Positions 1-48,546 of a stretch of DNA of 48,546 bases are shown here, piece by piece. A program made the position numbers and the translations under genes. The stretch's first letter is position 1, and every line of letters starts with the position of its first letter. Under the pieces are notes generated by a model. It had not been told where the DNA came from and made no database searches. It saw nothing but the letters and a program-made list of their open reading frames with translations. The DNA is from an uncultured Pelagibacteraceae bacterium (lineage in GTDB: Bacteria > Pseudomonadota > Alphaproteobacteria > Pelagibacterales > Pelagibacteraceae), in NCBI GenBank assembly GCA_902627045.1, contig CACOHP010000005.1, positions 1-48,546 on the forward strand, read 5' to 3'.

Positions 1-1219
1 TCCAGCAAGTGAAATTTTGTTTAATGATGATGGTTCCGTTAAAGGTGTAGCAACTCAAGACATGGGTGTTGACAAAGAGGGAAACAAAAAAGATAGTTTT
101 GAGCCTGGCATTGAGCTATTAGGAAAGGTTACTGTATTTGCAGAAGGTTGCAGAGGTCATTTGGGAAAACAACTAATTAAAAGATTTGAACTTGATAAGG
201 GTAAAGACCCTCAACAATATGGAATAGGATTTAAGGAGATATGGGAAGTGGATGAAAAAAATCATCACGAGGGTTTGGTAATGCATACCGCCGGTTGGCC
301 ATTAGACAATAAAACTTACGGAGGAAGTTTTATTTACCATGCAGAAAATAAACAGATATTCCTTGGTTATGTAATAGGTTTAGATTATCAAAATCCACAT
401 TTATCCCCATTCGATGAATTTCAAAGATTTAAGACCCACCCAACGATAAAAAAAGTTATTGAAGGTGGTAAAAGAATTTCGTATGGCGCTAGAGCGCTGA
501 TTGAAGGTGGTTTTCAAAGTTTGCCTAAAATGTTTATGCCTGGTGCATTATTGATTGGATGCGACGCTGGTACTTTAAATATGCCAAAGATAAAAGGATC
601 ACATACTGCAATGAAAAGCGGAATTATCGCGGCTGAGTCAATTAATGATCATATAAAAGATAATAAAGAGTTATCAATTTTTGAGGAAAAATTAAAAACA
701 AGTTGGCTATACAAAGAACTTTTTGAGGCAAGAAATGTTAAACCTAGTTTTAGCTGGGGTCTAATTCTGGGAATTATATTTACCGGAATTGACCAAATTT
801 TGTTTAGAGGAAAATTGCCATTTACTTTGAAACATAAACACGCTGATCATCAAACATTAAAACCGGCAAATAAAATGCCTAAGATTGATTATCCTAAGCC
901 TGATAATGTTATTACTTTTGATAAAACAAGTTCAGTTTATTTAACCGGTACAAATCACGAGGATAATCAACCAGTTCATTTAAAACTTAAAGATCCATCA
1001 TTGCCAATAAACTATACCCTAAACGAATTTGATGAACCTGCGCAGAGATACTGTCCAGCAGGTGTTTATGAAGTTCAAAAAGAGAATGGATCAAATAAAT
1101 TCGTAATAAATTCTCAAAATTGCATTCATTGTAAAACCTGTGATATAAAAGAACCCTCTCAAAATATTACCTGGGTAACGCCTGAGGGTGGAGGTGGTCC
1201 CAAATATGGAAATATGTAA
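1..1219 (+). CDS. Electron transfer flavoprotein-ubiquinone oxidoreductase (3' part)
   Basis: C-terminal part of ETF-QO, the membrane-associated flavo-iron-sulfur enzyme that passes electrons from ETF (fed by acyl-CoA, dimethylglycine and sarcosine dehydrogenases) to ubiquinone. The reading frame is open from base 2 to the window edge, so the gene begins upstream; the TTG at 17 is internal. Visible features are a FAD-domain segment, a [22 protein letters not shown]-type stretch near base 560 that is typical of this family, and a C-terminal 4Fe-4S domain with [17 protein letters not shown] and the closing [12 protein letters not shown]-type tail. It ends one base before the convergent DUF2237 gene. 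ETF-QO is a plausible electron outlet for the dimethylglycine-dehydrogenase-like protein at 29874, but that link is inferred. Confidence 0.93.
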
Positions 1220-1220
1220 T

Positions 1221-1586
1221 CTAAGATAAATCTATTGCAAACTTTTTTAACGTTTCAATGGGTAAAATTTTTAGAGTATTTTCATGAGTGCTTTTAAGAT
1301 AGATTGGACAGCCTTTGCCAGCTTCAACAGCTCTTGCATACCATGTAGCACAAACGCACCATCCATCACCATCCTTTAATCCTGGAAAACCATATTCAGG
1401 ATGTGGAGTAATTAAATCGTTACCAGATTCTTTACACCATTGTAAAAATTCAGTTGTTACTTTAGCACAAACTGTATGTAAACCATGGTCATTTTTATCA
1501 GTGTTACAGCATCCGTCTCTATACCATCCGGTTAATGGATCTAATGAACAATTTTCTAAATTTTCTCCCAAAACATTTTTTTGCAT
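1221..1586 (-). CDS. DUF2237 family protein
   Basis: A 121-residue soluble protein recognised as the DUF2237 (COG3651) family by NVLGENLENCSLDPLTG near the N-terminus, the YRDGCC and HTVCAKVTTEFL segments, and GFPGLKDGDGWCVCA. It has several conserved cysteines (CC, VC, CVC), which may bind metal or be redox active; the family has no established function. It lies directly after the 2OG oxygenase gene on the same strand (4-base gap), so the two are probably cotranscribed with hisI. It is convergent with the ETF-QO gene, with a single base between the stop codons. Confidence 0.85.
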   Translation of the reverse strand: MQKNVLGENLENCSLDPLTGWYRDGCCNTDKNDHGLHTVCAKVTTEFLQWCKESGNDLITPHPEYGFPGLKDGDGWCVCATWYARAVEAGKGCPIYLKSTHENTLKILPIETLKKFAIDLS

Positions 1587-1590
1587 TTAA

Positions 1591-2223
1591 TTATCCAAAT
1601 ATATTAAAAATTTTATTATCTATAAGTCCATTAAATGAAATTGAGCGTCTTTCCTCATCAGTGTCTTTAAAAGGATAAACGGTATGCATTAAATAATGAG
1701 GAAAAAAATAGAAATCACCAACCTTTGGTTCAATTGGATATCTTGATGGTGATAAAAATCTTCTACTTCCATCTATTAAATCAAGATTTCCTCCCCTGTA
1801 ATTTGCTTTATTTTCTTGATAGTGTTTCCCAAACGTTTTTGGCACTTTAAGAAAACCCGCTCCTGATACGTGGCCAGAATGCCAATGTATGGGATTGTAT
1901 TCATTTTTAAATTGTCTTACGACCCAAGTCTCAATTAATCTAAATTCTGAAATTTTTTGATCCATGTCCCTGTAAATCCATGAAGCAACTGAATCTCCTA
2001 AAAATTTTAACCAGCCACTTTCTTCAACTATTTTTTTGTCTAATCTGAATTCCTGCTTTACGTCACCAACTAAAGTTTTTCCGACATCAAGTTTTTTAGA
2101 TTGTTCTTCATCATTAATTGTTTTATCAATAAAATCGTTTAGATTTTTAATTATTTCATCAGGAATTTTTGCTTTAAAAATAGAGGGACCAAAAGGTTTT
2201 ATTAAGCCGTAATCGTTTTTCAT
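1591..2223 (-). CDS. Putative 2-oxoglutarate/Fe(II)-dependent oxygenase
   Basis: A 210-residue protein resembling the small prolyl-4-hydroxylase-like oxygenase family represented by TIGR02466. A double-stranded beta-helix iron centre is suggested by IHWHSGHVSGAGFLKVP (about residues 117-133) and a distal PHYLMHTVYPF (about 175-185). These are followed by an arginine-rich RRSISFNGLID stretch where the 2-oxoglutarate-binding Arg would lie. The substrate is unknown. It sits between hisI (3-base gap) and the DUF2237 gene on the minus strand and probably shares their transcript. The first ATG fits; no better start is visible. Confidence 0.75.
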   Translation of the reverse strand: MKNDYGLIKPFGPSIFKAKIPDEIIKNLNDFIDKTINDEEQSKKLDVGKTLVGDVKQEFRLDKKIVEESGWLKFLGDSVASWIYRDMDQKISEFRLIETWVVRQFKNEYNPIHWHSGHVSGAGFLKVPKTFGKHYQENKANYRGGNLDLIDGSRRFLSPSRYPIEPKVGDFYFFPHYLMHTVYPFKDTDEERRSISFNGLIDNKIFNIFG

Positions 2224-2226
2224 AAC

Positions 2227-2694
2227 CTAAATTTTGGTAGGATTCGGTTGACCTTTATATATTTTTTCGGGATCAAATTTTTTTTCTTTCTCTAAAAATT
2301 TCATTTGTATATTTCTACCATTTTCAATTTTTCCTAATGGAACAGAACGATAAAAACATGAACGGTAACCAACATGACAACTTGCACCATTACCAATGTC
2401 AACCATTAATAAAATTGAATCTTGATCATCATCAATTCTAATTTCTTTTACTTTTTGAACAAATCCACTAGTCTTACCTTTGTGCCAAATAGATTTTCTT
2501 GATCGGCTAAAATAATAAGCTTCTTTGGTTTCTATTGTTTTTTTTAGAGCTTCAACATTCATGTAGCCATGCATTAAAATATCTTTAGTTTTATTACACA
2601 TTGTAATAACAGGAATTAATCCATCATTATCAAATTTTGGAGAAAGGGCGTTTCCCTCTTCAATTTCAACTACATTTTCTCTTTTTTTGAACAT
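2227..2694 (-). CDS. hisI: Phosphoribosyl-AMP cyclohydrolase
   Basis: Third step of histidine biosynthesis: hydrolytic opening of the purine ring of phosphoribosyl-AMP, in the cytoplasm. The protein is 155 residues, a normal length for stand-alone HisI. It carries YYFSRSRKSIWHKGKTSG (about 60-77), the NGASCHVGYRSCFYR zinc segment (C106 and C113), and an acidic metal-binding stretch at about 87-93. In that acidic stretch many homologues have DCD; here it reads IDDDQD, so one of the three usual zinc cysteines appears to be Asp. It is the only histidine gene in its operon, as expected where his genes are scattered. Divergent from folE with about 58 bases between them. Confidence 0.93.
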   Translation of the reverse strand: MFKKRENVVEIEEGNALSPKFDNDGLIPVITMCNKTKDILMHGYMNVEALKKTIETKEAYYFSRSRKSIWHKGKTSGFVQKVKEIRIDDDQDSILLMVDIGNGASCHVGYRSCFYRSVPLGKIENGRNIQMKFLEKEKKFDPEKIYKGQPNPTKI

Positions 2695-2752
2695 TTTAGG
2701 TAATTATGTAGCATATATCTGTAGATATTAAATATTTTAAAAATATCTATTT

Positions 2753-3385
2753 ATGGGTATAAAACTCGCAATGAAACTTGTAAAAAATACAGATCAAGAA
2801 AAAGAGGTTAAAAAAATCTCAGATCAAGAAGCTGAGGACGCTTTTAGAACAATACTGGCATGGATAGGTGAAAATCCTAACAGAGAAGGTTTGTTAGAAA
2901 CACCAAAAAGAGTTGTTAAAGCATTTAAGGAATACTTTAAAGGATACAGAGAAGACCCCAATTCAGTATTAGACAAAACTTTTGGAGACGTTGAGGGATA
3001 TGATGATATGGTGGTCCAAAAAAATATTTCAGTCCAAAGTCATTGCGAGCATCATATGGCACCAATTATTGGAAAAGCTCATGTTGCATATATTCCTAGA
3101 GATAGAGTGGTGGGATTAAGTAAGTTAGCTAGAGTAGTAGAGGTTTTTTCAAAAAGACTACAAACGCAAGAAAGATTAACCATGCAAATTGCTAATACAC
3201 TAATGAAATCTTTAGATGCAAAAGGTGTTGCGGTAACTATTGATTCAACTCATCAGTGTATGACAATGAGAGGAATAAAAAAAGAGCAAGCATCAACTGT
3301 AACTAATTATTATTTAGGTCAATTTAAAGAGGACTTAAGTTATCAAAATAGATATTTAAGATTTATCAGCACGCAAAAAGATTAA
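2753..3385 (+). CDS. folE: GTP cyclohydrolase I
   Basis: Converts GTP to 7,8-dihydroneopterin triphosphate, the entry step to tetrahydrofolate. The 210-residue protein has the zinc ligands C98 and H101 in SHCEHHMAPIIGKAHVAY and C169 in STHQCMTMRG, plus the LSKLARVVEVFSKRLQTQE substrate-pocket segment. The start is ambiguous: ATG at 2753 or the in-frame ATG at 2771, and neither has a clear Shine-Dalgarno sequence. Folate supply matters here because GcvT-type domains such as that at 29874 use tetrahydrofolate; that link is contextual only. The next gene starts one base after the stop, so folE, the acuI-like gene and the LysR gene form one unit. Confidence 0.95.
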   Translation: MGIKLAMKLVKNTDQEKEVKKISDQEAEDAFRTILAWIGENPNREGLLETPKRVVKAFKEYFKGYREDPNSVLDKTFGDVEGYDDMVVQKNISVQSHCEHHMAPIIGKAHVAYIPRDRVVGLSKLARVVEVFSKRLQTQERLTMQIANTLMKSLDAKGVAVTIDSTHQCMTMRGIKKEQASTVTNYYLGQFKEDLSYQNRYLRFISTQKD

Positions 3386-3386
3386 A

Positions 3387-4391
3387 GTGTCTAATCAATT
3401 TAAAGCATTAATTCTTAATCAAAAAGATGAGGAATTCACTCGAGAGGTAAAGTCAGTTGACAAAAGTTTTTTAAAACACGGAGATGTATCCATTAAGGTA
3501 GCATATTCAGGTTTAAATTATAAAGATGCTTTAATTCTAAAAAACGGCGCGAGGTTAGTAAAAGAGTTTCCACATATTCCAGGCATTGATTTTTCCGGAA
3601 CTGTTGAGGAGAGTAAACACAAAAATTTTAATTCAGGGGATGAAGTTATCTTAACTGGATGGAGAGTAGGTGAAATTTATTATGGGGGATATTCTCAATA
3701 TGCAAAAGTAAATGGGGATTTTTTAGTAAAAAAGCCAAAAAATTTAGATTTAAGAAAATCAATGATTTTAGGAACCGCAGGTTTAACAGCATTAATGTGT
3801 TCATTCACAACTAAAGCTACAAGAGAGGAACTTTTATTAGGAGAGAAAGTTGAAAATGTAATAGTGAGTGGCGCTTCAGGTGGTGTTGGGAGCATGGCCG
3901 TAATGATGTTAAGCAAACTAGGTTGTAATGTTACAGCCATAACAGGAAAAAAAAGTAATGAGGATTATTTGAAATCTTTAGGTGCTAAAAGTGTTGTAAA
4001 TACTAGTGAAATGACTAAAGACGCTAGACCGTTGGACAAAGGTCTTTGGGATGGTGCTGTAGATACAGTTGGTGGAAAAGTTTTAGAAAATATTTTATCA
4101 CAAACTAAAGATGGTGGAATTGTTTCAGCATGTGGTAATGCCGCTGATATAAAAGTGAATACAACTGTTATGCCTTTTATTATTAGAGGAGTTAAGTTAT
4201 GGGGAATTAATTCTGTTACAGCTTCAATTAAAAGAAGACAATTTTTATGGAATGAAGCCGGAAAGTTAATAGATTTTAGTCTAATTGAAAAATCAATTAA
4301 AGAAATAAATTTAGAGGAAGTAATAAATATTTTTCCAAAAATGTTAAAAGGAGAAACCTCTGGGAGGTACTTGATAAATTTAAATAAATAA
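3387..4391 (+). CDS. acuI: Acrylyl-CoA reductase-like medium-chain dehydrogenase (AcuI/YhdH family)
   Basis: A 334-residue zinc-independent MDR oxidoreductase of the YhdH/AcuI type, which reduces acryloyl-CoA to propionyl-CoA with NADPH. The sequence shows the GLNYKDALILKNGARLV segment, HIPGIDFSGTVEES, the NADPH-binding GASGGVGSMAVMMLSKLG motif and GTAGLTALMC. Start is GTG at 3387, one base after the folE stop. Its own stop overlaps the LysR start (TAATG). In DMSP-degrading marine bacteria AcuI detoxifies acrylate or acryloyl-CoA, but no DMSP lyase or DmdA gene is visible in this window. A general quinone or enoyl reductase role cannot be excluded. Substrate assignment is inferred from family. 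Confidence 0.82.
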   Translation: MSNQFKALILNQKDEEFTREVKSVDKSFLKHGDVSIKVAYSGLNYKDALILKNGARLVKEFPHIPGIDFSGTVEESKHKNFNSGDEVILTGWRVGEIYYGGYSQYAKVNGDFLVKKPKNLDLRKSMILGTAGLTALMCSFTTKATREELLLGEKVENVIVSGASGGVGSMAVMMLSKLGCNVTAITGKKSNEDYLKSLGAKSVVNTSEMTKDARPLDKGLWDGAVDTVGGKVLENILSQTKDGGIVSACGNAADIKVNTTVMPFIIRGVKLWGINSVTASIKRRQFLWNEAGKLIDFSLIEKSIKEINLEEVINIFPKMLKGETSGRYLINLNK

Positions 4392-5281
4392 TGGATTGGG
4401 ATAAATTAAAAATATTTCATGCGGTTGCGGAGGCAGGAAGTTTTACGAATGCGACAATAAATTTAAATTTGAGTCAATCAGCTATAAGCCGACAAATTCA
4501 ATCATTAGAGCAAGATCTAAATGTTCAGTTATTTGAAAGGCATGCAAGAGGATTAACTTTAACAGAAAATGGAGAGTACGTATTCAAAACTGCTCATGAA
4601 GTTATAAGTAAATTAAAAGAAGTAGAAACTTCTTTAGGAGATCAAAAAAATAAACCAACAGGTAAATTGACCATAACAACCGTCAGAAGTTTTGGTACAC
4701 ATTGGTTAACTCCTCGGATTCAGGAGTTTATGAGATTAAACCCAGAAATTGAAATAGAACTAATTTTTGAGGATAAAGAATTAGACTTAAGTACTCGTCA
4801 AGCTGATATAGGTATTTTTATGAGAAGGCCAAAACAATTGAATTATATTCAAAAAAAATTAGTTGATTTAAAATATTTTATCTATGGATCAAATAAATAC
4901 TTAGAAAAAAATGGTATGCCTAAATCCACAAATGACTTGAATAAGCACAAATTTATTTCTTTCGGCAAAGGTGCACCTTCTCCAGTTTATAATCCTGATT
5001 GGGCATTAAAATTAGGAATGCCAGATGGAAAAAAAAGAAAACCTATTATGAAAGTTAACAGTGTAATGGGGTTGTTGTTAGCAGTTGAGACAGGTGTGGG
5101 ATTGGCTGCTTTACCCGAATATTTAGTTAGTGACTCAAATAAAGTGATAAAAGTACTTCCTAAATCAGAAGGACCAATAACGGAAGCACATTTTGTTTAC
5201 CCTCAATCTTTAAAAAATACTGCTAGGGTTCAAGCTTTTAGAAATTTTCTTTTCAGCAAGATAGGCGATTGGAAATCATAA
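4391..5281 (+). CDS. LysR-family transcriptional regulator (GcvA-like)
   Basis: A 296-residue LysR-type regulator. The N-terminal winged helix-turn-helix covers about residues 1-60 (WDKLKIFHAVAEAGSFTNA, then LSQSAISRQIQSLEQDL and LFERHARGLTLTENG), with a type-2 periplasmic-binding-like sensor domain from about 90. The start ATG shares its A with the stop of the acuI-like gene, so the two are translationally coupled. It may regulate that upstream unit. LysR proteins more often act on a divergent promoter, and no divergent gene is present here. Effector unknown. Confidence 0.9.
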   Translation: MDWDKLKIFHAVAEAGSFTNATINLNLSQSAISRQIQSLEQDLNVQLFERHARGLTLTENGEYVFKTAHEVISKLKEVETSLGDQKNKPTGKLTITTVRSFGTHWLTPRIQEFMRLNPEIEIELIFEDKELDLSTRQADIGIFMRRPKQLNYIQKKLVDLKYFIYGSNKYLEKNGMPKSTNDLNKHKFISFGKGAPSPVYNPDWALKLGMPDGKKRKPIMKVNSVMGLLLAVETGVGLAALPEYLVSDSNKVIKVLPKSEGPITEAHFVYPQSLKNTARVQAFRNFLFSKIGDWKS

Positions 5282-5334
5282 TTTTCCATATTATTTAAGG
5301 GATTTTTCATATTAAAGTGCGACATTCTTGCGAT

Positions 5335-5365
5335 TGATAATCATTATCATTGAGAATAGTTATCA
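5335..5365. promoter_or_regulatory. Two tandem Fur-box-like operators
   Basis: Site 1 (5335-5349) reads TGATAATCATTATCA, a perfect 7-1-7 inverted repeat identical to the classical Fur-box core. Site 2 (5351-5365) reads TGAGAATAGTTATCA and differs from that core at one base in each arm. The two are 16 bp apart and lie 30-60 bases upstream of the ferric-iron binding-protein gene, which has a good AGGAG ribosome site at 5386-5390. This is strong sequence evidence for iron-responsive repression by a Fur-family protein; the regulator itself is not in the window. Confidence 0.85.
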
Positions 5366-5394
5366 TTCACATTTAATTAAATAGTAGGAGATAA

Positions 5395-6423
5395 ATGAAA
5401 AAAATAACAATATTAGCATTAATTACATCTTTGTTTGCTTCTGTATTTGCAATTGCAGATGAAGTTAATATTTTTAATGCTAGGCATTATAAAGCTGATG
5501 GAGAGTTATATGCCAAATTCACAAACAAAACTGGGATTAAAGTAAATCTGATTAATGGAAAATCAGGTGCCTTAGAGAAAAGAATTCTTGAAGAAGGAGC
5601 TGACTCTTCTGCAGATCTTTATATCACAGCGGATGCTGGAAGATGTGGTGCTATGGACGCAAAAGGTGCGCTTCAAGGTGGTTTAACATCTGCAGCAATT
5701 AAATCAGCTGTTCCAAAAAGCTTTAGAACAAACAAGTGGGTTGGAATCGCAAAAAGAGCTAGAATAATTTATTATTCACCTGAAAGAGTAACAGGTGCTG
5801 AATTATCTGGAATGACATATGAAGGTCTAGCTGATCCAAAATGGAAAGGCAGATTAGTAATTAGAAAATCTAGCAACATTTATAATAAGTCTCTTGTAGC
5901 ATCATTGATTAAGAACAATGGAAAAGCTGCGACAGCGAAATGGGCTGAAGGCGTTGTTTCTAATATGGCAAGAACGCCTAAAGGAAATGACAGAGCTCAA
6001 ATCATGGCAGTAGCAGCTGGTGAAGCTGACATTGCTGTAGCTAACACTTATTATTTAGCTCTTATGTTATCTGGTAAAAAAGGTGCAGAACAACAAGAAG
6101 CTGCAAAAAAAGTTAAAGCTTTTTTCCCTAATCAAAATGATAGAGGAACGCACATGAATGTTAGTTGCGCTGCTTTAGTAAAAGGTGCACCTAATAAAGC
6201 AAATGCTGTCAAACTAGTAGAGTTTTTATTAACTCCAGAATCTCAAGAGCATTTTACAAATAATACTTTTGAGTTTCCAATGATTGATGGTGTTTCACCA
6301 AGTCCATTAGTAGTAAACAATCTAGGATTAGATTTCAAACAAGATATGAAAACTAAGCTAGCTTCTTACGGAAAAAATCAAGCTGCTGCTGTAGAAGTAA
6401 TGACAGGCGCAGGTTGGAAGTAA
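5395..6423 (+). CDS. fbpA: Ferric iron ABC transporter substrate-binding protein
   Basis: Periplasmic Fe(III)-binding protein of the FbpA/SfuA/FutA family, 342 residues. A signal peptide is visible (MKKITILALITSLFASVFA, cleavage near residue 21). The mature protein starts with the typical EVNIFNARHY, whose His/Tyr are candidate ligands. The paired tyrosines in ADIAVANTYYLAL (about residues 216-223) match the iron-binding Tyr pair of the family. It delivers ferric iron to the permease/ATPase encoded at 6692-9362. Two Fur-box-like palindromes lie just upstream. It is separated from the permease gene by 268 bases containing a small ORF and a strong hairpin, which would allow the binding protein to be made in excess. 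Confidence 0.93.
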   Translation: MKKITILALITSLFASVFAIADEVNIFNARHYKADGELYAKFTNKTGIKVNLINGKSGALEKRILEEGADSSADLYITADAGRCGAMDAKGALQGGLTSAAIKSAVPKSFRTNKWVGIAKRARIIYYSPERVTGAELSGMTYEGLADPKWKGRLVIRKSSNIYNKSLVASLIKNNGKAATAKWAEGVVSNMARTPKGNDRAQIMAVAAGEADIAVANTYYLALMLSGKKGAEQQEAAKKVKAFFPNQNDRGTHMNVSCAALVKGAPNKANAVKLVEFLLTPESQEHFTNNTFEFPMIDGVSPSPLVVNNLGLDFKQDMKTKLASYGKNQAAAVEVMTGAGWK

Positions 6424-6427
6424 TATA

Positions 6428-6598
6428 ATGGAAGAAGAAAAAAAATTTATATCTAATATTGATTATAATAAATCTTCTAAAGCATGTTCCCCATGTAGTT
6501 TAGAGTGTGAAAAGGTCAATAAAAGAATAAATAACAGAAAACTATCAGATATCGATGCTAAGGAGGTTCCGCATATCCTAAAAGTATTTGATTTTTGA
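6428..6598 (+). CDS. Small 56-residue Cys-motif protein (hypothetical)
   Basis: Short ORF starting four bases after the iron-binding-protein stop and running to TGA at 6596-6598. The product is acidic at the start (MEEEKKF) and has a CSPCSLEC motif (C20, C23, C27) followed by a basic stretch, with no signal peptide or membrane segment. The CxxCxxxC pattern could hold a metal or Fe-S centre, but the family is not recognised. Position between an iron-binding protein and its permease, and likely cotranscription, make an iron-related role plausible. It could still be a chance ORF; conservation would decide. Confidence 0.5.
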   Translation: MEEEKKFISNIDYNKSSKACSPCSLECEKVNKRINNRKLSDIDAKEVPHILKVFDF

Positions 6599-6607
6599 TT
6601 TTTCTGA

Positions 6608-6655
6608 GTGCCCACAATTATTAGGAAGTTGTCTCCTTCCTTTTGTTGTGGGCAC
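6608..6655 (+). terminator. Strong stem-loop between iron binding protein and permease genes
   Basis: A perfect 10-bp stem pairs GTGCCCACAA (6608-6617) with TTGTGGGCAC (6646-6655). Inside it a 6-bp hairpin pairs AGGAAG (6623-6628) with CTTCCT (6636-6641). It is unusually GC-rich for this DNA. There is no T-run directly after it, so it is not a textbook intrinsic terminator. A partial terminator, an mRNA-stabilising 3' end for the binding-protein transcript, or an RNA control element are the likely readings. Confidence 0.6.
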
Positions 6656-6691
6656 AGATACTTTTCATGTTTATAAGGCGGATTATAAATT

Positions 6692-8311
6692 ATGAGAATT
6701 AACTTTTGGTATTTATCTTCCTTTATTATTTCCTTATTTGTTATTATCCCAATTTTAACAGTTTTTTCGAGTTTCTTTGAGCAAACAACAAATTACTTTG
6801 ACATTTTAAAAGAAACATTTTTATTCGAATATACTTTTAATTCCCTTATTTTATTAATAAGTGTCTTAATACTTACTTTTTTAATAGGCACTAGCACAGC
6901 CTATCTAGTTTCTTTTTATGATTTTCCATTAAGTAACTTTTTTAAGTGGGCTCTAATTTTATCTTTTGCAGTGCCACCATATATTTACGCATATTCTTTA
7001 ACTGCTTTTTTTGAAAATTATGGAACAGCATACACAATTTTAAAAAATCTATTTGGTGAAGCCAACTATAATCAACATATTCCAAAATTTGATGGCATGT
7101 TAGGAAGTATACTATCTATTTCTGTTTCATTATTTGGCTATGTTTACATACTTACAAGAGCATCTTTTTTATACCAATCGCAAAGTTTAATTGATCTTGG
7201 AAAAAATTTAGGATTTACAAATTTTCAATCTTTTTACAAAATAATCTTGCCGGCAGCACGTCCTGCAATAGTTGCAGGATTATCACTAGTAGCGATGGAA
7301 ACATTGGCTGAATTTGGTGCTGTCGATTTTTTTTCAATTAATACATTAACAACAGGAATTTATAACTCATGGATTGCCTTTGATGATTTAGCTTTTGCTA
7401 ATCAATTATCCTTTTTTCTTTTGTTATTTATTTTTGCATTATTCATTTTAGAAAATTTGTCGCGAAAAAAAGCCAAATATCACTTCAACTCAAGAGGTGG
7501 ATTTAAACAAAAAGCAAAACTCAAATTAACTGATAAAAAATCTTTTCTTGCTTTCCTATACTGTTTTTTCATTTTTTTTATAAGTTTTTTATTTCCATTA
7601 AGTCAAATGTTATATTGGACAATTAAATTTCCAGAAAATTTATTTGATTTAAACGCACTTGATCTTTTTTTAAACACTTTATATTTAGTAATTATATCTA
7701 GCTTTATTTTAATTACTTTTTCACTAATCTCTAATTACGGAAATAGAGTTTCAAAAAATAAAGTTTTGAATATTTTGTCAACTTTATCTATCTCGGGTTA
7801 TGCGATACCAGGTGTAATTCTTGCAGTTGCTTTCATAACTTTTATTGCATGGATGGATGAAAGTATGATTAAGGCTTTGGGCTTAACATCTATTAAAAAA
7901 GTATTTATAGGTTCAATTTTAGGTTTGGTGATAGTTTATTTTGTTAGATTTTACTCACTTGCATTTAATGGAATAAAATCTGGATACGAAAAAATAAATA
8001 TTTACGTTGATGAGAGTGCTTATCTACTCGGTTATTCAAAAAGAAAAACATTCCTTAATATTCATGTCCCAATTTTAAGAAACTCACTTCTATTTGTAGG
8101 TATCTTGGTTGCTTTAGAAATAATTAGAGAATTGCCAATAGCTTTAATATTAAGACCTTTCAATTTTGAGACATTCGCAACAACAGCTTATATTTCAGCT
8201 TCAGAAGACCTTTTAGAAGCAGCAGCAGTACCTTCATTATTTTTAATACTAATTGCTGCATTATTTATTATGATTACCTCGAAATATATTTTAAGAGATA
8301 CAAGTGAGTAA
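6692..8311 (+). CDS. fbpB: Ferric iron ABC transporter permease
   Basis: A 539-residue inner-membrane protein of the FbpB/SfuB/FutB family, which fuses two permease halves with about 12 membrane segments in total. Two EAA-type loops that contact the ATPase are visible: GKNLGFTNFQSFYKIILPAA (about 169-188) and the region around AYLLGYSKRKTFLNIHVPIL (about 444-463). An AAGGCGG ribosome site lies at 6675-6681. The next gene, the ATPase, overlaps it by 8 bases, so the two are cotranslated. It moves Fe(III) delivered by the protein encoded at 5395. Confidence 0.92.
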   Translation: MRINFWYLSSFIISLFVIIPILTVFSSFFEQTTNYFDILKETFLFEYTFNSLILLISVLILTFLIGTSTAYLVSFYDFPLSNFFKWALILSFAVPPYIYAYSLTAFFENYGTAYTILKNLFGEANYNQHIPKFDGMLGSILSISVSLFGYVYILTRASFLYQSQSLIDLGKNLGFTNFQSFYKIILPAARPAIVAGLSLVAMETLAEFGAVDFFSINTLTTGIYNSWIAFDDLAFANQLSFFLLLFIFALFILENLSRKKAKYHFNSRGGFKQKAKLKLTDKKSFLAFLYCFFIFFISFLFPLSQMLYWTIKFPENLFDLNALDLFLNTLYLVIISSFILITFSLISNYGNRVSKNKVLNILSTLSISGYAIPGVILAVAFITFIAWMDESMIKALGLTSIKKVFIGSILGLVIVYFVRFYSLAFNGIKSGYEKINIYVDESAYLLGYSKRKTFLNIHVPILRNSLLFVGILVALEIIRELPIALILRPFNFETFATTAYISASEDLLEAAAVPSLFLILIAALFIMITSKYILRDTSE

Positions 8312-9362
8312 AAATTTTTTTGAAATAAATAACGTCACCTTTGCTATTGGTGGAATGAATAAAGTTACTGATGCAAACATTCATATAAAAAATGAAGGAG
8401 AAATAATTTGTATACTAGGTCCTTCAGGAATAGGAAAAACCACAATACTCAGAACAATAGCAGGTCTAGAAAAAATTAATAAAGGACAAATAATTTTAAA
8501 AGATAAAATTATTTCTTCAGATAAAACTCATCTAGAACCTGAAAAAAGAAATATAGCTTTATCTTTTCAAGAGAACTCTTTGTTTCCTCATTATACGGTG
8601 GATAAAAATATCCATCTTGGTCTCAAGAAAAATTCAATTAAAGACAAAAGTATTGATTCTAATGAAATAATAAAAATTTTAAATATTTCTAATATTCTTA
8701 ATAAATATCCACATCAAATAAGTGCCGGTGAAGCTCAACGTGCCTCTCTAGCGAGATCTTTAATTTCTCAACCAGATCTTTTGTTACTAGATGAGCCACT
8801 TTCAAATGTTGATCAAAGTTTTAAGGAGGATATTCAAGTCGCACTTAAGCAGATTCTTAAAAAGAGTAAGATTTCAACTATCGTAGTAACCCACGACTCT
8901 TATGAGGCTTTTTATCTTGGTGATAAATGTGCTCTAATTTTGAATGGTGAAGTAAAGCAGTTTGATGATCCTTATAATGTTTATCATTTTCCAAACTCAG
9001 TTGAGGTTGTTAATTTTCTAAATAGAGGAATATTGCTCCCAGCTAAAGTGACAGGTGGAAATTCATTAGAAAATGATGATTTAGGGATTATTAAAGGGAA
9101 ATTTATCAAACATTATCCAAATGGATCCAATGTTCAATTGTTACTTCAGCCAGAGGACTTAGAGCATGATGATGATAGTAATTTAAAGTTGGAGGTAGTT
9201 GATAGAAAATTTAGAGGAACAAATTTTATTTATACATTAAGGACTCCAAGTAATAGATTAATACCGGTTGCAGTTCATACACACCATTGGGAACAACATG
9301 AAATTAATGAGAAATTTGGCATTAAGAGACCAATTGAGCTTGAACATATAGTTTGCTTCTAA
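8304..9362 (+). CDS. fbpC: Ferric iron ABC transporter ATP-binding protein
   Basis: A 352-residue ABC ATPase. Walker A is GPSGIGKTT (about 39-47), the signature is ISAGEAQRASLARSL (a SAGEAQ variant of LSGGQ), and Walker B is LLLLDEPLSNVD. VVTHDSYEAF is the H-loop. A C-terminal regulatory domain (about 240-352) includes QPEDL, as in FbpC/PotA-like ATPases. Start is GTG at 8304, overlapping the permease stop. It energises the iron importer and is presumably under the same Fur-type control. Confidence 0.92.
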   Translation: MSKNFFEINNVTFAIGGMNKVTDANIHIKNEGEIICILGPSGIGKTTILRTIAGLEKINKGQIILKDKIISSDKTHLEPEKRNIALSFQENSLFPHYTVDKNIHLGLKKNSIKDKSIDSNEIIKILNISNILNKYPHQISAGEAQRASLARSLISQPDLLLLDEPLSNVDQSFKEDIQVALKQILKKSKISTIVVTHDSYEAFYLGDKCALILNGEVKQFDDPYNVYHFPNSVEVVNFLNRGILLPAKVTGGNSLENDDLGIIKGKFIKHYPNGSNVQLLLQPEDLEHDDDSNLKLEVVDRKFRGTNFIYTLRTPSNRLIPVAVHTHHWEQHEINEKFGIKRPIELEHIVCF

Positions 9363-9383
9363 TAAACATAATTCCTCACAATA

Positions 9384-10085
9384 ATGAAAAGTAGTTTAGA
9401 AATTTTTTTTAAGGGAGTAATAGATGTAAGTCCTTTGATGATACCAGTTGTTCCCTTTGGATTAATATTTGGAATTTTAGCAATAGATATAGGGTTTAGC
9501 CCATTAACAACTATGGGTATGTCATTGATAATTTTTGGTGGTGCTTCTCAAATCGTCCTTTTACAACTTTTTTCTGGAGGAGCTTCTTCTTTAGTAATCA
9601 TTAGCTCTGTTGGTGCAGTAAATTCACGTCATCTACTTTATGGTGCTGTTGTTTCAGAACATGTTTCAGATTTAAAAATGGTATGGAAAATTTTAATTTC
9701 ATATTTTCTTATAGATCAAGCATTTGCAAGATCTAATGATTATTTAAAAAAAAGTAATGAAAAAAATAAACACTTTCACTTAATTGGTGGTGGAGCTACT
9801 TGCTGGGTAATTTGGCAGTCCACAACTCTTTTAGGGATATTATTGGGAGCAGCTATTCCAGAAAAACTAGGTTTAAGTTTTGCTGTGCCATTAACTTTTA
9901 TTGCAATATTAGTAAATGATTTTAGAAAAATTTTAAATTTAATTGTAATCATTGTCTCTGGTTTAGTTGCAACTTTAGGTTTTAATTTAATTCCATATAA
10001 AGCTTATGTAATAGTAGCAGCTTTAGCTGGTTTATTTACAGCGATGATTTTAACAAAAGTAATAGGAAAAAAAAATAATGAGTGA
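9384..10085 (+). CDS. azlC: AzlC family branched-chain amino acid exporter subunit
   Basis: A 233-residue membrane protein of the AzlC (COG1296) family, with the family-typical PLMIPVVPFGLIFGILA, FGGASQIVLLQL and NSRHLLYGA segments and about five to seven hydrophobic helices. With AzlD it forms a two-subunit exporter of branched-chain amino acids or related compounds. It starts 21 bases after the iron ATPase gene, so it could share that transcript. It overlaps azlD by 8 bases. The physiological substrate is not shown by the sequence. Confidence 0.92.
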   Translation: MKSSLEIFFKGVIDVSPLMIPVVPFGLIFGILAIDIGFSPLTTMGMSLIIFGGASQIVLLQLFSGGASSLVIISSVGAVNSRHLLYGAVVSEHVSDLKMVWKILISYFLIDQAFARSNDYLKKSNEKNKHFHLIGGGATCWVIWQSTTLLGILLGAAIPEKLGLSFAVPLTFIAILVNDFRKILNLIVIIVSGLVATLGFNLIPYKAYVIVAALAGLFTAMILTKVIGKKNNE

Positions 10086-10392
10086 TTGGACACTAATTTT
10101 CTTTTGTGGGGCTATTACTTATCTAACTCGTTTTTTAATGATAGCCATTCTTAAAAAGGAAATGTTCAATGACAGGATTAGAGAAGTCTTATCATATGTG
10201 CCCTCGGCAATATTTCCTGCAATTATATTTCCAGCTATTTTTTTAGATAATTTTGGACAATTTCAATTTGAGGATAATCCAAAAATTTTAGCAGCAGCAA
10301 TTGCCGTAATCGTTGGTGTTTTGAGTAGAAATATTATTGCGACAATTTTCTCTGGACTAGCGTCTTACTGGTTCTTAATTTTTGTAGTATAG
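10078..10392 (+). CDS. azlD: AzlD family branched-chain amino acid exporter subunit
   Basis: A 104-residue protein with about four membrane helices, the usual AzlD size. It begins with a short DWTLIFFCGAITYLTRF helix and contains YVPSAIFPAIIFPAIF, a family signature. The start overlaps the end of azlC, which is the normal arrangement for this partner pair. The gene is followed by the thioredoxin-like gene after 6 bases. Confidence 0.9.
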   Translation: MSDWTLIFFCGAITYLTRFLMIAILKKEMFNDRIREVLSYVPSAIFPAIIFPAIFLDNFGQFQFEDNPKILAAAIAVIVGVLSRNIIATIFSGLASYWFLIFVV

Positions 10393-10398
10393 AATTGG

Positions 10399-10767
10399 AT
10401 GAAAAAAATTTTAATATTAATTTTGTGGGCTATAGCTTTTAGCGCCAACGCGTTAGAGAAAAAAACAACTTTTGATAAGAAATTATTTGATAAGGCTCAA
10501 TCTGAAGGCAAGGTTGTAGTAATTAATTCTTGGATTGAATATTGCACTTCTTGTGCAAGTCAAATGAAAGCACTAAAACAATTAAAAAATGAATTTAAAA
10601 ATGTTGAGTATTATGCATTCGAGGTAACTAATAGAGAAATTGCTAAATTACTTGACGTCCAGTATCAAACTACTTTATTGATCTTCAAAAATAATAAAGA
10701 GGTTCACAGAAGTATAGGGGTGACCAACAAAGACGCGATTTATAAAGTTATAAAGTCCTCTATCTAG
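10399..10767 (+). CDS. Exported thioredoxin-fold protein
   Basis: A 122-residue protein with a signal peptide (MKKILILILWAIAFSANA) and a thioredoxin fold. The active site is CTSC (C49, C52) in WIEYCTSCASQMKAL. It resembles the C-terminal domain of DsbD and other periplasmic reductases rather than a cytoplasmic thioredoxin. Immediately downstream is a cupredoxin gene (13-base gap). A role in keeping a copper-site cysteine or an envelope protein reduced is therefore plausible, but inferred. Confidence 0.82.
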   Translation: MKKILILILWAIAFSANALEKKTTFDKKLFDKAQSEGKVVVINSWIEYCTSCASQMKALKQLKNEFKNVEYYAFEVTNREIAKLLDVQYQTTLLIFKNNKEVHRSIGVTNKDAIYKVIKSSI

Positions 10768-10780
10768 ACTAAGAAAATTA

Positions 10781-11284
10781 ATGAAAATATTTATATCAAT
10801 AATCATTCTAACGCTTTTTAGTTCATTTTCTTATGCTGATAAGAATATGAAAATTGGCTCTAAAGGAAAAGAAGGCGATGTAACTCGAGTTATAAAAGTG
10901 GCGATGTATGATAATTATTATGAACCCAGTTCTTTTAAAATAAAAGCTGGTGAAACAATCAAATTTGAAGTTGAAAATTTAGGTGAACTTGTTCACGAAT
11001 TTAATATTGCAAATAAAATGATGCACATAAAACATCAACCAGAAATGCAAAAAATGGTTGAGAATGAGATACTATTAGCTGACTCTATTGATAAAGTTAA
11101 AATGAAAAAAATGGCTAAAATGGATAAGGCCATGGGTCATTCCCACAGTAATAGTGTTTTATTGGAACCAAAACAAAAAGGGAATATAATTTGGAAGTTT
11201 GATAATGCTGTTAATATAGAAATAGCATGTAATGTGCCTGGACATTATCAAGTTGGAATGATCGCTAAAGTTGATATAAATTAA
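10781..11284 (+). CDS. Periplasmic cupredoxin-domain copper-binding protein
   Basis: A 167-residue exported protein (signal peptide about 1-19, ending SYA). The cupredoxin fold has type-1 copper ligands consistent with H72 in LVHEFNI and C150, H155 and M160 in ACNVPGHYQVGM. Between the ligands lies a Met/Lys/His-rich insert (about 80-122, with many M and ending GHSHS) that could bind extra copper. It resembles the plastocyanin/azurin-like COG4454 group. It lies in a tight run with an exported thioredoxin and a DUF4396 membrane protein, suggesting a copper-handling set. Confidence 0.88.
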   Translation: MKIFISIIILTLFSSFSYADKNMKIGSKGKEGDVTRVIKVAMYDNYYEPSSFKIKAGETIKFEVENLGELVHEFNIANKMMHIKHQPEMQKMVENEILLADSIDKVKMKKMAKMDKAMGHSHSNSVLLEPKQKGNIIWKFDNAVNIEIACNVPGHYQVGMIAKVDIN

Positions 11285-11288
11285 CTTA

Positions 11289-11735
11289 ATGGACAATGCA
11301 GTTAATGCCAATTTTAATTGGTCATGTAAACATACATGGAAAAGAAGTGCCAAAAATACCGGCTGGTGTTTACTAGGCTGTGCGATAGGTGATTTTGGAA
11401 CCATTTTATTTTTTCAACTTACAAAAATACCATTTCCAATTATGGGAATCATGGTTCTCGCAATTCTAAATGGTCTAATTACAAGTATTATTTTAGAAAC
11501 AATAATCTTAATAAGACAAAACTTTAACTTCTCAAAAGCCTTAAAGACAGCAATGGGAATGAGTTTTATATCAATGATAAGTATGGAAATTACCATGAAC
11601 CTTACTGATTACTTTTTAACAGGCGGTGCCATTCTTACTTGGTGGGTAGTTCCAATTATGCTATTTGTTGGTTTTCTTACTCCTTGGCCATATAACTATT
11701 GGCGACTAAAAAAGTATAATATTGCGTGTCATTAA
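11289..11735 (+). CDS. DUF4396 domain membrane protein
   Basis: A 148-residue membrane protein with about four hydrophobic helices. Family-typical segments are WKRSAKNTGWCLLGCAIGDF near the start, MSFISMISMEITMNLTDY in the middle and FLTPWPYNYWRLKKY at the end. The family has no established function but often sits next to cupredoxin or metal-handling genes, as here (4 bases after the cupredoxin gene). Several Cys/His residues at the N-terminus and the C-terminal CH could bind metal. Its last codons overlap the methyltransferase start by 10 bases. Confidence 0.8.
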   Translation: MDNAVNANFNWSCKHTWKRSAKNTGWCLLGCAIGDFGTILFFQLTKIPFPIMGIMVLAILNGLITSIILETIILIRQNFNFSKALKTAMGMSFISMISMEITMNLTDYFLTGGAILTWWVVPIMLFVGFLTPWPYNYWRLKKYNIACH

Positions 11736-12433
11736 AAAATTGGGATAATAAAACCTGGCTTTCATCAAATTCATATATAAAATCTTTTAATAAATTTTTA
11801 ACAAAACAAGTTGAATTAAACAAAAATAGTAAAATTCTAGATATTGGCTGTGGTAGGGGCAAAATTTTAGGAAGCCTATCACAAAAATTAAGCCTAAAGA
11901 AAAAACCAATAGGCATAGATATAGAGAAACATAAAGATAGAGATAAAAGAATAATCTTTAAAAAAATTGATGCGCTAAGATTTTTAAAGAGAAATAAAAA
12001 AACATTTGATTTAATCTTAATAAAACAAACTATTCATCTGTTCAAAGTTAAAGATATTAAAAATACTCTTAAACTTTCAAAATCATTACTAAATCCAAAT
12101 GGTAAAATTTTAATTTTTACTTTGGATCCAATTAACAACGAAATTCCAACATTCTCAGCAATGAAGAAAAAACTAAAAAAAGCCCTAAAAAGGGACAAAA
12201 AAATAATTCAATCAATTTCATTTTTATTCAAAGGAAAGCTTATCAAGGGATTTAGTTATAAAGTTAAAATTTCTAGGGAAAGATATATGGAAATGGTTAA
12301 TAGCAAATACATATCGGTATTATTGGGAATGAGCCAAAAAACAATATTTAGAGGTTTAGACGAAATAAAGAGTAAATTTAAAAAACAAATATTTTTTAAA
12401 GATAAATTGATTTGTTTAGTTTTAAAGAAATAG
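11726..12433 (+). CDS. Class I SAM-dependent methyltransferase
   Basis: A 235-residue protein with the SAM-binding motif ILDIGCGRGKILG (about 37-49), an acidic motif II (PIGIDIE) and the post-motif LILIKQTIHLF. Start is GTG at 11726 inside the end of the DUF4396 gene, so translation is coupled. The C-terminal half is very Lys-rich and has no recognised substrate domain. Nothing in the sequence gives the substrate. It is the last gene of the azlC-to-methyltransferase run and is followed by a terminator-like hairpin array. Confidence 0.8.
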   Translation: MSLKNWDNKTWLSSNSYIKSFNKFLTKQVELNKNSKILDIGCGRGKILGSLSQKLSLKKKPIGIDIEKHKDRDKRIIFKKIDALRFLKRNKKTFDLILIKQTIHLFKVKDIKNTLKLSKSLLNPNGKILIFTLDPINNEIPTFSAMKKKLKKALKRDKKIIQSISFLFKGKLIKGFSYKVKISRERYMEMVNSKYISVLLGMSQKTIFRGLDEIKSKFKKQIFFKDKLICLVLKK

Positions 12434-12440
12434 AGATGTA

Positions 12441-12531
12441 AATTTAGGGGTTCGCTCTTTAGCTATTTAACCAAAAGAGCTCCCCTAAGTTGCCTTTCTG
12501 GCATTAAGTCCGAATGGACTTTATGTTTTTT
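12441..12531 (+). terminator. Three-hairpin array ending in a T-run (terminator or small RNA)
   Basis: Three stem-loops follow one another. First, TAGGGG (12445-12450) pairs with CCCCTA (12482-12487) and, inside it, GCTCTTT (12454-12460) with AAAGAGC (12474-12480). Second, TGCC (12491-12494) pairs with GGCA (12500-12503). Third, AAGTCC (12506-12511) pairs with GGACTT (12516-12521), followed after four bases by TTTTTT (12526-12531). The end resembles an intrinsic terminator for the methyltransferase operon. Three hairpins are more than a terminator needs, so a structured small RNA of about 90 nt is possible. Confidence 0.55.
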
Positions 12532-12547
12532 GTTTATGTTTTTATGA

Positions 12548-12561
12548 AGTATGAAAATACT
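12548..12561. other. Short hairpin with GAAA loop
   Basis: AGTAT (12548-12552) and ATACT (12557-12561) form a perfect 5-bp stem closing a GAAA tetraloop on the plus strand. It is part of the stem-loop-rich stretch 12441-12693 that lacks an obvious gene. Confidence 0.4.
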
Positions 12562-12564
12562 CAG

Positions 12565-12591
12565 CTAAGTATCAGGTGGTTTTTGATTCAT
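12565..12591 (-). CDS. Possible 8-residue ORF with a perfect ribosome site
   Basis: On the minus strand AAGGAGG (12606-12600) stands 8 bases before ATG (12591). The ORF encodes MNQKPPDT and stops at TAG. A Shine-Dalgarno sequence this complete is rare among the genes in this window. The ORF is too short to be a normal protein; a leader peptide or a fortuitous site are the alternatives. Confidence 0.25.
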   Translation of the reverse strand: MNQKPPDT

Positions 12592-12626
12592 TAAAGCTAC
12601 CTCCTTAATCACAAGAATAAATTTTG

Positions 12627-12693
12627 CACTGGTTGTAATCAATAAATTTATTTAGATTTTATGAAAATAAATTTCTTGAATACAACCTAAGTG
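12627..12693. other. Long imperfect stem-loop
   Basis: A 67-base fold: CACT (12627-12630) with AGTG (12690-12693), GGTTGTA (12631-12637) with TACAACC (12681-12687), and AAATTTATTT (12644-12653) with AAATAAATTT (12665-12674). The two main helices are separated by a symmetric 6x6 internal loop, and the terminal loop is 11 bases. It lies between the methyltransferase terminator and the 59-residue membrane ORF. It may be a small RNA, a 5' UTR element for that ORF or an mRNA end. Confidence 0.5.
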
Positions 12694-12782
12694 TTTAATA
12701 GTATTCCCGCATCTAAAATAATTTCACCTATTAATAGAAAATTTTGTTTGCTTAAATAGTAGATATAGCTAAAGTTTTATTC

Positions 12783-12962
12783 GTGAAATATATTAATGGT
12801 ATCGTTAAATTAATTGTAAGTTTAATTGTTTCTACAATTATTATTTACGCAATAAATATAATTGCAGGATTTGCAGGAGCAGATTATTCTTTTAGCCATG
12901 GTGAAACTTTTGTAATTTGGATATTAATGGCAATATTAGTTAACAATTGTTTTAATAAATAA
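12783..12962 (+). CDS. Small 59-residue membrane protein (hypothetical)
   Basis: ORF from GTG at 12783 to TAA at 12962. The product has two hydrophobic segments, about residues 6-31 (IVKLIVSLIVSTIIIYAI and on) and about 42-55 (TFVIWILMAILV), joined by a polar loop with AGADYSFSHGE. No clear Shine-Dalgarno sequence precedes it and the family is not recognised. Its two-helix pattern and the otherwise empty gap support it as a real small membrane protein. It ends two bases before the end of the convergent dioxygenase gene. Confidence 0.5.
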   Translation: MKYINGIVKLIVSLIVSTIIIYAINIIAGFAGADYSFSHGETFVIWILMAILVNNCFNK

Positions 12963-12964
12963 TA

Positions 12965-14065
12965 TTAAATATTAAATTTTCTTTTCAGATGCTTAATTTT
13001 TCCCTCGGTACTATCATAATCTATATAACAACCTTGAAGAAATCTATTACCCTCATTAGCATTGAAAGATGTCCTTCCATGAAGAAGTCGATAATTGTCC
13101 ATCATTAATAAATCTCCAGTAAGAAGTTTAAATTCTATCCTATATTTATCAGAATTGTACAATTCAGAAATTTTATTTCTTGCTTTATAAAAAATATCCA
13201 ATCTGTCTTTATCAATTAATGGAACAAAATCTAATCTTGGACTAAATCTTACTTGTTTAAAATTTTTATCTTCATCTAATTCAATCATCTCAGCCCAATT
13301 TTCTAATACAACATCTTTATCTATAAATTGATATTTTACTTTGACCTCAGTCAAAATCTTATGGTATTCAGGGTATCTTTCTTTTAATTCCTCTGTAACT
13401 GTAAAACCATCCACCAAAGTAGAATTTCCTCCTTTAACATCATTTTCAATACAATGTAATATCTGAATACACGGAACGGGATTTCTATAAGGATTATCAG
13501 TATGAGGCGCTAAAGGCAAAGAAGTGTAGGCAAGATCATTAGGATTTGGTTTTGATTTTACATTAAAAAACTCACCAAAATTTGTTCTTCTTATACTACC
13601 TATAGAATTTGCAAATTTTACTAAGAAATTATTTTCGGTCGGTACATTTTTGAAAATGACAAAACCATATTTATAAAAACTTACTAAAGCTTCATACATT
13701 ATTTTTTCTTCAAAAATGTTTTCACTAAACTGAAAATTATTCAGGCCTTTTAAAGAGGAGTCCCATTTAGTTTTTTTTATAAATTTAATATCATTATTAC
13801 CCGGGTATTCTTGAAAAATACTTTGAATGGTAATTTTTGTTTCAACTCCATCAGTAAAAGAAATTTCTAAAAATTCATCAGTTAAATTTACTTTATTTAT
13901 CTTAATATCCTGCTTCAGTGTTGTTGGATCAAATAATCTTTGTTGGGTGCCTTTATCTACGAAATCTTTACCGTTTACTCTCTCTCTTAACCAGAATGGG
14001 TGTATTTCTTTTTTTAACCCCTGATTTTCAAAAAAAACTTTATTATTTGAAAGTTCAATTTTCAT
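12965..14065 (-). CDS. Gamma-butyrobetaine dioxygenase-like 2OG-Fe(II) oxygenase
   Basis: A 366-residue TauD/TfdA-superfamily enzyme with the two-domain layout of gamma-butyrobetaine and trimethyllysine dioxygenases. An N-terminal DUF971-type domain covers about 15-85 (IHPFWLRERV, RLFDP) and the catalytic domain runs from about 125. The HxD iron motif is H188/D190 in PLAPHTDNPYRNP, and the distal His is in NYRLLHGRTSF. The reaction would be 2-oxoglutarate-dependent hydroxylation of a betaine, leading to carnitine if the substrate is gamma-butyrobetaine. In this organism it may act on other quaternary amines. No carnitine operon surrounds it. Confidence 0.82.
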   Translation of the reverse strand: MKIELSNNKVFFENQGLKKEIHPFWLRERVNGKDFVDKGTQQRLFDPTTLKQDIKINKVNLTDEFLEISFTDGVETKITIQSIFQEYPGNNDIKFIKKTKWDSSLKGLNNFQFSENIFEEKIMYEALVSFYKYGFVIFKNVPTENNFLVKFANSIGSIRRTNFGEFFNVKSKPNPNDLAYTSLPLAPHTDNPYRNPVPCIQILHCIENDVKGGNSTLVDGFTVTEELKERYPEYHKILTEVKVKYQFIDKDVVLENWAEMIELDEDKNFKQVRFSPRLDFVPLIDKDRLDIFYKARNKISELYNSDKYRIEFKLLTGDLLMMDNYRLLHGRTSFNANEGNRFLQGCYIDYDSTEGKIKHLKRKFNI

Positions 14066-14130
14066 AACGATTCCTATGATTATTTAAAATTTTACTTTAA
14101 TCAATACAAATTAAATTGTAATAGTCTCCT

Positions 14131-14934
14131 GTGACTAAATTAAAATCATCAGAATATAAAAAATACTCTAAATTTCTAAATAATTTAGCAAATAAACTCA
14201 CTAGATTTTATTTTTTGAAATTGAATAAACCATTTAAGGTTTCAAATAAATTGAAGGGAAAAGGTTATGACCCTGTTACTAAGGCAGATCTAGCTTTTGA
14301 AAAATTTATAAGAAAAGAGGTTAGTAATAAATTTCCCACTCATCAAATTATAGGCGAGGAATTTAAAAATAAAAAAACCAAAAGTGATTTTTCCTGGGTC
14401 ATTGACCCAATAGATGGCACAAGATCTTTTGTTATAGGTAACCCGACATGGAGTAACCTTATTTCATTAAATTACAAAGGGAGACCTTTTTTAGGTCTTG
14501 CAAACTTTCCCATTTTAAAGAAATATTATTTAAATGTCTCAAGTAATGTTGCATATGTTTATCAGAACAATAAAAAAAGAAAATTAAAAGTTAACTCTAA
14601 AGCAAATTTTAAGAATGTGAAATTATCTGCTGGATTTCATGGCAGTATTTCTTTAGATAAACAAAAAAAAATTCCTAAGATTTTAAAACTAATGCAATTT
14701 CCTTGCTCGGATGCTTTGAGCTATTCTCATTTTGCAGAAGGAAAGCTAGATGTTGTTTTACAATGTTCTAACAAAATTTGGGATATTCACCCACTTATTC
14801 CAATTATAAGAGCTGCTGGAGGAATTGTTACAACATGGAATAATAAAGATCCTTTAAAAGCTGGCAATATTATCTGCTCAGCAAATAAAAGTATTCACGA
14901 CAAATTTTTGAAAATATTAAGACCTATTATTTAA
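14131..14934 (+). CDS. hisN: Inositol-monophosphatase-family phosphatase, probable histidinol-phosphatase
   Basis: A 267-residue Mg-dependent phosphatase of the IMPase superfamily. The metal site is visible: GEE (E76, E77), DPIDGTRSF (D92, D95) and WDIHP near 214. GNPTWSNLISL after the DGT motif is closer to HisN-type histidinol-phosphatases than to CysQ or SuhB, so the last phosphatase step of histidine synthesis is the best guess. Inositol-phosphatase activity remains possible. Start is GTG at 14131. The stop interlocks with that of the convergent SMR gene (shared TTAA, 14931-14934). Confidence 0.75.
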   Translation: MTKLKSSEYKKYSKFLNNLANKLTRFYFLKLNKPFKVSNKLKGKGYDPVTKADLAFEKFIRKEVSNKFPTHQIIGEEFKNKKTKSDFSWVIDPIDGTRSFVIGNPTWSNLISLNYKGRPFLGLANFPILKKYYLNVSSNVAYVYQNNKKRKLKVNSKANFKNVKLSAGFHGSISLDKQKKIPKILKLMQFPCSDALSYSHFAEGKLDVVLQCSNKIWDIHPLIPIIRAAGGIVTTWNNKDPLKAGNIICSANKSIHDKFLKILRPII

Positions 14935-15266
14935 GTAGCCTTACCATAAGTGTTTAGTAAAATTACTCCGATTATAATTAAAGCGATACCAATAATACCG
15001 TAGATATTTGGCATTTGGTTATATTTAATTATTCCAAAAATAGCGATTGCAGTGATAGTTAATCCCCCATAAGTAGCATAAGTAAAACCAACCGGAATTA
15101 CTGACATAGCTTTCGAGAGAGAAAACATACAGATGCACATAAAGATCAGACATGCAATTGTGGGATTCAATTTTGTAAATCCATCTGAAATTTTGGCGAA
15201 ACTATTTGCGCTAATTCCAGTTAAAATCCCAAGAGTTAAAAAGACATAACCTGAAAAAATACTCAT
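14931..15266 (-). CDS. Small multidrug resistance (SMR)-like membrane protein lacking the key Glu
   Basis: A 111-residue, four-helix protein that aligns along its length with EmrE/QacE transporters. KISDGFTKLNPT matches EmrE KFSEGFTRLWPS, and SVIPVGFTYATYGGL matches the AYIPTGIAYAIWSG segment. In this alignment the membrane Glu14 essential for proton/drug exchange is replaced by Gly17 (ILTGISANSF), and the conserved Trp63 by Tyr. It is therefore probably not a standard drug/proton antiporter. A different substrate or a channel-like or chaperone role is possible. Last gene of a seven-gene minus-strand cluster. Confidence 0.75.
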   Translation of the reverse strand: MSIFSGYVFLTLGILTGISANSFAKISDGFTKLNPTIACLIFMCICMFSLSKAMSVIPVGFTYATYGGLTITAIAIFGIIKYNQMPNIYGIIGIALIIIGVILLNTYGKAT

Positions 15267-15280
15267 ACTTAAGATTATGA

Positions 15281-15502
15281 TTATTTAGTTATTTTATCTA
15301 CAAACTTTTTTGCAACTGGACCAACTAATAGCGCAGCAGTAATTGCTATTGGAAGGCCTACAACCCAAGCTTTAAAGAATCTTTTTATATAATCACTATC
15401 AAATCCAGTATTTACATAAGTAATAATTAAAGTCATTAGTAAACTCATTCCAAAACCCATTACCAATATAAACAAAAGATTAGAATATTTTTTTGGAAAC
15501 AT
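15281..15502 (-). CDS. DUF2798 family membrane protein
   Basis: A 73-residue protein with two membrane helices (about 9-31 and 46-65). It matches the DUF2798 pattern: N-terminal FILVMGFGMSLLMTLIITY, a central NTGF and FFKAWVVGLPIAITAALLV, ending with a basic tail. Function unknown. It lies between the SMR-like gene and another small membrane protein gene in the same cluster, with gaps of 14 and 6 bases. Confidence 0.75.
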   Translation of the reverse strand: MFPKKYSNLLFILVMGFGMSLLMTLIITYVNTGFDSDYIKRFFKAWVVGLPIAITAALLVGPVAKKFVDKITK

Positions 15503-15508
15503 AGAAAA

Positions 15509-15727
15509 TTATAAATCAAAAATTAAGAAATAAAAATAAATTACCCATAAAAAACAAGCTGCCATCGTTGCAAAAATTATTGTTACTCCAGTAGCTGTTT
15601 CATTTTTGTATTTTTTATTTACCTCTTTTCGCCATTTTTTTGGATAAAGAGGAATAGTCAACGCGTAGATGATTAAAAAAATATCAAGTGCAGTTATAGC
15701 TATACAAAGAAAAAGTAATTGACTCAC
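15509..15727 (-). CDS. Small two-helix membrane protein (hypothetical)
   Basis: A 72-residue protein with a helix at about 3-26, a basic loop (PLYPKKWRKEVNKKYKN) and a second helix at about 47-70. No family is recognised. Its start directly abuts the stop of the SnoaL-like gene (adjacent coordinates), indicating translational coupling within the cluster. Confidence 0.65.
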   Translation of the reverse strand: MSQLLFLCIAITALDIFLIIYALTIPLYPKKWRKEVNKKYKNETATGVTIIFATMAACFLWVIYFYFLIFDL

Positions 15728-16048
15728 CTATTTTGGTATTGGAGTAGCGCCAGTCTCTAAACTTATAATTTTTCCATCTTTGTATTTATAAACTGCCATA
15801 ACCGCTTCAGCATTTCCGTCATTAAATGTAACTATCGAATGGTGAACTCCAATTTCATCATTTTCATAGACCACTCTAGCTTTATCTTGGTTTATATCAC
15901 CACTCATTGCCCATTTAATAACATCTGCTTTACCTAAGATATTTCCTGACTTATGCATTGCAAATTTAAAATCGTCATGCAAAAGTTCATTCATAGTTGA
16001 CTCATCTTTTTTATCAATTGCATTGGTATATTTCTCAATTATCGACAT
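15728..16048 (-). CDS. SnoaL/NTF2-like fold protein
   Basis: A 106-residue protein with the NTF2-like pattern: an N-terminal helix (IIEKYTNAIDKKDESTMNEL), then LHDDFKFAMHKSG, and beta strands ending with YKYKDGKIISLETG. Such proteins are small enzymes or ligand-binding domains; the substrate cannot be told. An AAGGAG ribosome site precedes the start. Third to last on the minus-strand cluster that begins at 16984. Confidence 0.7.
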   Translation of the reverse strand: MSIIEKYTNAIDKKDESTMNELLHDDFKFAMHKSGNILGKADVIKWAMSGDINQDKARVVYENDEIGVHHSIVTFNDGNAEAVMAVYKYKDGKIISLETGATPIPK

Positions 16049-16064
16049 TTTATACTCCTTTTAT

Positions 16065-16370
16065 TTAATAAGAGTCTGACTCTTCACATATTACAATTGT
16101 ACTTTTTGGGTCAGTAGCCTTTCTTCTTTGAACGACAATTTTCTGATGTTCATCTGAATTATACCAGCCTAAAGCTTTATCTTTATTTGGAAATTCAATC
16201 ACTACTGTAAGGGTAGTTTCTTCTCCTTCTTTGACTAATTTCTCTGGAGTTCTTACCAAAAATTTTCCATCAAAAGGCTTCAATGTGTCTGCAACTTTAC
16301 TTGCATATTCTTTTGCAAACATATCTGGGTTTGTAACTATTGGAACTGCCACTAAATATGCTTTTTTCAT
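16065..16370 (-). CDS. DUF1330 family protein
   Basis: A 101-residue dimeric alpha/beta-barrel-type (ferredoxin-like fold) protein of the DUF1330 family. It shows the family pattern KAYLVAVPIVTNPDMFAKEY, then GKFLVRTPEKLV, VVIEFPNKDKALGWYNSDEH and a C-terminal strand. Function unknown. An AAGGA ribosome site precedes the ATG. The gap to the next gene of the cluster is 16 bases. Confidence 0.82.
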   Translation of the reverse strand: MKKAYLVAVPIVTNPDMFAKEYASKVADTLKPFDGKFLVRTPEKLVKEGEETTLTVVIEFPNKDKALGWYNSDEHQKIVVQRRKATDPKSTIVICEESDSY

Positions 16371-16386
16371 TGTGTTTTCCTTTTAT

Positions 16387-16593
16387 TTAATTTTTAAAAA
16401 GAGCAAGAGCTTCATTTAAAAGTGTTTCAGATTTAGCATGATCACCAGCTTTATGAGCATCCATACCCTGATCTCTTAACTCTTGAGCTTTTTTAATCTT
16501 ATCATCTATATTTTTAGCTAACATAGGACATGAACCTGCGTATGCTGAGCTAACAAATAAGACCAAACAAAGTGTTAACATTATTTTTTTCAT
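16387..16593 (-). CDS. Small exported protein (hypothetical)
   Basis: A 68-residue protein with a clear signal peptide (MKKIMLTLCLVLFVSSAYA). The mature part of about 49 residues is mostly helical and charged, with one Cys (GSCPMLA) and the segment DHAKSETLLNEALALF, which resembles a single TPR-like hairpin. A good AAGGAG site lies upstream. Function unknown; probably periplasmic. Second gene of the minus-strand cluster. Confidence 0.7.
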   Translation of the reverse strand: MKKIMLTLCLVLFVSSAYAGSCPMLAKNIDDKIKKAQELRDQGMDAHKAGDHAKSETLLNEALALFKN

Positions 16594-16609
16594 TTTTTCT
16601 CCTTTTAAA

Positions 16610-16984
16610 TTAATACAAAGTCTGAACTACTTTTTTAACTCTTTCAGCTCCATTCGGAACTAAAGCTTCAACAAATGTATGACATTTTTCAGTTTTAGCT
16701 TTGTCGTATTTGGAGCCATAATGCTTATCAACTGCTTTATTTACTCCTTCATCCCATTCTTTTTCTGGAATACCGATTTCAAGAGCGTAGGTCTTTAGGA
16801 CTTTTACCGTTGAAATAGATTTTTCTTTCATTCCATATTCAAATTTTTCACCAGATGGTAAAAAGTAATTTGCCATATAAATTCCAATACAATCCCAAGC
16901 TTTTGATTTATCATTTTTACTCATACCTGCATGAGCAGAAGTAAAAATTAAAAAAGATATTATTACTGCTATATATTTGTTCAT
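16610..16984 (-). CDS. Exported protein (hypothetical)
   Basis: A 124-residue protein with a signal peptide (MNKYIAVIISFLIFTSAHA) and a helical mature domain with two Cys (WDCIGIY and EKCHTF) that could form a disulfide. No family recognised. It is the first gene of a seven-gene minus-strand cluster and is followed at 17 bases by another small exported protein. A promoter would lie in 16985-17051, where no clear motif stands out. Confidence 0.65.
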   Translation of the reverse strand: MNKYIAVIISFLIFTSAHAGMSKNDKSKAWDCIGIYMANYFLPSGEKFEYGMKEKSISTVKVLKTYALEIGIPEKEWDEGVNKAVDKHYGSKYDKAKTEKCHTFVEALVPNGAERVKKVVQTLY

Positions 16985-17051
16985 GACCTCTCTATGTTAA
17001 TTAATATTATTTTAAAATGTAACTGTTTTGTTACATGCCTGATATGCGATA

Positions 17052-18053
17052 TTATAACCAGCTAGGTACAGGTAAGTTTTTTTCCTCTAAAAATGATTTA
17101 TTAAACATCTTAGAGTTGTATTTATCTGATTTATCACAAAGAATAGTTACAATTGTTTTTCCTGGCCCAAGTTCTTTTCCAAGTCTAATTGCACCCGCAA
17201 TATTTATTCCACAACTTGTTCCTAAACTTAGACCTTCATTTTGAATTAAATCATAAAGTATGGGTAATGCTTCGTGATCATCAATGGAATATGCATCATC
17301 AATTTTTGCGTTCTCAAAATTTTTTGTTATTCTACTTGAGCCAATCCCTTCAGTAATTGATCCACCTTCAGATTTTAATTCGCCGTTTTTAATATAATTA
17401 TAAAGTGCTGATCCTTTAGGATCGGAAAGGTAAATTTTAACATCTTTATTCTTTTCTTTCAGCGCATTACTTACACCAGAAATGGTACCACCTGTTCCAG
17501 ATGAACAAATAAAACCATCAACTTTACCTTCAGTTTGTTCCCATATTTCCTTTCCTGTTCCTTCATAATGTCCTTTAGCATTAGCAACATTGTCGAATTG
17601 ATTGGCCCAGACAACACCATTGTTATTAGTTGGTCTTAACTCATCTGCTAGACGTCCAGCAACCTTAACAAAATTATTTTCATCTTTATATGGCTTTGCG
17701 GGGACTAATCTTAATTCTGCCCCTAGATTTTTTATTGTATCTTTTTTTTCTTGAGTTTGATTATCATTCATTACGATTATTGTTTTATACCCAAGTGAAT
17801 TCCCTATCAAACCTAATCCAATTCCAGCATTACCCGCAGTACCCTCAACAACAATCCCACCTTTAGAAATTAATTTCTTTTTTTGTGCATCTTTAATTAA
17901 TGAGAGTGCAGCTCTATCTTTGACAGACCCACCAGGATTCATAAATTCCGCTTTACCGTAAATGTTACATCCTGTTAACTCAGAGGCAGCTCTAAGTTTG
18001 ATTAATGGAGTATTACCAATTGAGTCAATAAATGTATTTCTAATATGAACCAT
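17052..18053 (-). CDS. cysK: Cysteine synthase A (O-acetylserine sulfhydrylase)
   Basis: A PLP enzyme making cysteine from O-acetylserine and sulfide. The 333-residue protein has the PLP-lysine segment NPGGSVKDRAA, the substrate loop GTAGNAGIGLGL and the phosphate-binding SSGTGGTISG. It matches the alphaproteobacterial subtype ending NLPVPSWL. The start overlaps the cysE stop (TAATG), so enzyme and acetyl donor supply are translationally coupled. SAR11 relatives depend on reduced sulfur, and sulfide or sulfite from sulfonates could feed this step, but that is inference. Confidence 0.94.
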   Translation of the reverse strand: MVHIRNTFIDSIGNTPLIKLRAASELTGCNIYGKAEFMNPGGSVKDRAALSLIKDAQKKKLISKGGIVVEGTAGNAGIGLGLIGNSLGYKTIIVMNDNQTQEKKDTIKNLGAELRLVPAKPYKDENNFVKVAGRLADELRPTNNNGVVWANQFDNVANAKGHYEGTGKEIWEQTEGKVDGFICSSGTGGTISGVSNALKEKNKDVKIYLSDPKGSALYNYIKNGELKSEGGSITEGIGSSRITKNFENAKIDDAYSIDDHEALPILYDLIQNEGLSLGTSCGINIAGAIRLGKELGPGKTIVTILCDKSDKYNSKMFNKSFLEEKNLPVPSWL

Positions 18054-18622
18054 TAATCTTCATTATTATCAGTAACAGCGTATGGCTTAAATCCTCTTGT
18101 AGCGTCCCCAATTTTTTTTGCAGGATTACCAGCCATTATAGATTTTTCTGGAACATCTTTGGTTACAACTGCGTTAGCACCAATCAAAGAATTTTTTCCA
18201 ATAACAACAGGTCCTAAGATTTGAGCACCAGAACCTACCACTACATTTTCTTCTAAGGTAGGATGCCTTTTTGAATTTCTTTGCTCGTTTGTATTAATAC
18301 TTGGAGATGTCCCGCCAAGAGTAACATTGTGATAAATTGTTACGTTATCACTTATTTCAGATGTTTCACCAATGACCACACCCATACCATGATCAATAAA
18401 TAAATTTTTTCCGATTTTTGCTTTAGGATGAATTTCAATGCCTGTAAAAAATCTTGATAATTGAGAAATAATTTTTGCAACTAAATCAAACTTTGCAATT
18501 GCAAAAAAATTAGCAATTCTATGAAAAAATATGGCCTTTACTCCTGGATAAGTTAAAATTACACTTAATTTAGATTTTGCCGCAGGATCACGGTCGATTA
18601 TGGATTGTAAAAAATTATTCAT
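18053..18622 (-). CDS. cysE: Serine O-acetyltransferase
   Basis: Makes O-acetylserine from serine and acetyl-CoA, the substrate of CysK encoded directly downstream. The 189-residue protein is the short form, with an N-terminal helix region and left-handed beta-helix hexapeptide repeats from about 60. The catalytic His is in FIDHGMGVVIGETSEI, with IYHNVTLGGTS and ANAVVTKDVPEKSIMAGNPA following. First gene of the cysE-cysK operon, divergent from the VOC gene across about 69 bases. Confidence 0.93.
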   Translation of the reverse strand: MNNFLQSIIDRDPAAKSKLSVILTYPGVKAIFFHRIANFFAIAKFDLVAKIISQLSRFFTGIEIHPKAKIGKNLFIDHGMGVVIGETSEISDNVTIYHNVTLGGTSPSINTNEQRNSKRHPTLEENVVVGSGAQILGPVVIGKNSLIGANAVVTKDVPEKSIMAGNPAKKIGDATRGFKPYAVTDNNED

Positions 18623-18691
18623 ACTGTATTTATATCCACTTAAAAATTGAAGAATATATAGTTACTTTATTAACTTTTTAAAGGATTTATT

Positions 18692-19102
18692 ATGTATAAA
18701 AACACTAATTGTTTTCATTTAGCCATACCATGTGGAGATTTAGAAACTGCTAAAAAGTTTTATAGCGAGACACTTGGATGTAGTTTGGGTAATTCCGAAA
18801 AGGAATGGGCTGATGTAGATTTTTGGGGAAACGAGTTAACTCTTCATGCTAGTGAGCATAAACTTGTCAATGAAAGACATGATGTTGACATGGGTAATGT
18901 TTCAGTGCCACATTTTGGTATCCACTTATCAAGAAAAGATTTTGATAATCTTAAAAGAAGGTTAAATGAAAAGGGTGCAAAATATTATGATGAGCCATAC
19001 TTAAGGTTCAAAGGCACAAAGTATGAGCAAGAAACTTTTTTTATTAAAGATCCTAACGAGAACGTTTTAGAAATTAAGACCCTTACAGCAAATCCAGGTT
19101 AA
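18692..19102 (+). CDS. VOC family protein (glyoxalase/dioxygenase superfamily)
   Basis: A 136-residue vicinal-oxygen-chelate fold protein. The paired beta-alpha-beta modules begin with NCFHLAIPCGDLETAKKFYS and continue with HFGIHLSRKDFDNLK. The C-terminal FIKDPNENVLEIKT contains the metal-binding Glu. Substrate unknown. An AAAGGA site is visible before the ATG. Divergent from cysE; followed by a LysE exporter gene after 29 bases. Confidence 0.8.
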   Translation: MYKNTNCFHLAIPCGDLETAKKFYSETLGCSLGNSEKEWADVDFWGNELTLHASEHKLVNERHDVDMGNVSVPHFGIHLSRKDFDNLKRRLNEKGAKYYDEPYLRFKGTKYEQETFFIKDPNENVLEIKTLTANPG

Positions 19103-19131
19103 TTCAATTCTTGTACTTAACAATTTATTAG

Positions 19132-19746
19132 ATGGAATATCTAATTTTAGGTTTTTTTACCGGACTTAGCTTAATCCTTGCAATTGGCGCACAAAATATA
19201 TTTGTAATTGAGCAAGGACTTAAAAAACAACATGTTTTTTTAGTATGCGCAGTATGCTCTCTTTCAGATTTATTATTAATATTTATTGGTATATTTCTAT
19301 TCCATTATTTTAATCAGTTTTTCAGTTTATTTGTAGAATTAATACTAAATATTCTTTTAATATCATTTTTGATTTATTTTATTTACTCAAAAATAAAATC
19401 TTTTAAAATTCAAGTTTCTTTTAGCAAAGATATGCAAAATATTTCTCGTTTTGAAATATTTTTTAAAACGCTGAGTTTTACATATCTAAATGCTCATGTT
19501 TATTCTGATACTGTATTTTTTTTAGGAAACTTTTCAAAAAACTTTTTGATAAATGAAAAAATTTATTTTGGCATAGGAGCCTCTACTGCATCTTTCTTTT
19601 TTTTCTTTTTGTTAGGCTATCTTTCAACCTTTTTTTCGAAATATGCACAAAATGAAAAAACTTGGAAATTTATAAATTTTTTTATTATCTTATTTATGTC
19701 AATTTTAACAATTTACATATCTAAAGAGACATTGTATTTGATTTAA
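19132..19746 (+). CDS. LysE/ArgO family amino acid exporter
   Basis: A 204-residue membrane protein with about six helices. The family signature is at the N-terminus: GFFTGLSLILAIGAQNIFVI followed by EQGLKKQHVF. FLVCAVCSLSDLLLIFIGIF and the TYLNAHVYSDT loop also match LysE/ArgO transporters, which export lysine or arginine. The substrate is not determinable. One base separates its stop from the msrB start, so the two are cotranscribed. Confidence 0.88.
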   Translation: MEYLILGFFTGLSLILAIGAQNIFVIEQGLKKQHVFLVCAVCSLSDLLLIFIGIFLFHYFNQFFSLFVELILNILLISFLIYFIYSKIKSFKIQVSFSKDMQNISRFEIFFKTLSFTYLNAHVYSDTVFFLGNFSKNFLINEKIYFGIGASTASFFFFFLLGYLSTFFSKYAQNEKTWKFINFFIILFMSILTIYISKETLYLI

Positions 19747-19747
19747 T

Positions 19748-20209
19748 ATGTTTTCAAGACGTAAACTTTTAAAAATAATTGGTTTTTCATATTTATTTTT
19801 TTTCACACTACCGTACAAAATATTAAGTGCAGGTGTTAAGAAAATTATAAATCCAAATCTTTCTAACGAGCAAAAAGATATAATGTTTAATGAGGGCACA
19901 GAAAGGCCTTTTACAAGTAAATTACTTAAAGAAAACAGAAAAGGTTTTTACCATTGTGCAAATTGCAAGGCAAAGTTATTTTCATCTAATGCAAAATTTG
20001 ATAGTGGCACTGGTTGGCCATCATTTTCTGAGGCACTACCTGGAGCTTTTAAAACAAAAGTAGATTATTCATTTGGTATGAAAAGAATTGAATATCACTG
20101 TGCTAATTGTGGTGTTCATCATGGACACGTATTTGACGATGGACCAAGAACTACGGGAAAAAGATTTTGTAATAATGGTTTATGTTTAATTTTTATACCA
20201 GAAAGTTAG
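19748..20209 (+). CDS. msrB: Peptide-methionine (R)-S-oxide reductase, Tat-exported
   Basis: Repairs oxidised methionine (R-sulfoxide) in proteins. The 153-residue protein begins with a twin-arginine signal (SRRKLLKIIG plus a hydrophobic stretch), so it is probably exported to the periplasm by Tat. The MsrB domain has two zinc CxxC pairs (C70/C73, C118/C121), the GTGWPSF motif and GVHHGHVFDDGP. The catalytic Cys is C141 in GKRFCNNGLCL. The usual xNS after this Cys is NNG, and an extra Cys (C146) follows. The stop interlocks with that of convergent hisD (20206-20209). Confidence 0.9.
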   Translation: MFSRRKLLKIIGFSYLFFFTLPYKILSAGVKKIINPNLSNEQKDIMFNEGTERPFTSKLLKENRKGFYHCANCKAKLFSSNAKFDSGTGWPSFSEALPGAFKTKVDYSFGMKRIEYHCANCGVHHGHVFDDGPRTTGKRFCNNGLCLIFIPES

Positions 20210-21492
20210 TTTGAAAAACCATATTTTCTTAACCTAACATCGCCTGTTCTAGCATGAGCTTCCATTCCTTCGTATCTTGAGATTCTTGCACAAGCAGCTC
20301 CAACAGATTTTGTAGATTCTTTAGTCATTCTTTGAAAACTTAAAGTCTTGATAAATTTACCTACAAATAATCCACCAGTATATCGACCAGCTCCTTTGGT
20401 AGGCAATATATGATTTGTTCCAGAACATTTATCACCATAAGCAACTGTTGTTTCTTCACCAATAAATAATGAGCCATAATTTTTTAATCTTTTATGGAAC
20501 CAATCAAGGTTTTTTGTTTGAACTTCTAAATGTTCAGGTGCATATTCATCACTAATTTTTGCCATCTCTTCGTCTGTATCACATAGAATTACTTCACCAT
20601 AATCTCTCCAAGCTGCCTCAGCACTTTTTCTAGGTAACTCTGGTAATTCAGCGATTAATTCTGGAACTCTTTTCATGACTTCATCTGCTACTCTTCTGCT
20701 AGTAGTGTACAACCAAGCTGGAGAATTATATCCATGTTCTGCCTGTCCAACTAAATCTACTGCAACCATCTCCGCATCGGCCTCATCATCTGCTATAACA
20801 GCAATTTCAGTTGGTCCTGCAAATAAATCAATACCAACTTTTCCAAATAAAATTCTTTTAGCTTCTGCTACAAACTGATTTCCAGGTCCTACTAAAATAT
20901 CTGCTGGAGGATTTTCAAATAAACCATTTGTCATTGCTGCAATTCCAGGAACACCACCTAAATTTAAGATTACATCTGCGCCACACAAATTGGCTGTATA
21001 AACAATTGCCGGATGTGCACCCACACCTTCTTTAGGTGGACTACACGCAATAATGTTTTTTACTCCTGCAACTTTTGCAGTTGTAACGCTCATGACAGCT
21101 GAAGCAATATGAGCATATCTTCCACCTGGTATATAACAACCAGCTGTATTTACAGGAATTAATTTTTGACCTGCATAAAGACCTGGTGATAGCTCAACTT
21201 CAAAATCTTGGCCATAATTTTTTAACTGAGCTTCAGCAAATTTCTTTACTCTTTCATAAGAAAACTGAATATCATCTTTTGTTTTTTGATCTAATTCTTT
21301 ATTTATTTGCTCTATTCTCTCCTTTGATACAACTATTTCACCATCATACTTATCAAATTTTTTTGTCAAATTTATACAAGCTTCTTCTTTTGAAACTTCA
21401 ATTTCTTTTAACAATCCCTTTACGATTTCATTTGTTTTACCATCGTCTGTTGAAGGGGTTTTTGGTGATTTTTTTAAGTATGTAATTGCCAT
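20206..21492 (-). CDS. hisD: Histidinol dehydrogenase family protein, probable sulfopropanediol dehydrogenase (HpsN-like)
   Basis: A 428-residue NAD+-dependent, zinc-containing dehydrogenase of the HisD family. Zinc and catalytic motifs are present: VGQAEHGYNSP, APEHLE, AYGDKCSGTNHILPT and GMEAHARTGD. Several segments (GRYAHIASAVMSVTTAKVAG, EAAWRDYGEVILC, the AHARTGDVRLRKYG end) look more like HpsN than biosynthetic HisD. HpsN oxidises 2,3-dihydroxypropane-1-sulfonate (DHPS) to sulfolactate. It is the last gene of a transcript that also carries a TauABC-type importer, a sulfolactate/malate-dehydrogenase-family enzyme and Pta, not histidine genes. A true histidinol dehydrogenase role is still possible if no other hisD exists in the genome. 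Confidence 0.85.
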   Translation of the reverse strand: MAITYLKKSPKTPSTDDGKTNEIVKGLLKEIEVSKEEACINLTKKFDKYDGEIVVSKERIEQINKELDQKTKDDIQFSYERVKKFAEAQLKNYGQDFEVELSPGLYAGQKLIPVNTAGCYIPGGRYAHIASAVMSVTTAKVAGVKNIIACSPPKEGVGAHPAIVYTANLCGADVILNLGGVPGIAAMTNGLFENPPADILVGPGNQFVAEAKRILFGKVGIDLFAGPTEIAVIADDEADAEMVAVDLVGQAEHGYNSPAWLYTTSRRVADEVMKRVPELIAELPELPRKSAEAAWRDYGEVILCDTDEEMAKISDEYAPEHLEVQTKNLDWFHKRLKNYGSLFIGEETTVAYGDKCSGTNHILPTKGAGRYTGGLFVGKFIKTLSFQRMTKESTKSVGAACARISRYEGMEAHARTGDVRLRKYGFSN

Positions 21493-21543
21493 AAATTTTT
21501 TGTGATTATTTAAAGCATATTAGATTTTTTTTCAATGAAACAA

Positions 21544-22455
21544 TTAATCTAAAGCAACAACAGCTGCTGCAATTGAAGCTAGTCTTGCAGGAGCTTCATC
21601 AGAACGACTTGTAATTACCACTGGAACTTTACCCCCAACAACAACTCCTGCTGCACAGGCTCCACAAAAATAAATTAGCATTTTTACTAATCCATTACCT
21701 GTTTCGACGCTTGGGACTAATAACACATCAGCCATACCAGCGACACTATTTTGTATGCCTTTTATAGCTGCAGATTTTTTTGAGATACTATTATCAAATG
21801 CAAGAGGACCAAAAACATCAGCATTTAAATTTTCTTTTTTGGCTAAATTAGTTAATTCCTCAGCCTCTTTAGAGCTAGGAACACTATCTAAAACTTCCTC
21901 AGTAGCAGATAATATTGCTACCTTAGGTCTTTTAATTCCAATTCTATTGGAAAAATTAATAACATTTTTCAAAATATGTAATTTTGTTTTTACATTAGGT
22001 AAAACATTCAACGCTCCATCGGTAATTATTAAAGGCTTATCCACTTTTCCTAGAGTCATATGCCATATATGACTCAATCTTGTTTTTCCTAGTAAATTAT
22101 ATTCTCTTTTCAAAACTTCTTTCATAAGAACGTCAGTATGGATATGGCCTTTAACAATAATTCTTATCTTTTGTTCACTTGCTAGTTTTGCAGCAATAGT
22201 TGCTGTATTATTTTCAACAGGCTCATGAATTATCTCATAATTTGAGATATCCCATTTTAAATCTTGTGCGCACTTATTTATTTCTTTTTCATCACCAATA
22301 AAAATTGGCTCAATTAAATTTTCTTTAACGGCATCTTGCACTGATTGCATAGGCAAAGGTTTTCCTGCATTAACAATTCCGGCTTTAATACCTTTTTTTT
22401 TGTGAGCAACATTAAGTAAGTTATCAGGACAAATAATTTCTTTATTGGAAAGCAT
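21544..22455 (-). CDS. pta: Phosphate acetyl/butyryltransferase family protein
   Basis: A 303-residue PTA_PTB-family enzyme that interconverts acetyl phosphate and acetyl-CoA. Family segments are IIVKGHIHTDVLMKEVL, PLIITDGALNV, GPLAFDNSIS and LLVPSVETGNGLVKML. It has no ackA partner nearby. In sulfonate degraders the same type of Pta takes the acetyl phosphate made by sulfoacetaldehyde acetyltransferase (Xsc) to acetyl-CoA. The position behind tauABC and next to the HpsN-like gene fits that role, although xsc is not in this window. It follows the upstream dehydrogenase gene after 2 bases. Confidence 0.88.
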   Translation of the reverse strand: MLSNKEIICPDNLLNVAHKKKGIKAGIVNAGKPLPMQSVQDAVKENLIEPIFIGDEKEINKCAQDLKWDISNYEIIHEPVENNTATIAAKLASEQKIRIIVKGHIHTDVLMKEVLKREYNLLGKTRLSHIWHMTLGKVDKPLIITDGALNVLPNVKTKLHILKNVINFSNRIGIKRPKVAILSATEEVLDSVPSSKEAEELTNLAKKENLNADVFGPLAFDNSISKKSAAIKGIQNSVAGMADVLLVPSVETGNGLVKMLIYFCGACAAGVVVGGKVPVVITSRSDEAPARLASIAAAVVALD

Positions 22456-22457
22456 GA

Positions 22458-23477
22458 TTAATTTTTTAAATCCACTAAATCTTTTTGAATAATTTTTGAC
22501 AATTTGATCTCTTTTTTTAAGTTCATTCTAAACCTTTTATCTTTATTTTGACCCGGATACATTATTTCTTTTACTCCTTTAATCTTAGGTAATCTTTTAA
22601 TTGTCTTAATATTACCCTTAATTCTTGAAGTATAATTTTTTACAAATAAGTTTGTTTTAAATGTGATAAATAGATGTCCAATATTTTGTGGACCTGAAAA
22701 ATCATCAAAAGGATCCTTAACTTTGCCTGCATGATTTCCACCAGTTAAAACACCACTTAAAATATCGACCATCCATGCTAAACCTGAACCTCTAAATTCT
22801 GCAATAGGTAATTGAACTCCGTGAAGAGCTTTTTTTGCATCTGTTGTTGGTTTGCCAAATTTATCTAACGCAACACCTTTTGGAATTTTTTGATTATTTC
22901 TAGCAGCAAATCTAATTTTTCCTCTATTAATTTTTGCAATCGCTGTATCTAAAATAAAGGGTACCTTTGCTCCAGTTGGAGAACCAAAACATATAGGATT
23001 TGTTCCGAATAAACTTTTTTTAGCACCATAAGGAGCGATTGCAGGAGGCGCATTGGTATAGATCATAGTGATTAAATTTTTTTTGACTGCTTGTTCAGCG
23101 TAGTAACCAGACAATCCATAGTGACCACTATTTTTCACTGCCACTAAACCGATACCTGTTTTTTTGGCACATTCGATTGCTTTTTTAATTGCAAGATCTG
23201 CTGCAACAAAACCAATACTATTATCAGCATCAATGTGAGCGATCGATTGAGATATCTTTTTTACTTTTAATCTAGGTTTTGGATTAATAACTTTTTTAGA
23301 TATTCGTTCACAATACATTCTTAATCTTGAAAGACCATGACCATACGCACCAACTAACTCGGCATTAATCAAAGCATTAGCTGAAATAATAGCATGAGTA
23401 TTGGTTAATCCATAATTTTTAAAAATTTTGACAACTTCTTTTTTAAGATTTTCTATTTTCAATTTAGCCTTTTCCAC
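22458..23477 (-). CDS. Malate/L-lactate/sulfolactate dehydrogenase family protein
   Basis: A 339-residue NAD(P)-dependent dehydrogenase of the Ldh2 (COG2055) family, which includes malate, ureidoglycolate and (R)-sulfolactate dehydrogenase ComC. Signatures are VGAYGHGLSRLRMYC, VKNSGHYGLSGYYAEQA, PYGAKKSLFGTNPICFG and FRGSGLAWMVDILSG. Start is GTG at 23477, overlapping the tauC-like gene by 14 bases. Next to a HpsN-like enzyme (which makes sulfolactate) and a sulfonate-type importer, oxidation of sulfolactate to sulfopyruvate is the most attractive role. Malate or lactate cannot be excluded by sequence. Confidence 0.83.
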   Translation of the reverse strand: MEKAKLKIENLKKEVVKIFKNYGLTNTHAIISANALINAELVGAYGHGLSRLRMYCERISKKVINPKPRLKVKKISQSIAHIDADNSIGFVAADLAIKKAIECAKKTGIGLVAVKNSGHYGLSGYYAEQAVKKNLITMIYTNAPPAIAPYGAKKSLFGTNPICFGSPTGAKVPFILDTAIAKINRGKIRFAARNNQKIPKGVALDKFGKPTTDAKKALHGVQLPIAEFRGSGLAWMVDILSGVLTGGNHAGKVKDPFDDFSGPQNIGHLFITFKTNLFVKNYTSRIKGNIKTIKRLPKIKGVKEIMYPGQNKDKRFRMNLKKEIKLSKIIQKDLVDLKN

Positions 23478-25389
23478 GCCATGGAATTGTTTTATCTATT
23501 ATTTTTCTCAAAGTTACATCAAATAATAAACCTAACATTCCCATTATAAATATAGTTATCCAAATTACTTCGTATTGGAAATATTTCTTAGCAACGTTTT
23601 CAACAAACCCTATACCGGTTGTTCCGGCTAAAAACTCTGCTGCAACCAAAGTTCCCCAACACATTCCCACTGCAACTCTTATTCCAGTTAGTATTTCAGG
23701 TAAAGAATTTGGAAAAATTACATATCTTAAAATTTGTTTTTTGGATGCACCAAGTGAGTGAGCTGCATGAATCTTTGATAACTGGGTTCCAGAGGCACCA
23801 GCTCTTGCAGAAATAATCATAATTGATAATGAGACCATAAATAATAAGAAAACTTTTCCAGTATTATCAATTCCTAAAACTGAAATGATTAAAGGAGCCC
23901 AAGCTAGAGGAGGAACGGGTCTATAAAGCTCAATTAACGGATCAAAGAAACCTTTTGCAAATCTATTTAATCCCATAAATAATCCAAGTGGCACACCAAT
24001 CAATATTCCAAACACTAATCCTAAAAATACTCTTAAAAAAGAATCCCAAATATGACCATAAGGCACTGGTACTTTAAATAACTTAAAGTCTCCTGTAACT
24101 AATTTTAAAACTTGGCCTTTAAAATTTTGTTTAACTATTCCATCTTGAGTATGAACCGGGTATTCACCAGGTAAAATATCAGCAATCCAATCTGGTAAAA
24201 CGAAACCAATCATTTTACTAACATCAATCAGTTCTATCCATAGGAGAGGTATCTCTTTATAACCTACACTAGGTTTAAGCATAAGCATGAACTTATCAAA
24301 TGTATCCGACGGCTTAGGTAGCCATCTACCAGATCCTTGTTCCGAACAGCTTGGTCCACTTGCAACAATGGTGCCTGCTGGGAATAAAAATATATCTACA
24401 AATCTCAAACCACCTTGAGCTTCTTTTTGTGCAACATCAAAATTAATGATTGCATTTTGCATTTCATTAAGTGCATTTGGAGGATATATACTTGCAAATT
24501 CTATTCGTCGTGCAATTTTAACAATATCTTTGGCGTAAGTTGAAGCTACTTCTTGAGTATCATCTAAGTTTTTACGATAAGCTTTTATCTCATCTTTGAG
24601 CTCTTTTATTTTATCTTTAAATTGTGGATTGTGGTTTCTTAACTTAAAGAACTGATCACTAATAATTTGTAATTCTTTAGCAGCAGCATCAAATTTTAAA
24701 CCTCTTTTTGTCTCCGGGACTAAAGGTACTTCAATAGTATTTTCTATAGATCCTGTTCCAGATTGAACCTTTATAATTCCCCAATCTCCTTGTTCACTAA
24801 CTGCCTTAAGTCTTTCATTAGCTTCTTGTTCCGTTTCAAAAGGATATTCAGGTTTTCTAAAATTTTCAGTTAATAAGTTAATTTTACCAGTGATGTCATT
24901 TATTTTAGATTTCGTCTCATTTTCAATTAAATTTTCATTAGTTAATAAAGGAATTAGTTTAATAGTTTTGTTGATAAATTTTGTAAGATCTGTTTTTTGT
25001 TGTAAGTTAAGATCTTCAGAAAATTTGATTTCATTTAAAGTTGCTTTAAGATTTTTATTTTCTTTCTTAATTTGAGCAGTGCTTTTGAATTCTCTTTCCT
25101 CTATTGGAAATTGATATTTTAAACCCAATAAAGAGTCGTTTACTTTTGCTACTTGGCAAAGTTCATTAGCCGATTTTGGGTAAAAACCTTTTGCAATATC
25201 CCAAGAATAGTAGAGCCATATCAGTAATAGAAAGCTACTTCCTACTATAATCCAGTGAGTACCACCTCTTGCTCTTTCAGGATTTCCAAATACAGCATCA
25301 ATCTTTTCAGTTTTGATTAATCTTCTTCCATAGAGAATACAGCCAATAACAGCAAAAAAAATTAAAAAGGTTACTATTTGAGTTAACAT
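23464..25389 (-). CDS. tauC: Sulfonate/taurine-type ABC transporter permease with large N-terminal domain
   Basis: A 641-residue protein. The C-terminal part (about 446-641) is a standard TauC/SsuC permease with about six helices and the EAA loop AAHSLGASKKQILRYVIFP (about 542-560). The first 445 residues are extra: two N-terminal helices (about 4-22 and 46-64), then a long, probably periplasmic, charged and helical or coiled-coil region (about 65-350). A Ser/Gly/Cys segment (ASGPSCSEQGSGRW) and further extracytoplasmic sequence follow. Normal TauC is about 250-280 residues. It abuts tauB (adjacent coordinates) and overlaps the following dehydrogenase gene. Confidence 0.88.
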   Translation of the reverse strand: MLTQIVTFLIFFAVIGCILYGRRLIKTEKIDAVFGNPERARGGTHWIIVGSSFLLLIWLYYSWDIAKGFYPKSANELCQVAKVNDSLLGLKYQFPIEEREFKSTAQIKKENKNLKATLNEIKFSEDLNLQQKTDLTKFINKTIKLIPLLTNENLIENETKSKINDITGKINLLTENFRKPEYPFETEQEANERLKAVSEQGDWGIIKVQSGTGSIENTIEVPLVPETKRGLKFDAAAKELQIISDQFFKLRNHNPQFKDKIKELKDEIKAYRKNLDDTQEVASTYAKDIVKIARRIEFASIYPPNALNEMQNAIINFDVAQKEAQGGLRFVDIFLFPAGTIVASGPSCSEQGSGRWLPKPSDTFDKFMLMLKPSVGYKEIPLLWIELIDVSKMIGFVLPDWIADILPGEYPVHTQDGIVKQNFKGQVLKLVTGDFKLFKVPVPYGHIWDSFLRVFLGLVFGILIGVPLGLFMGLNRFAKGFFDPLIELYRPVPPLAWAPLIISVLGIDNTGKVFLLFMVSLSIMIISARAGASGTQLSKIHAAHSLGASKKQILRYVIFPNSLPEILTGIRVAVGMCWGTLVAAEFLAGTTGIGFVENVAKKYFQYEVIWITIFIMGMLGLLFDVTLRKIIDKTIPWRGKG

Positions 25390-26187
25390 TTAATTTTCTT
25401 TTCCCATAATTTCCTCTTCCATATTCCAAATCATCTCTAATATTTCTTCTCGTTTTTCAGAAAAGTCCTTATTCTTTTTAATTTCTCTTAGATCTTCCTT
25501 TAGTCCCATTGAAGCAAATGGAAGATTGTATTCCTTATGAATTCGACCGGGTCGAGGTGCCATAACATATAATCTCTCACCAAGTAAAAGAGCCTCTTCA
25601 ACTGAGTGAGTAATTAAGATAATAGTTTTTCCTGTTTCTTTCCAAATCTTTAAAACCAAAGACTGCATTTTTTCTCTAGTTAATGCATCAAGTGCTCCTA
25701 AAGGTTCATCCATTAAAATTAGATCAGGATCATTAATTAAACATCTTGCTAAAGCTACTCTTTGCTGCATACCACCTGAAAGTTGATATGTTGGTGTATT
25801 ACCAAAACCTTTTAATCCAACTATTTCTAACCATTCTTCAACTTTTTTTTGGGTTTCAATTGGATCTTTTTTTTTCATTCTTAATCCAAAGTTGACATTT
25901 TCAGCAACTGTTAACCATTCAAACAAAGCACCTTGTTGAAAAACCATTCCTCTTTCAACACCAGGACCGTCTATTTCTTTTTCATTTAAAGTAATACTTC
26001 CAGAAGTTGGTCTGATAAATCCTGCAGTGATGTTTAGTAAAGTTGTTTTTCCACAACCCGAGGGACCAAGCACTGTTAAGAGCTCTCCTTTTTTGAGAGT
26101 GAAGTTTAAATCTTTTAAAGCGTGGACAGTTTCTCCTTTTGGAGTTTTAAAAACCATATTGAGATTTTGAGAAACTAGATCACTCAT
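25390..26187 (-). CDS. tauB: Sulfonate/taurine-type ABC transporter ATP-binding protein
   Basis: A 265-residue ABC ATPase of the nitrate/sulfonate/taurine (TauB/SsuB) type. Walker A is GPSGCGKTT (about 40-48), the signature is LSGGMQQRVALARCL, Walker B is LILMDEPLGALD, and the H-loop is LITHSVEEALLL. It pairs with the large permease encoded directly downstream and the binding protein encoded upstream. A strong hairpin with a T-run lies between tauA and this gene, so it is probably expressed at a lower level than tauA. Confidence 0.9.
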   Translation of the reverse strand: MSDLVSQNLNMVFKTPKGETVHALKDLNFTLKKGELLTVLGPSGCGKTTLLNITAGFIRPTSGSITLNEKEIDGPGVERGMVFQQGALFEWLTVAENVNFGLRMKKKDPIETQKKVEEWLEIVGLKGFGNTPTYQLSGGMQQRVALARCLINDPDLILMDEPLGALDALTREKMQSLVLKIWKETGKTIILITHSVEEALLLGERLYVMAPRPGRIHKEYNLPFASMGLKEDLREIKKNKDFSEKREEILEMIWNMEEEIMGKEN

Positions 26188-26213
26188 TTATTCACTTTAT
26201 ATTAGAATTTATT

Positions 26214-26257
26214 ATAAAAAAATAGGCACCAATTTAATAAAAAATTGGCGCCTATTT
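26214..26257 (-). terminator. Intrinsic-terminator-like hairpin between tauA and tauB
   Basis: On the plus strand AATAGGCACCAATTT (26221-26235) pairs with AAATTGGCGCCTATT (26242-26256): a 15-bp stem with one G-U-type mismatch and a 6-base loop. Read on the transcribed minus strand it ends in a run of seven T (plus-strand A-run before 26222). It is the clearest intrinsic terminator in the window. Because the downstream genes share the operon, it likely works as a partial terminator that lets the binding protein be made in excess. Confidence 0.8.
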
Positions 26258-26277
26258 AAATTTTAATTACCTTTAGA

Positions 26278-27219
26278 TTACAAAGGTAAGAAACTTGTAT
26301 CTACGTTTCCTCTTGGTGTTCCCATTCCTTTTAAGAATGCATCAAGATTTCCACTTTCCATAGAACTTTTTGTTTCTTCTGGAGTTAGAAATTTAAAACC
26401 GCTTAAAGTTTCTTTCATGTCAGGAATTTTCATTTCAGAAGCTTTTGACATCGCATTCATATCGCTTTTTCCAGCTCTATATCTTGCATTAGCTTCGTGA
26501 GTTACTTCGATGAAAGTTCTTAACATTCCTGGGTTTTCCTTCATAAACTTTGTAGTTACAGAAGTAATATCAATACCTAGAATACCTGCATCTCTAGCTT
26601 CTTGAACTGTTAGCAATCTAGATCCAATTGCAGTAGCAGCTTTGATAGAATTACCACCAAACAAACATGCCATTACAACATCACCACTTACTAAAGCAGC
26701 AGCACCTTCTTCAGGGTCCATTTGTATGATATCCATTTTTTTTCTGTCTGCTCCAACGACTTTCATACTTTCATCAAAAACGTATTCAGCCATTGTTCCA
26801 AGTGGAACAGCAACCTTTTTACCTTCTAATTCAGTTGCATTTGCTTTTGTAATTCCAGATGCGTTAGACGTAACACAAGTTGTTCCTCCCATTCCGTATT
26901 CCATTGCAATATCAACTAATTTGATAGGTGCTTTAGATTTTACAGCGTTAATAAATGGAACCAAACCTTGAGAGTAAGAAATATCAATATCTCCCGCTAA
27001 CATCGCATCGGTCATAGCACCACCATTAGTAAAGTTAGTCCACTTTACAGGAACCCCTAGAGCTTTTGCGAAGTTTTTCTTCATCATGTCCTCTAGATTT
27101 GGACTTGGCCACTCTAAGAAGTAAGCAACTCTAACTTCATTTGCTGCCGAATTAGCAACAGATATTGAAAGATTAAGAGCTACAAAACATCCAAGAATAA
27201 AACTAATTATTTTTTTCAT
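26278..27219 (-). CDS. tauA: Sulfonate/taurine-type ABC transporter substrate-binding protein
   Basis: A 313-residue periplasmic binding protein of the TauA/SsuA (NMT1-like) family with a signal peptide (MKKIISFILGCFVALNLSISVANS). Recognised by EVRVAYFLEWPSPN at the mature N-terminus, MLAGDIDISYSQGLVPFINAV and EGKKVAVPLGTMAEY. The ligand is an organosulfonate such as taurine by family and context, but related proteins bind other anions. First gene of the minus-strand operon tauA-tauB-tauC-dehydrogenase-pta-hpsN-like. It is divergent from the aminotransferase gene across 175 bases that hold a 17-bp palindrome. Confidence 0.88.
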   Translation of the reverse strand: MKKIISFILGCFVALNLSISVANSAANEVRVAYFLEWPSPNLEDMMKKNFAKALGVPVKWTNFTNGGAMTDAMLAGDIDISYSQGLVPFINAVKSKAPIKLVDIAMEYGMGGTTCVTSNASGITKANATELEGKKVAVPLGTMAEYVFDESMKVVGADRKKMDIIQMDPEEGAAALVSGDVVMACLFGGNSIKAATAIGSRLLTVQEARDAGILGIDITSVTTKFMKENPGMLRTFIEVTHEANARYRAGKSDMNAMSKASEMKIPDMKETLSGFKFLTPEETKSSMESGNLDAFLKGMGTPRGNVDTSFLPL

Positions 27220-27306
27220 TTATGCCTCTTCCTTGTTTATTTATATGTTCTAATTTTAAGATTAATTTGACCTATATGTAAAACAAAAAAATGATCATTA
27301 TAGTTA

Positions 27307-27323
27307 CACAACTTTAAGTTGTG
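27307..27323. promoter_or_regulatory. Perfect 8-1-8 palindrome between divergent operons
   Basis: CACAACTT (27307-27314), T, AAGTTGTG (27316-27323). It lies 88 bases from the tauA start and 72 bases from the aminotransferase start, so it could serve both promoters. The form suits a dimeric regulator (for example of GntR type). No regulator gene lies beside it, and which protein binds is unknown. Confidence 0.55.
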
Positions 27324-27394
27324 ACATTATTTTGGTGGTTAATTTAAGTTAATTAGTCTAAGGATTCATTTATTAAGTATTTTAAAATTATATT

Positions 27395-28741
27395 ATGAGC
27401 TCAGAAAAAAGAACATCAGTACCTAATTCACTTAATGAACATTGGATGCCATTTACATCTAATAAGGATTTTAAAGAAAATCCAAAATTAATTGTTGAAG
27501 CAAAAGGTGTTTATTTAAAAAATCATCATGGCAAAACACAAATTGATGCAAGCTCAGGATTATTTTGTAATCCATTAGGACACGGGAGAAAAGAAATTAT
27601 CGAGGCAATAACTAATCAATTAAATACGCTCGATTATTGTCAGCCGTTTCAACAAGGTTTTGGTGGTTCATTTGAATTAGCAACTAGAATTTCAAAACAT
27701 ACACCAGGAAATTTAAATAAAATTTTTTATACGATATGTGGTTCTACGGCGGTAGAAACTGCAATTAAGATTAGTATTGCTTATCATAAAGCTAGAGGTG
27801 AAGGTCAAAGATTTAGATTTGTTGGAAGAGAACGTGCTTATCATGGAATGAATATTGGAGCAACATCAGTAGGTGGCATGATCAATAACGTTAAAGCGTA
27901 TGCAAGTGTATTGATGCCTGGTGTCGTTCACATGAGACATACACATTTGGATGAACATAAATTTATTTCAGGTCAACCAGAAACAGGAGCAGAGATTGCT
28001 AACGACCTAGAGAGGATTTGTACTAATTTTGGTTCTGAAAATATCGCAGCTTGTATTGTGGAACCTATTGCTGGTTCAACGGGAACTTTAGTTCCACCAG
28101 TTGGATACTTACAAAGATTAAGAGAACTTTGTGACAAACATAAAATACTATTAATTTTTGATGAAGTTATAACGGGCTGGGGAAGAACTGGCTCAGCTTT
28201 TGGAGCTCAAGAGTTTGGAGTAACACCTGACATAATGACTATGGCAAAAGCAACAACTAACGGAATAGTTCCTTTCGGAGTAGTTGCTTGTAAAGAAGAA
28301 ATTTATGATGCAGTGATGGATAATTCTCCAAAAGGTGCGATAGAATTATTTCATGGCTATACATATTCTGGTATTCCAGTTTCAGTAGCGGCAGCATTGG
28401 CTGTTCAAGATATTTTTGAAAAAGAAGATATCTTTAATAGAGCAAAAGAGCTAGCTCCTTATTTCCAAGAAGGTTTATTTTCTCTTAAAGATATTGATGT
28501 TGTAGACAACATTAGAGGTTATGGAATGATGGGTGGAATAGATATTAAAACTGATGGTAGACCTGGTAAAGCAGGTTTAGCTACTTTCAAACATTGTTAC
28601 GATGCAGGAGTAAATTTCAAAGCTACTGGTGATTGTTTAATTATAGCACCAATGTTTATTTGTGAAAAAAAACATATTGATGAAATTATAGAAAAACTAA
28701 GAACTGGAATAACTAATTACGCAAAGAGTAAAAAGAATTAA
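27395..28741 (+). CDS. Omega-amino acid (beta-alanine/taurine):pyruvate aminotransferase
   Basis: A 448-residue class III PLP aminotransferase. The N-terminus (HWMPFTSNKDFKENP) is typical of beta-alanine/omega-amino-acid:pyruvate transaminases. Motifs include CGSTAVETAIKISIAYHKAR (cofactor phosphate), LIFDEVITGWGRTG (PLP Asp) and TMAKATTNGIVPFG with the PLP Lys. The product amino acid, alanine, would be recycled by alanine dehydrogenase encoded 9 bases downstream. With the tauABC-like operon divergent from it, taurine to sulfoacetaldehyde is the favoured reaction. Beta-alanine, GABA or similar amines are alternatives. Confidence 0.88.
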   Translation: MSSEKRTSVPNSLNEHWMPFTSNKDFKENPKLIVEAKGVYLKNHHGKTQIDASSGLFCNPLGHGRKEIIEAITNQLNTLDYCQPFQQGFGGSFELATRISKHTPGNLNKIFYTICGSTAVETAIKISIAYHKARGEGQRFRFVGRERAYHGMNIGATSVGGMINNVKAYASVLMPGVVHMRHTHLDEHKFISGQPETGAEIANDLERICTNFGSENIAACIVEPIAGSTGTLVPPVGYLQRLRELCDKHKILLIFDEVITGWGRTGSAFGAQEFGVTPDIMTMAKATTNGIVPFGVVACKEEIYDAVMDNSPKGAIELFHGYTYSGIPVSVAAALAVQDIFEKEDIFNRAKELAPYFQEGLFSLKDIDVVDNIRGYGMMGGIDIKTDGRPGKAGLATFKHCYDAGVNFKATGDCLIIAPMFICEKKHIDEIIEKLRTGITNYAKSKKN

Positions 28742-28750
28742 ATTTCGTTA

Positions 28751-29869
28751 ATGAGAATTGGCGTACCTAAAGAAATAAAACCTCAAGAAAATAGAATTGG
28801 CCTAACACCAGATAGTGTGAAAAGTCTTGTTTCAGAGGGTCATGAAGTTTTAGTTGAAACTAACGGTGGTTTTGAAGCAGGCTTCGATAATGATCAATAC
28901 AAAAATGCTGGGGCAAAAATTATAGAAAAAGCTAGCGATATTTTTAATGATGCTGAAATAATTGTTAAAGTTAAGGAACCTCAAAAAGTTGAGGTTGAAA
29001 TGATTAAAGAAAATCAAATCGTATACACCTATTTACATCTGGCTGCTGCAAAAGAATTAACAGAGGGTTTAGTAAAATCAAAAAGTATTAATATTGCCTA
29101 TGAAACTATTACAGATGACAATGGACGACTTCCTTTACTGGCACCCATGAGTGCTGTAGCTGGACGTATGTCAGTTCAAGCAGGAGCACATTGTTTGGAA
29201 AAAAACCAAAAAGGTAGAGGAGTATTATTGGGTGGAGCTCCAGGTGGTGAACCTGCTAATGTTTTAATTTTAGGTGGAGGTGTTGTAGGTGAAAATGCTG
29301 CTACTATAGCAACTGGTATGAAGGCAAAAGTTCATGTTGTTGATAAATCAGAAGCAAGACTAAAACAATTAGTCGAAATTTTTGGGGATAAAATTATTCC
29401 AGAACAAAGTGACAAAATAGATTTAAAAAAGTTAGTAGCTGAAGCTGACTTAATAGTTGGTGGAGTTTTAATCCCAGGAGCAGAGGCACCAAAATTAATT
29501 ACCAAAGATATGCTTAAATTAATGAAAAGAGGCTCTGTAATTGTTGATGTTGCTATAGATCAGGGTGGATGCGTGGAAACAAGTAAACCAACTACTTTCA
29601 ACGACCCAACATTTATAGTTGATAATGTTGTTCATTATTGTGTAGCTAATATGCCAGGTGGAGTTCCAAGAACTTCCACTATAGCATTAAATAAAGCAAC
29701 ACTTCCATATTTAGTTAAATTAGCTAACAAAGGTTATCAAAAAGCTCTTGGTGAAGATAAAAATTTTCTAGCGGGATTAAACGTTCACAAAGGCCATGTT
29801 ACTTATAAAGCTGTTGCAGATGTTTTTGGACATGAATATGTTAATCCGGGAGATGCAATCAATAACTAA
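28751..29869 (+). CDS. ald: Alanine dehydrogenase
   Basis: NAD-dependent interconversion of alanine with pyruvate and ammonium. The 372-residue protein, normal for Ald, has the N-terminal RIGVPKEIKPQENRIGLTPD, the substrate region TYLHLAAAKELTEGL and the Rossmann motif VLILGGGVVGENAA. VDNVVHYCVANMPGGVPRTS lies near the end. Placed between the aminotransferase and the flavoenzyme genes, it likely regenerates pyruvate for transamination and releases ammonium. The same aminotransferase plus Ald pairing is known from bacterial taurine degradation. Confidence 0.95.
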   Translation: MRIGVPKEIKPQENRIGLTPDSVKSLVSEGHEVLVETNGGFEAGFDNDQYKNAGAKIIEKASDIFNDAEIIVKVKEPQKVEVEMIKENQIVYTYLHLAAAKELTEGLVKSKSINIAYETITDDNGRLPLLAPMSAVAGRMSVQAGAHCLEKNQKGRGVLLGGAPGGEPANVLILGGGVVGENAATIATGMKAKVHVVDKSEARLKQLVEIFGDKIIPEQSDKIDLKKLVAEADLIVGGVLIPGAEAPKLITKDMLKLMKRGSVIVDVAIDQGGCVETSKPTTFNDPTFIVDNVVHYCVANMPGGVPRTSTIALNKATLPYLVKLANKGYQKALGEDKNFLAGLNVHKGHVTYKAVADVFGHEYVNPGDAINN

Positions 29870-29873
29870 TTAG

Positions 29874-32318
29874 ATGGAAAAAAAACTTCCAAGTAGCACA
29901 AAAGTTGTTGTGATAGGAGGTGGAGTAGTGGGTTGCTCTGTTGCTTATCATTTAGCTAAATTTGGTTGGAAAGACACAATTCTTTTAGAAAGAGATCAAT
30001 TAACTTCAGGAACAACTTGGCATGCAGCAGGATTAGTAAGTCAATTAGGTCCAACTGCAGCAGTAACAAAAATTAGAAAATATACTTTAGATTTATATAA
30101 AGAGCTTGAAAAAAAAGTTGATCATTCTGCTGGGTTAAGACTAAACGGAGCTCTATCAATCGCTCAGCATAAAGGTAGATGGCAAGAACTTCAAAGACAA
30201 GCAACGACAGCACAACTTTATGATGTTGATGTAAGAATTTTAGATAAAGATAAAATCAAAAAAGATTATCCAATTATCAATACAGATGAAGTTATAGGAG
30301 GAATTTTAATGCCAGGTGATGGTGCAGCAGATCCGTCAGGTGTTACTCATATGTTGGCTAAAGCAGCAAGAATGGAAGGTGCAAAAATTTTTGAAAAGTC
30401 ACCTGTTGAAGAAATTTTAACTAAAGATGGAAAAATTTCTGGAGTTAAAGTCAAAGGTCAAAAAATTGAATGTGAATATATCGTTTTAGCCTCAGGCATG
30501 TGGTCAAGACAGATAGGAGAAAAAGCTGGCGTAAGTATTCCATTGTATCCAGCGGAACATTTTTACGTAATCACTGAACCAATTGAAAATTTATCTAAAA
30601 CTTTACCAGTTGTAAGAGATTTTGATAATCGGACTTATATAAAAGAAGATGCAGGAAAGATACTAGTTGGAATCTTTGAGGGAAATTCAATTCCTGCTTG
30701 GAATAAAACCAATAAAGTTCCAGAAGATTTCTCCTTTGGTGAGTTTCAAGAAAATTTTGAACATTTTGAACCTTATTTAGCTTCAGCAATTAAAAGATTT
30801 CCAATTTTAGAAACTGCTGGAATTAGAAAATTTTTTTCAGGACCAGAATCTTTTACCCCTGATACCAACACTTTATTAGGAGAAGTACCTGAGATTAAGA
30901 ATTTTTTTGTATGTTGTGGTTTAAATAGTATAGGAATTGGCAGTGGCGGTGGGGTTGGTAAAGTTACAGCTGAGTGGTTGATGACTGGTCATATCAATGA
31001 AGATATTTTTAGTTATGATATAAAAAGATTTCAAAAGTTTCATTCAGAACTAGGTTTTATCAAAAAAAGAATTACAGAGTCATTAGGAGATTTGTATGGA
31101 ATGCATTGGCCATTTAAACAACACAAAACTTCTAGAGATATAAAAAAACTTCCACATCATGATAATTTGAAAAGTTTTGGAGCATGTTTCGGTGTCTCTG
31201 GTGGATATGAAAGACCTATGTGGTTTGCATTAGATGGTGAGAAAGCAGAGTATGAATACAGCTATAACTATCAAAGCTGGTATCCTTCAGCTGAGTATGA
31301 AACTAATAATACTTTAAAAAATGTTGGCTTATTTGATTTAACTCCTTTTTCAAAGTTCGAAATAAAATCTGATAAAGCCCATCAAGAATTACAAAGAATT
31401 TGCACTGCAAATATTAAAAAAGAAGTTGGTAAATGTACCTATACTCATATGTTAAACTCAGATGGAGGTATTGAGACTGATTTAACTATAGTGGCGATTG
31501 ATGAAAACCATTTTAGAATAATTAGTTCTGCCGCAACAAGAGAAAGAGACAAGCACCATATCAAAAAACATTTGAATGAAGACATTGCATTAACAGATGT
31601 GACTGATGATTATTGTGTTTTTGGTTTATTTGGACCCAAAAGCAGAAACCTTATGAATTCATTGAGTAAAGATAATTTTGATAATAAAAATTTCAAATTT
31701 GGAACTGCAAAATTCATTTCAATCAAAGATACTAAAATTTGGACACAGAGATTGTCTTATGTTGGGGAATTAGGATACGAACTTTATGTAGAGGCTAAAG
31801 ATGCCAAAAAAATTTATGAATTAATTATTGAAAAAGGTAAAGATTTTAATCTTTCAAATTGTGGTATGCATGCAATGGATATTATGCGTATGGAAAGTGG
31901 TTTTTTGCATTGGGGTCATGATATATCTCCTGAAGAAAATCAATATCAGGCAGGTTTATCTTTTACAATCAGTAATAAAAAGAATGTAGATTTTATCGGT
32001 AAGTCAGCTCTTGAAAAGATTGATAAAAAAAAGATTAAAACAAGATTTGCCATGTTTACGTTAAAAGATAGCAAACCTGGAGAACCACTCTTACTTCATG
32101 ATGAGCCTATTTATCTAGAAGATAAGATAATAGGAAGATCAACTTCTGGAAATTATTCTTTTAACTTTAAGAAAAACTTAACTTTTGGTTATATTAATAA
32201 CGATTTTTCCTATGAAAAATTGAAAAATAGTAAATTATTTATTGAGGTTGAGAAAAAAAAATATGAAATTGAATTGATTAGTAGGTCACTAAAGCAGACT
32301 AATTTTAAGAGTAACTAA
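29874..32318 (+). CDS. Dimethylglycine/sarcosine dehydrogenase-like FAD-GcvT fusion protein
   Basis: An 814-residue two-part enzyme. The N-terminal DAO-type FAD domain has VVVIGGGVVGCSVAYHLA (about 11-28) and SGTTWHAAG, where H50 matches the His that carries covalent FAD in dimethylglycine dehydrogenase. A FAO_M segment lies at about 375-430. The C-terminal GcvT-type tetrahydrofolate domain covers about 430-810 (NVGLFDLTPFSKFEI, CGMHAMDIMRMESGFLHWG). The expected chemistry is oxidative N-demethylation with transfer of the one-carbon unit to tetrahydrofolate and electrons to ETF. Candidate substrates are dimethylglycine, sarcosine or, given the sulfonate context, N-methyltaurine. Starts 4 bases after ald; the stop interlocks with the convergent BASS gene. 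Confidence 0.87.
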   Translation: MEKKLPSSTKVVVIGGGVVGCSVAYHLAKFGWKDTILLERDQLTSGTTWHAAGLVSQLGPTAAVTKIRKYTLDLYKELEKKVDHSAGLRLNGALSIAQHKGRWQELQRQATTAQLYDVDVRILDKDKIKKDYPIINTDEVIGGILMPGDGAADPSGVTHMLAKAARMEGAKIFEKSPVEEILTKDGKISGVKVKGQKIECEYIVLASGMWSRQIGEKAGVSIPLYPAEHFYVITEPIENLSKTLPVVRDFDNRTYIKEDAGKILVGIFEGNSIPAWNKTNKVPEDFSFGEFQENFEHFEPYLASAIKRFPILETAGIRKFFSGPESFTPDTNTLLGEVPEIKNFFVCCGLNSIGIGSGGGVGKVTAEWLMTGHINEDIFSYDIKRFQKFHSELGFIKKRITESLGDLYGMHWPFKQHKTSRDIKKLPHHDNLKSFGACFGVSGGYERPMWFALDGEKAEYEYSYNYQSWYPSAEYETNNTLKNVGLFDLTPFSKFEIKSDKAHQELQRICTANIKKEVGKCTYTHMLNSDGGIETDLTIVAIDENHFRIISSAATRERDKHHIKKHLNEDIALTDVTDDYCVFGLFGPKSRNLMNSLSKDNFDNKNFKFGTAKFISIKDTKIWTQRLSYVGELGYELYVEAKDAKKIYELIIEKGKDFNLSNCGMHAMDIMRMESGFLHWGHDISPEENQYQAGLSFTISNKKNVDFIGKSALEKIDKKKIKTRFAMFTLKDSKPGEPLLLHDEPIYLEDKIIGRSTSGNYSFNFKKNLTFGYINNDFSYEKLKNSKLFIEVEKKKYEIELISRSLKQTNFKSN

Positions 32319-33166
32319 ACTTTATTTCTTAAGAGAAAAACAAATATAAAACCAGTGATGTACATAATTAAAGCATATGCTGCTGTTGGAGTTATGTAGA
32401 CTATATCTGTCCCGAATATTTGTGTTGAAACAAATATTGCTAAAGTACCATTTTGCAATCCACATTCTAAAGCAATACATTTTTGTTGTTTAATTCCTGA
32501 GGCAAAAGTTTTAGCAAGGTAATATGCCACAATCATCATTGTTATATTCAAAAATAAGGTAATGAAACCTGCTTGTATTAGAAAATCTATAAAACTTTCT
32601 CTTTCCTCATAAAATGCAGCTATAAAAAAAATAACAAATAATACTATATTAAGTTTTTCAAATATTCGAATTTTTGAATTTACAAAATTTTCAGCAAATT
32701 TTCTTATAATCATTCCCAAGATAACTGGAACCGTTACGACCAAAAACATCTTTAGCGCTATACCAGTCATTGAAATATTTTGAGAAATATTTGTAATTCC
32801 AAATATATCAGCAGATGTAAAGATTATAAGAGGAACAGTAATTATAGAAATTAAACTGATTATAGCTGTTAAAGTAATAGATAAAGCAACATCTCCATTA
32901 GCAAATTTTGTTAATATATTTGATGTAACTCCACCCGGCGCAGCAGCAATAATCATAACTCCAATGGCTATTTCAGGTGGTACTTTTAAAATAATAATTA
33001 ATAAGTAAGCAACCAATGGAAGAATAATTAATTGAGATAAAAAACCTATAAAAAAATCTTTTGGCGTTTTTAATACTCTCTTAAAATCTTCAATTTTCAA
33101 ACCTAAACCTAAACCCAACATTATTAATGCGAGTATGATAGGCGCTATTTTTGTTACTATCTCCAT
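32315..33166 (-). CDS. Bile acid:sodium symporter (BASS) family transporter
   Basis: A 283-residue membrane protein with about nine helices. BASS-family features are the N-terminal PIILALIMLGLGLGLKIEDFKRV, AAAPGGVTSNILTKFANGDVALS with the sodium-site region, and the ECGLQNGTLAIFVS motif near the end. Members import organic anions with Na+, including pyruvate and other carboxylates; the substrate here is unknown. It lies 44 bases downstream of the regulator gene on the same strand, which suggests that regulator as its controller. Confidence 0.88.
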   Translation of the reverse strand: MEIVTKIAPIILALIMLGLGLGLKIEDFKRVLKTPKDFFIGFLSQLIILPLVAYLLIIILKVPPEIAIGVMIIAAAPGGVTSNILTKFANGDVALSITLTAIISLISIITVPLIIFTSADIFGITNISQNISMTGIALKMFLVVTVPVILGMIIRKFAENFVNSKIRIFEKLNIVLFVIFFIAAFYEERESFIDFLIQAGFITLFLNITMMIVAYYLAKTFASGIKQQKCIALECGLQNGTLAIFVSTQIFGTDIVYITPTAAYALIMYITGFIFVFLLRNKV

Positions 33167-33210
33167 GACCCCTTTGTGTAATAGTATAACACTTATAACT
33201 TATTTAAGAT

Positions 33211-34188
33211 TTATGAAATTGCAATCAAATTCAAAATTCTTGTTAAAAATTTAGATTTTTCTTTGAAAAAATTCATTTGGAAATTAAATACTTTTTCCTT
33301 ATTATTTCCGGTTAAGAAATATTGTTTCTTGTCATTTACTTTTAAACTATCTTTTTTAATTAAAAATTTACACTTTCTTATTACCGTAGCTCGTGGAATA
33401 TTTGTCATTTCTGAAATAGACATAGCGCTTAAACCAGGTTTGGTTAATTGAAGAGGATTTAAGAATGTATCCTCAACAAAAAATTTATTATCTTTATTTG
33501 TAGAGAGATTTTGCGGAAAAGATTTTGTATTTAACGCTTGGTGCATCATTATCGTACCAATTACATGCGCAGTAGTAAAATCATAAAACATTTTTTGATA
33601 ACCAATAACCCAGGGTATCTGCATTCTATAATACCATCTCCAGCATAATGTGAAATTTTTTTTAATAACTTTTTCTATTAAGTTTGCATCGATTTTTTTG
33701 TTATATAATTTATTTTTATTAAGTAAATTGGCAACTTTAGCAACATACTTAGAAGTAAAAGGTATTTGTTGAATAGGTTGAACATATGGATATGCAGATC
33801 TATCTATCGTAATTTGTTTTTTTTGCCTTTTTATGACGCCTAATTTTTCAAGCTCTAAAACTTTTCTCCTAATAGTTTCTTTTGGTAAACTTAGTTTTTC
33901 ACATAATTCTGAAATACTAAATTTATTTATTTGTAAATTTTGTTTGGAGTAATATTGATCATAATTTTGTGTAACGTTTACCTGGTGATAAAAATTTAAT
34001 GTTTTTTCAACTAAGGATACAATTATTAAAAATTTTACGTGATCTTGAAAAGAAATGTAAACATTGTTCAACCAATTCCATTGATGAGTTACCCAATCTG
34101 TACCAAGATCATTATAATTTTGAGTAATAAAATCTTGGACATCGTTATCAGAGAGTGTTTTGGAAAAATCTATTTGTTTTGCTTCCAT
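33211..34188 (-). CDS. Putative transcription regulator with two winged-helix segments
   Basis: The frame is open up to a TTG at 34233, but the best start is the ATG at 34188 (MEAKQIDF), giving 325 residues. Two helix-turn-helix/winged segments share one signature: INKFSISELCEKLSLPKETI with RRKVLELEKLGVIKRQ (about 87-125), and SAMSISEMTNIPRATVIRKC followed by KFLIKKDSLKV (about 255-295). Between them lies an aromatic-rich segment (FTLCWRWYYRMQIPWVIGYQ). No named family is recognised. Direct repeats just upstream of the ATG may be its own operator. Downstream on the same strand is the BASS transporter gene. Confidence 0.65.
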   Translation of the reverse strand: MEAKQIDFSKTLSDNDVQDFITQNYNDLGTDWVTHQWNWLNNVYISFQDHVKFLIIVSLVEKTLNFYHQVNVTQNYDQYYSKQNLQINKFSISELCEKLSLPKETIRRKVLELEKLGVIKRQKKQITIDRSAYPYVQPIQQIPFTSKYVAKVANLLNKNKLYNKKIDANLIEKVIKKNFTLCWRWYYRMQIPWVIGYQKMFYDFTTAHVIGTIMMHQALNTKSFPQNLSTNKDNKFFVEDTFLNPLQLTKPGLSAMSISEMTNIPRATVIRKCKFLIKKDSLKVNDKKQYFLTGNNKEKVFNFQMNFFKEKSKFLTRILNLIAIS

Positions 34189-34198
34189 AATATATCTA

Positions 34199-34253
34199 AT
34201 GTCAATTAATGACCCAAATTGAACACATGTCAATCAAATACTGACCCATATTG
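34199..34253. promoter_or_regulatory. Two direct repeats upstream of the winged-helix regulator gene
   Basis: Copy 1 (34199-34221) reads ATGTCAATTAATGACCCAAATTG. Copy 2 (34227-34253) is the same with a 4-base longer middle and two changes: ATGTCAATC, then AAATAC, then TGACCCATATTG. The copies start 28 bp apart and lie 11-65 bases upstream of the regulator's likely ATG on the minus strand, where TTGACA-like elements also occur. They are good candidates for an operator used by a protein with two DNA-binding segments. Confidence 0.6.
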
Positions 34254-34286
34254 GACTTTTTGTAACGTTGAGAAAAATTAGACTAT

Positions 34287-34532
34287 ATGATGTATAGGCT
34301 TATGAGAAATAAAGGCTTTACAGATTTTAGTACTGAAATTGAGACCCCAAATGATTTCGGTAAGTCTGAAAAGCCTTTAAAAACTAGAAGAACTAAACCT
34401 AATAGAGTTGATATAAATATTTTAAAATCGAAACTCCAAGAGACAGAGAACAAAGAGTTTAAAAAAAATCTGATCATCCTCACAGTTCTTTTTCTAATGT
34501 TAGGAATTTTAGGTATTAACCTTTCACTTTAG
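34287..34532 (+). CDS. Small membrane-anchored protein A (hypothetical)
   Basis: An 81-residue protein: a charged N-terminal half with KSEKPLKTRRTKPNRVDINI, then a C-terminal membrane helix (about 60-80, NLIILTVLFLMLGILGINLSL). Starts at 34287, 34290 or 34302 are possible. It shares the pattern (D/N)INIL-x2-(K/R)-(L/V)-(Q/K)-x2-E with the next gene, so the two are probably paralogues. Function not recognised. The opposite-strand frame here is a shadow. Confidence 0.6.
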   Translation: MMYRLMRNKGFTDFSTEIETPNDFGKSEKPLKTRRTKPNRVDINILKSKLQETENKEFKKNLIILTVLFLMLGILGINLSL

Positions 34533-34546
34533 TCAAATTTGCAAAT

Positions 34547-34780
34547 ATGAATTTTTCGTGGTTAAATAACAGTATGAAAAGTTCCGGTTTTAATGTGAGA
34601 GAAAAATTAGTTGAAAAGTATCTCATAAAAGACAATCCAAAAAATCAAGCTAAGAGCACAAACATAAATATTTTGCTAAATAGAGTTAAGGCTGAAAAAA
34701 AAAATGAGAGTATGAAAAAAATATATTTTTCTGCTGCAGCCTCTACGGGTTTAGTGCTATTTGGTCTTTTAATTTTTTAA
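34547..34780 (+). CDS. Small membrane-anchored protein B (hypothetical)
   Basis: A 77-residue protein with a polar N-terminus (WLNNSMKSSGFNVREKLVEK), the segment KSTNINILLNRVKAEKKNE at about 41-59, and a C-terminal membrane helix (about 62-77). It matches its neighbour at 34287 in layout and in the NINIL-type motif. Both lie in one direction with a 14-base gap. It ends 11 bases before the end of the convergent guaC gene. Confidence 0.6.
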   Translation: MNFSWLNNSMKSSGFNVREKLVEKYLIKDNPKNQAKSTNINILLNRVKAEKKNESMKKIYFSAAASTGLVLFGLLIF

Positions 34781-34791
34781 TAATTTAAAAG

Positions 34792-35826
34792 TTATTTTAT
34801 AAAAGTATCATTAAATTGATTACTAACTCTTACAAAAGTCGTGCATTTACTTAATTGTTTTAAAGATGGTGCACCAACATAGGTACAACTACTTCTTACA
34901 CCACCTAGAATATTTAAGATTGTTTCATTTATTTTTCCTCTATATTTAACTTTTACCGATCTTCCTTCACTACTCCTATAGTTTGATAGTCCACCATAAT
35001 GTTTTTTATTTGCAACCTCGGAACTAGAGCCGTAAAATTCGATATATTTTGAGCCATTTTTTTTTATTATTTTTCCACCACCTTCATCATGTCCTGCTAA
35101 CATGCCACCAAGCATAACAAAATCAGCGCCCCCACCAAAACCTTTGGCAACATCACCTGGACAAGTACAACCTCCATCAGCAATAATATGTGCGCCTAAA
35201 CCATGAGCTGCATCTGCACATTCAATTACTGCACTTAATTGAGGGTAACCAACTCCTGTTTGTATTCTTGTAGTACACACACTTCCAGGTCCAATACCTA
35301 CTTTAACAATATCCGCACCACTCAAGACTAATTCTTGTGTCATATCTGCTGTAACAACATTACCAGCAATGATAGTTTTTGTTGGATATTTATCTCTTAC
35401 AGATTTGATAAAATTTGTAAAATGTTCGGTATATCCATTAGCTACATCTATACATATAAATTTAAAAAAACTAAATTCTTTCAATACTTTATCTAAAGTA
35501 CGAAAATCCTCTTTTTTAATACCAACACTCAATGCTATGTTTTGATAAATTTTTTTTATATTCTTATTTTGTTTAATTTTTTTAACATCGTGTTGTTTAG
35601 TTAGACATGTAATCATGCCATGCTCATTTAATTTTTCAGCTATACTAAGTTCACCAACACCATCCATATTGGCAGCTATTATTGGAATTCCTGACCATTC
35701 ATTTTTACTGTATTTAAATCGATAAGTTCTTAATAGATTTACGTCCTTACGACTTTTTAATGTGCTTCTTTTGGGTCTGAATAAGACATCTGAGTAGTCT
35801 AATTTAAGCTCTTCTTCTATTCTCAT
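34792..35826 (-). CDS. guaC: GMP reductase
   Basis: Reductively deaminates GMP to IMP, linking guanine and adenine nucleotide pools. The 344-residue protein has the IMPDH/GMPR barrel without the CBS domains of IMP dehydrogenase. The catalytic Cys is in [19 protein letters not shown], followed by [20 protein letters not shown] and the MLAGHDE segment typical of GuaC. It is divergent from the beta-propeller gene. A perfect 8-3-8 palindrome lies 17-35 bases upstream of its ATG. Confidence 0.93.
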
Positions 35827-35842
35827 TAAGTGAAAGATAACT

Positions 35843-35861
35843 TTGATATTCGAAATATCAA
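35843..35861. promoter_or_regulatory. 19-bp palindrome upstream of guaC
   Basis: TTGATATT (35843-35850), CGA, AATATCAA (35854-35861): perfect 8-3-8 inverted repeat, 17-35 bases before the guaC start and about 60-77 bases before the divergent surface-protein start. An operator or an RNA hairpin in the guaC leader are both possible. It does not resemble the enterobacterial PurR box. Confidence 0.5.
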
Positions 35862-35919
35862 TTATATTATTAGTTGAAAAAAATACTTTTAGTGGATAAT
35901 TATCACCTATTTGAGATAA

Positions 35920-38106
35920 ATGATTAGATACGTTCTACTTATATTTTTTATTCTATTTTTTAGCCAGAACTCACATGCTGAATTTAAATTTGTTCAAACA
36001 AAAGTCGTCACAAGTGATACTCCTGGTGTTAGAGGAATAAATTTTAAACCAGACGGAACCATAATGTATATAACTAATCGGGAGACTGATCCTGCTACAG
36101 GTTCTGCATACATTATTGAATACTCTTTAAGCACCCCGTTTGATATAAGCACAGCCACCATATCTTTTTCTGGAGGAAAGCCAAAAGGAACTGCTCTTAC
36201 ATGTCCAGTAGAGGGAGTAGGTCAAATGACTTTACCTCATGCAATTGAATTTAAACCAGATGGGACAAGGATGTTTATAACTACAAATGAAGGTATTGGC
36301 TCTTTTGATCTTGGAGTTTGGCAATTTAAATTAACTACCCCATGGGACTCGACAACTTTGGTTTGCGAAAAGATATATGAAATAGACATAGACGATGCAG
36401 GGAATGAAGATCAAGTTAGAACTTTGGATTTTAAACCTGATGGAACAAGAATGTTTGTTGGAGGAAGAAAAATCGATAAATTGAGACAATATGATTTAGC
36501 AACTCCTTTTGATCTAAGATCTGGAGTTACTCCAGGTGGAGTTTCAGCTGATTTATCAAGTATTGAGGGTAATATGAGAAATATTCAATTCAATCCAGAC
36601 GGAACCCAGTTGTTTTTATCTGGTAATGAAAGAGATGTAGGAAGAATGAACAAAATCAATTTAAGCACTGCCTACGATATTACAACCTTATCATCTACAG
36701 CTGAAACATTTGATTTAGGAAGCAGAGCAGATGACATGATGGGATTTATGTTTGCTGCTAACTTTACAAAATTATTTGTTACTACTGACAGTGCTAGTGG
36801 TGATCCTGGTGTTAATCAAATTCATGAGTATGAAATTGATTGTGCAGGAACAATAACTTGTGCTGATCCGTCTGCTAATGCTGATGTCAAAGCTATTATT
36901 GAGGCAAATGTTGAGTCAGCTAAACGTATTATTCAAAGTAACACTCTTCCAATATTTCATAGAATGGAATGGTTAAGAAGACATAAAAATAAAGATAACC
37001 TTTCTAATTTGAATGCAGAAATTGATTTTACAAATCAAACTGTTGCGAAATTTGCTAGTGCTCTTAAGTCTTTAAAAAAAGAAAAGGATCGTTCTTACAA
37101 TAGTGATGATTGGTTTGAATGGAGTGAAGGAAGAATTGTTTTAGGAAACAAACATGCTAGAAATACGTCTTCTAGAGATTTTCATAATCTGGGTGTTTCA
37201 ATAGGTGCTGATAGAATTAAAAAAGAAGATAGAGATAAAATGTATGGTTATGTTTTTCAGTATGGAACAGATGTCATTCACATTGGTGGTAATGGTACAA
37301 AAGTAAATACTGATGTTTACAGCTTAGCTCTATATGAAACAAAACTTAGAGACAATCAAATTTTTACGGATGGTATTATTGGTATCAGTCATCTCGATAT
37401 TGACCATAAAAGAGTAATTAATGGAAATACGTTAAGAGGTGACAGAGAAGGACAACAAATATTTGGCTCAATTAATTTTGGAAAAAGAATTATAGATGAG
37501 AAATTTAATTTAAATCCAGGAATTAAATTAGATCTTGGATACACTAAACTTAAAATATTAAGGGAACAAACTACTATAGGTAATAGTCTTGCAGACTCAT
37601 TAATTTATAAAGATCAAGAAATTAAAACTGCGATTGCTACAATTGGAATTCTTTTTGATACAACAGACGAACAGGGTGACACAATTATAAATCATCATGG
37701 AAGATTAGAATACGTTGGAGATCTAAGCTCATCTTCTGATGCAGATTTTTATTTTATTAATAATCCAAGCACATTATATAATTACACATCAAATAATAAA
37801 TCAGAACATAATTACAGAGTTGGTTATGGTATTGATACAACTTCGATTTCTGGCTGGTCAACAGTGATAAATTTTGAAAGATTTGGCGCTAGAGGCAAAG
37901 GTCATAGTAATGAACTTTATTTATCTGTAGGATATGTACCAATTGATGAAATTAAATATGCGTTCAAGATTAATGATTTTAAAAATGCTGAATTAGAATT
38001 CACTAAAGAAGTGAATAATTTACATTTAAAGATTAATACAAATTATGATTTTTTAAGCGTGATACCAAAATACAACACCAATATTTTAATAAGTAATAGA
38101 TTTTAA
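35920..38106 (+). CDS. Beta-propeller protein with autotransporter-type outer-membrane barrel
   Basis: A 728-residue surface protein. A signal peptide (about 1-20, ending SHA) is followed by at least five propeller-type repeats of the pattern F-x-PDGT-x-(M/L)-(F/Y)-(I/V/L): [52 protein letters not shown] and the weaker [14 protein letters not shown] linker (about 310-400) is helical and charged. The last 300 residues have alternating beta strands and end in aromatic F (ISNRF), as in outer-membrane barrels with autotransporter domains. The propeller is likely displayed outside the cell for binding or hydrolysis; no catalytic site was recognised. Confidence 0.78.
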
Positions 38107-38118
38107 AAGGAAAAATTT

Positions 38119-39006
38119 TTATATTTTTTCTAAAACAGATTTTACAGTTTCACCCATTACAGATGGATTTTTTGAAATTGTGACACCACACTCTTTAAGT
38201 ATTTCAACTTTTTCAATAGCACTTTCTCCGTAAGCTGAAACTATTGCTCCTGCGTGACCCATAACTCTTCCTTTTGGTGCAGTCAAACCTGCTATATAGC
38301 CTATCACAGGTTTTTTCATATTTTCTTTCGCAAATTCTCCAGCTGCAACTTCTTGTGGTCCTCCAATTTCACCAATCATCAAAATTGCATCAGTCTCATC
38401 ATCCATTTCAAATTTTTCAATAATATCTCTAAAAGAACTACCATTAATTGGATCACCACCAATTCCTACACTCGTAGAAACACCTATGTTTAGATCTTTC
38501 ATTTGTTGGGCTGCTTCATAACCTAAAGTCCCTGATCTACTTATTATGCCAACTCTACCTTCCTTATAAATATGACCCGGCATAATCCCTAACATTGATT
38601 TACCTGGACTTATTATTCCGGCGCAGTTTGGACCAACTAAAGTCATTTTTTCATTTTTAGAGTATCGTCTCATATATCTTTTAATTTTAATCATGTCGTG
38701 TGATGGGATACCATCGACAATTGCAACACATGTTTTAATGCCAGCATCAGCTGCTTCCATTGCTGAGTCAGCAGCAAAAGCAGGTGGAACAAATAAAACA
38801 GATGCTGATGCGCCAGTATTTTTTACCGCATCTTTTACTGTGTTAAATACTGGTCTGTCCAAATGTTTTTGTCCTCCTTTTCCTGGAGTTACTCCGCCTA
38901 CAACGTTAGAACCATACTTAATCATTTCTTCAGCATGAAATGTTCCCATTTTTCCAGTGAAGCCTTGAATGATTATCTTTGTGCTTTTGTCAATTAAAAC
39001 TGTCAT
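38119..39006 (-). CDS. mtkB: Malate-CoA ligase / succinyl-CoA synthetase alpha subunit
   Basis: A 295-residue alpha subunit of the succinyl/malyl-CoA synthetase family. It contains the CoA-binding Rossmann N-terminus (IIQGFTGKMGTFHAEEMIKY), VGPNCAGIISPG, and the phospho-His motif MGHAGAIVSAYG. Length fits MtkB (about 296). The gene follows mtkA after 1 base and malyl-CoA lyase further upstream. That trio is the known arrangement for malate activation to malyl-CoA and cleavage to glyoxylate plus acetyl-CoA. If no other sucCD exists in the genome it could also be the TCA-cycle enzyme. Confidence 0.87.
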   Translation of the reverse strand: MTVLIDKSTKIIIQGFTGKMGTFHAEEMIKYGSNVVGGVTPGKGGQKHLDRPVFNTVKDAVKNTGASASVLFVPPAFAADSAMEAADAGIKTCVAIVDGIPSHDMIKIKRYMRRYSKNEKMTLVGPNCAGIISPGKSMLGIMPGHIYKEGRVGIISRSGTLGYEAAQQMKDLNIGVSTSVGIGGDPINGSSFRDIIEKFEMDDETDAILMIGEIGGPQEVAAGEFAKENMKKPVIGYIAGLTAPKGRVMGHAGAIVSAYGESAIEKVEILKECGVTISKNPSVMGETVKSVLEKI

Positions 39007-39007
39007 T

Positions 39008-40171
39008 TTATTTTTTTAATACTGCAACAGCTTTATTTGCTGCATCTTCTAACGTATTTGCTTCTATATATTTTATTTTACTTTCTCTAAGAATTTTATT
39101 TCCTTTATCTACGTTTGTACCAGCAAGTCTAATAACCAATGGCACCTTTATCTCAATTTTTTTCAATGCTTGAACTATTCCTTCAGCCACCCAGTCACAC
39201 CTATTAATACCAGCAAAAATATTGATCAATATTACTTTTACTTTCTCATCCATCGTTATTAATTTGAAAGCTTTGACAATTTTTTCAGGAGTAGCACCAC
39301 CTCCAACATCTAAAAAATTAGCAGGTTGACCACCAGCTAATTTTATCATGTCCATCGAAGCCATGGCTAAACCAGCCCCATTAATAATATTACCAATATT
39401 TCCGTCTAAACTCACATAATTTAAGCCTCTATCAGATGCAAAAACCTCTTTATCATCTTCTTGAGTTTTGTCTCTTAGCTCAGAAACTTTATTTCTTCTA
39501 AACATTGCATTGTTATCGAAGCTCATTTTACAATCTAAAGCTAAAATTTGTTTTTGTTTAGAAATAACTAATGGATTTACTTCAACCATTGTTGCGTCTA
39601 ACTCACTAAAAGCTTTAGCGCATCCAACTATTGTATCAGAAACTCTCGAGATAAGTTCTGGTTCTATACCTAGGCCAAAAGCGAGTTCTCTAGCTTGAAA
39701 GCTTTGTATGCCTACAGCAACTTCTATTTTAGATCTTATTATGGACTCTGGTTTTTCTTTAGAAATTTCTTCAACACTCATTCCACCTTCTGTTGAAGCA
39801 ACGACCATTATACTTTCAGAGCTTCTATCGAATACTAACCCAAGGTATAGTTCTTTTTCTATATCTGTTGCTTCTTCAATATAAATTCTATTTACAATTT
39901 TTCCTTCAGGTCCTGTTTGATTAGTAACTAGTTTTTTTCCTAAAAGTTTATCTGTTGCCTGAGCTACCTCCAAGGGTGAATTACACACTATGATACCACC
40001 AGCTTTTCCTCTCGCACCAGAATGGATTTGGGCTTTTACAACCCATCTTGATCCACCTATTTCTCTTGCTTTATTTTCAGCAGTCTCGGGACTATAAACA
40101 ATACCTCCTCTTGGAATGGTAACTCCAAAGTTAGCTAAAATTTCTTTTGCTTGATATTCGTGTATATCCAT
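39008..40171 (-). CDS. mtkA: Malate-CoA ligase / succinyl-CoA synthetase beta subunit
   Basis: A 387-residue ATP-grasp beta subunit. MDIHEYQAKEILANFGVTIP and VVKAQIHSGARGKAGG at the N-terminus mark the family. ALDCKMSFDNNAMFRR, NIINGAGLAMASMDMIK and FAGINRCDWVAEGIVQALK resemble malate thiokinase MtkA more than TCA-cycle SucC. It forms the ligase with the adjacent alpha subunit, activating malate (or succinate) with CoA and a nucleotide triphosphate. Start is 2 bases after the malyl-CoA lyase stop. Confidence 0.87.
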   Translation of the reverse strand: MDIHEYQAKEILANFGVTIPRGGIVYSPETAENKAREIGGSRWVVKAQIHSGARGKAGGIIVCNSPLEVAQATDKLLGKKLVTNQTGPEGKIVNRIYIEEATDIEKELYLGLVFDRSSESIMVVASTEGGMSVEEISKEKPESIIRSKIEVAVGIQSFQARELAFGLGIEPELISRVSDTIVGCAKAFSELDATMVEVNPLVISKQKQILALDCKMSFDNNAMFRRNKVSELRDKTQEDDKEVFASDRGLNYVSLDGNIGNIINGAGLAMASMDMIKLAGGQPANFLDVGGGATPEKIVKAFKLITMDEKVKVILINIFAGINRCDWVAEGIVQALKKIEIKVPLVIRLAGTNVDKGNKILRESKIKYIEANTLEDAANKAVAVLKK

Positions 40172-40173
40172 AT

Positions 40174-41112
40174 TTATTTTTTTCGAATTAACTTATCAAT
40201 ATTAACAATATTTTCAGCCATTCTTGCTGATGCCGCGTCAATCATTCGCCCATCTAGTTGAGCTGCACCTTTGCCTTCTTTGGCAGCTTTATCTAATTCT
40301 TCCAAAATTCTTTTTGCTTTAGTAACCTCAGTTTCAGGAGGGGTGAATACTTTATTTGCTAATTCGATTTGAGATGGATGTATTGCCCATTTACCCTCTA
40401 TACCTATTGCAGCTCCTCTTTTAGCAGAGGCAATATAAGCATCCGGGTCATTAAAATCACCAAATGGACCGTCAATTGCTCTTAATCCGTATGCTCGACA
40501 GGTCATCACGAGCTCAGAAAGACCATGATGCCATTGATCACCAGGATAATCAGGATTTAAACCACCAATTACAACAGTTCTTGCTCTTAAGCTAGCAGCA
40601 TAATCTGCAACTCCAAAATGTAACGCCTCTAAACGCTCACTTGATTTTGCAATTGATTTAATATTAGACATACCCAAAGCTGTCTCGATTAAACATTCAA
40701 TACCAATTTTGTTTTTAAATTTTTTGTTTGTTTCGATTTGAGTAAGCATACAATCGACCATATACACATCACTTTCTGTGCCTGCTTTTGGCAGCAATAT
40801 TGTATCTACATTTTCTCCAGCTTGCTCAACAATCTCAATTAAGTCTCTGTACATGTAATGTGTATCAAGACTATTAATTCTAACTGAAATAGTTTTACCT
40901 TTCTCTCTCCATTTCATTTCGTTAAGAGCTTTAATGACATTTGCTCTAGCTGGTACTTTATCGTTAGGAGATACAGCGTCTTCTAAATCTAAAAAAATAT
41001 AATCTGCCTCAGAATTTAGAGCTTTTTCAAACATCTTTGGGGATGATCCTGGAACAGCTAACTCACTTCGATGTAGTCTAGGTCTTGCAGGTTTATATAA
41101 TTTGAAGCTCAT
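40174..41112 (-). CDS. mcl: Malyl-CoA lyase (CitE-like CoA ester lyase)
   Basis: A 312-residue HpcH/HpaI-CitE superfamily lyase. Matches the L-malyl-CoA/beta-methylmalyl-CoA lyase type: RSELAVPGSSPKMFEKAL, DYIFLDLEDAVSPNDK, RINSLDTHYMYRDLIEIVEQ, GVADYAASLRART, AIDGPFGDFNDPDAY and GKWAIHPSQIELAN. It cleaves malyl-CoA to glyoxylate and acetyl-CoA (reversible). First gene of the mcl-mtkA-mtkB operon. Glyoxylate could supply glycine or feed C1/C2 assimilation; that physiological role is inferred. Confidence 0.92.
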   Translation of the reverse strand: MSFKLYKPARPRLHRSELAVPGSSPKMFEKALNSEADYIFLDLEDAVSPNDKVPARANVIKALNEMKWREKGKTISVRINSLDTHYMYRDLIEIVEQAGENVDTILLPKAGTESDVYMVDCMLTQIETNKKFKNKIGIECLIETALGMSNIKSIAKSSERLEALHFGVADYAASLRARTVVIGGLNPDYPGDQWHHGLSELVMTCRAYGLRAIDGPFGDFNDPDAYIASAKRGAAIGIEGKWAIHPSQIELANKVFTPPETEVTKAKRILEELDKAAKEGKGAAQLDGRMIDAASARMAENIVNIDKLIRKK

Positions 41113-41490
41113 ATGATTTTTTTAAATTTTTTTCTAAACTTACTTTTTTTTCTTCGATGTTTAAACATATAAATCACCAATTAGTGAGATATTATTTCTC
41201 TCAATATCTTGATCCATTAATGCTAGCCTACTAAATGATAAGCCTTCAGATATAAAATGTTGTTTGAAATAAACTAAATAAGTAGCATATATCAACGAGA
41301 ATTTAAATTCGGGATAGCTAAATTGGCTAGAGCTCAGATTTCATGTACTTTCTTTCCATTGCTCAAGAGCCTTGGTAAATAATCATTATTTGCAATTGAT
41401 AAAATATTTATCTCAGTGATAAAATCTTTTTGTTATGAAAAATCACTTAATTACAAAATTTCAATAGAAATATTATTATAGTATTATTCA
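41113..41490. other. 378-base intergenic region without a supported gene
   Basis: Divergent gap between mcl and the first SGNH gene. No ORF longer than about a dozen codons with a ribosome site is evident. Two weak stem-loops are visible: AGATATT (41187-41193) with AATATCT (41203-41209), and GGCT-a-GAGC (41325-41333) with GCTC-aag-AGCC (41361-41371). It presumably holds both promoters; no clear operator was recognised. Confidence 0.5.
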
Positions 41491-42891
41491 ATGAACTTTC
41501 TTAAAAAGATACTCTCACCAACTTGTTTAGCAATTTCATCATTACTTCTGATTTATACTTTTTATCGATCTGAAATTTATTGGAATGGAGATAAGAGATA
41601 TTATTATAATATTTATTATATTATTTCATCATTATTAATTTGCTCCTCTATAATTACATTTTTTATGAATCAAAAAATAAAGGAATATTTAATTATTTTG
41701 ATTATGAGTTTAATTATGTCATTATATTTACTTGAAGGTTATCTAACTATAAAAAAACGACCTTTAAAAGAACAAATCTCAAAAGAACAACTTTTAAAAG
41801 AACAACTCTATGAAAAACAAACAGGATACAAATGGGACAGAAGAACTAAATTTCAAATTTATCAAGATTTAAAAAAAAATGATAATGAAGTAGCAGTTTC
41901 TGTTTATCCATCAATTTATAAAAAAGAAAATCATCCAATTTTTCCCCTATCAGGAATTTCAAATTTCAAGACAATTAATTGTAATGAAAATGGATATTAC
42001 TCTATTTATCAAAGTGATAGATATGGATTCAATAATCCCGACGAAGAGTGGGATTCTATGGAGATTGAATATCTTTTAGTTGGCGATTCGTTTACCCACG
42101 GCGCTTGTGTAAATAGACCTAACGATATTGCATCTGTTTTAAGAGATTTGTCAAATAAATCAGTTTTAAATTTAGGGTATGGAAAAAATGGTCCTTTAAT
42201 TCAATACGCAACTTTAAGAGAATATTTAAATTCAAATGTTAAAAAAGTTTTTTGGATTTACTTTGCAGGTAATGATTTGATGGATTTAACACATGAAATA
42301 GATAACAAAATTTTAATGTCCTATTTAGATAATTTAACTTTTACTCAAAATCTTAAATCTAAACAAAATGAAATCAATAATTTAGCAATCAATTTAATAG
42401 AAAATTCCAAGATTTTATTTCAACGAGAAAAAGAAAAAGAAAGAATAAGAAAAATAAACGATAGTTTTACACTCAAATTTGTAAAATTTATTAAGATTTA
42501 TAACTTAAGAGAATTGATGAATCTAACAGCGCAAGATTTAGAACCAGTACCAGAACCAACATTAAAGCCGACATCAAAGCTAACATTAAAGCCAGAATTT
42601 AGACGAATAATTAAGTTGGCAAAAGATTTAACTATTAGAAATAATTCAAAATTATATTTTGTTTACCTACCAAAATATAGTGATTATAAAATAAACTATG
42701 ATGATCCTAACTATAATTTAATTAAGAATATTGTAAATGAACTAAAAATTCCTTTTATAGCTATAAATAAGGAAGTTTTTGAAAAAGAACAAAACCCATC
42801 TAAATTCTATCCTTTTGAACTACCTGGTCATTTTAATGTGGAAGGTTATAAAAAAGTAGCTGAAACTATTTATAAATTCTCAAAAAAGTAA
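41491..42891 (+). CDS. Membrane-anchored SGNH/GDSL-hydrolase-like protein
   Basis: A 466-residue protein. Three hydrophobic helices occupy about 10-26, 40-58 and 66-83. A short tandem KEQ-type repeat (KEQISKEQLLKEQLYEKQ) follows at 93-110, then an SGNH-like catalytic domain: VGDSFTHGA (S200, block I), YFAGNDLMD (block III) and PGHFNVEGY near the end (block V His). A Pro/Thr/Lys repeat (PEPTLKPTSKLTLKPE) interrupts the domain at about 355-370. Such proteins often (de)acetylate surface sugars; the substrate is unknown. The gene is followed by tRNA-Met and a second SGNH-like gene, suggesting an accessory envelope locus. Confidence 0.72.
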   Translation: MNFLKKILSPTCLAISSLLLIYTFYRSEIYWNGDKRYYYNIYYIISSLLICSSIITFFMNQKIKEYLIILIMSLIMSLYLLEGYLTIKKRPLKEQISKEQLLKEQLYEKQTGYKWDRRTKFQIYQDLKKNDNEVAVSVYPSIYKKENHPIFPLSGISNFKTINCNENGYYSIYQSDRYGFNNPDEEWDSMEIEYLLVGDSFTHGACVNRPNDIASVLRDLSNKSVLNLGYGKNGPLIQYATLREYLNSNVKKVFWIYFAGNDLMDLTHEIDNKILMSYLDNLTFTQNLKSKQNEINNLAINLIENSKILFQREKEKERIRKINDSFTLKFVKFIKIYNLRELMNLTAQDLEPVPEPTLKPTSKLTLKPEFRRIIKLAKDLTIRNNSKLYFVYLPKYSDYKINYDDPNYNLIKNIVNELKIPFIAINKEVFEKEQNPSKFYPFELPGHFNVEGYKKVAETIYKFSKK

Positions 42892-42976
42892 GTTTTAATT
42901 ATGCATTACATATTATTCAGAATTTAATGTTGATTAATTTCAGTATATAAGATTAATTGCCAATTAAAAACAGTAT

Positions 42977-43053
42977 GGCGGGGTAGCTCAGTTGGTTAGA
43001 GCGCAGGACTCATAAGCCTGAGGTCAGTGGTTCGATCCCACTTCCCGCTACCA
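42977..43053 (+). tRNA. tRNA-Met (anticodon CAT, elongator type)
   Basis: A 77-nt cloverleaf. The acceptor arm pairs GGCGGGG with TCCCGCT, with G-U at both ends. The D arm is GCTC/GAGC with an AGTTGGTTA loop. The anticodon loop CTCATAA sits in a CAGGA/GCCTG stem whose last pair, A-G, is mismatched. The T arm is AGTGG/CCACT with loop TTCGATC. CCA is encoded. G1 and a GGCGGGGTAGCTCAG start fit elongator tRNA-Met rather than initiator; a CAT-anticodon tRNA-Ile cannot be wholly excluded. The next ORF begins only 5 bases after the CCA. Confidence 0.93.
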
Positions 43054-43058
43054 TTTAA

Positions 43059-44096
43059 ATGAAAAAAATTCTTTCAGTAATTGGTATTAGTCTAGCACTT
43101 GCTCTATTGACTGACTTATTATTTGGGTCTTACTTATTAAAATTTACTCCAAAAAAGATCGATCATACAACTAGTCACAATGTTTACGATCATGATCTTA
43201 AAAAAAGTTTCAGAGCAAATTTACAATGGTCTCCAGGTGAAACATATCTTTTTTGCTCTAATAGAAATTCATTTAGAACTTTTTGTGACAAAATAGATTT
43301 TGAGTTAAAAGAATTTGATATAGCGTTTATAGGAGATAGTTTTACTGAGGGTGTTGGAGTTGATTATGAAGATACTTTTGTCGGAAGAATTGAAAAAAAC
43401 TTTGAAGAATTAAATATTGCAAATTTAGGTGTTGTTTCCTACTCACCATCAATCTATTTCACCAAACTTAGTCACCTATTAGAAAATGGCTACAAATTTA
43501 AAAGAGTGATAATTTATTTTGATATAAGTGATATTTATGACGATAATAGAAAATATAGATTTATAGATGATAAAATAAGCAGAAAAAAATCGGCTGTCTT
43601 ATCTGATATCCAGAGAACTCTTAAGTTATCTTTTCCATTTTTAGCTTATTCATTAAAAACGTTGAAGAATGATGTCTTTAAAAAATCAGACATAGTCGAT
43701 AAATGTACTTACTTAGATTACTGTCATGAAAAGAGTTCATGGACTTTCAATGATGAGTTTTTTGGAGATAAAGAAATAAATAAATCATTAAAATTTATGG
43801 AAATGACGTATGAACTTTTACGGAAAAATGATATTAAAATGTCAGTTGGAATTTATCCTTGGCCAGCTCAAATTTTGTACGATAATAGTCAATCAAAGCT
43901 TGTTAAACTAATGAAAAATTTCTGTATAAACAAATGTGAGTTTTTCTTTAATAATTTTACTGAATTCTTTAATGAAACAACTTCTACTGATAAAGAAAAG
44001 ATTATTTCCAGGTATTATATAGAAGGTGATGTACATTTTAATTCTCTAGGTAATGAAAAAATATTTCAAAATTTTGTAACAGTCTTCAAAAATTAA
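43059..44096 (+). CDS. SGNH-hydrolase-like protein with N-terminal membrane anchor
   Basis: A 345-residue protein with a signal/anchor helix (about 2-25) and an SGNH-like domain: FIGDSFTEGVG (S94), FDISDIYDD where GxND is usual, and EGDVHFNSLGNEKI near the end with the Asp-x-His. It is distinct from the SGNH-like protein on the other side of the tRNA. The start ATG lies 5 bases downstream of the tRNA 3' end, so its mRNA is likely made by processing or readthrough of the tRNA transcript and has almost no 5' leader. A later start is possible. Probably an envelope polysaccharide-modifying enzyme. Confidence 0.7.
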   Translation: MKKILSVIGISLALALLTDLLFGSYLLKFTPKKIDHTTSHNVYDHDLKKSFRANLQWSPGETYLFCSNRNSFRTFCDKIDFELKEFDIAFIGDSFTEGVGVDYEDTFVGRIEKNFEELNIANLGVVSYSPSIYFTKLSHLLENGYKFKRVIIYFDISDIYDDNRKYRFIDDKISRKKSAVLSDIQRTLKLSFPFLAYSLKTLKNDVFKKSDIVDKCTYLDYCHEKSSWTFNDEFFGDKEINKSLKFMEMTYELLRKNDIKMSVGIYPWPAQILYDNSQSKLVKLMKNFCINKCEFFFNNFTEFFNETTSTDKEKIISRYYIEGDVHFNSLGNEKIFQNFVTVFKN

Positions 44097-44128
44097 TTCA
44101 ATTAAAACTTATCTATTTTAATATTTGA

Positions 44129-45283
44129 TTATTTTAATCTTAATTGTTTTTCTAAATATTCATTTTTAAAAAAATGACATTTTATATCTTTGCAAGTTTC
44201 ATCTCCAATTAATATTGCATATTTTAACCAATTTTGAATGACCAGAGCGTCATCTAAAGTCACTCCTTTAGTTGTTGGTGGATGGTTATTGTCCTCAACT
44301 AAATGAGGAAAGTTATTATCAATTAAATTTTCATAATTTTTCCACTCAGGTCTAAATTTCATAATATTTTCATTAAGGTTAGTATACTCAGGATATTTAA
44401 TACCGTATTCACTACAACCTCTTTTTACTTTTAATTTTACATCTTTATCTAAATTTTTTTTTGTTATTATTGAAATACGTCTTTTTATAGTTTCTGCCTC
44501 TTCTTGAGAATAGCAATAAATTATTGATTTATAGTTACCATTTATTTTTGGTCTCGTTTCTACCATGCATTTTTGTGTATTATGATTTTCAAACTTAATG
44601 TTGTCAAAAATCAAATAAATTTTAATTAAATCTATCAAATTTTCAGGTTCTATTTGAACTTTATAACAACTAAAACAATATTGAGGAATTGCCTGATAAG
44701 TATTAAATACTTTCATGTGTCTATTACAATTAAGATCACTTTTTGTTTTTCTATAAATTTGAGTATAATTAAATCTAAGATTAATAAAATTATCATTAAT
44801 TATTCTGCTTATTGTATTTAATAAATTCTCAACAGTTATATTTTCAATATATTTATTTTCAGAATAACTAATTTTAATATTATTTAACTCATTGTGTTTT
44901 GTAATAAATATTGAATTATTTTCAGGGATATCATCAGAATATGCCAATGATTTAATCAATCCAAAAATAGCTGCTTCATAATCATTTTTAATTTCAATTG
45001 ATTTTAAGAAGTTTGTAATCGCTAAATTATTTTGACCCGATCTAAAGTATAAAATTCCGAGATTATTGTATATCTCAGGCCAATTTGGTTTTGAAGATAG
45101 CACTTTGTCAAAATCACTTTTTGCTTTCTCGTATTTAGATAATCGTAGATAGCAAATAGCTCTCAAATTATAAAATTCAATATTTTGCTGATCATTTAAA
45201 ATAATATTATTTAAAGATTTAATCGCATCGTTAAACCTATCGTTTTTTAAAAAATTTATAACTTTATGAATGTTATCTTCCAT
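44129..45283 (-). CDS. TPR protein with unrecognised Cys-containing C-terminal domain
   Basis: A 384-residue protein. The first ~125 residues hold about three tetratricopeptide repeats (LKNDRFNDAIKSLNNII, YLRLSKYEKAKSDFDKVL, YFRSGQNNLAITNFLKSIEI). From about 170 to the end is a different domain with YCFSCYKVQIEPENLIDLIK, KCMVETRPKINGNYKSIIYC, VKRGCSEYGIKYPEY and a terminal CKDIKCHFF. These Cys pairs could form disulfides or a metal site. There is no signal peptide. The domain is not one I can name. It is convergent with the second SGNH gene (32-base gap). Confidence 0.65.
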   Translation of the reverse strand: MEDNIHKVINFLKNDRFNDAIKSLNNIILNDQQNIEFYNLRAICYLRLSKYEKAKSDFDKVLSSKPNWPEIYNNLGILYFRSGQNNLAITNFLKSIEIKNDYEAAIFGLIKSLAYSDDIPENNSIFITKHNELNNIKISYSENKYIENITVENLLNTISRIINDNFINLRFNYTQIYRKTKSDLNCNRHMKVFNTYQAIPQYCFSCYKVQIEPENLIDLIKIYLIFDNIKFENHNTQKCMVETRPKINGNYKSIIYCYSQEEAETIKRRISIITKKNLDKDVKLKVKRGCSEYGIKYPEYTNLNENIMKFRPEWKNYENLIDNNFPHLVEDNNHPPTTKGVTLDDALVIQNWLKYAILIGDETCKDIKCHFFKNEYLEKQLRLK

Positions 45284-45328
45284 AGCAGGATAGTAATTTT
45301 ATGGAACCTAATTTTCAATGATTAAAAT

Positions 45329-45856
45329 TTAATGTCCTGGAAAATCAATTAAATTTTCAACTTTGTAACCTTTCTTTTCCAAAAGTTCACATCCATTTAA
45401 ATCAAATAAGTTAATTACAAAAATAAAAGCCGAAACTTTACCTTTTGACATTTCAATTAATTTTGCAGCAGCTTCCGCTGTGCCCCCAGTAGCAATTAAA
45501 TCATCAATGATTAAAACATTCTCATTTCTTTTAATAGAGTCCTTATGAACTTCAATTGTTGCTGTTCCATACTCTAACTCGAAATCAACAGAGTGAACCT
45601 CTGCAGGAAGTTTATTTTTTTTTCTAAGCATTATAAAAGGTTTTTTTAAAATATAGGAAACTGCTGAAGCAAATACAAATCCTCGAGACTCGATTGCTGC
45701 AATTTTATCAAAATCGTAATTTTTAGATCTTTCAACGATTTGATTGATTGCTTCAGCAAATGCATCTTTATCTTTTATTAGTGTCGTAATATCTCTGAAA
45801 AGGATCCCCTTTTTGGGATAGTCTTGAATAGATCTTATAAAATCTTTTAAATTCAT
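45329..45856 (-). CDS. apt: Adenine phosphoribosyltransferase
   Basis: Salvages adenine to AMP using PRPP. The 175-residue protein has normal length and layout: SIQDYPKKGILFRDITTLIK, AAIESRGFVFASAV, KLPAEVHSVDFELEYG and the PRPP-binding VLIIDDLIATGGTAEAA (about 117-133). It is divergent from mtnP, whose reaction releases adenine from methylthioadenosine, so the two genes form one salvage step across a 41-base promoter region. Confidence 0.95.
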   Translation of the reverse strand: MNLKDFIRSIQDYPKKGILFRDITTLIKDKDAFAEAINQIVERSKNYDFDKIAAIESRGFVFASAVSYILKKPFIMLRKKNKLPAEVHSVDFELEYGTATIEVHKDSIKRNENVLIIDDLIATGGTAEAAAKLIEMSKGKVSAFIFVINLFDLNGCELLEKKGYKVENLIDFPGH

Positions 45857-45897
45857 AATAAGTAATTATTGCAGTATAAATAATTTAAATTTTAAAC

Positions 45898-46770
45898 ATG
45901 ACAAGAAATAAATTAGCAATAATTGGTGGAAGCGGTCTTTATGACGTAGAGGAATTTACTGATAGGGAGTTAATGGATTTGAGTACTCCATGGGGAAAGC
46001 CATCTGATCAAATTTTAAAAACAATTTATAAAAATAAAGAAGTTTATTTCTTGCCAAGACATGGAAGAGGACATTTCATTTCACCCTCAAATATTAATTT
46101 TAGGGCAAATATTGATGCACTTAAACAACTAGGAGTTACAGACATCGTATCTGTTTCAGCAGTCGGGTCACTAAAAGAGGATTTGCCTCCTGGAAAATTT
46201 GTTATTGTTGATCAATTTATTGATCGAACTTTTGCGAGAAATAAAACATTTTTTGATGACGAAATTGTTGCTCACGTTTCTATGGCTCATCCTACATCTA
46301 ATGGATTAATGAATGCATGCGAGGAAGCGATAAAAAAAGAAAAAATTGAGTATCAAAGAAAAGGCACATACGTTGTTATGGAAGGACCTCAATTTTCAAC
46401 TTTTGCAGAGTCAAATTTATATAGATCTTGGAAAGCAGATGTAATTGGAATGACTAATATGCCTGAAGCAAAATTAGCTAGAGAAGCAGAAATTAGATAT
46501 GCATCTGTATCAATGGTCACAGACTATGATTGCTGGCATCCCGATCATGAAAACGTTGATGTTCAACAAGTTGTAAAAGTTTTATTAGGTAATGCTGCTA
46601 AAGCTAAAAACATGATTAAAAATTTAATAGAAAATTTTGAAAATCACATTGATCCTAAGGATCCTACAAATAATTGTTTAGATGTTGCAATAATTACAGT
46701 ACCAGAAAAAAGAACTAAAAAAACTATAGAAAAATTAAAAAATGTGGCAGGCAGGGTGTTAAATAAATGA
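45898..46770 (+). CDS. mtnP: S-methyl-5'-thioadenosine phosphorylase
   Basis: Phosphorolysis of methylthioadenosine to adenine and methylthioribose-1-phosphate in methionine salvage. The 290-residue PNP-family protein shows IIGGSGLYD, phosphate-binding FLPRHGRGHFISPSNINFRA, VSAVGSLKEDLPPGKFV, the purine-site EGPQFSTFAES and VIGMTNMPEAKLAREAE. Its stop overlaps the next start (ATGA at 46767-46770). The mtnA gene for the following step lies one gene further on. Confidence 0.95.
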   Translation: MTRNKLAIIGGSGLYDVEEFTDRELMDLSTPWGKPSDQILKTIYKNKEVYFLPRHGRGHFISPSNINFRANIDALKQLGVTDIVSVSAVGSLKEDLPPGKFVIVDQFIDRTFARNKTFFDDEIVAHVSMAHPTSNGLMNACEEAIKKEKIEYQRKGTYVVMEGPQFSTFAESNLYRSWKADVIGMTNMPEAKLAREAEIRYASVSMVTDYDCWHPDHENVDVQQVVKVLLGNAAKAKNMIKNLIENFENHIDPKDPTNNCLDVAIITVPEKRTKKTIEKLKNVAGRVLNK

Positions 46771-47675
46771 AAAAACTTTTAGCAATACTAATTATCATTT
46801 TTTTTAACACAAATGTCCTTGCTGATAAAATGACTAAGAGTGGATTTTTGAATAATAAAGTTAGTTATTTAAAAGATCAAAAAATAAATAATCCACAAAA
46901 TAAAATTCTATTAATTTATAATCATGGTCAAACTACTCACGACGGTCCGTCTAATGATTGCGCATGGAAGGGAGGGATGAATAATATGTCATCTTTAGTT
47001 GGAAAAAAGGTTAAAGATAAAGAGATAGTTGTTTATCTTTTTTGTACAGGCAAACTTAAAGGAGACGATTATAAAAGATTATGGAATAAAAAAAAATTTA
47101 TAGAGCCATATAAAGGTAAGCCAAAACTTGAAAAAAGATTAGATGCAAATTTAAAACTTATTGAGGATTTTACTGCTCAGGGATTTAATAAAAAACAAAT
47201 ATTTATAACTGGACGATCTTGTGGTGGATGGATGACAATGATGTTACTTAGCAGATATCAAAATATTTTCGCTGGAGGCATTTCTTTTGTTCCTGAATGC
47301 TATGGGCGTTTAACAAAAGCTTATAAAGTAAATAAAGTTGGAGTTGAGGATGCTTTAAAAAAATTTGAGAAAAAAGATGGTCCTGGTCCAGCCAATATGA
47401 GACAAATGCAAATAGATGAAATTAAAAAAAGTTCAAATTTACCTGTATTAGTTTTTACTCATCCAAAAGACCCATTTGGTGGATTGGTATCAGACTGGGT
47501 AGAGGAAGTTTCTGGCGTTGAAAGAATAGTTATTTCTCAAAACAATAAGGTTAATGGAAAAAGTTGTAAAGTGTGGGGGAAACCAATTAAAAATTATCAT
47601 GACATGGATAGAGCCACTTGTTTTAAAGAATATAATCCAAAAATTTTAGATTTTATTGCATCAAAAATTAATTAA
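46767..47675 (+). CDS. Exported alpha/beta hydrolase (dienelactone-hydrolase-like)
   Basis: A 302-residue protein with a signal peptide (MKKLLAILIIIFFNTNVLA). The alpha/beta-hydrolase core has a nucleophile elbow GRSCGGW (about 149-155), an oxyanion-type NHGQTTHDGP near 51-60, and a candidate His in NYHDMDRAT. Six cysteines in the mature protein (DCAW, FCTG, SCGG, ECYG, SCKV, TCFK) suggest disulfides. Its start overlaps the mtnP stop, and mtnA starts on the next base after its stop, so it is embedded in the methionine-salvage operon. Substrate unknown. Confidence 0.72.
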   Translation: MKKLLAILIIIFFNTNVLADKMTKSGFLNNKVSYLKDQKINNPQNKILLIYNHGQTTHDGPSNDCAWKGGMNNMSSLVGKKVKDKEIVVYLFCTGKLKGDDYKRLWNKKKFIEPYKGKPKLEKRLDANLKLIEDFTAQGFNKKQIFITGRSCGGWMTMMLLSRYQNIFAGGISFVPECYGRLTKAYKVNKVGVEDALKKFEKKDGPGPANMRQMQIDEIKKSSNLPVLVFTHPKDPFGGLVSDWVEEVSGVERIVISQNNKVNGKSCKVWGKPIKNYHDMDRATCFKEYNPKILDFIASKIN

Positions 47676-48546
47676 ATGAGAATAGAGGGAAAAGAATATC
47701 GTACTATTTGGTTTGAAAATAATGTTGTAAAAATTATTGATCAAACAAAACTTCCACACCAATTTATTATTAAAGACCTTAAAACAGTTAAGGATTCAAT
47801 AAATGCGATTAAGGTGATGGAAGTAAGAGGTGCACCCCTAATAGGAGCTACTGCAGCCTATGGAATGGTTTTAGCTATAATTGAAAATAATGACCAATCA
47901 TTTTTAAAGAAGTCTGCAGAAGATTTAATTAATTCAAGACCAACAGCAATAAATTTAAAGTGGGCCGTTGATAGAATGATGAATAAATTATCAGGTGTTA
48001 ATAGCGATAAAATCTTAGAAATAGCCTTGAATGAAGCAAAGGATATATGTGAAGAGGATGTAAAATTTTGTGAAAGTATAGGATTAAATGGACTAAAAAT
48101 TATTGAGGAAATCTATAATAAAAAAAAAGATACCGTTAATATATTAACTCATTGTAATGCAGGTTGGCTTGCAACAATAAATTGGGGGACAGCAACCTCT
48201 CCAATTTATCATGCACATAAAAAAGGAATTCCAATTCATGTGTGGGCCGATGAAACTAGACCAAGAAATCAAGGAGCAAATCTTACATCTTATGAATTAA
48301 ACGAAGAAGGAATTAAAAACACAATCATTGCAGATAATACAGGTGGTATATTAATGCAAAGAGGTGAAGTTGACATGTGTATTGTGGGAACAGACAGAAC
48401 TCTAGCCAATGGAGATGTTTGTAATAAAATCGGAACTTATCTTAAAGCACTAGCAGCTCATGATAATAAGATTCCCTTTTATGTTGCACTACCAAGTTCA
48501 ACAATTGACTGGAATATAAAAGATCATAAAGATATTCCAATAGAGG
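47676..48546 (+). CDS. mtnA: S-methyl-5-thioribose-1-phosphate isomerase (5' part)
   Basis: Isomerises methylthioribose-1-phosphate to methylthioribulose-1-phosphate, the step after MtnP. ATG at 47676 directly follows the hydrolase stop. The frame is open to the window end (290 residues seen, 3' end missing). Family motifs of the eIF2B-like fold are present: [26 protein letters not shown], the catalytic Cys in [10 protein letters not shown], and [19 protein letters not shown] with the catalytic Asp. Confidence 0.95.

Follow-up and report, generated by a model that had tools for sequence, protein, structure and literature searches.

A fused two-headed MarR-like regulator and its predicted lopsided operators in Pelagibacterales

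The window analyzed here, a stretch of 48,546 nucleotides from an uncultured Pelagibacteraceae bacterium (contig CACOHP010000005.1 of assembly GCA_902627045.1), encodes a regulator for which sequence comparison firmly supports a full-length internal duplication of a MarR-like unit, together with conservation of the predicted operators upstream of its gene. We consider it quite probable that this protein is a single-chain pseudo-dimer that places one head on each half-site and represses its own gene and a divergent membrane-protein gene through lopsided operators. Within this reading, the full-length duplication, the two diverged recognition helices and the conserved operators come from the sequence.

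The coordinates of the locus are collected in Table 1. The start codon of the regulator was placed at the ATG at 34188, which is in register with the homologues in their alignment. A 340-aa ORF from the TTG at 34233 was rejected, as that TTG falls within the TTGACA box. The original prediction of two HTH segments in this protein was borne out: both segments, SISELCEKLSLPKETIRRK and SISEMTNIPRATVIRK, were found, the Pfam families HTH_24 and HTH_11 each matched above cut-off at two stretches, and the AF2 model, built from 28 sequences (pLDDT 85.7, pTM 0.85), contained two winged helices rather than one. The order of elements in the model was the same in both halves, namely two long helices, the winged HTH and a long helix. 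The internal duplication behind the double HTH was supported by the profile match of the N half to the C half, which covered 150 columns (probability 97.9, E 3.3e-13). Each half of the regulator also aligned, as a profile, to a family of half-size proteins (E 3.2e-13 and 7.5e-14), whose own profile matched both halves separately in the G269 and G262 proteins. Local alignment of L058 and L061 to the C-terminal half of the regulator likewise detected the internal repeat (E 8e-5 and 7e-6, respectively). The recognition helix of HTH1, LPKETIRRK (33862-33888), has the P-x-E-T-x-R-R-K of most one-headed relatives, and in that of HTH2, IPRATVIRK (33373-33399), Ala267 replaces the Glu of the relatives and Ile270 their Arg. 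Close relatives in a collection of named genomes were 12 Pelagibacteraceae (SAR11) loci, with 77-79% identity.

Table 1. Features of the regulator locus, with positions in the window
Feature	Position	Strand	Basis
SBF/BASS-type sodium symporter, 44 bp downstream of the regulator; probable operon partner	32315..33166	-	ORF, Pfam, neighbourhood comparison
Regulator CDS, 325 aa, tandem duplication of a MarR-like unit	33211..34188	-	ORF, homologue alignment, AF2 model, half-versus-half profiles
Winged HTH 2, residues 255-292	33313..33426	-	Pfam, AF2 model, helix comparison
Winged HTH 1, residues 92-129	33802..33915	-	Pfam, AF2 model, helix comparison
Inner operator (predicted), GTTCAATTTGGGT	34212..34224	-	Genome pattern scan, locus comparison
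TTGACA lying between the two operators; candidate for the -35 box of the regulator	34228..34233	-	TTGAC there in 67/74 loci
Outer operator (predicted), GTCCAATATGGGT	34244..34256	-	32 bp from the inner operator; pattern scan, locus comparison
Divergent small gene and candidate target; its 76-aa product has a hydrophobic segment at the C-terminus and the motif RVDIN.LK	34302..34532	+	ORF, neighbourhood comparison
Paralogous second small protein, with the 130 bp upstream free of operators	34574..34777	+	Protein and upstream comparison

The conserved element upstream of the regulator is a 13-bp unit, GTYCA-NNN-TGGGT, present in two copies 32 bp apart from start to start. By its letters this unit is a pseudo-palindrome, with GTYCA as the left half and a right half that reads ACCCA on the other strand. 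The original prediction had described repeats of 23-27 bases 28 bp apart; a conserved two-copy element does lie there, but its true unit is 13 bp at 32 bp and the longer repeat is due to chance. On the + strand, ATGTCAAT recurs 28 bp apart, and the long repeat drawn from it was discarded, as TTGAC directly follows the inner site in the window only, among 74 loci. The two copies of that longer repeat are unequal by one insertion, and a default direct-repeat search of 34100-34400 listed no direct repeat.

In the genome of the window (0.91 Mb, 82% complete), GTYCAWWWTGGGTY occurred twice, both times upstream of the regulator, and the reversed control pattern occurred 0 times. The tandem pattern with fixed spacing, which is strict and misses some variant pairs, was found in 35 of 101 same-genus genomes with one match each, while the reversed controls gave 0. 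When 30 of these 35 were fetched as loci, 29 entered a homologous ORF 8-27 bp on, and the remaining one, L070, was cut by the contig end. The repeats are conserved at the regulator in the 29 readable loci, and the autoregulatory position that had been proposed is supported. In a sample of 61 genomes, a homologue was present in 24, all of them within the 37 same-genus genomes (the window's own included), and in 0 of 24 sister-family genomes; within the same-genus 37, the 24 genomes that have a homologue yielded the tandem pattern in 13 cases, and the 13 that lack one yielded it in 0. The operators were found again upstream of homologues at about 30% identity. The spacing was 32 bp in 76 of 78 site pairs closer than 80 bp. 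Of the homologous loci in which two sites stand 32 bp from each other (74 including the window, 63 of them distinct in sequence), 67 have TTGAC between the sites.

A one-mismatch scan of the window's own genome gave 14 sites, including the two real ones, versus 19 for reversed controls; there was no excess, so the scan is uninformative on a wider regulon. A search near the operators gave no sigma-70 match that scored at least 9 of 12, which leaves the -10 box unsure, and Rfam gave no match up to E 1 in 34000-34800. A phage origin was rejected, as none of 7 pattern matches in viral contigs was a relative. In PMC2704228, Pelagibacter intergenic regions with many matches and without RNA structure are considered possible DNA-level protein-binding sites; SAR11_0037/0038, named there for such regions, may or may not be the regulator locus.

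We compared sites and helices among three sets of proteins, in which each row is a distinct protein from the fetched loci, not a random sample: A1, 100 rows like the window protein; A2, 30 two-headed rows of about 355 aa from a sister family; and A3, 21 half-size rows. The counts exclude ORFs running off a contig end without a stop, ORFs shorter than 140 codons and proteins identical to another row. The 160 bp upstream were classified by a rule in which the ancestral half is [AG]CC[CT]A and the changed half is G[TAG][TC]CA, the half-site classes having been written after inspection of the sites. A lopsided site, with one ancestral and one changed half, was found in 84/100 A1, 0/30 A2 and 0/21 A3 rows, and a site of the symmetric class, with two ancestral halves, in 0/100, 29/30 and 7/21, respectively; the rule gave neither class in 16/100, 1/30 and 14/21. 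With the same rule, random 165-bp windows from the same loci contained a lopsided site in 4/2000 cases for A1 and 4/600 for A2, and among 420 such windows for A3 there were 6 lopsided, 1 symmetric and 1 double-changed. Most A2 rows (28/30) had a single site by the search rule applied to them, which started 22-26 bp ahead of the start codon in these rows. The exact sequence ACCCA-NNN-TGGGT was present in 25/30; the 29 symmetric A2 sites comprised these 25 exact ACCCA/TGGGT sites, 3 with a TGGGC end and 1 with a TAGGT end.

The recognition helices of the three sets were compared as well. With few exceptions, A1 helices read (P/S)KE(T/S)xRRK and PR(A/P)Tx(I/V)RK; the exceptions include L105, L115 and L116, as well as Leu or Thr in L014, L015 and L119. 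In A2, E and RR were kept in both helices in 30/30 rows (21 by pattern, 9 by reading), and 20/21 A3 helices read PxETxRRK. In L115 and L116 the Glu of HTH2 is restored and the site is the near-symmetric CACCA-TAT-TGGGC, and L105 combines Gln in HTH2 with GACCA-TAT-TGGGC; by their sequences, these three are suggestive of in-between cases of the helix and site change. In the tree, the C halves of A1 and A2 grouped together (99/86), but their N halves did not. The lopsided site goes with the loss of Glu and Arg in the HTH2 helix, an association that lies close to one tree split, so that the rows are not independent and amount to about one event seen many times; it suggests that the two heads probably divide each site between them, one half per head. 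We infer that HTH1 would read the TGGGT (=ACCCA) half and HTH2 the GTYCA half.

Some further sites were observed in passing. Upstream of the half-size genes L024, L127, L125 and L128 there were two or three near-palindromic sites, partly seen by eye, spaced about 20-22 bp (two helical turns) versus 32 bp in the window. The palindrome ACCCAWWWTGGGT had a second genomic copy, besides the one at its own regulator, in 2 of 6 sister-order genomes scanned (G046:C2:11529-11541 and G038:C2:11329-11341), which may be a further target. L102 (G205) and L107 (G130) are second two-headed paralogues with one variant operator each, GGCCA or GATCA paired with TGGGT, a few bases after TTGACA.

At the order level, 151 of 197 genomes matched the A1 profile at E 1e-5, with half-size and sister-family proteins included. 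In a class-level sample of 240 genomes there were four with a match at E 1e-8: two, among them the genome of the window itself, belong to its family, and the other two gave weak half-size matches; the full double form was not found outside the order in this 240-genome sample.

Next to the regulator, two small genes stand in tandem on the other strand. Both encoded paralogues carry a hydrophobic segment at the C-terminus, along with a motif of the (V/S)(D/N)IN.L type, and the small protein is probably tail-anchored in the membrane; Pfam gave no family above cut-off for the first of the two, nor for any of three small proteins tested. Of the 97 A1 loci in which 250 bp or more precede the ORF, 77 have the divergent small gene. 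Tandem sites were found in 73 of these 77 and in 0 of the 20 loci without it, with both strands rechecked; the other four had one site by pattern, and L010, L011 and L012 among them have a variant second copy. In L039, the fourth of them, only the second small gene is left and the outer site has decayed, and in L191, which has no divergent gene, two sites lie 20 bp apart, not 32. For the second paralogue, no site was found in the 130 bp upstream in 6 genomes. One or two copies of the small protein were found in 10 of 19 genomes, and none in four sister-family genomes tested. Within the coding sequence of the first small protein there is an 18-nt inverted repeat (89%), at 34310-34327 and 34362-34379.

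In 7 loci the small gene lies downstream of the regulator. A site was present upstream of the moved gene by pattern in L113 (two sites, 32 bp apart), L114 and L118, and a looser one by eye in L013, L014, L015 and L120; in L113 and L114, the site at the regulator is inverted. In the window's own genome, no exact copy was found away from the regulator. In two genomes of genus g8 (L206 and L207) the small gene and the regulator are on different contigs, and one partial site in opposite orientation lies upstream of the small gene, and of the five regulators of this genus, four have no site and L111 has a loose match only. The small membrane protein, so far unstudied, appears to keep its regulatory link despite relocation. 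The SBF/BASS neighbor was present in 88/100 A1 loci, 0/30 A2 loci and 1/21 A3 loci; in 52 of the 88 it lies downstream and co-directional, in 31 it is convergent, in 4 divergent and in 1 upstream and co-directional.

Based on these comparisons, we propose that two MarR-like units joined in one polypeptide form a single-chain pseudo-dimer. HTH1, with the helix of the one-headed relatives retained, would contact the TGGGT half, and HTH2, altered to PR(A/P)Tx(I/V)RK, would contact the GTYCA half, so that one chain would cover one 13-bp site. The divergent start codons enclose the two predicted sites, which are separated by about three helical turns and flank the TTGACA box; the bound regulator would there shut down its own gene, the membrane-protein gene and probably the co-directional transporter gene. 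The protein is most likely an autorepressor that also represses the divergent membrane-protein gene, and the adjacent SBF/BASS transporter is probably repressed as well. We guess that a signal, perhaps the substrate of the transporter or the membrane protein itself, would lift the repression.

A two-headed protein reading a two-copy site, as originally predicted, is right as to the two heads and the two conserved copies, but the assignment of one head to each copy is probably wrong. Such an assignment, with the DNA between copies 32 bp apart looped or bent, would suit a protein with two heads, the two copies in 73 of the 97 A1 loci with enough upstream DNA, and the nearly constant spacing. We nevertheless regard it as quite unlikely, because the two-headed A2 proteins mostly have a single copy, as do the two-headed L102, L107, L113 and L114 at the regulator, because each copy by itself forms a pseudo-palindrome, with symmetric counterparts in relatives, and because the second copy tracks the divergent membrane gene. 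One head per half-site is the better pairing.

The regulator could instead be an activator, with tandem sites by the -35 region recruiting RNA polymerase for the divergent gene. The orientation of the site toward the membrane gene is kept in the 7 loci with a moved gene (4 by eye), and the lack of a good sigma-70 promoter would agree with activation. However, the inner site closely follows the regulator's TTGACA box and is thereby in a repressor position, the single A2 sites begin close ahead of the start codon, and the orientation is flipped at the small gene in the two g8 genomes, which makes activation unlikely in our judgment. It is very improbable that the repeats are promoter or RNA elements and not operators of the regulator: they do lie in the leader, around a -35-like TTGACA, but they have no Rfam match, the site is inverted at the regulator in L113 and L114 and present at moved membrane genes, its symmetry follows the type of protein, and the tandem pattern occurs once per genome in 35 genomes, at the regulator in the 29 readable ones.

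With repression by one head per half-site as the preferred reading, we lean toward a wider one, in which Pelagibacterales record an operator losing its symmetry. A one-headed, presumed homodimeric form on near-palindromes would have been followed by a fused two-headed form on a palindrome, and then by a fused form in which two contact positions of HTH2 changed as an ACCCA half became GTYCA. The outcome would be a one-chain regulator with a tiny regulon, consisting of itself, the transporter and the tail-anchored microprotein, in a highly abundant lineage. SAR11 is known for few regulators, and here one is widespread; its site can be predicted, its predicted targets are few and its recognition code lends itself to testing. 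The natural series of symmetric, fused-symmetric and fused-lopsided forms lets one ask how fused dimers gain new DNA specificity. Among the open-licence papers listed in literature searches, no description of this regulator was found, judged by titles and the openings of abstracts.

Family assignment by sequence remained below threshold. The regulator scored under the Pfam gathering scores of MarR (13.8 vs. 24.6 bits), MarR_2 (19.2 vs. 27 bits) and TrmB (22.9 vs. 25.6), and under the cut-off of HTH_Crp_2 (18.7 vs. 27); none of the 16 Pfam families listed with E up to 5 was a cyclic-nucleotide-binding domain, and all 10 NCBIfam families listed were below their own cut-offs. A sequence search of the PDB gave weak HTH matches only (best E 0.052), with Sar proteins absent among the 10 matches up to E 1. 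Foldseek gave no match at E 0.001 or better, its best E values being weak (0.037 and 0.0085). By VIA-align, the C half matched MepR (Z 7.2, 118 residues), the N-half winged helix matched NtcA/CRP (Z up to 7.8, 74 residues), and the whole chain matched SarS (PDB 1p4x) across both halves (Z 6.2, 192 residues, rmsd 6.3, 10% identity); these Z values are moderate for helical folds, for which a common helix arrangement can give such Z, and absence of a family from the VIA-align lists was not counted as exclusion. The model of a half-size relative (pLDDT 79.6) was MarR-like, with a best Z of 10.1 over 124 residues, and most of its 50 structural matches listed were MarR-type by title or known family. 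The MarR arrangement of helices, winged HTH and long C-terminal helix is present in the models, in agreement with the Z values of the C half and the half-size relative.

Among known systems, the CRP/FNR family has a recognition helix, RETVGR with Glu181, that resembles PRETVRRK, and the N-half winged helix matches NtcA/CRP, but the cyclic-nucleotide domain of that family was not found in the regulator. A Glu in a helix of this type is able to contact cytosine, an example being Glu181 of CRP. LAGLIDADG pseudo-dimers took an analogous route, in which the two halves of a homodimer, once fused, became free to recognize a lopsided site; they are nucleases with an unrelated fold. The MarR family (MepR, MarR, SlyA, NadR) shares its fold with the C half and the half-size relative, and also the near-palindromic site at its own promoter. 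Classical members are homodimers of about 140 aa with a ligand pocket at the interface, whereas the regulator is a fused chain that misses the MarR and MarR_2 cut-offs. SarA paralogues are covered in PMC4379015 and PMC10332168. Two homologous winged-helix units in one chain, as in the SarS type, were found in the regulator by Pfam, AF2, VIA-align and profiles; SarS and other two-domain SarA/MarR-type regulators of Staphylococcus are likewise single chains with two such units, and SarS differs from the regulator by its 10% identity and by phylum. SarS is a MarR-type protein with two winged-helix domains, and we know of no change of operator symmetry in it comparable to that of the SAR11 regulator. 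The proposed pseudo-dimer, a fused MarR-like protein with a lopsided operator, would be a variant of this known two-unit kind.
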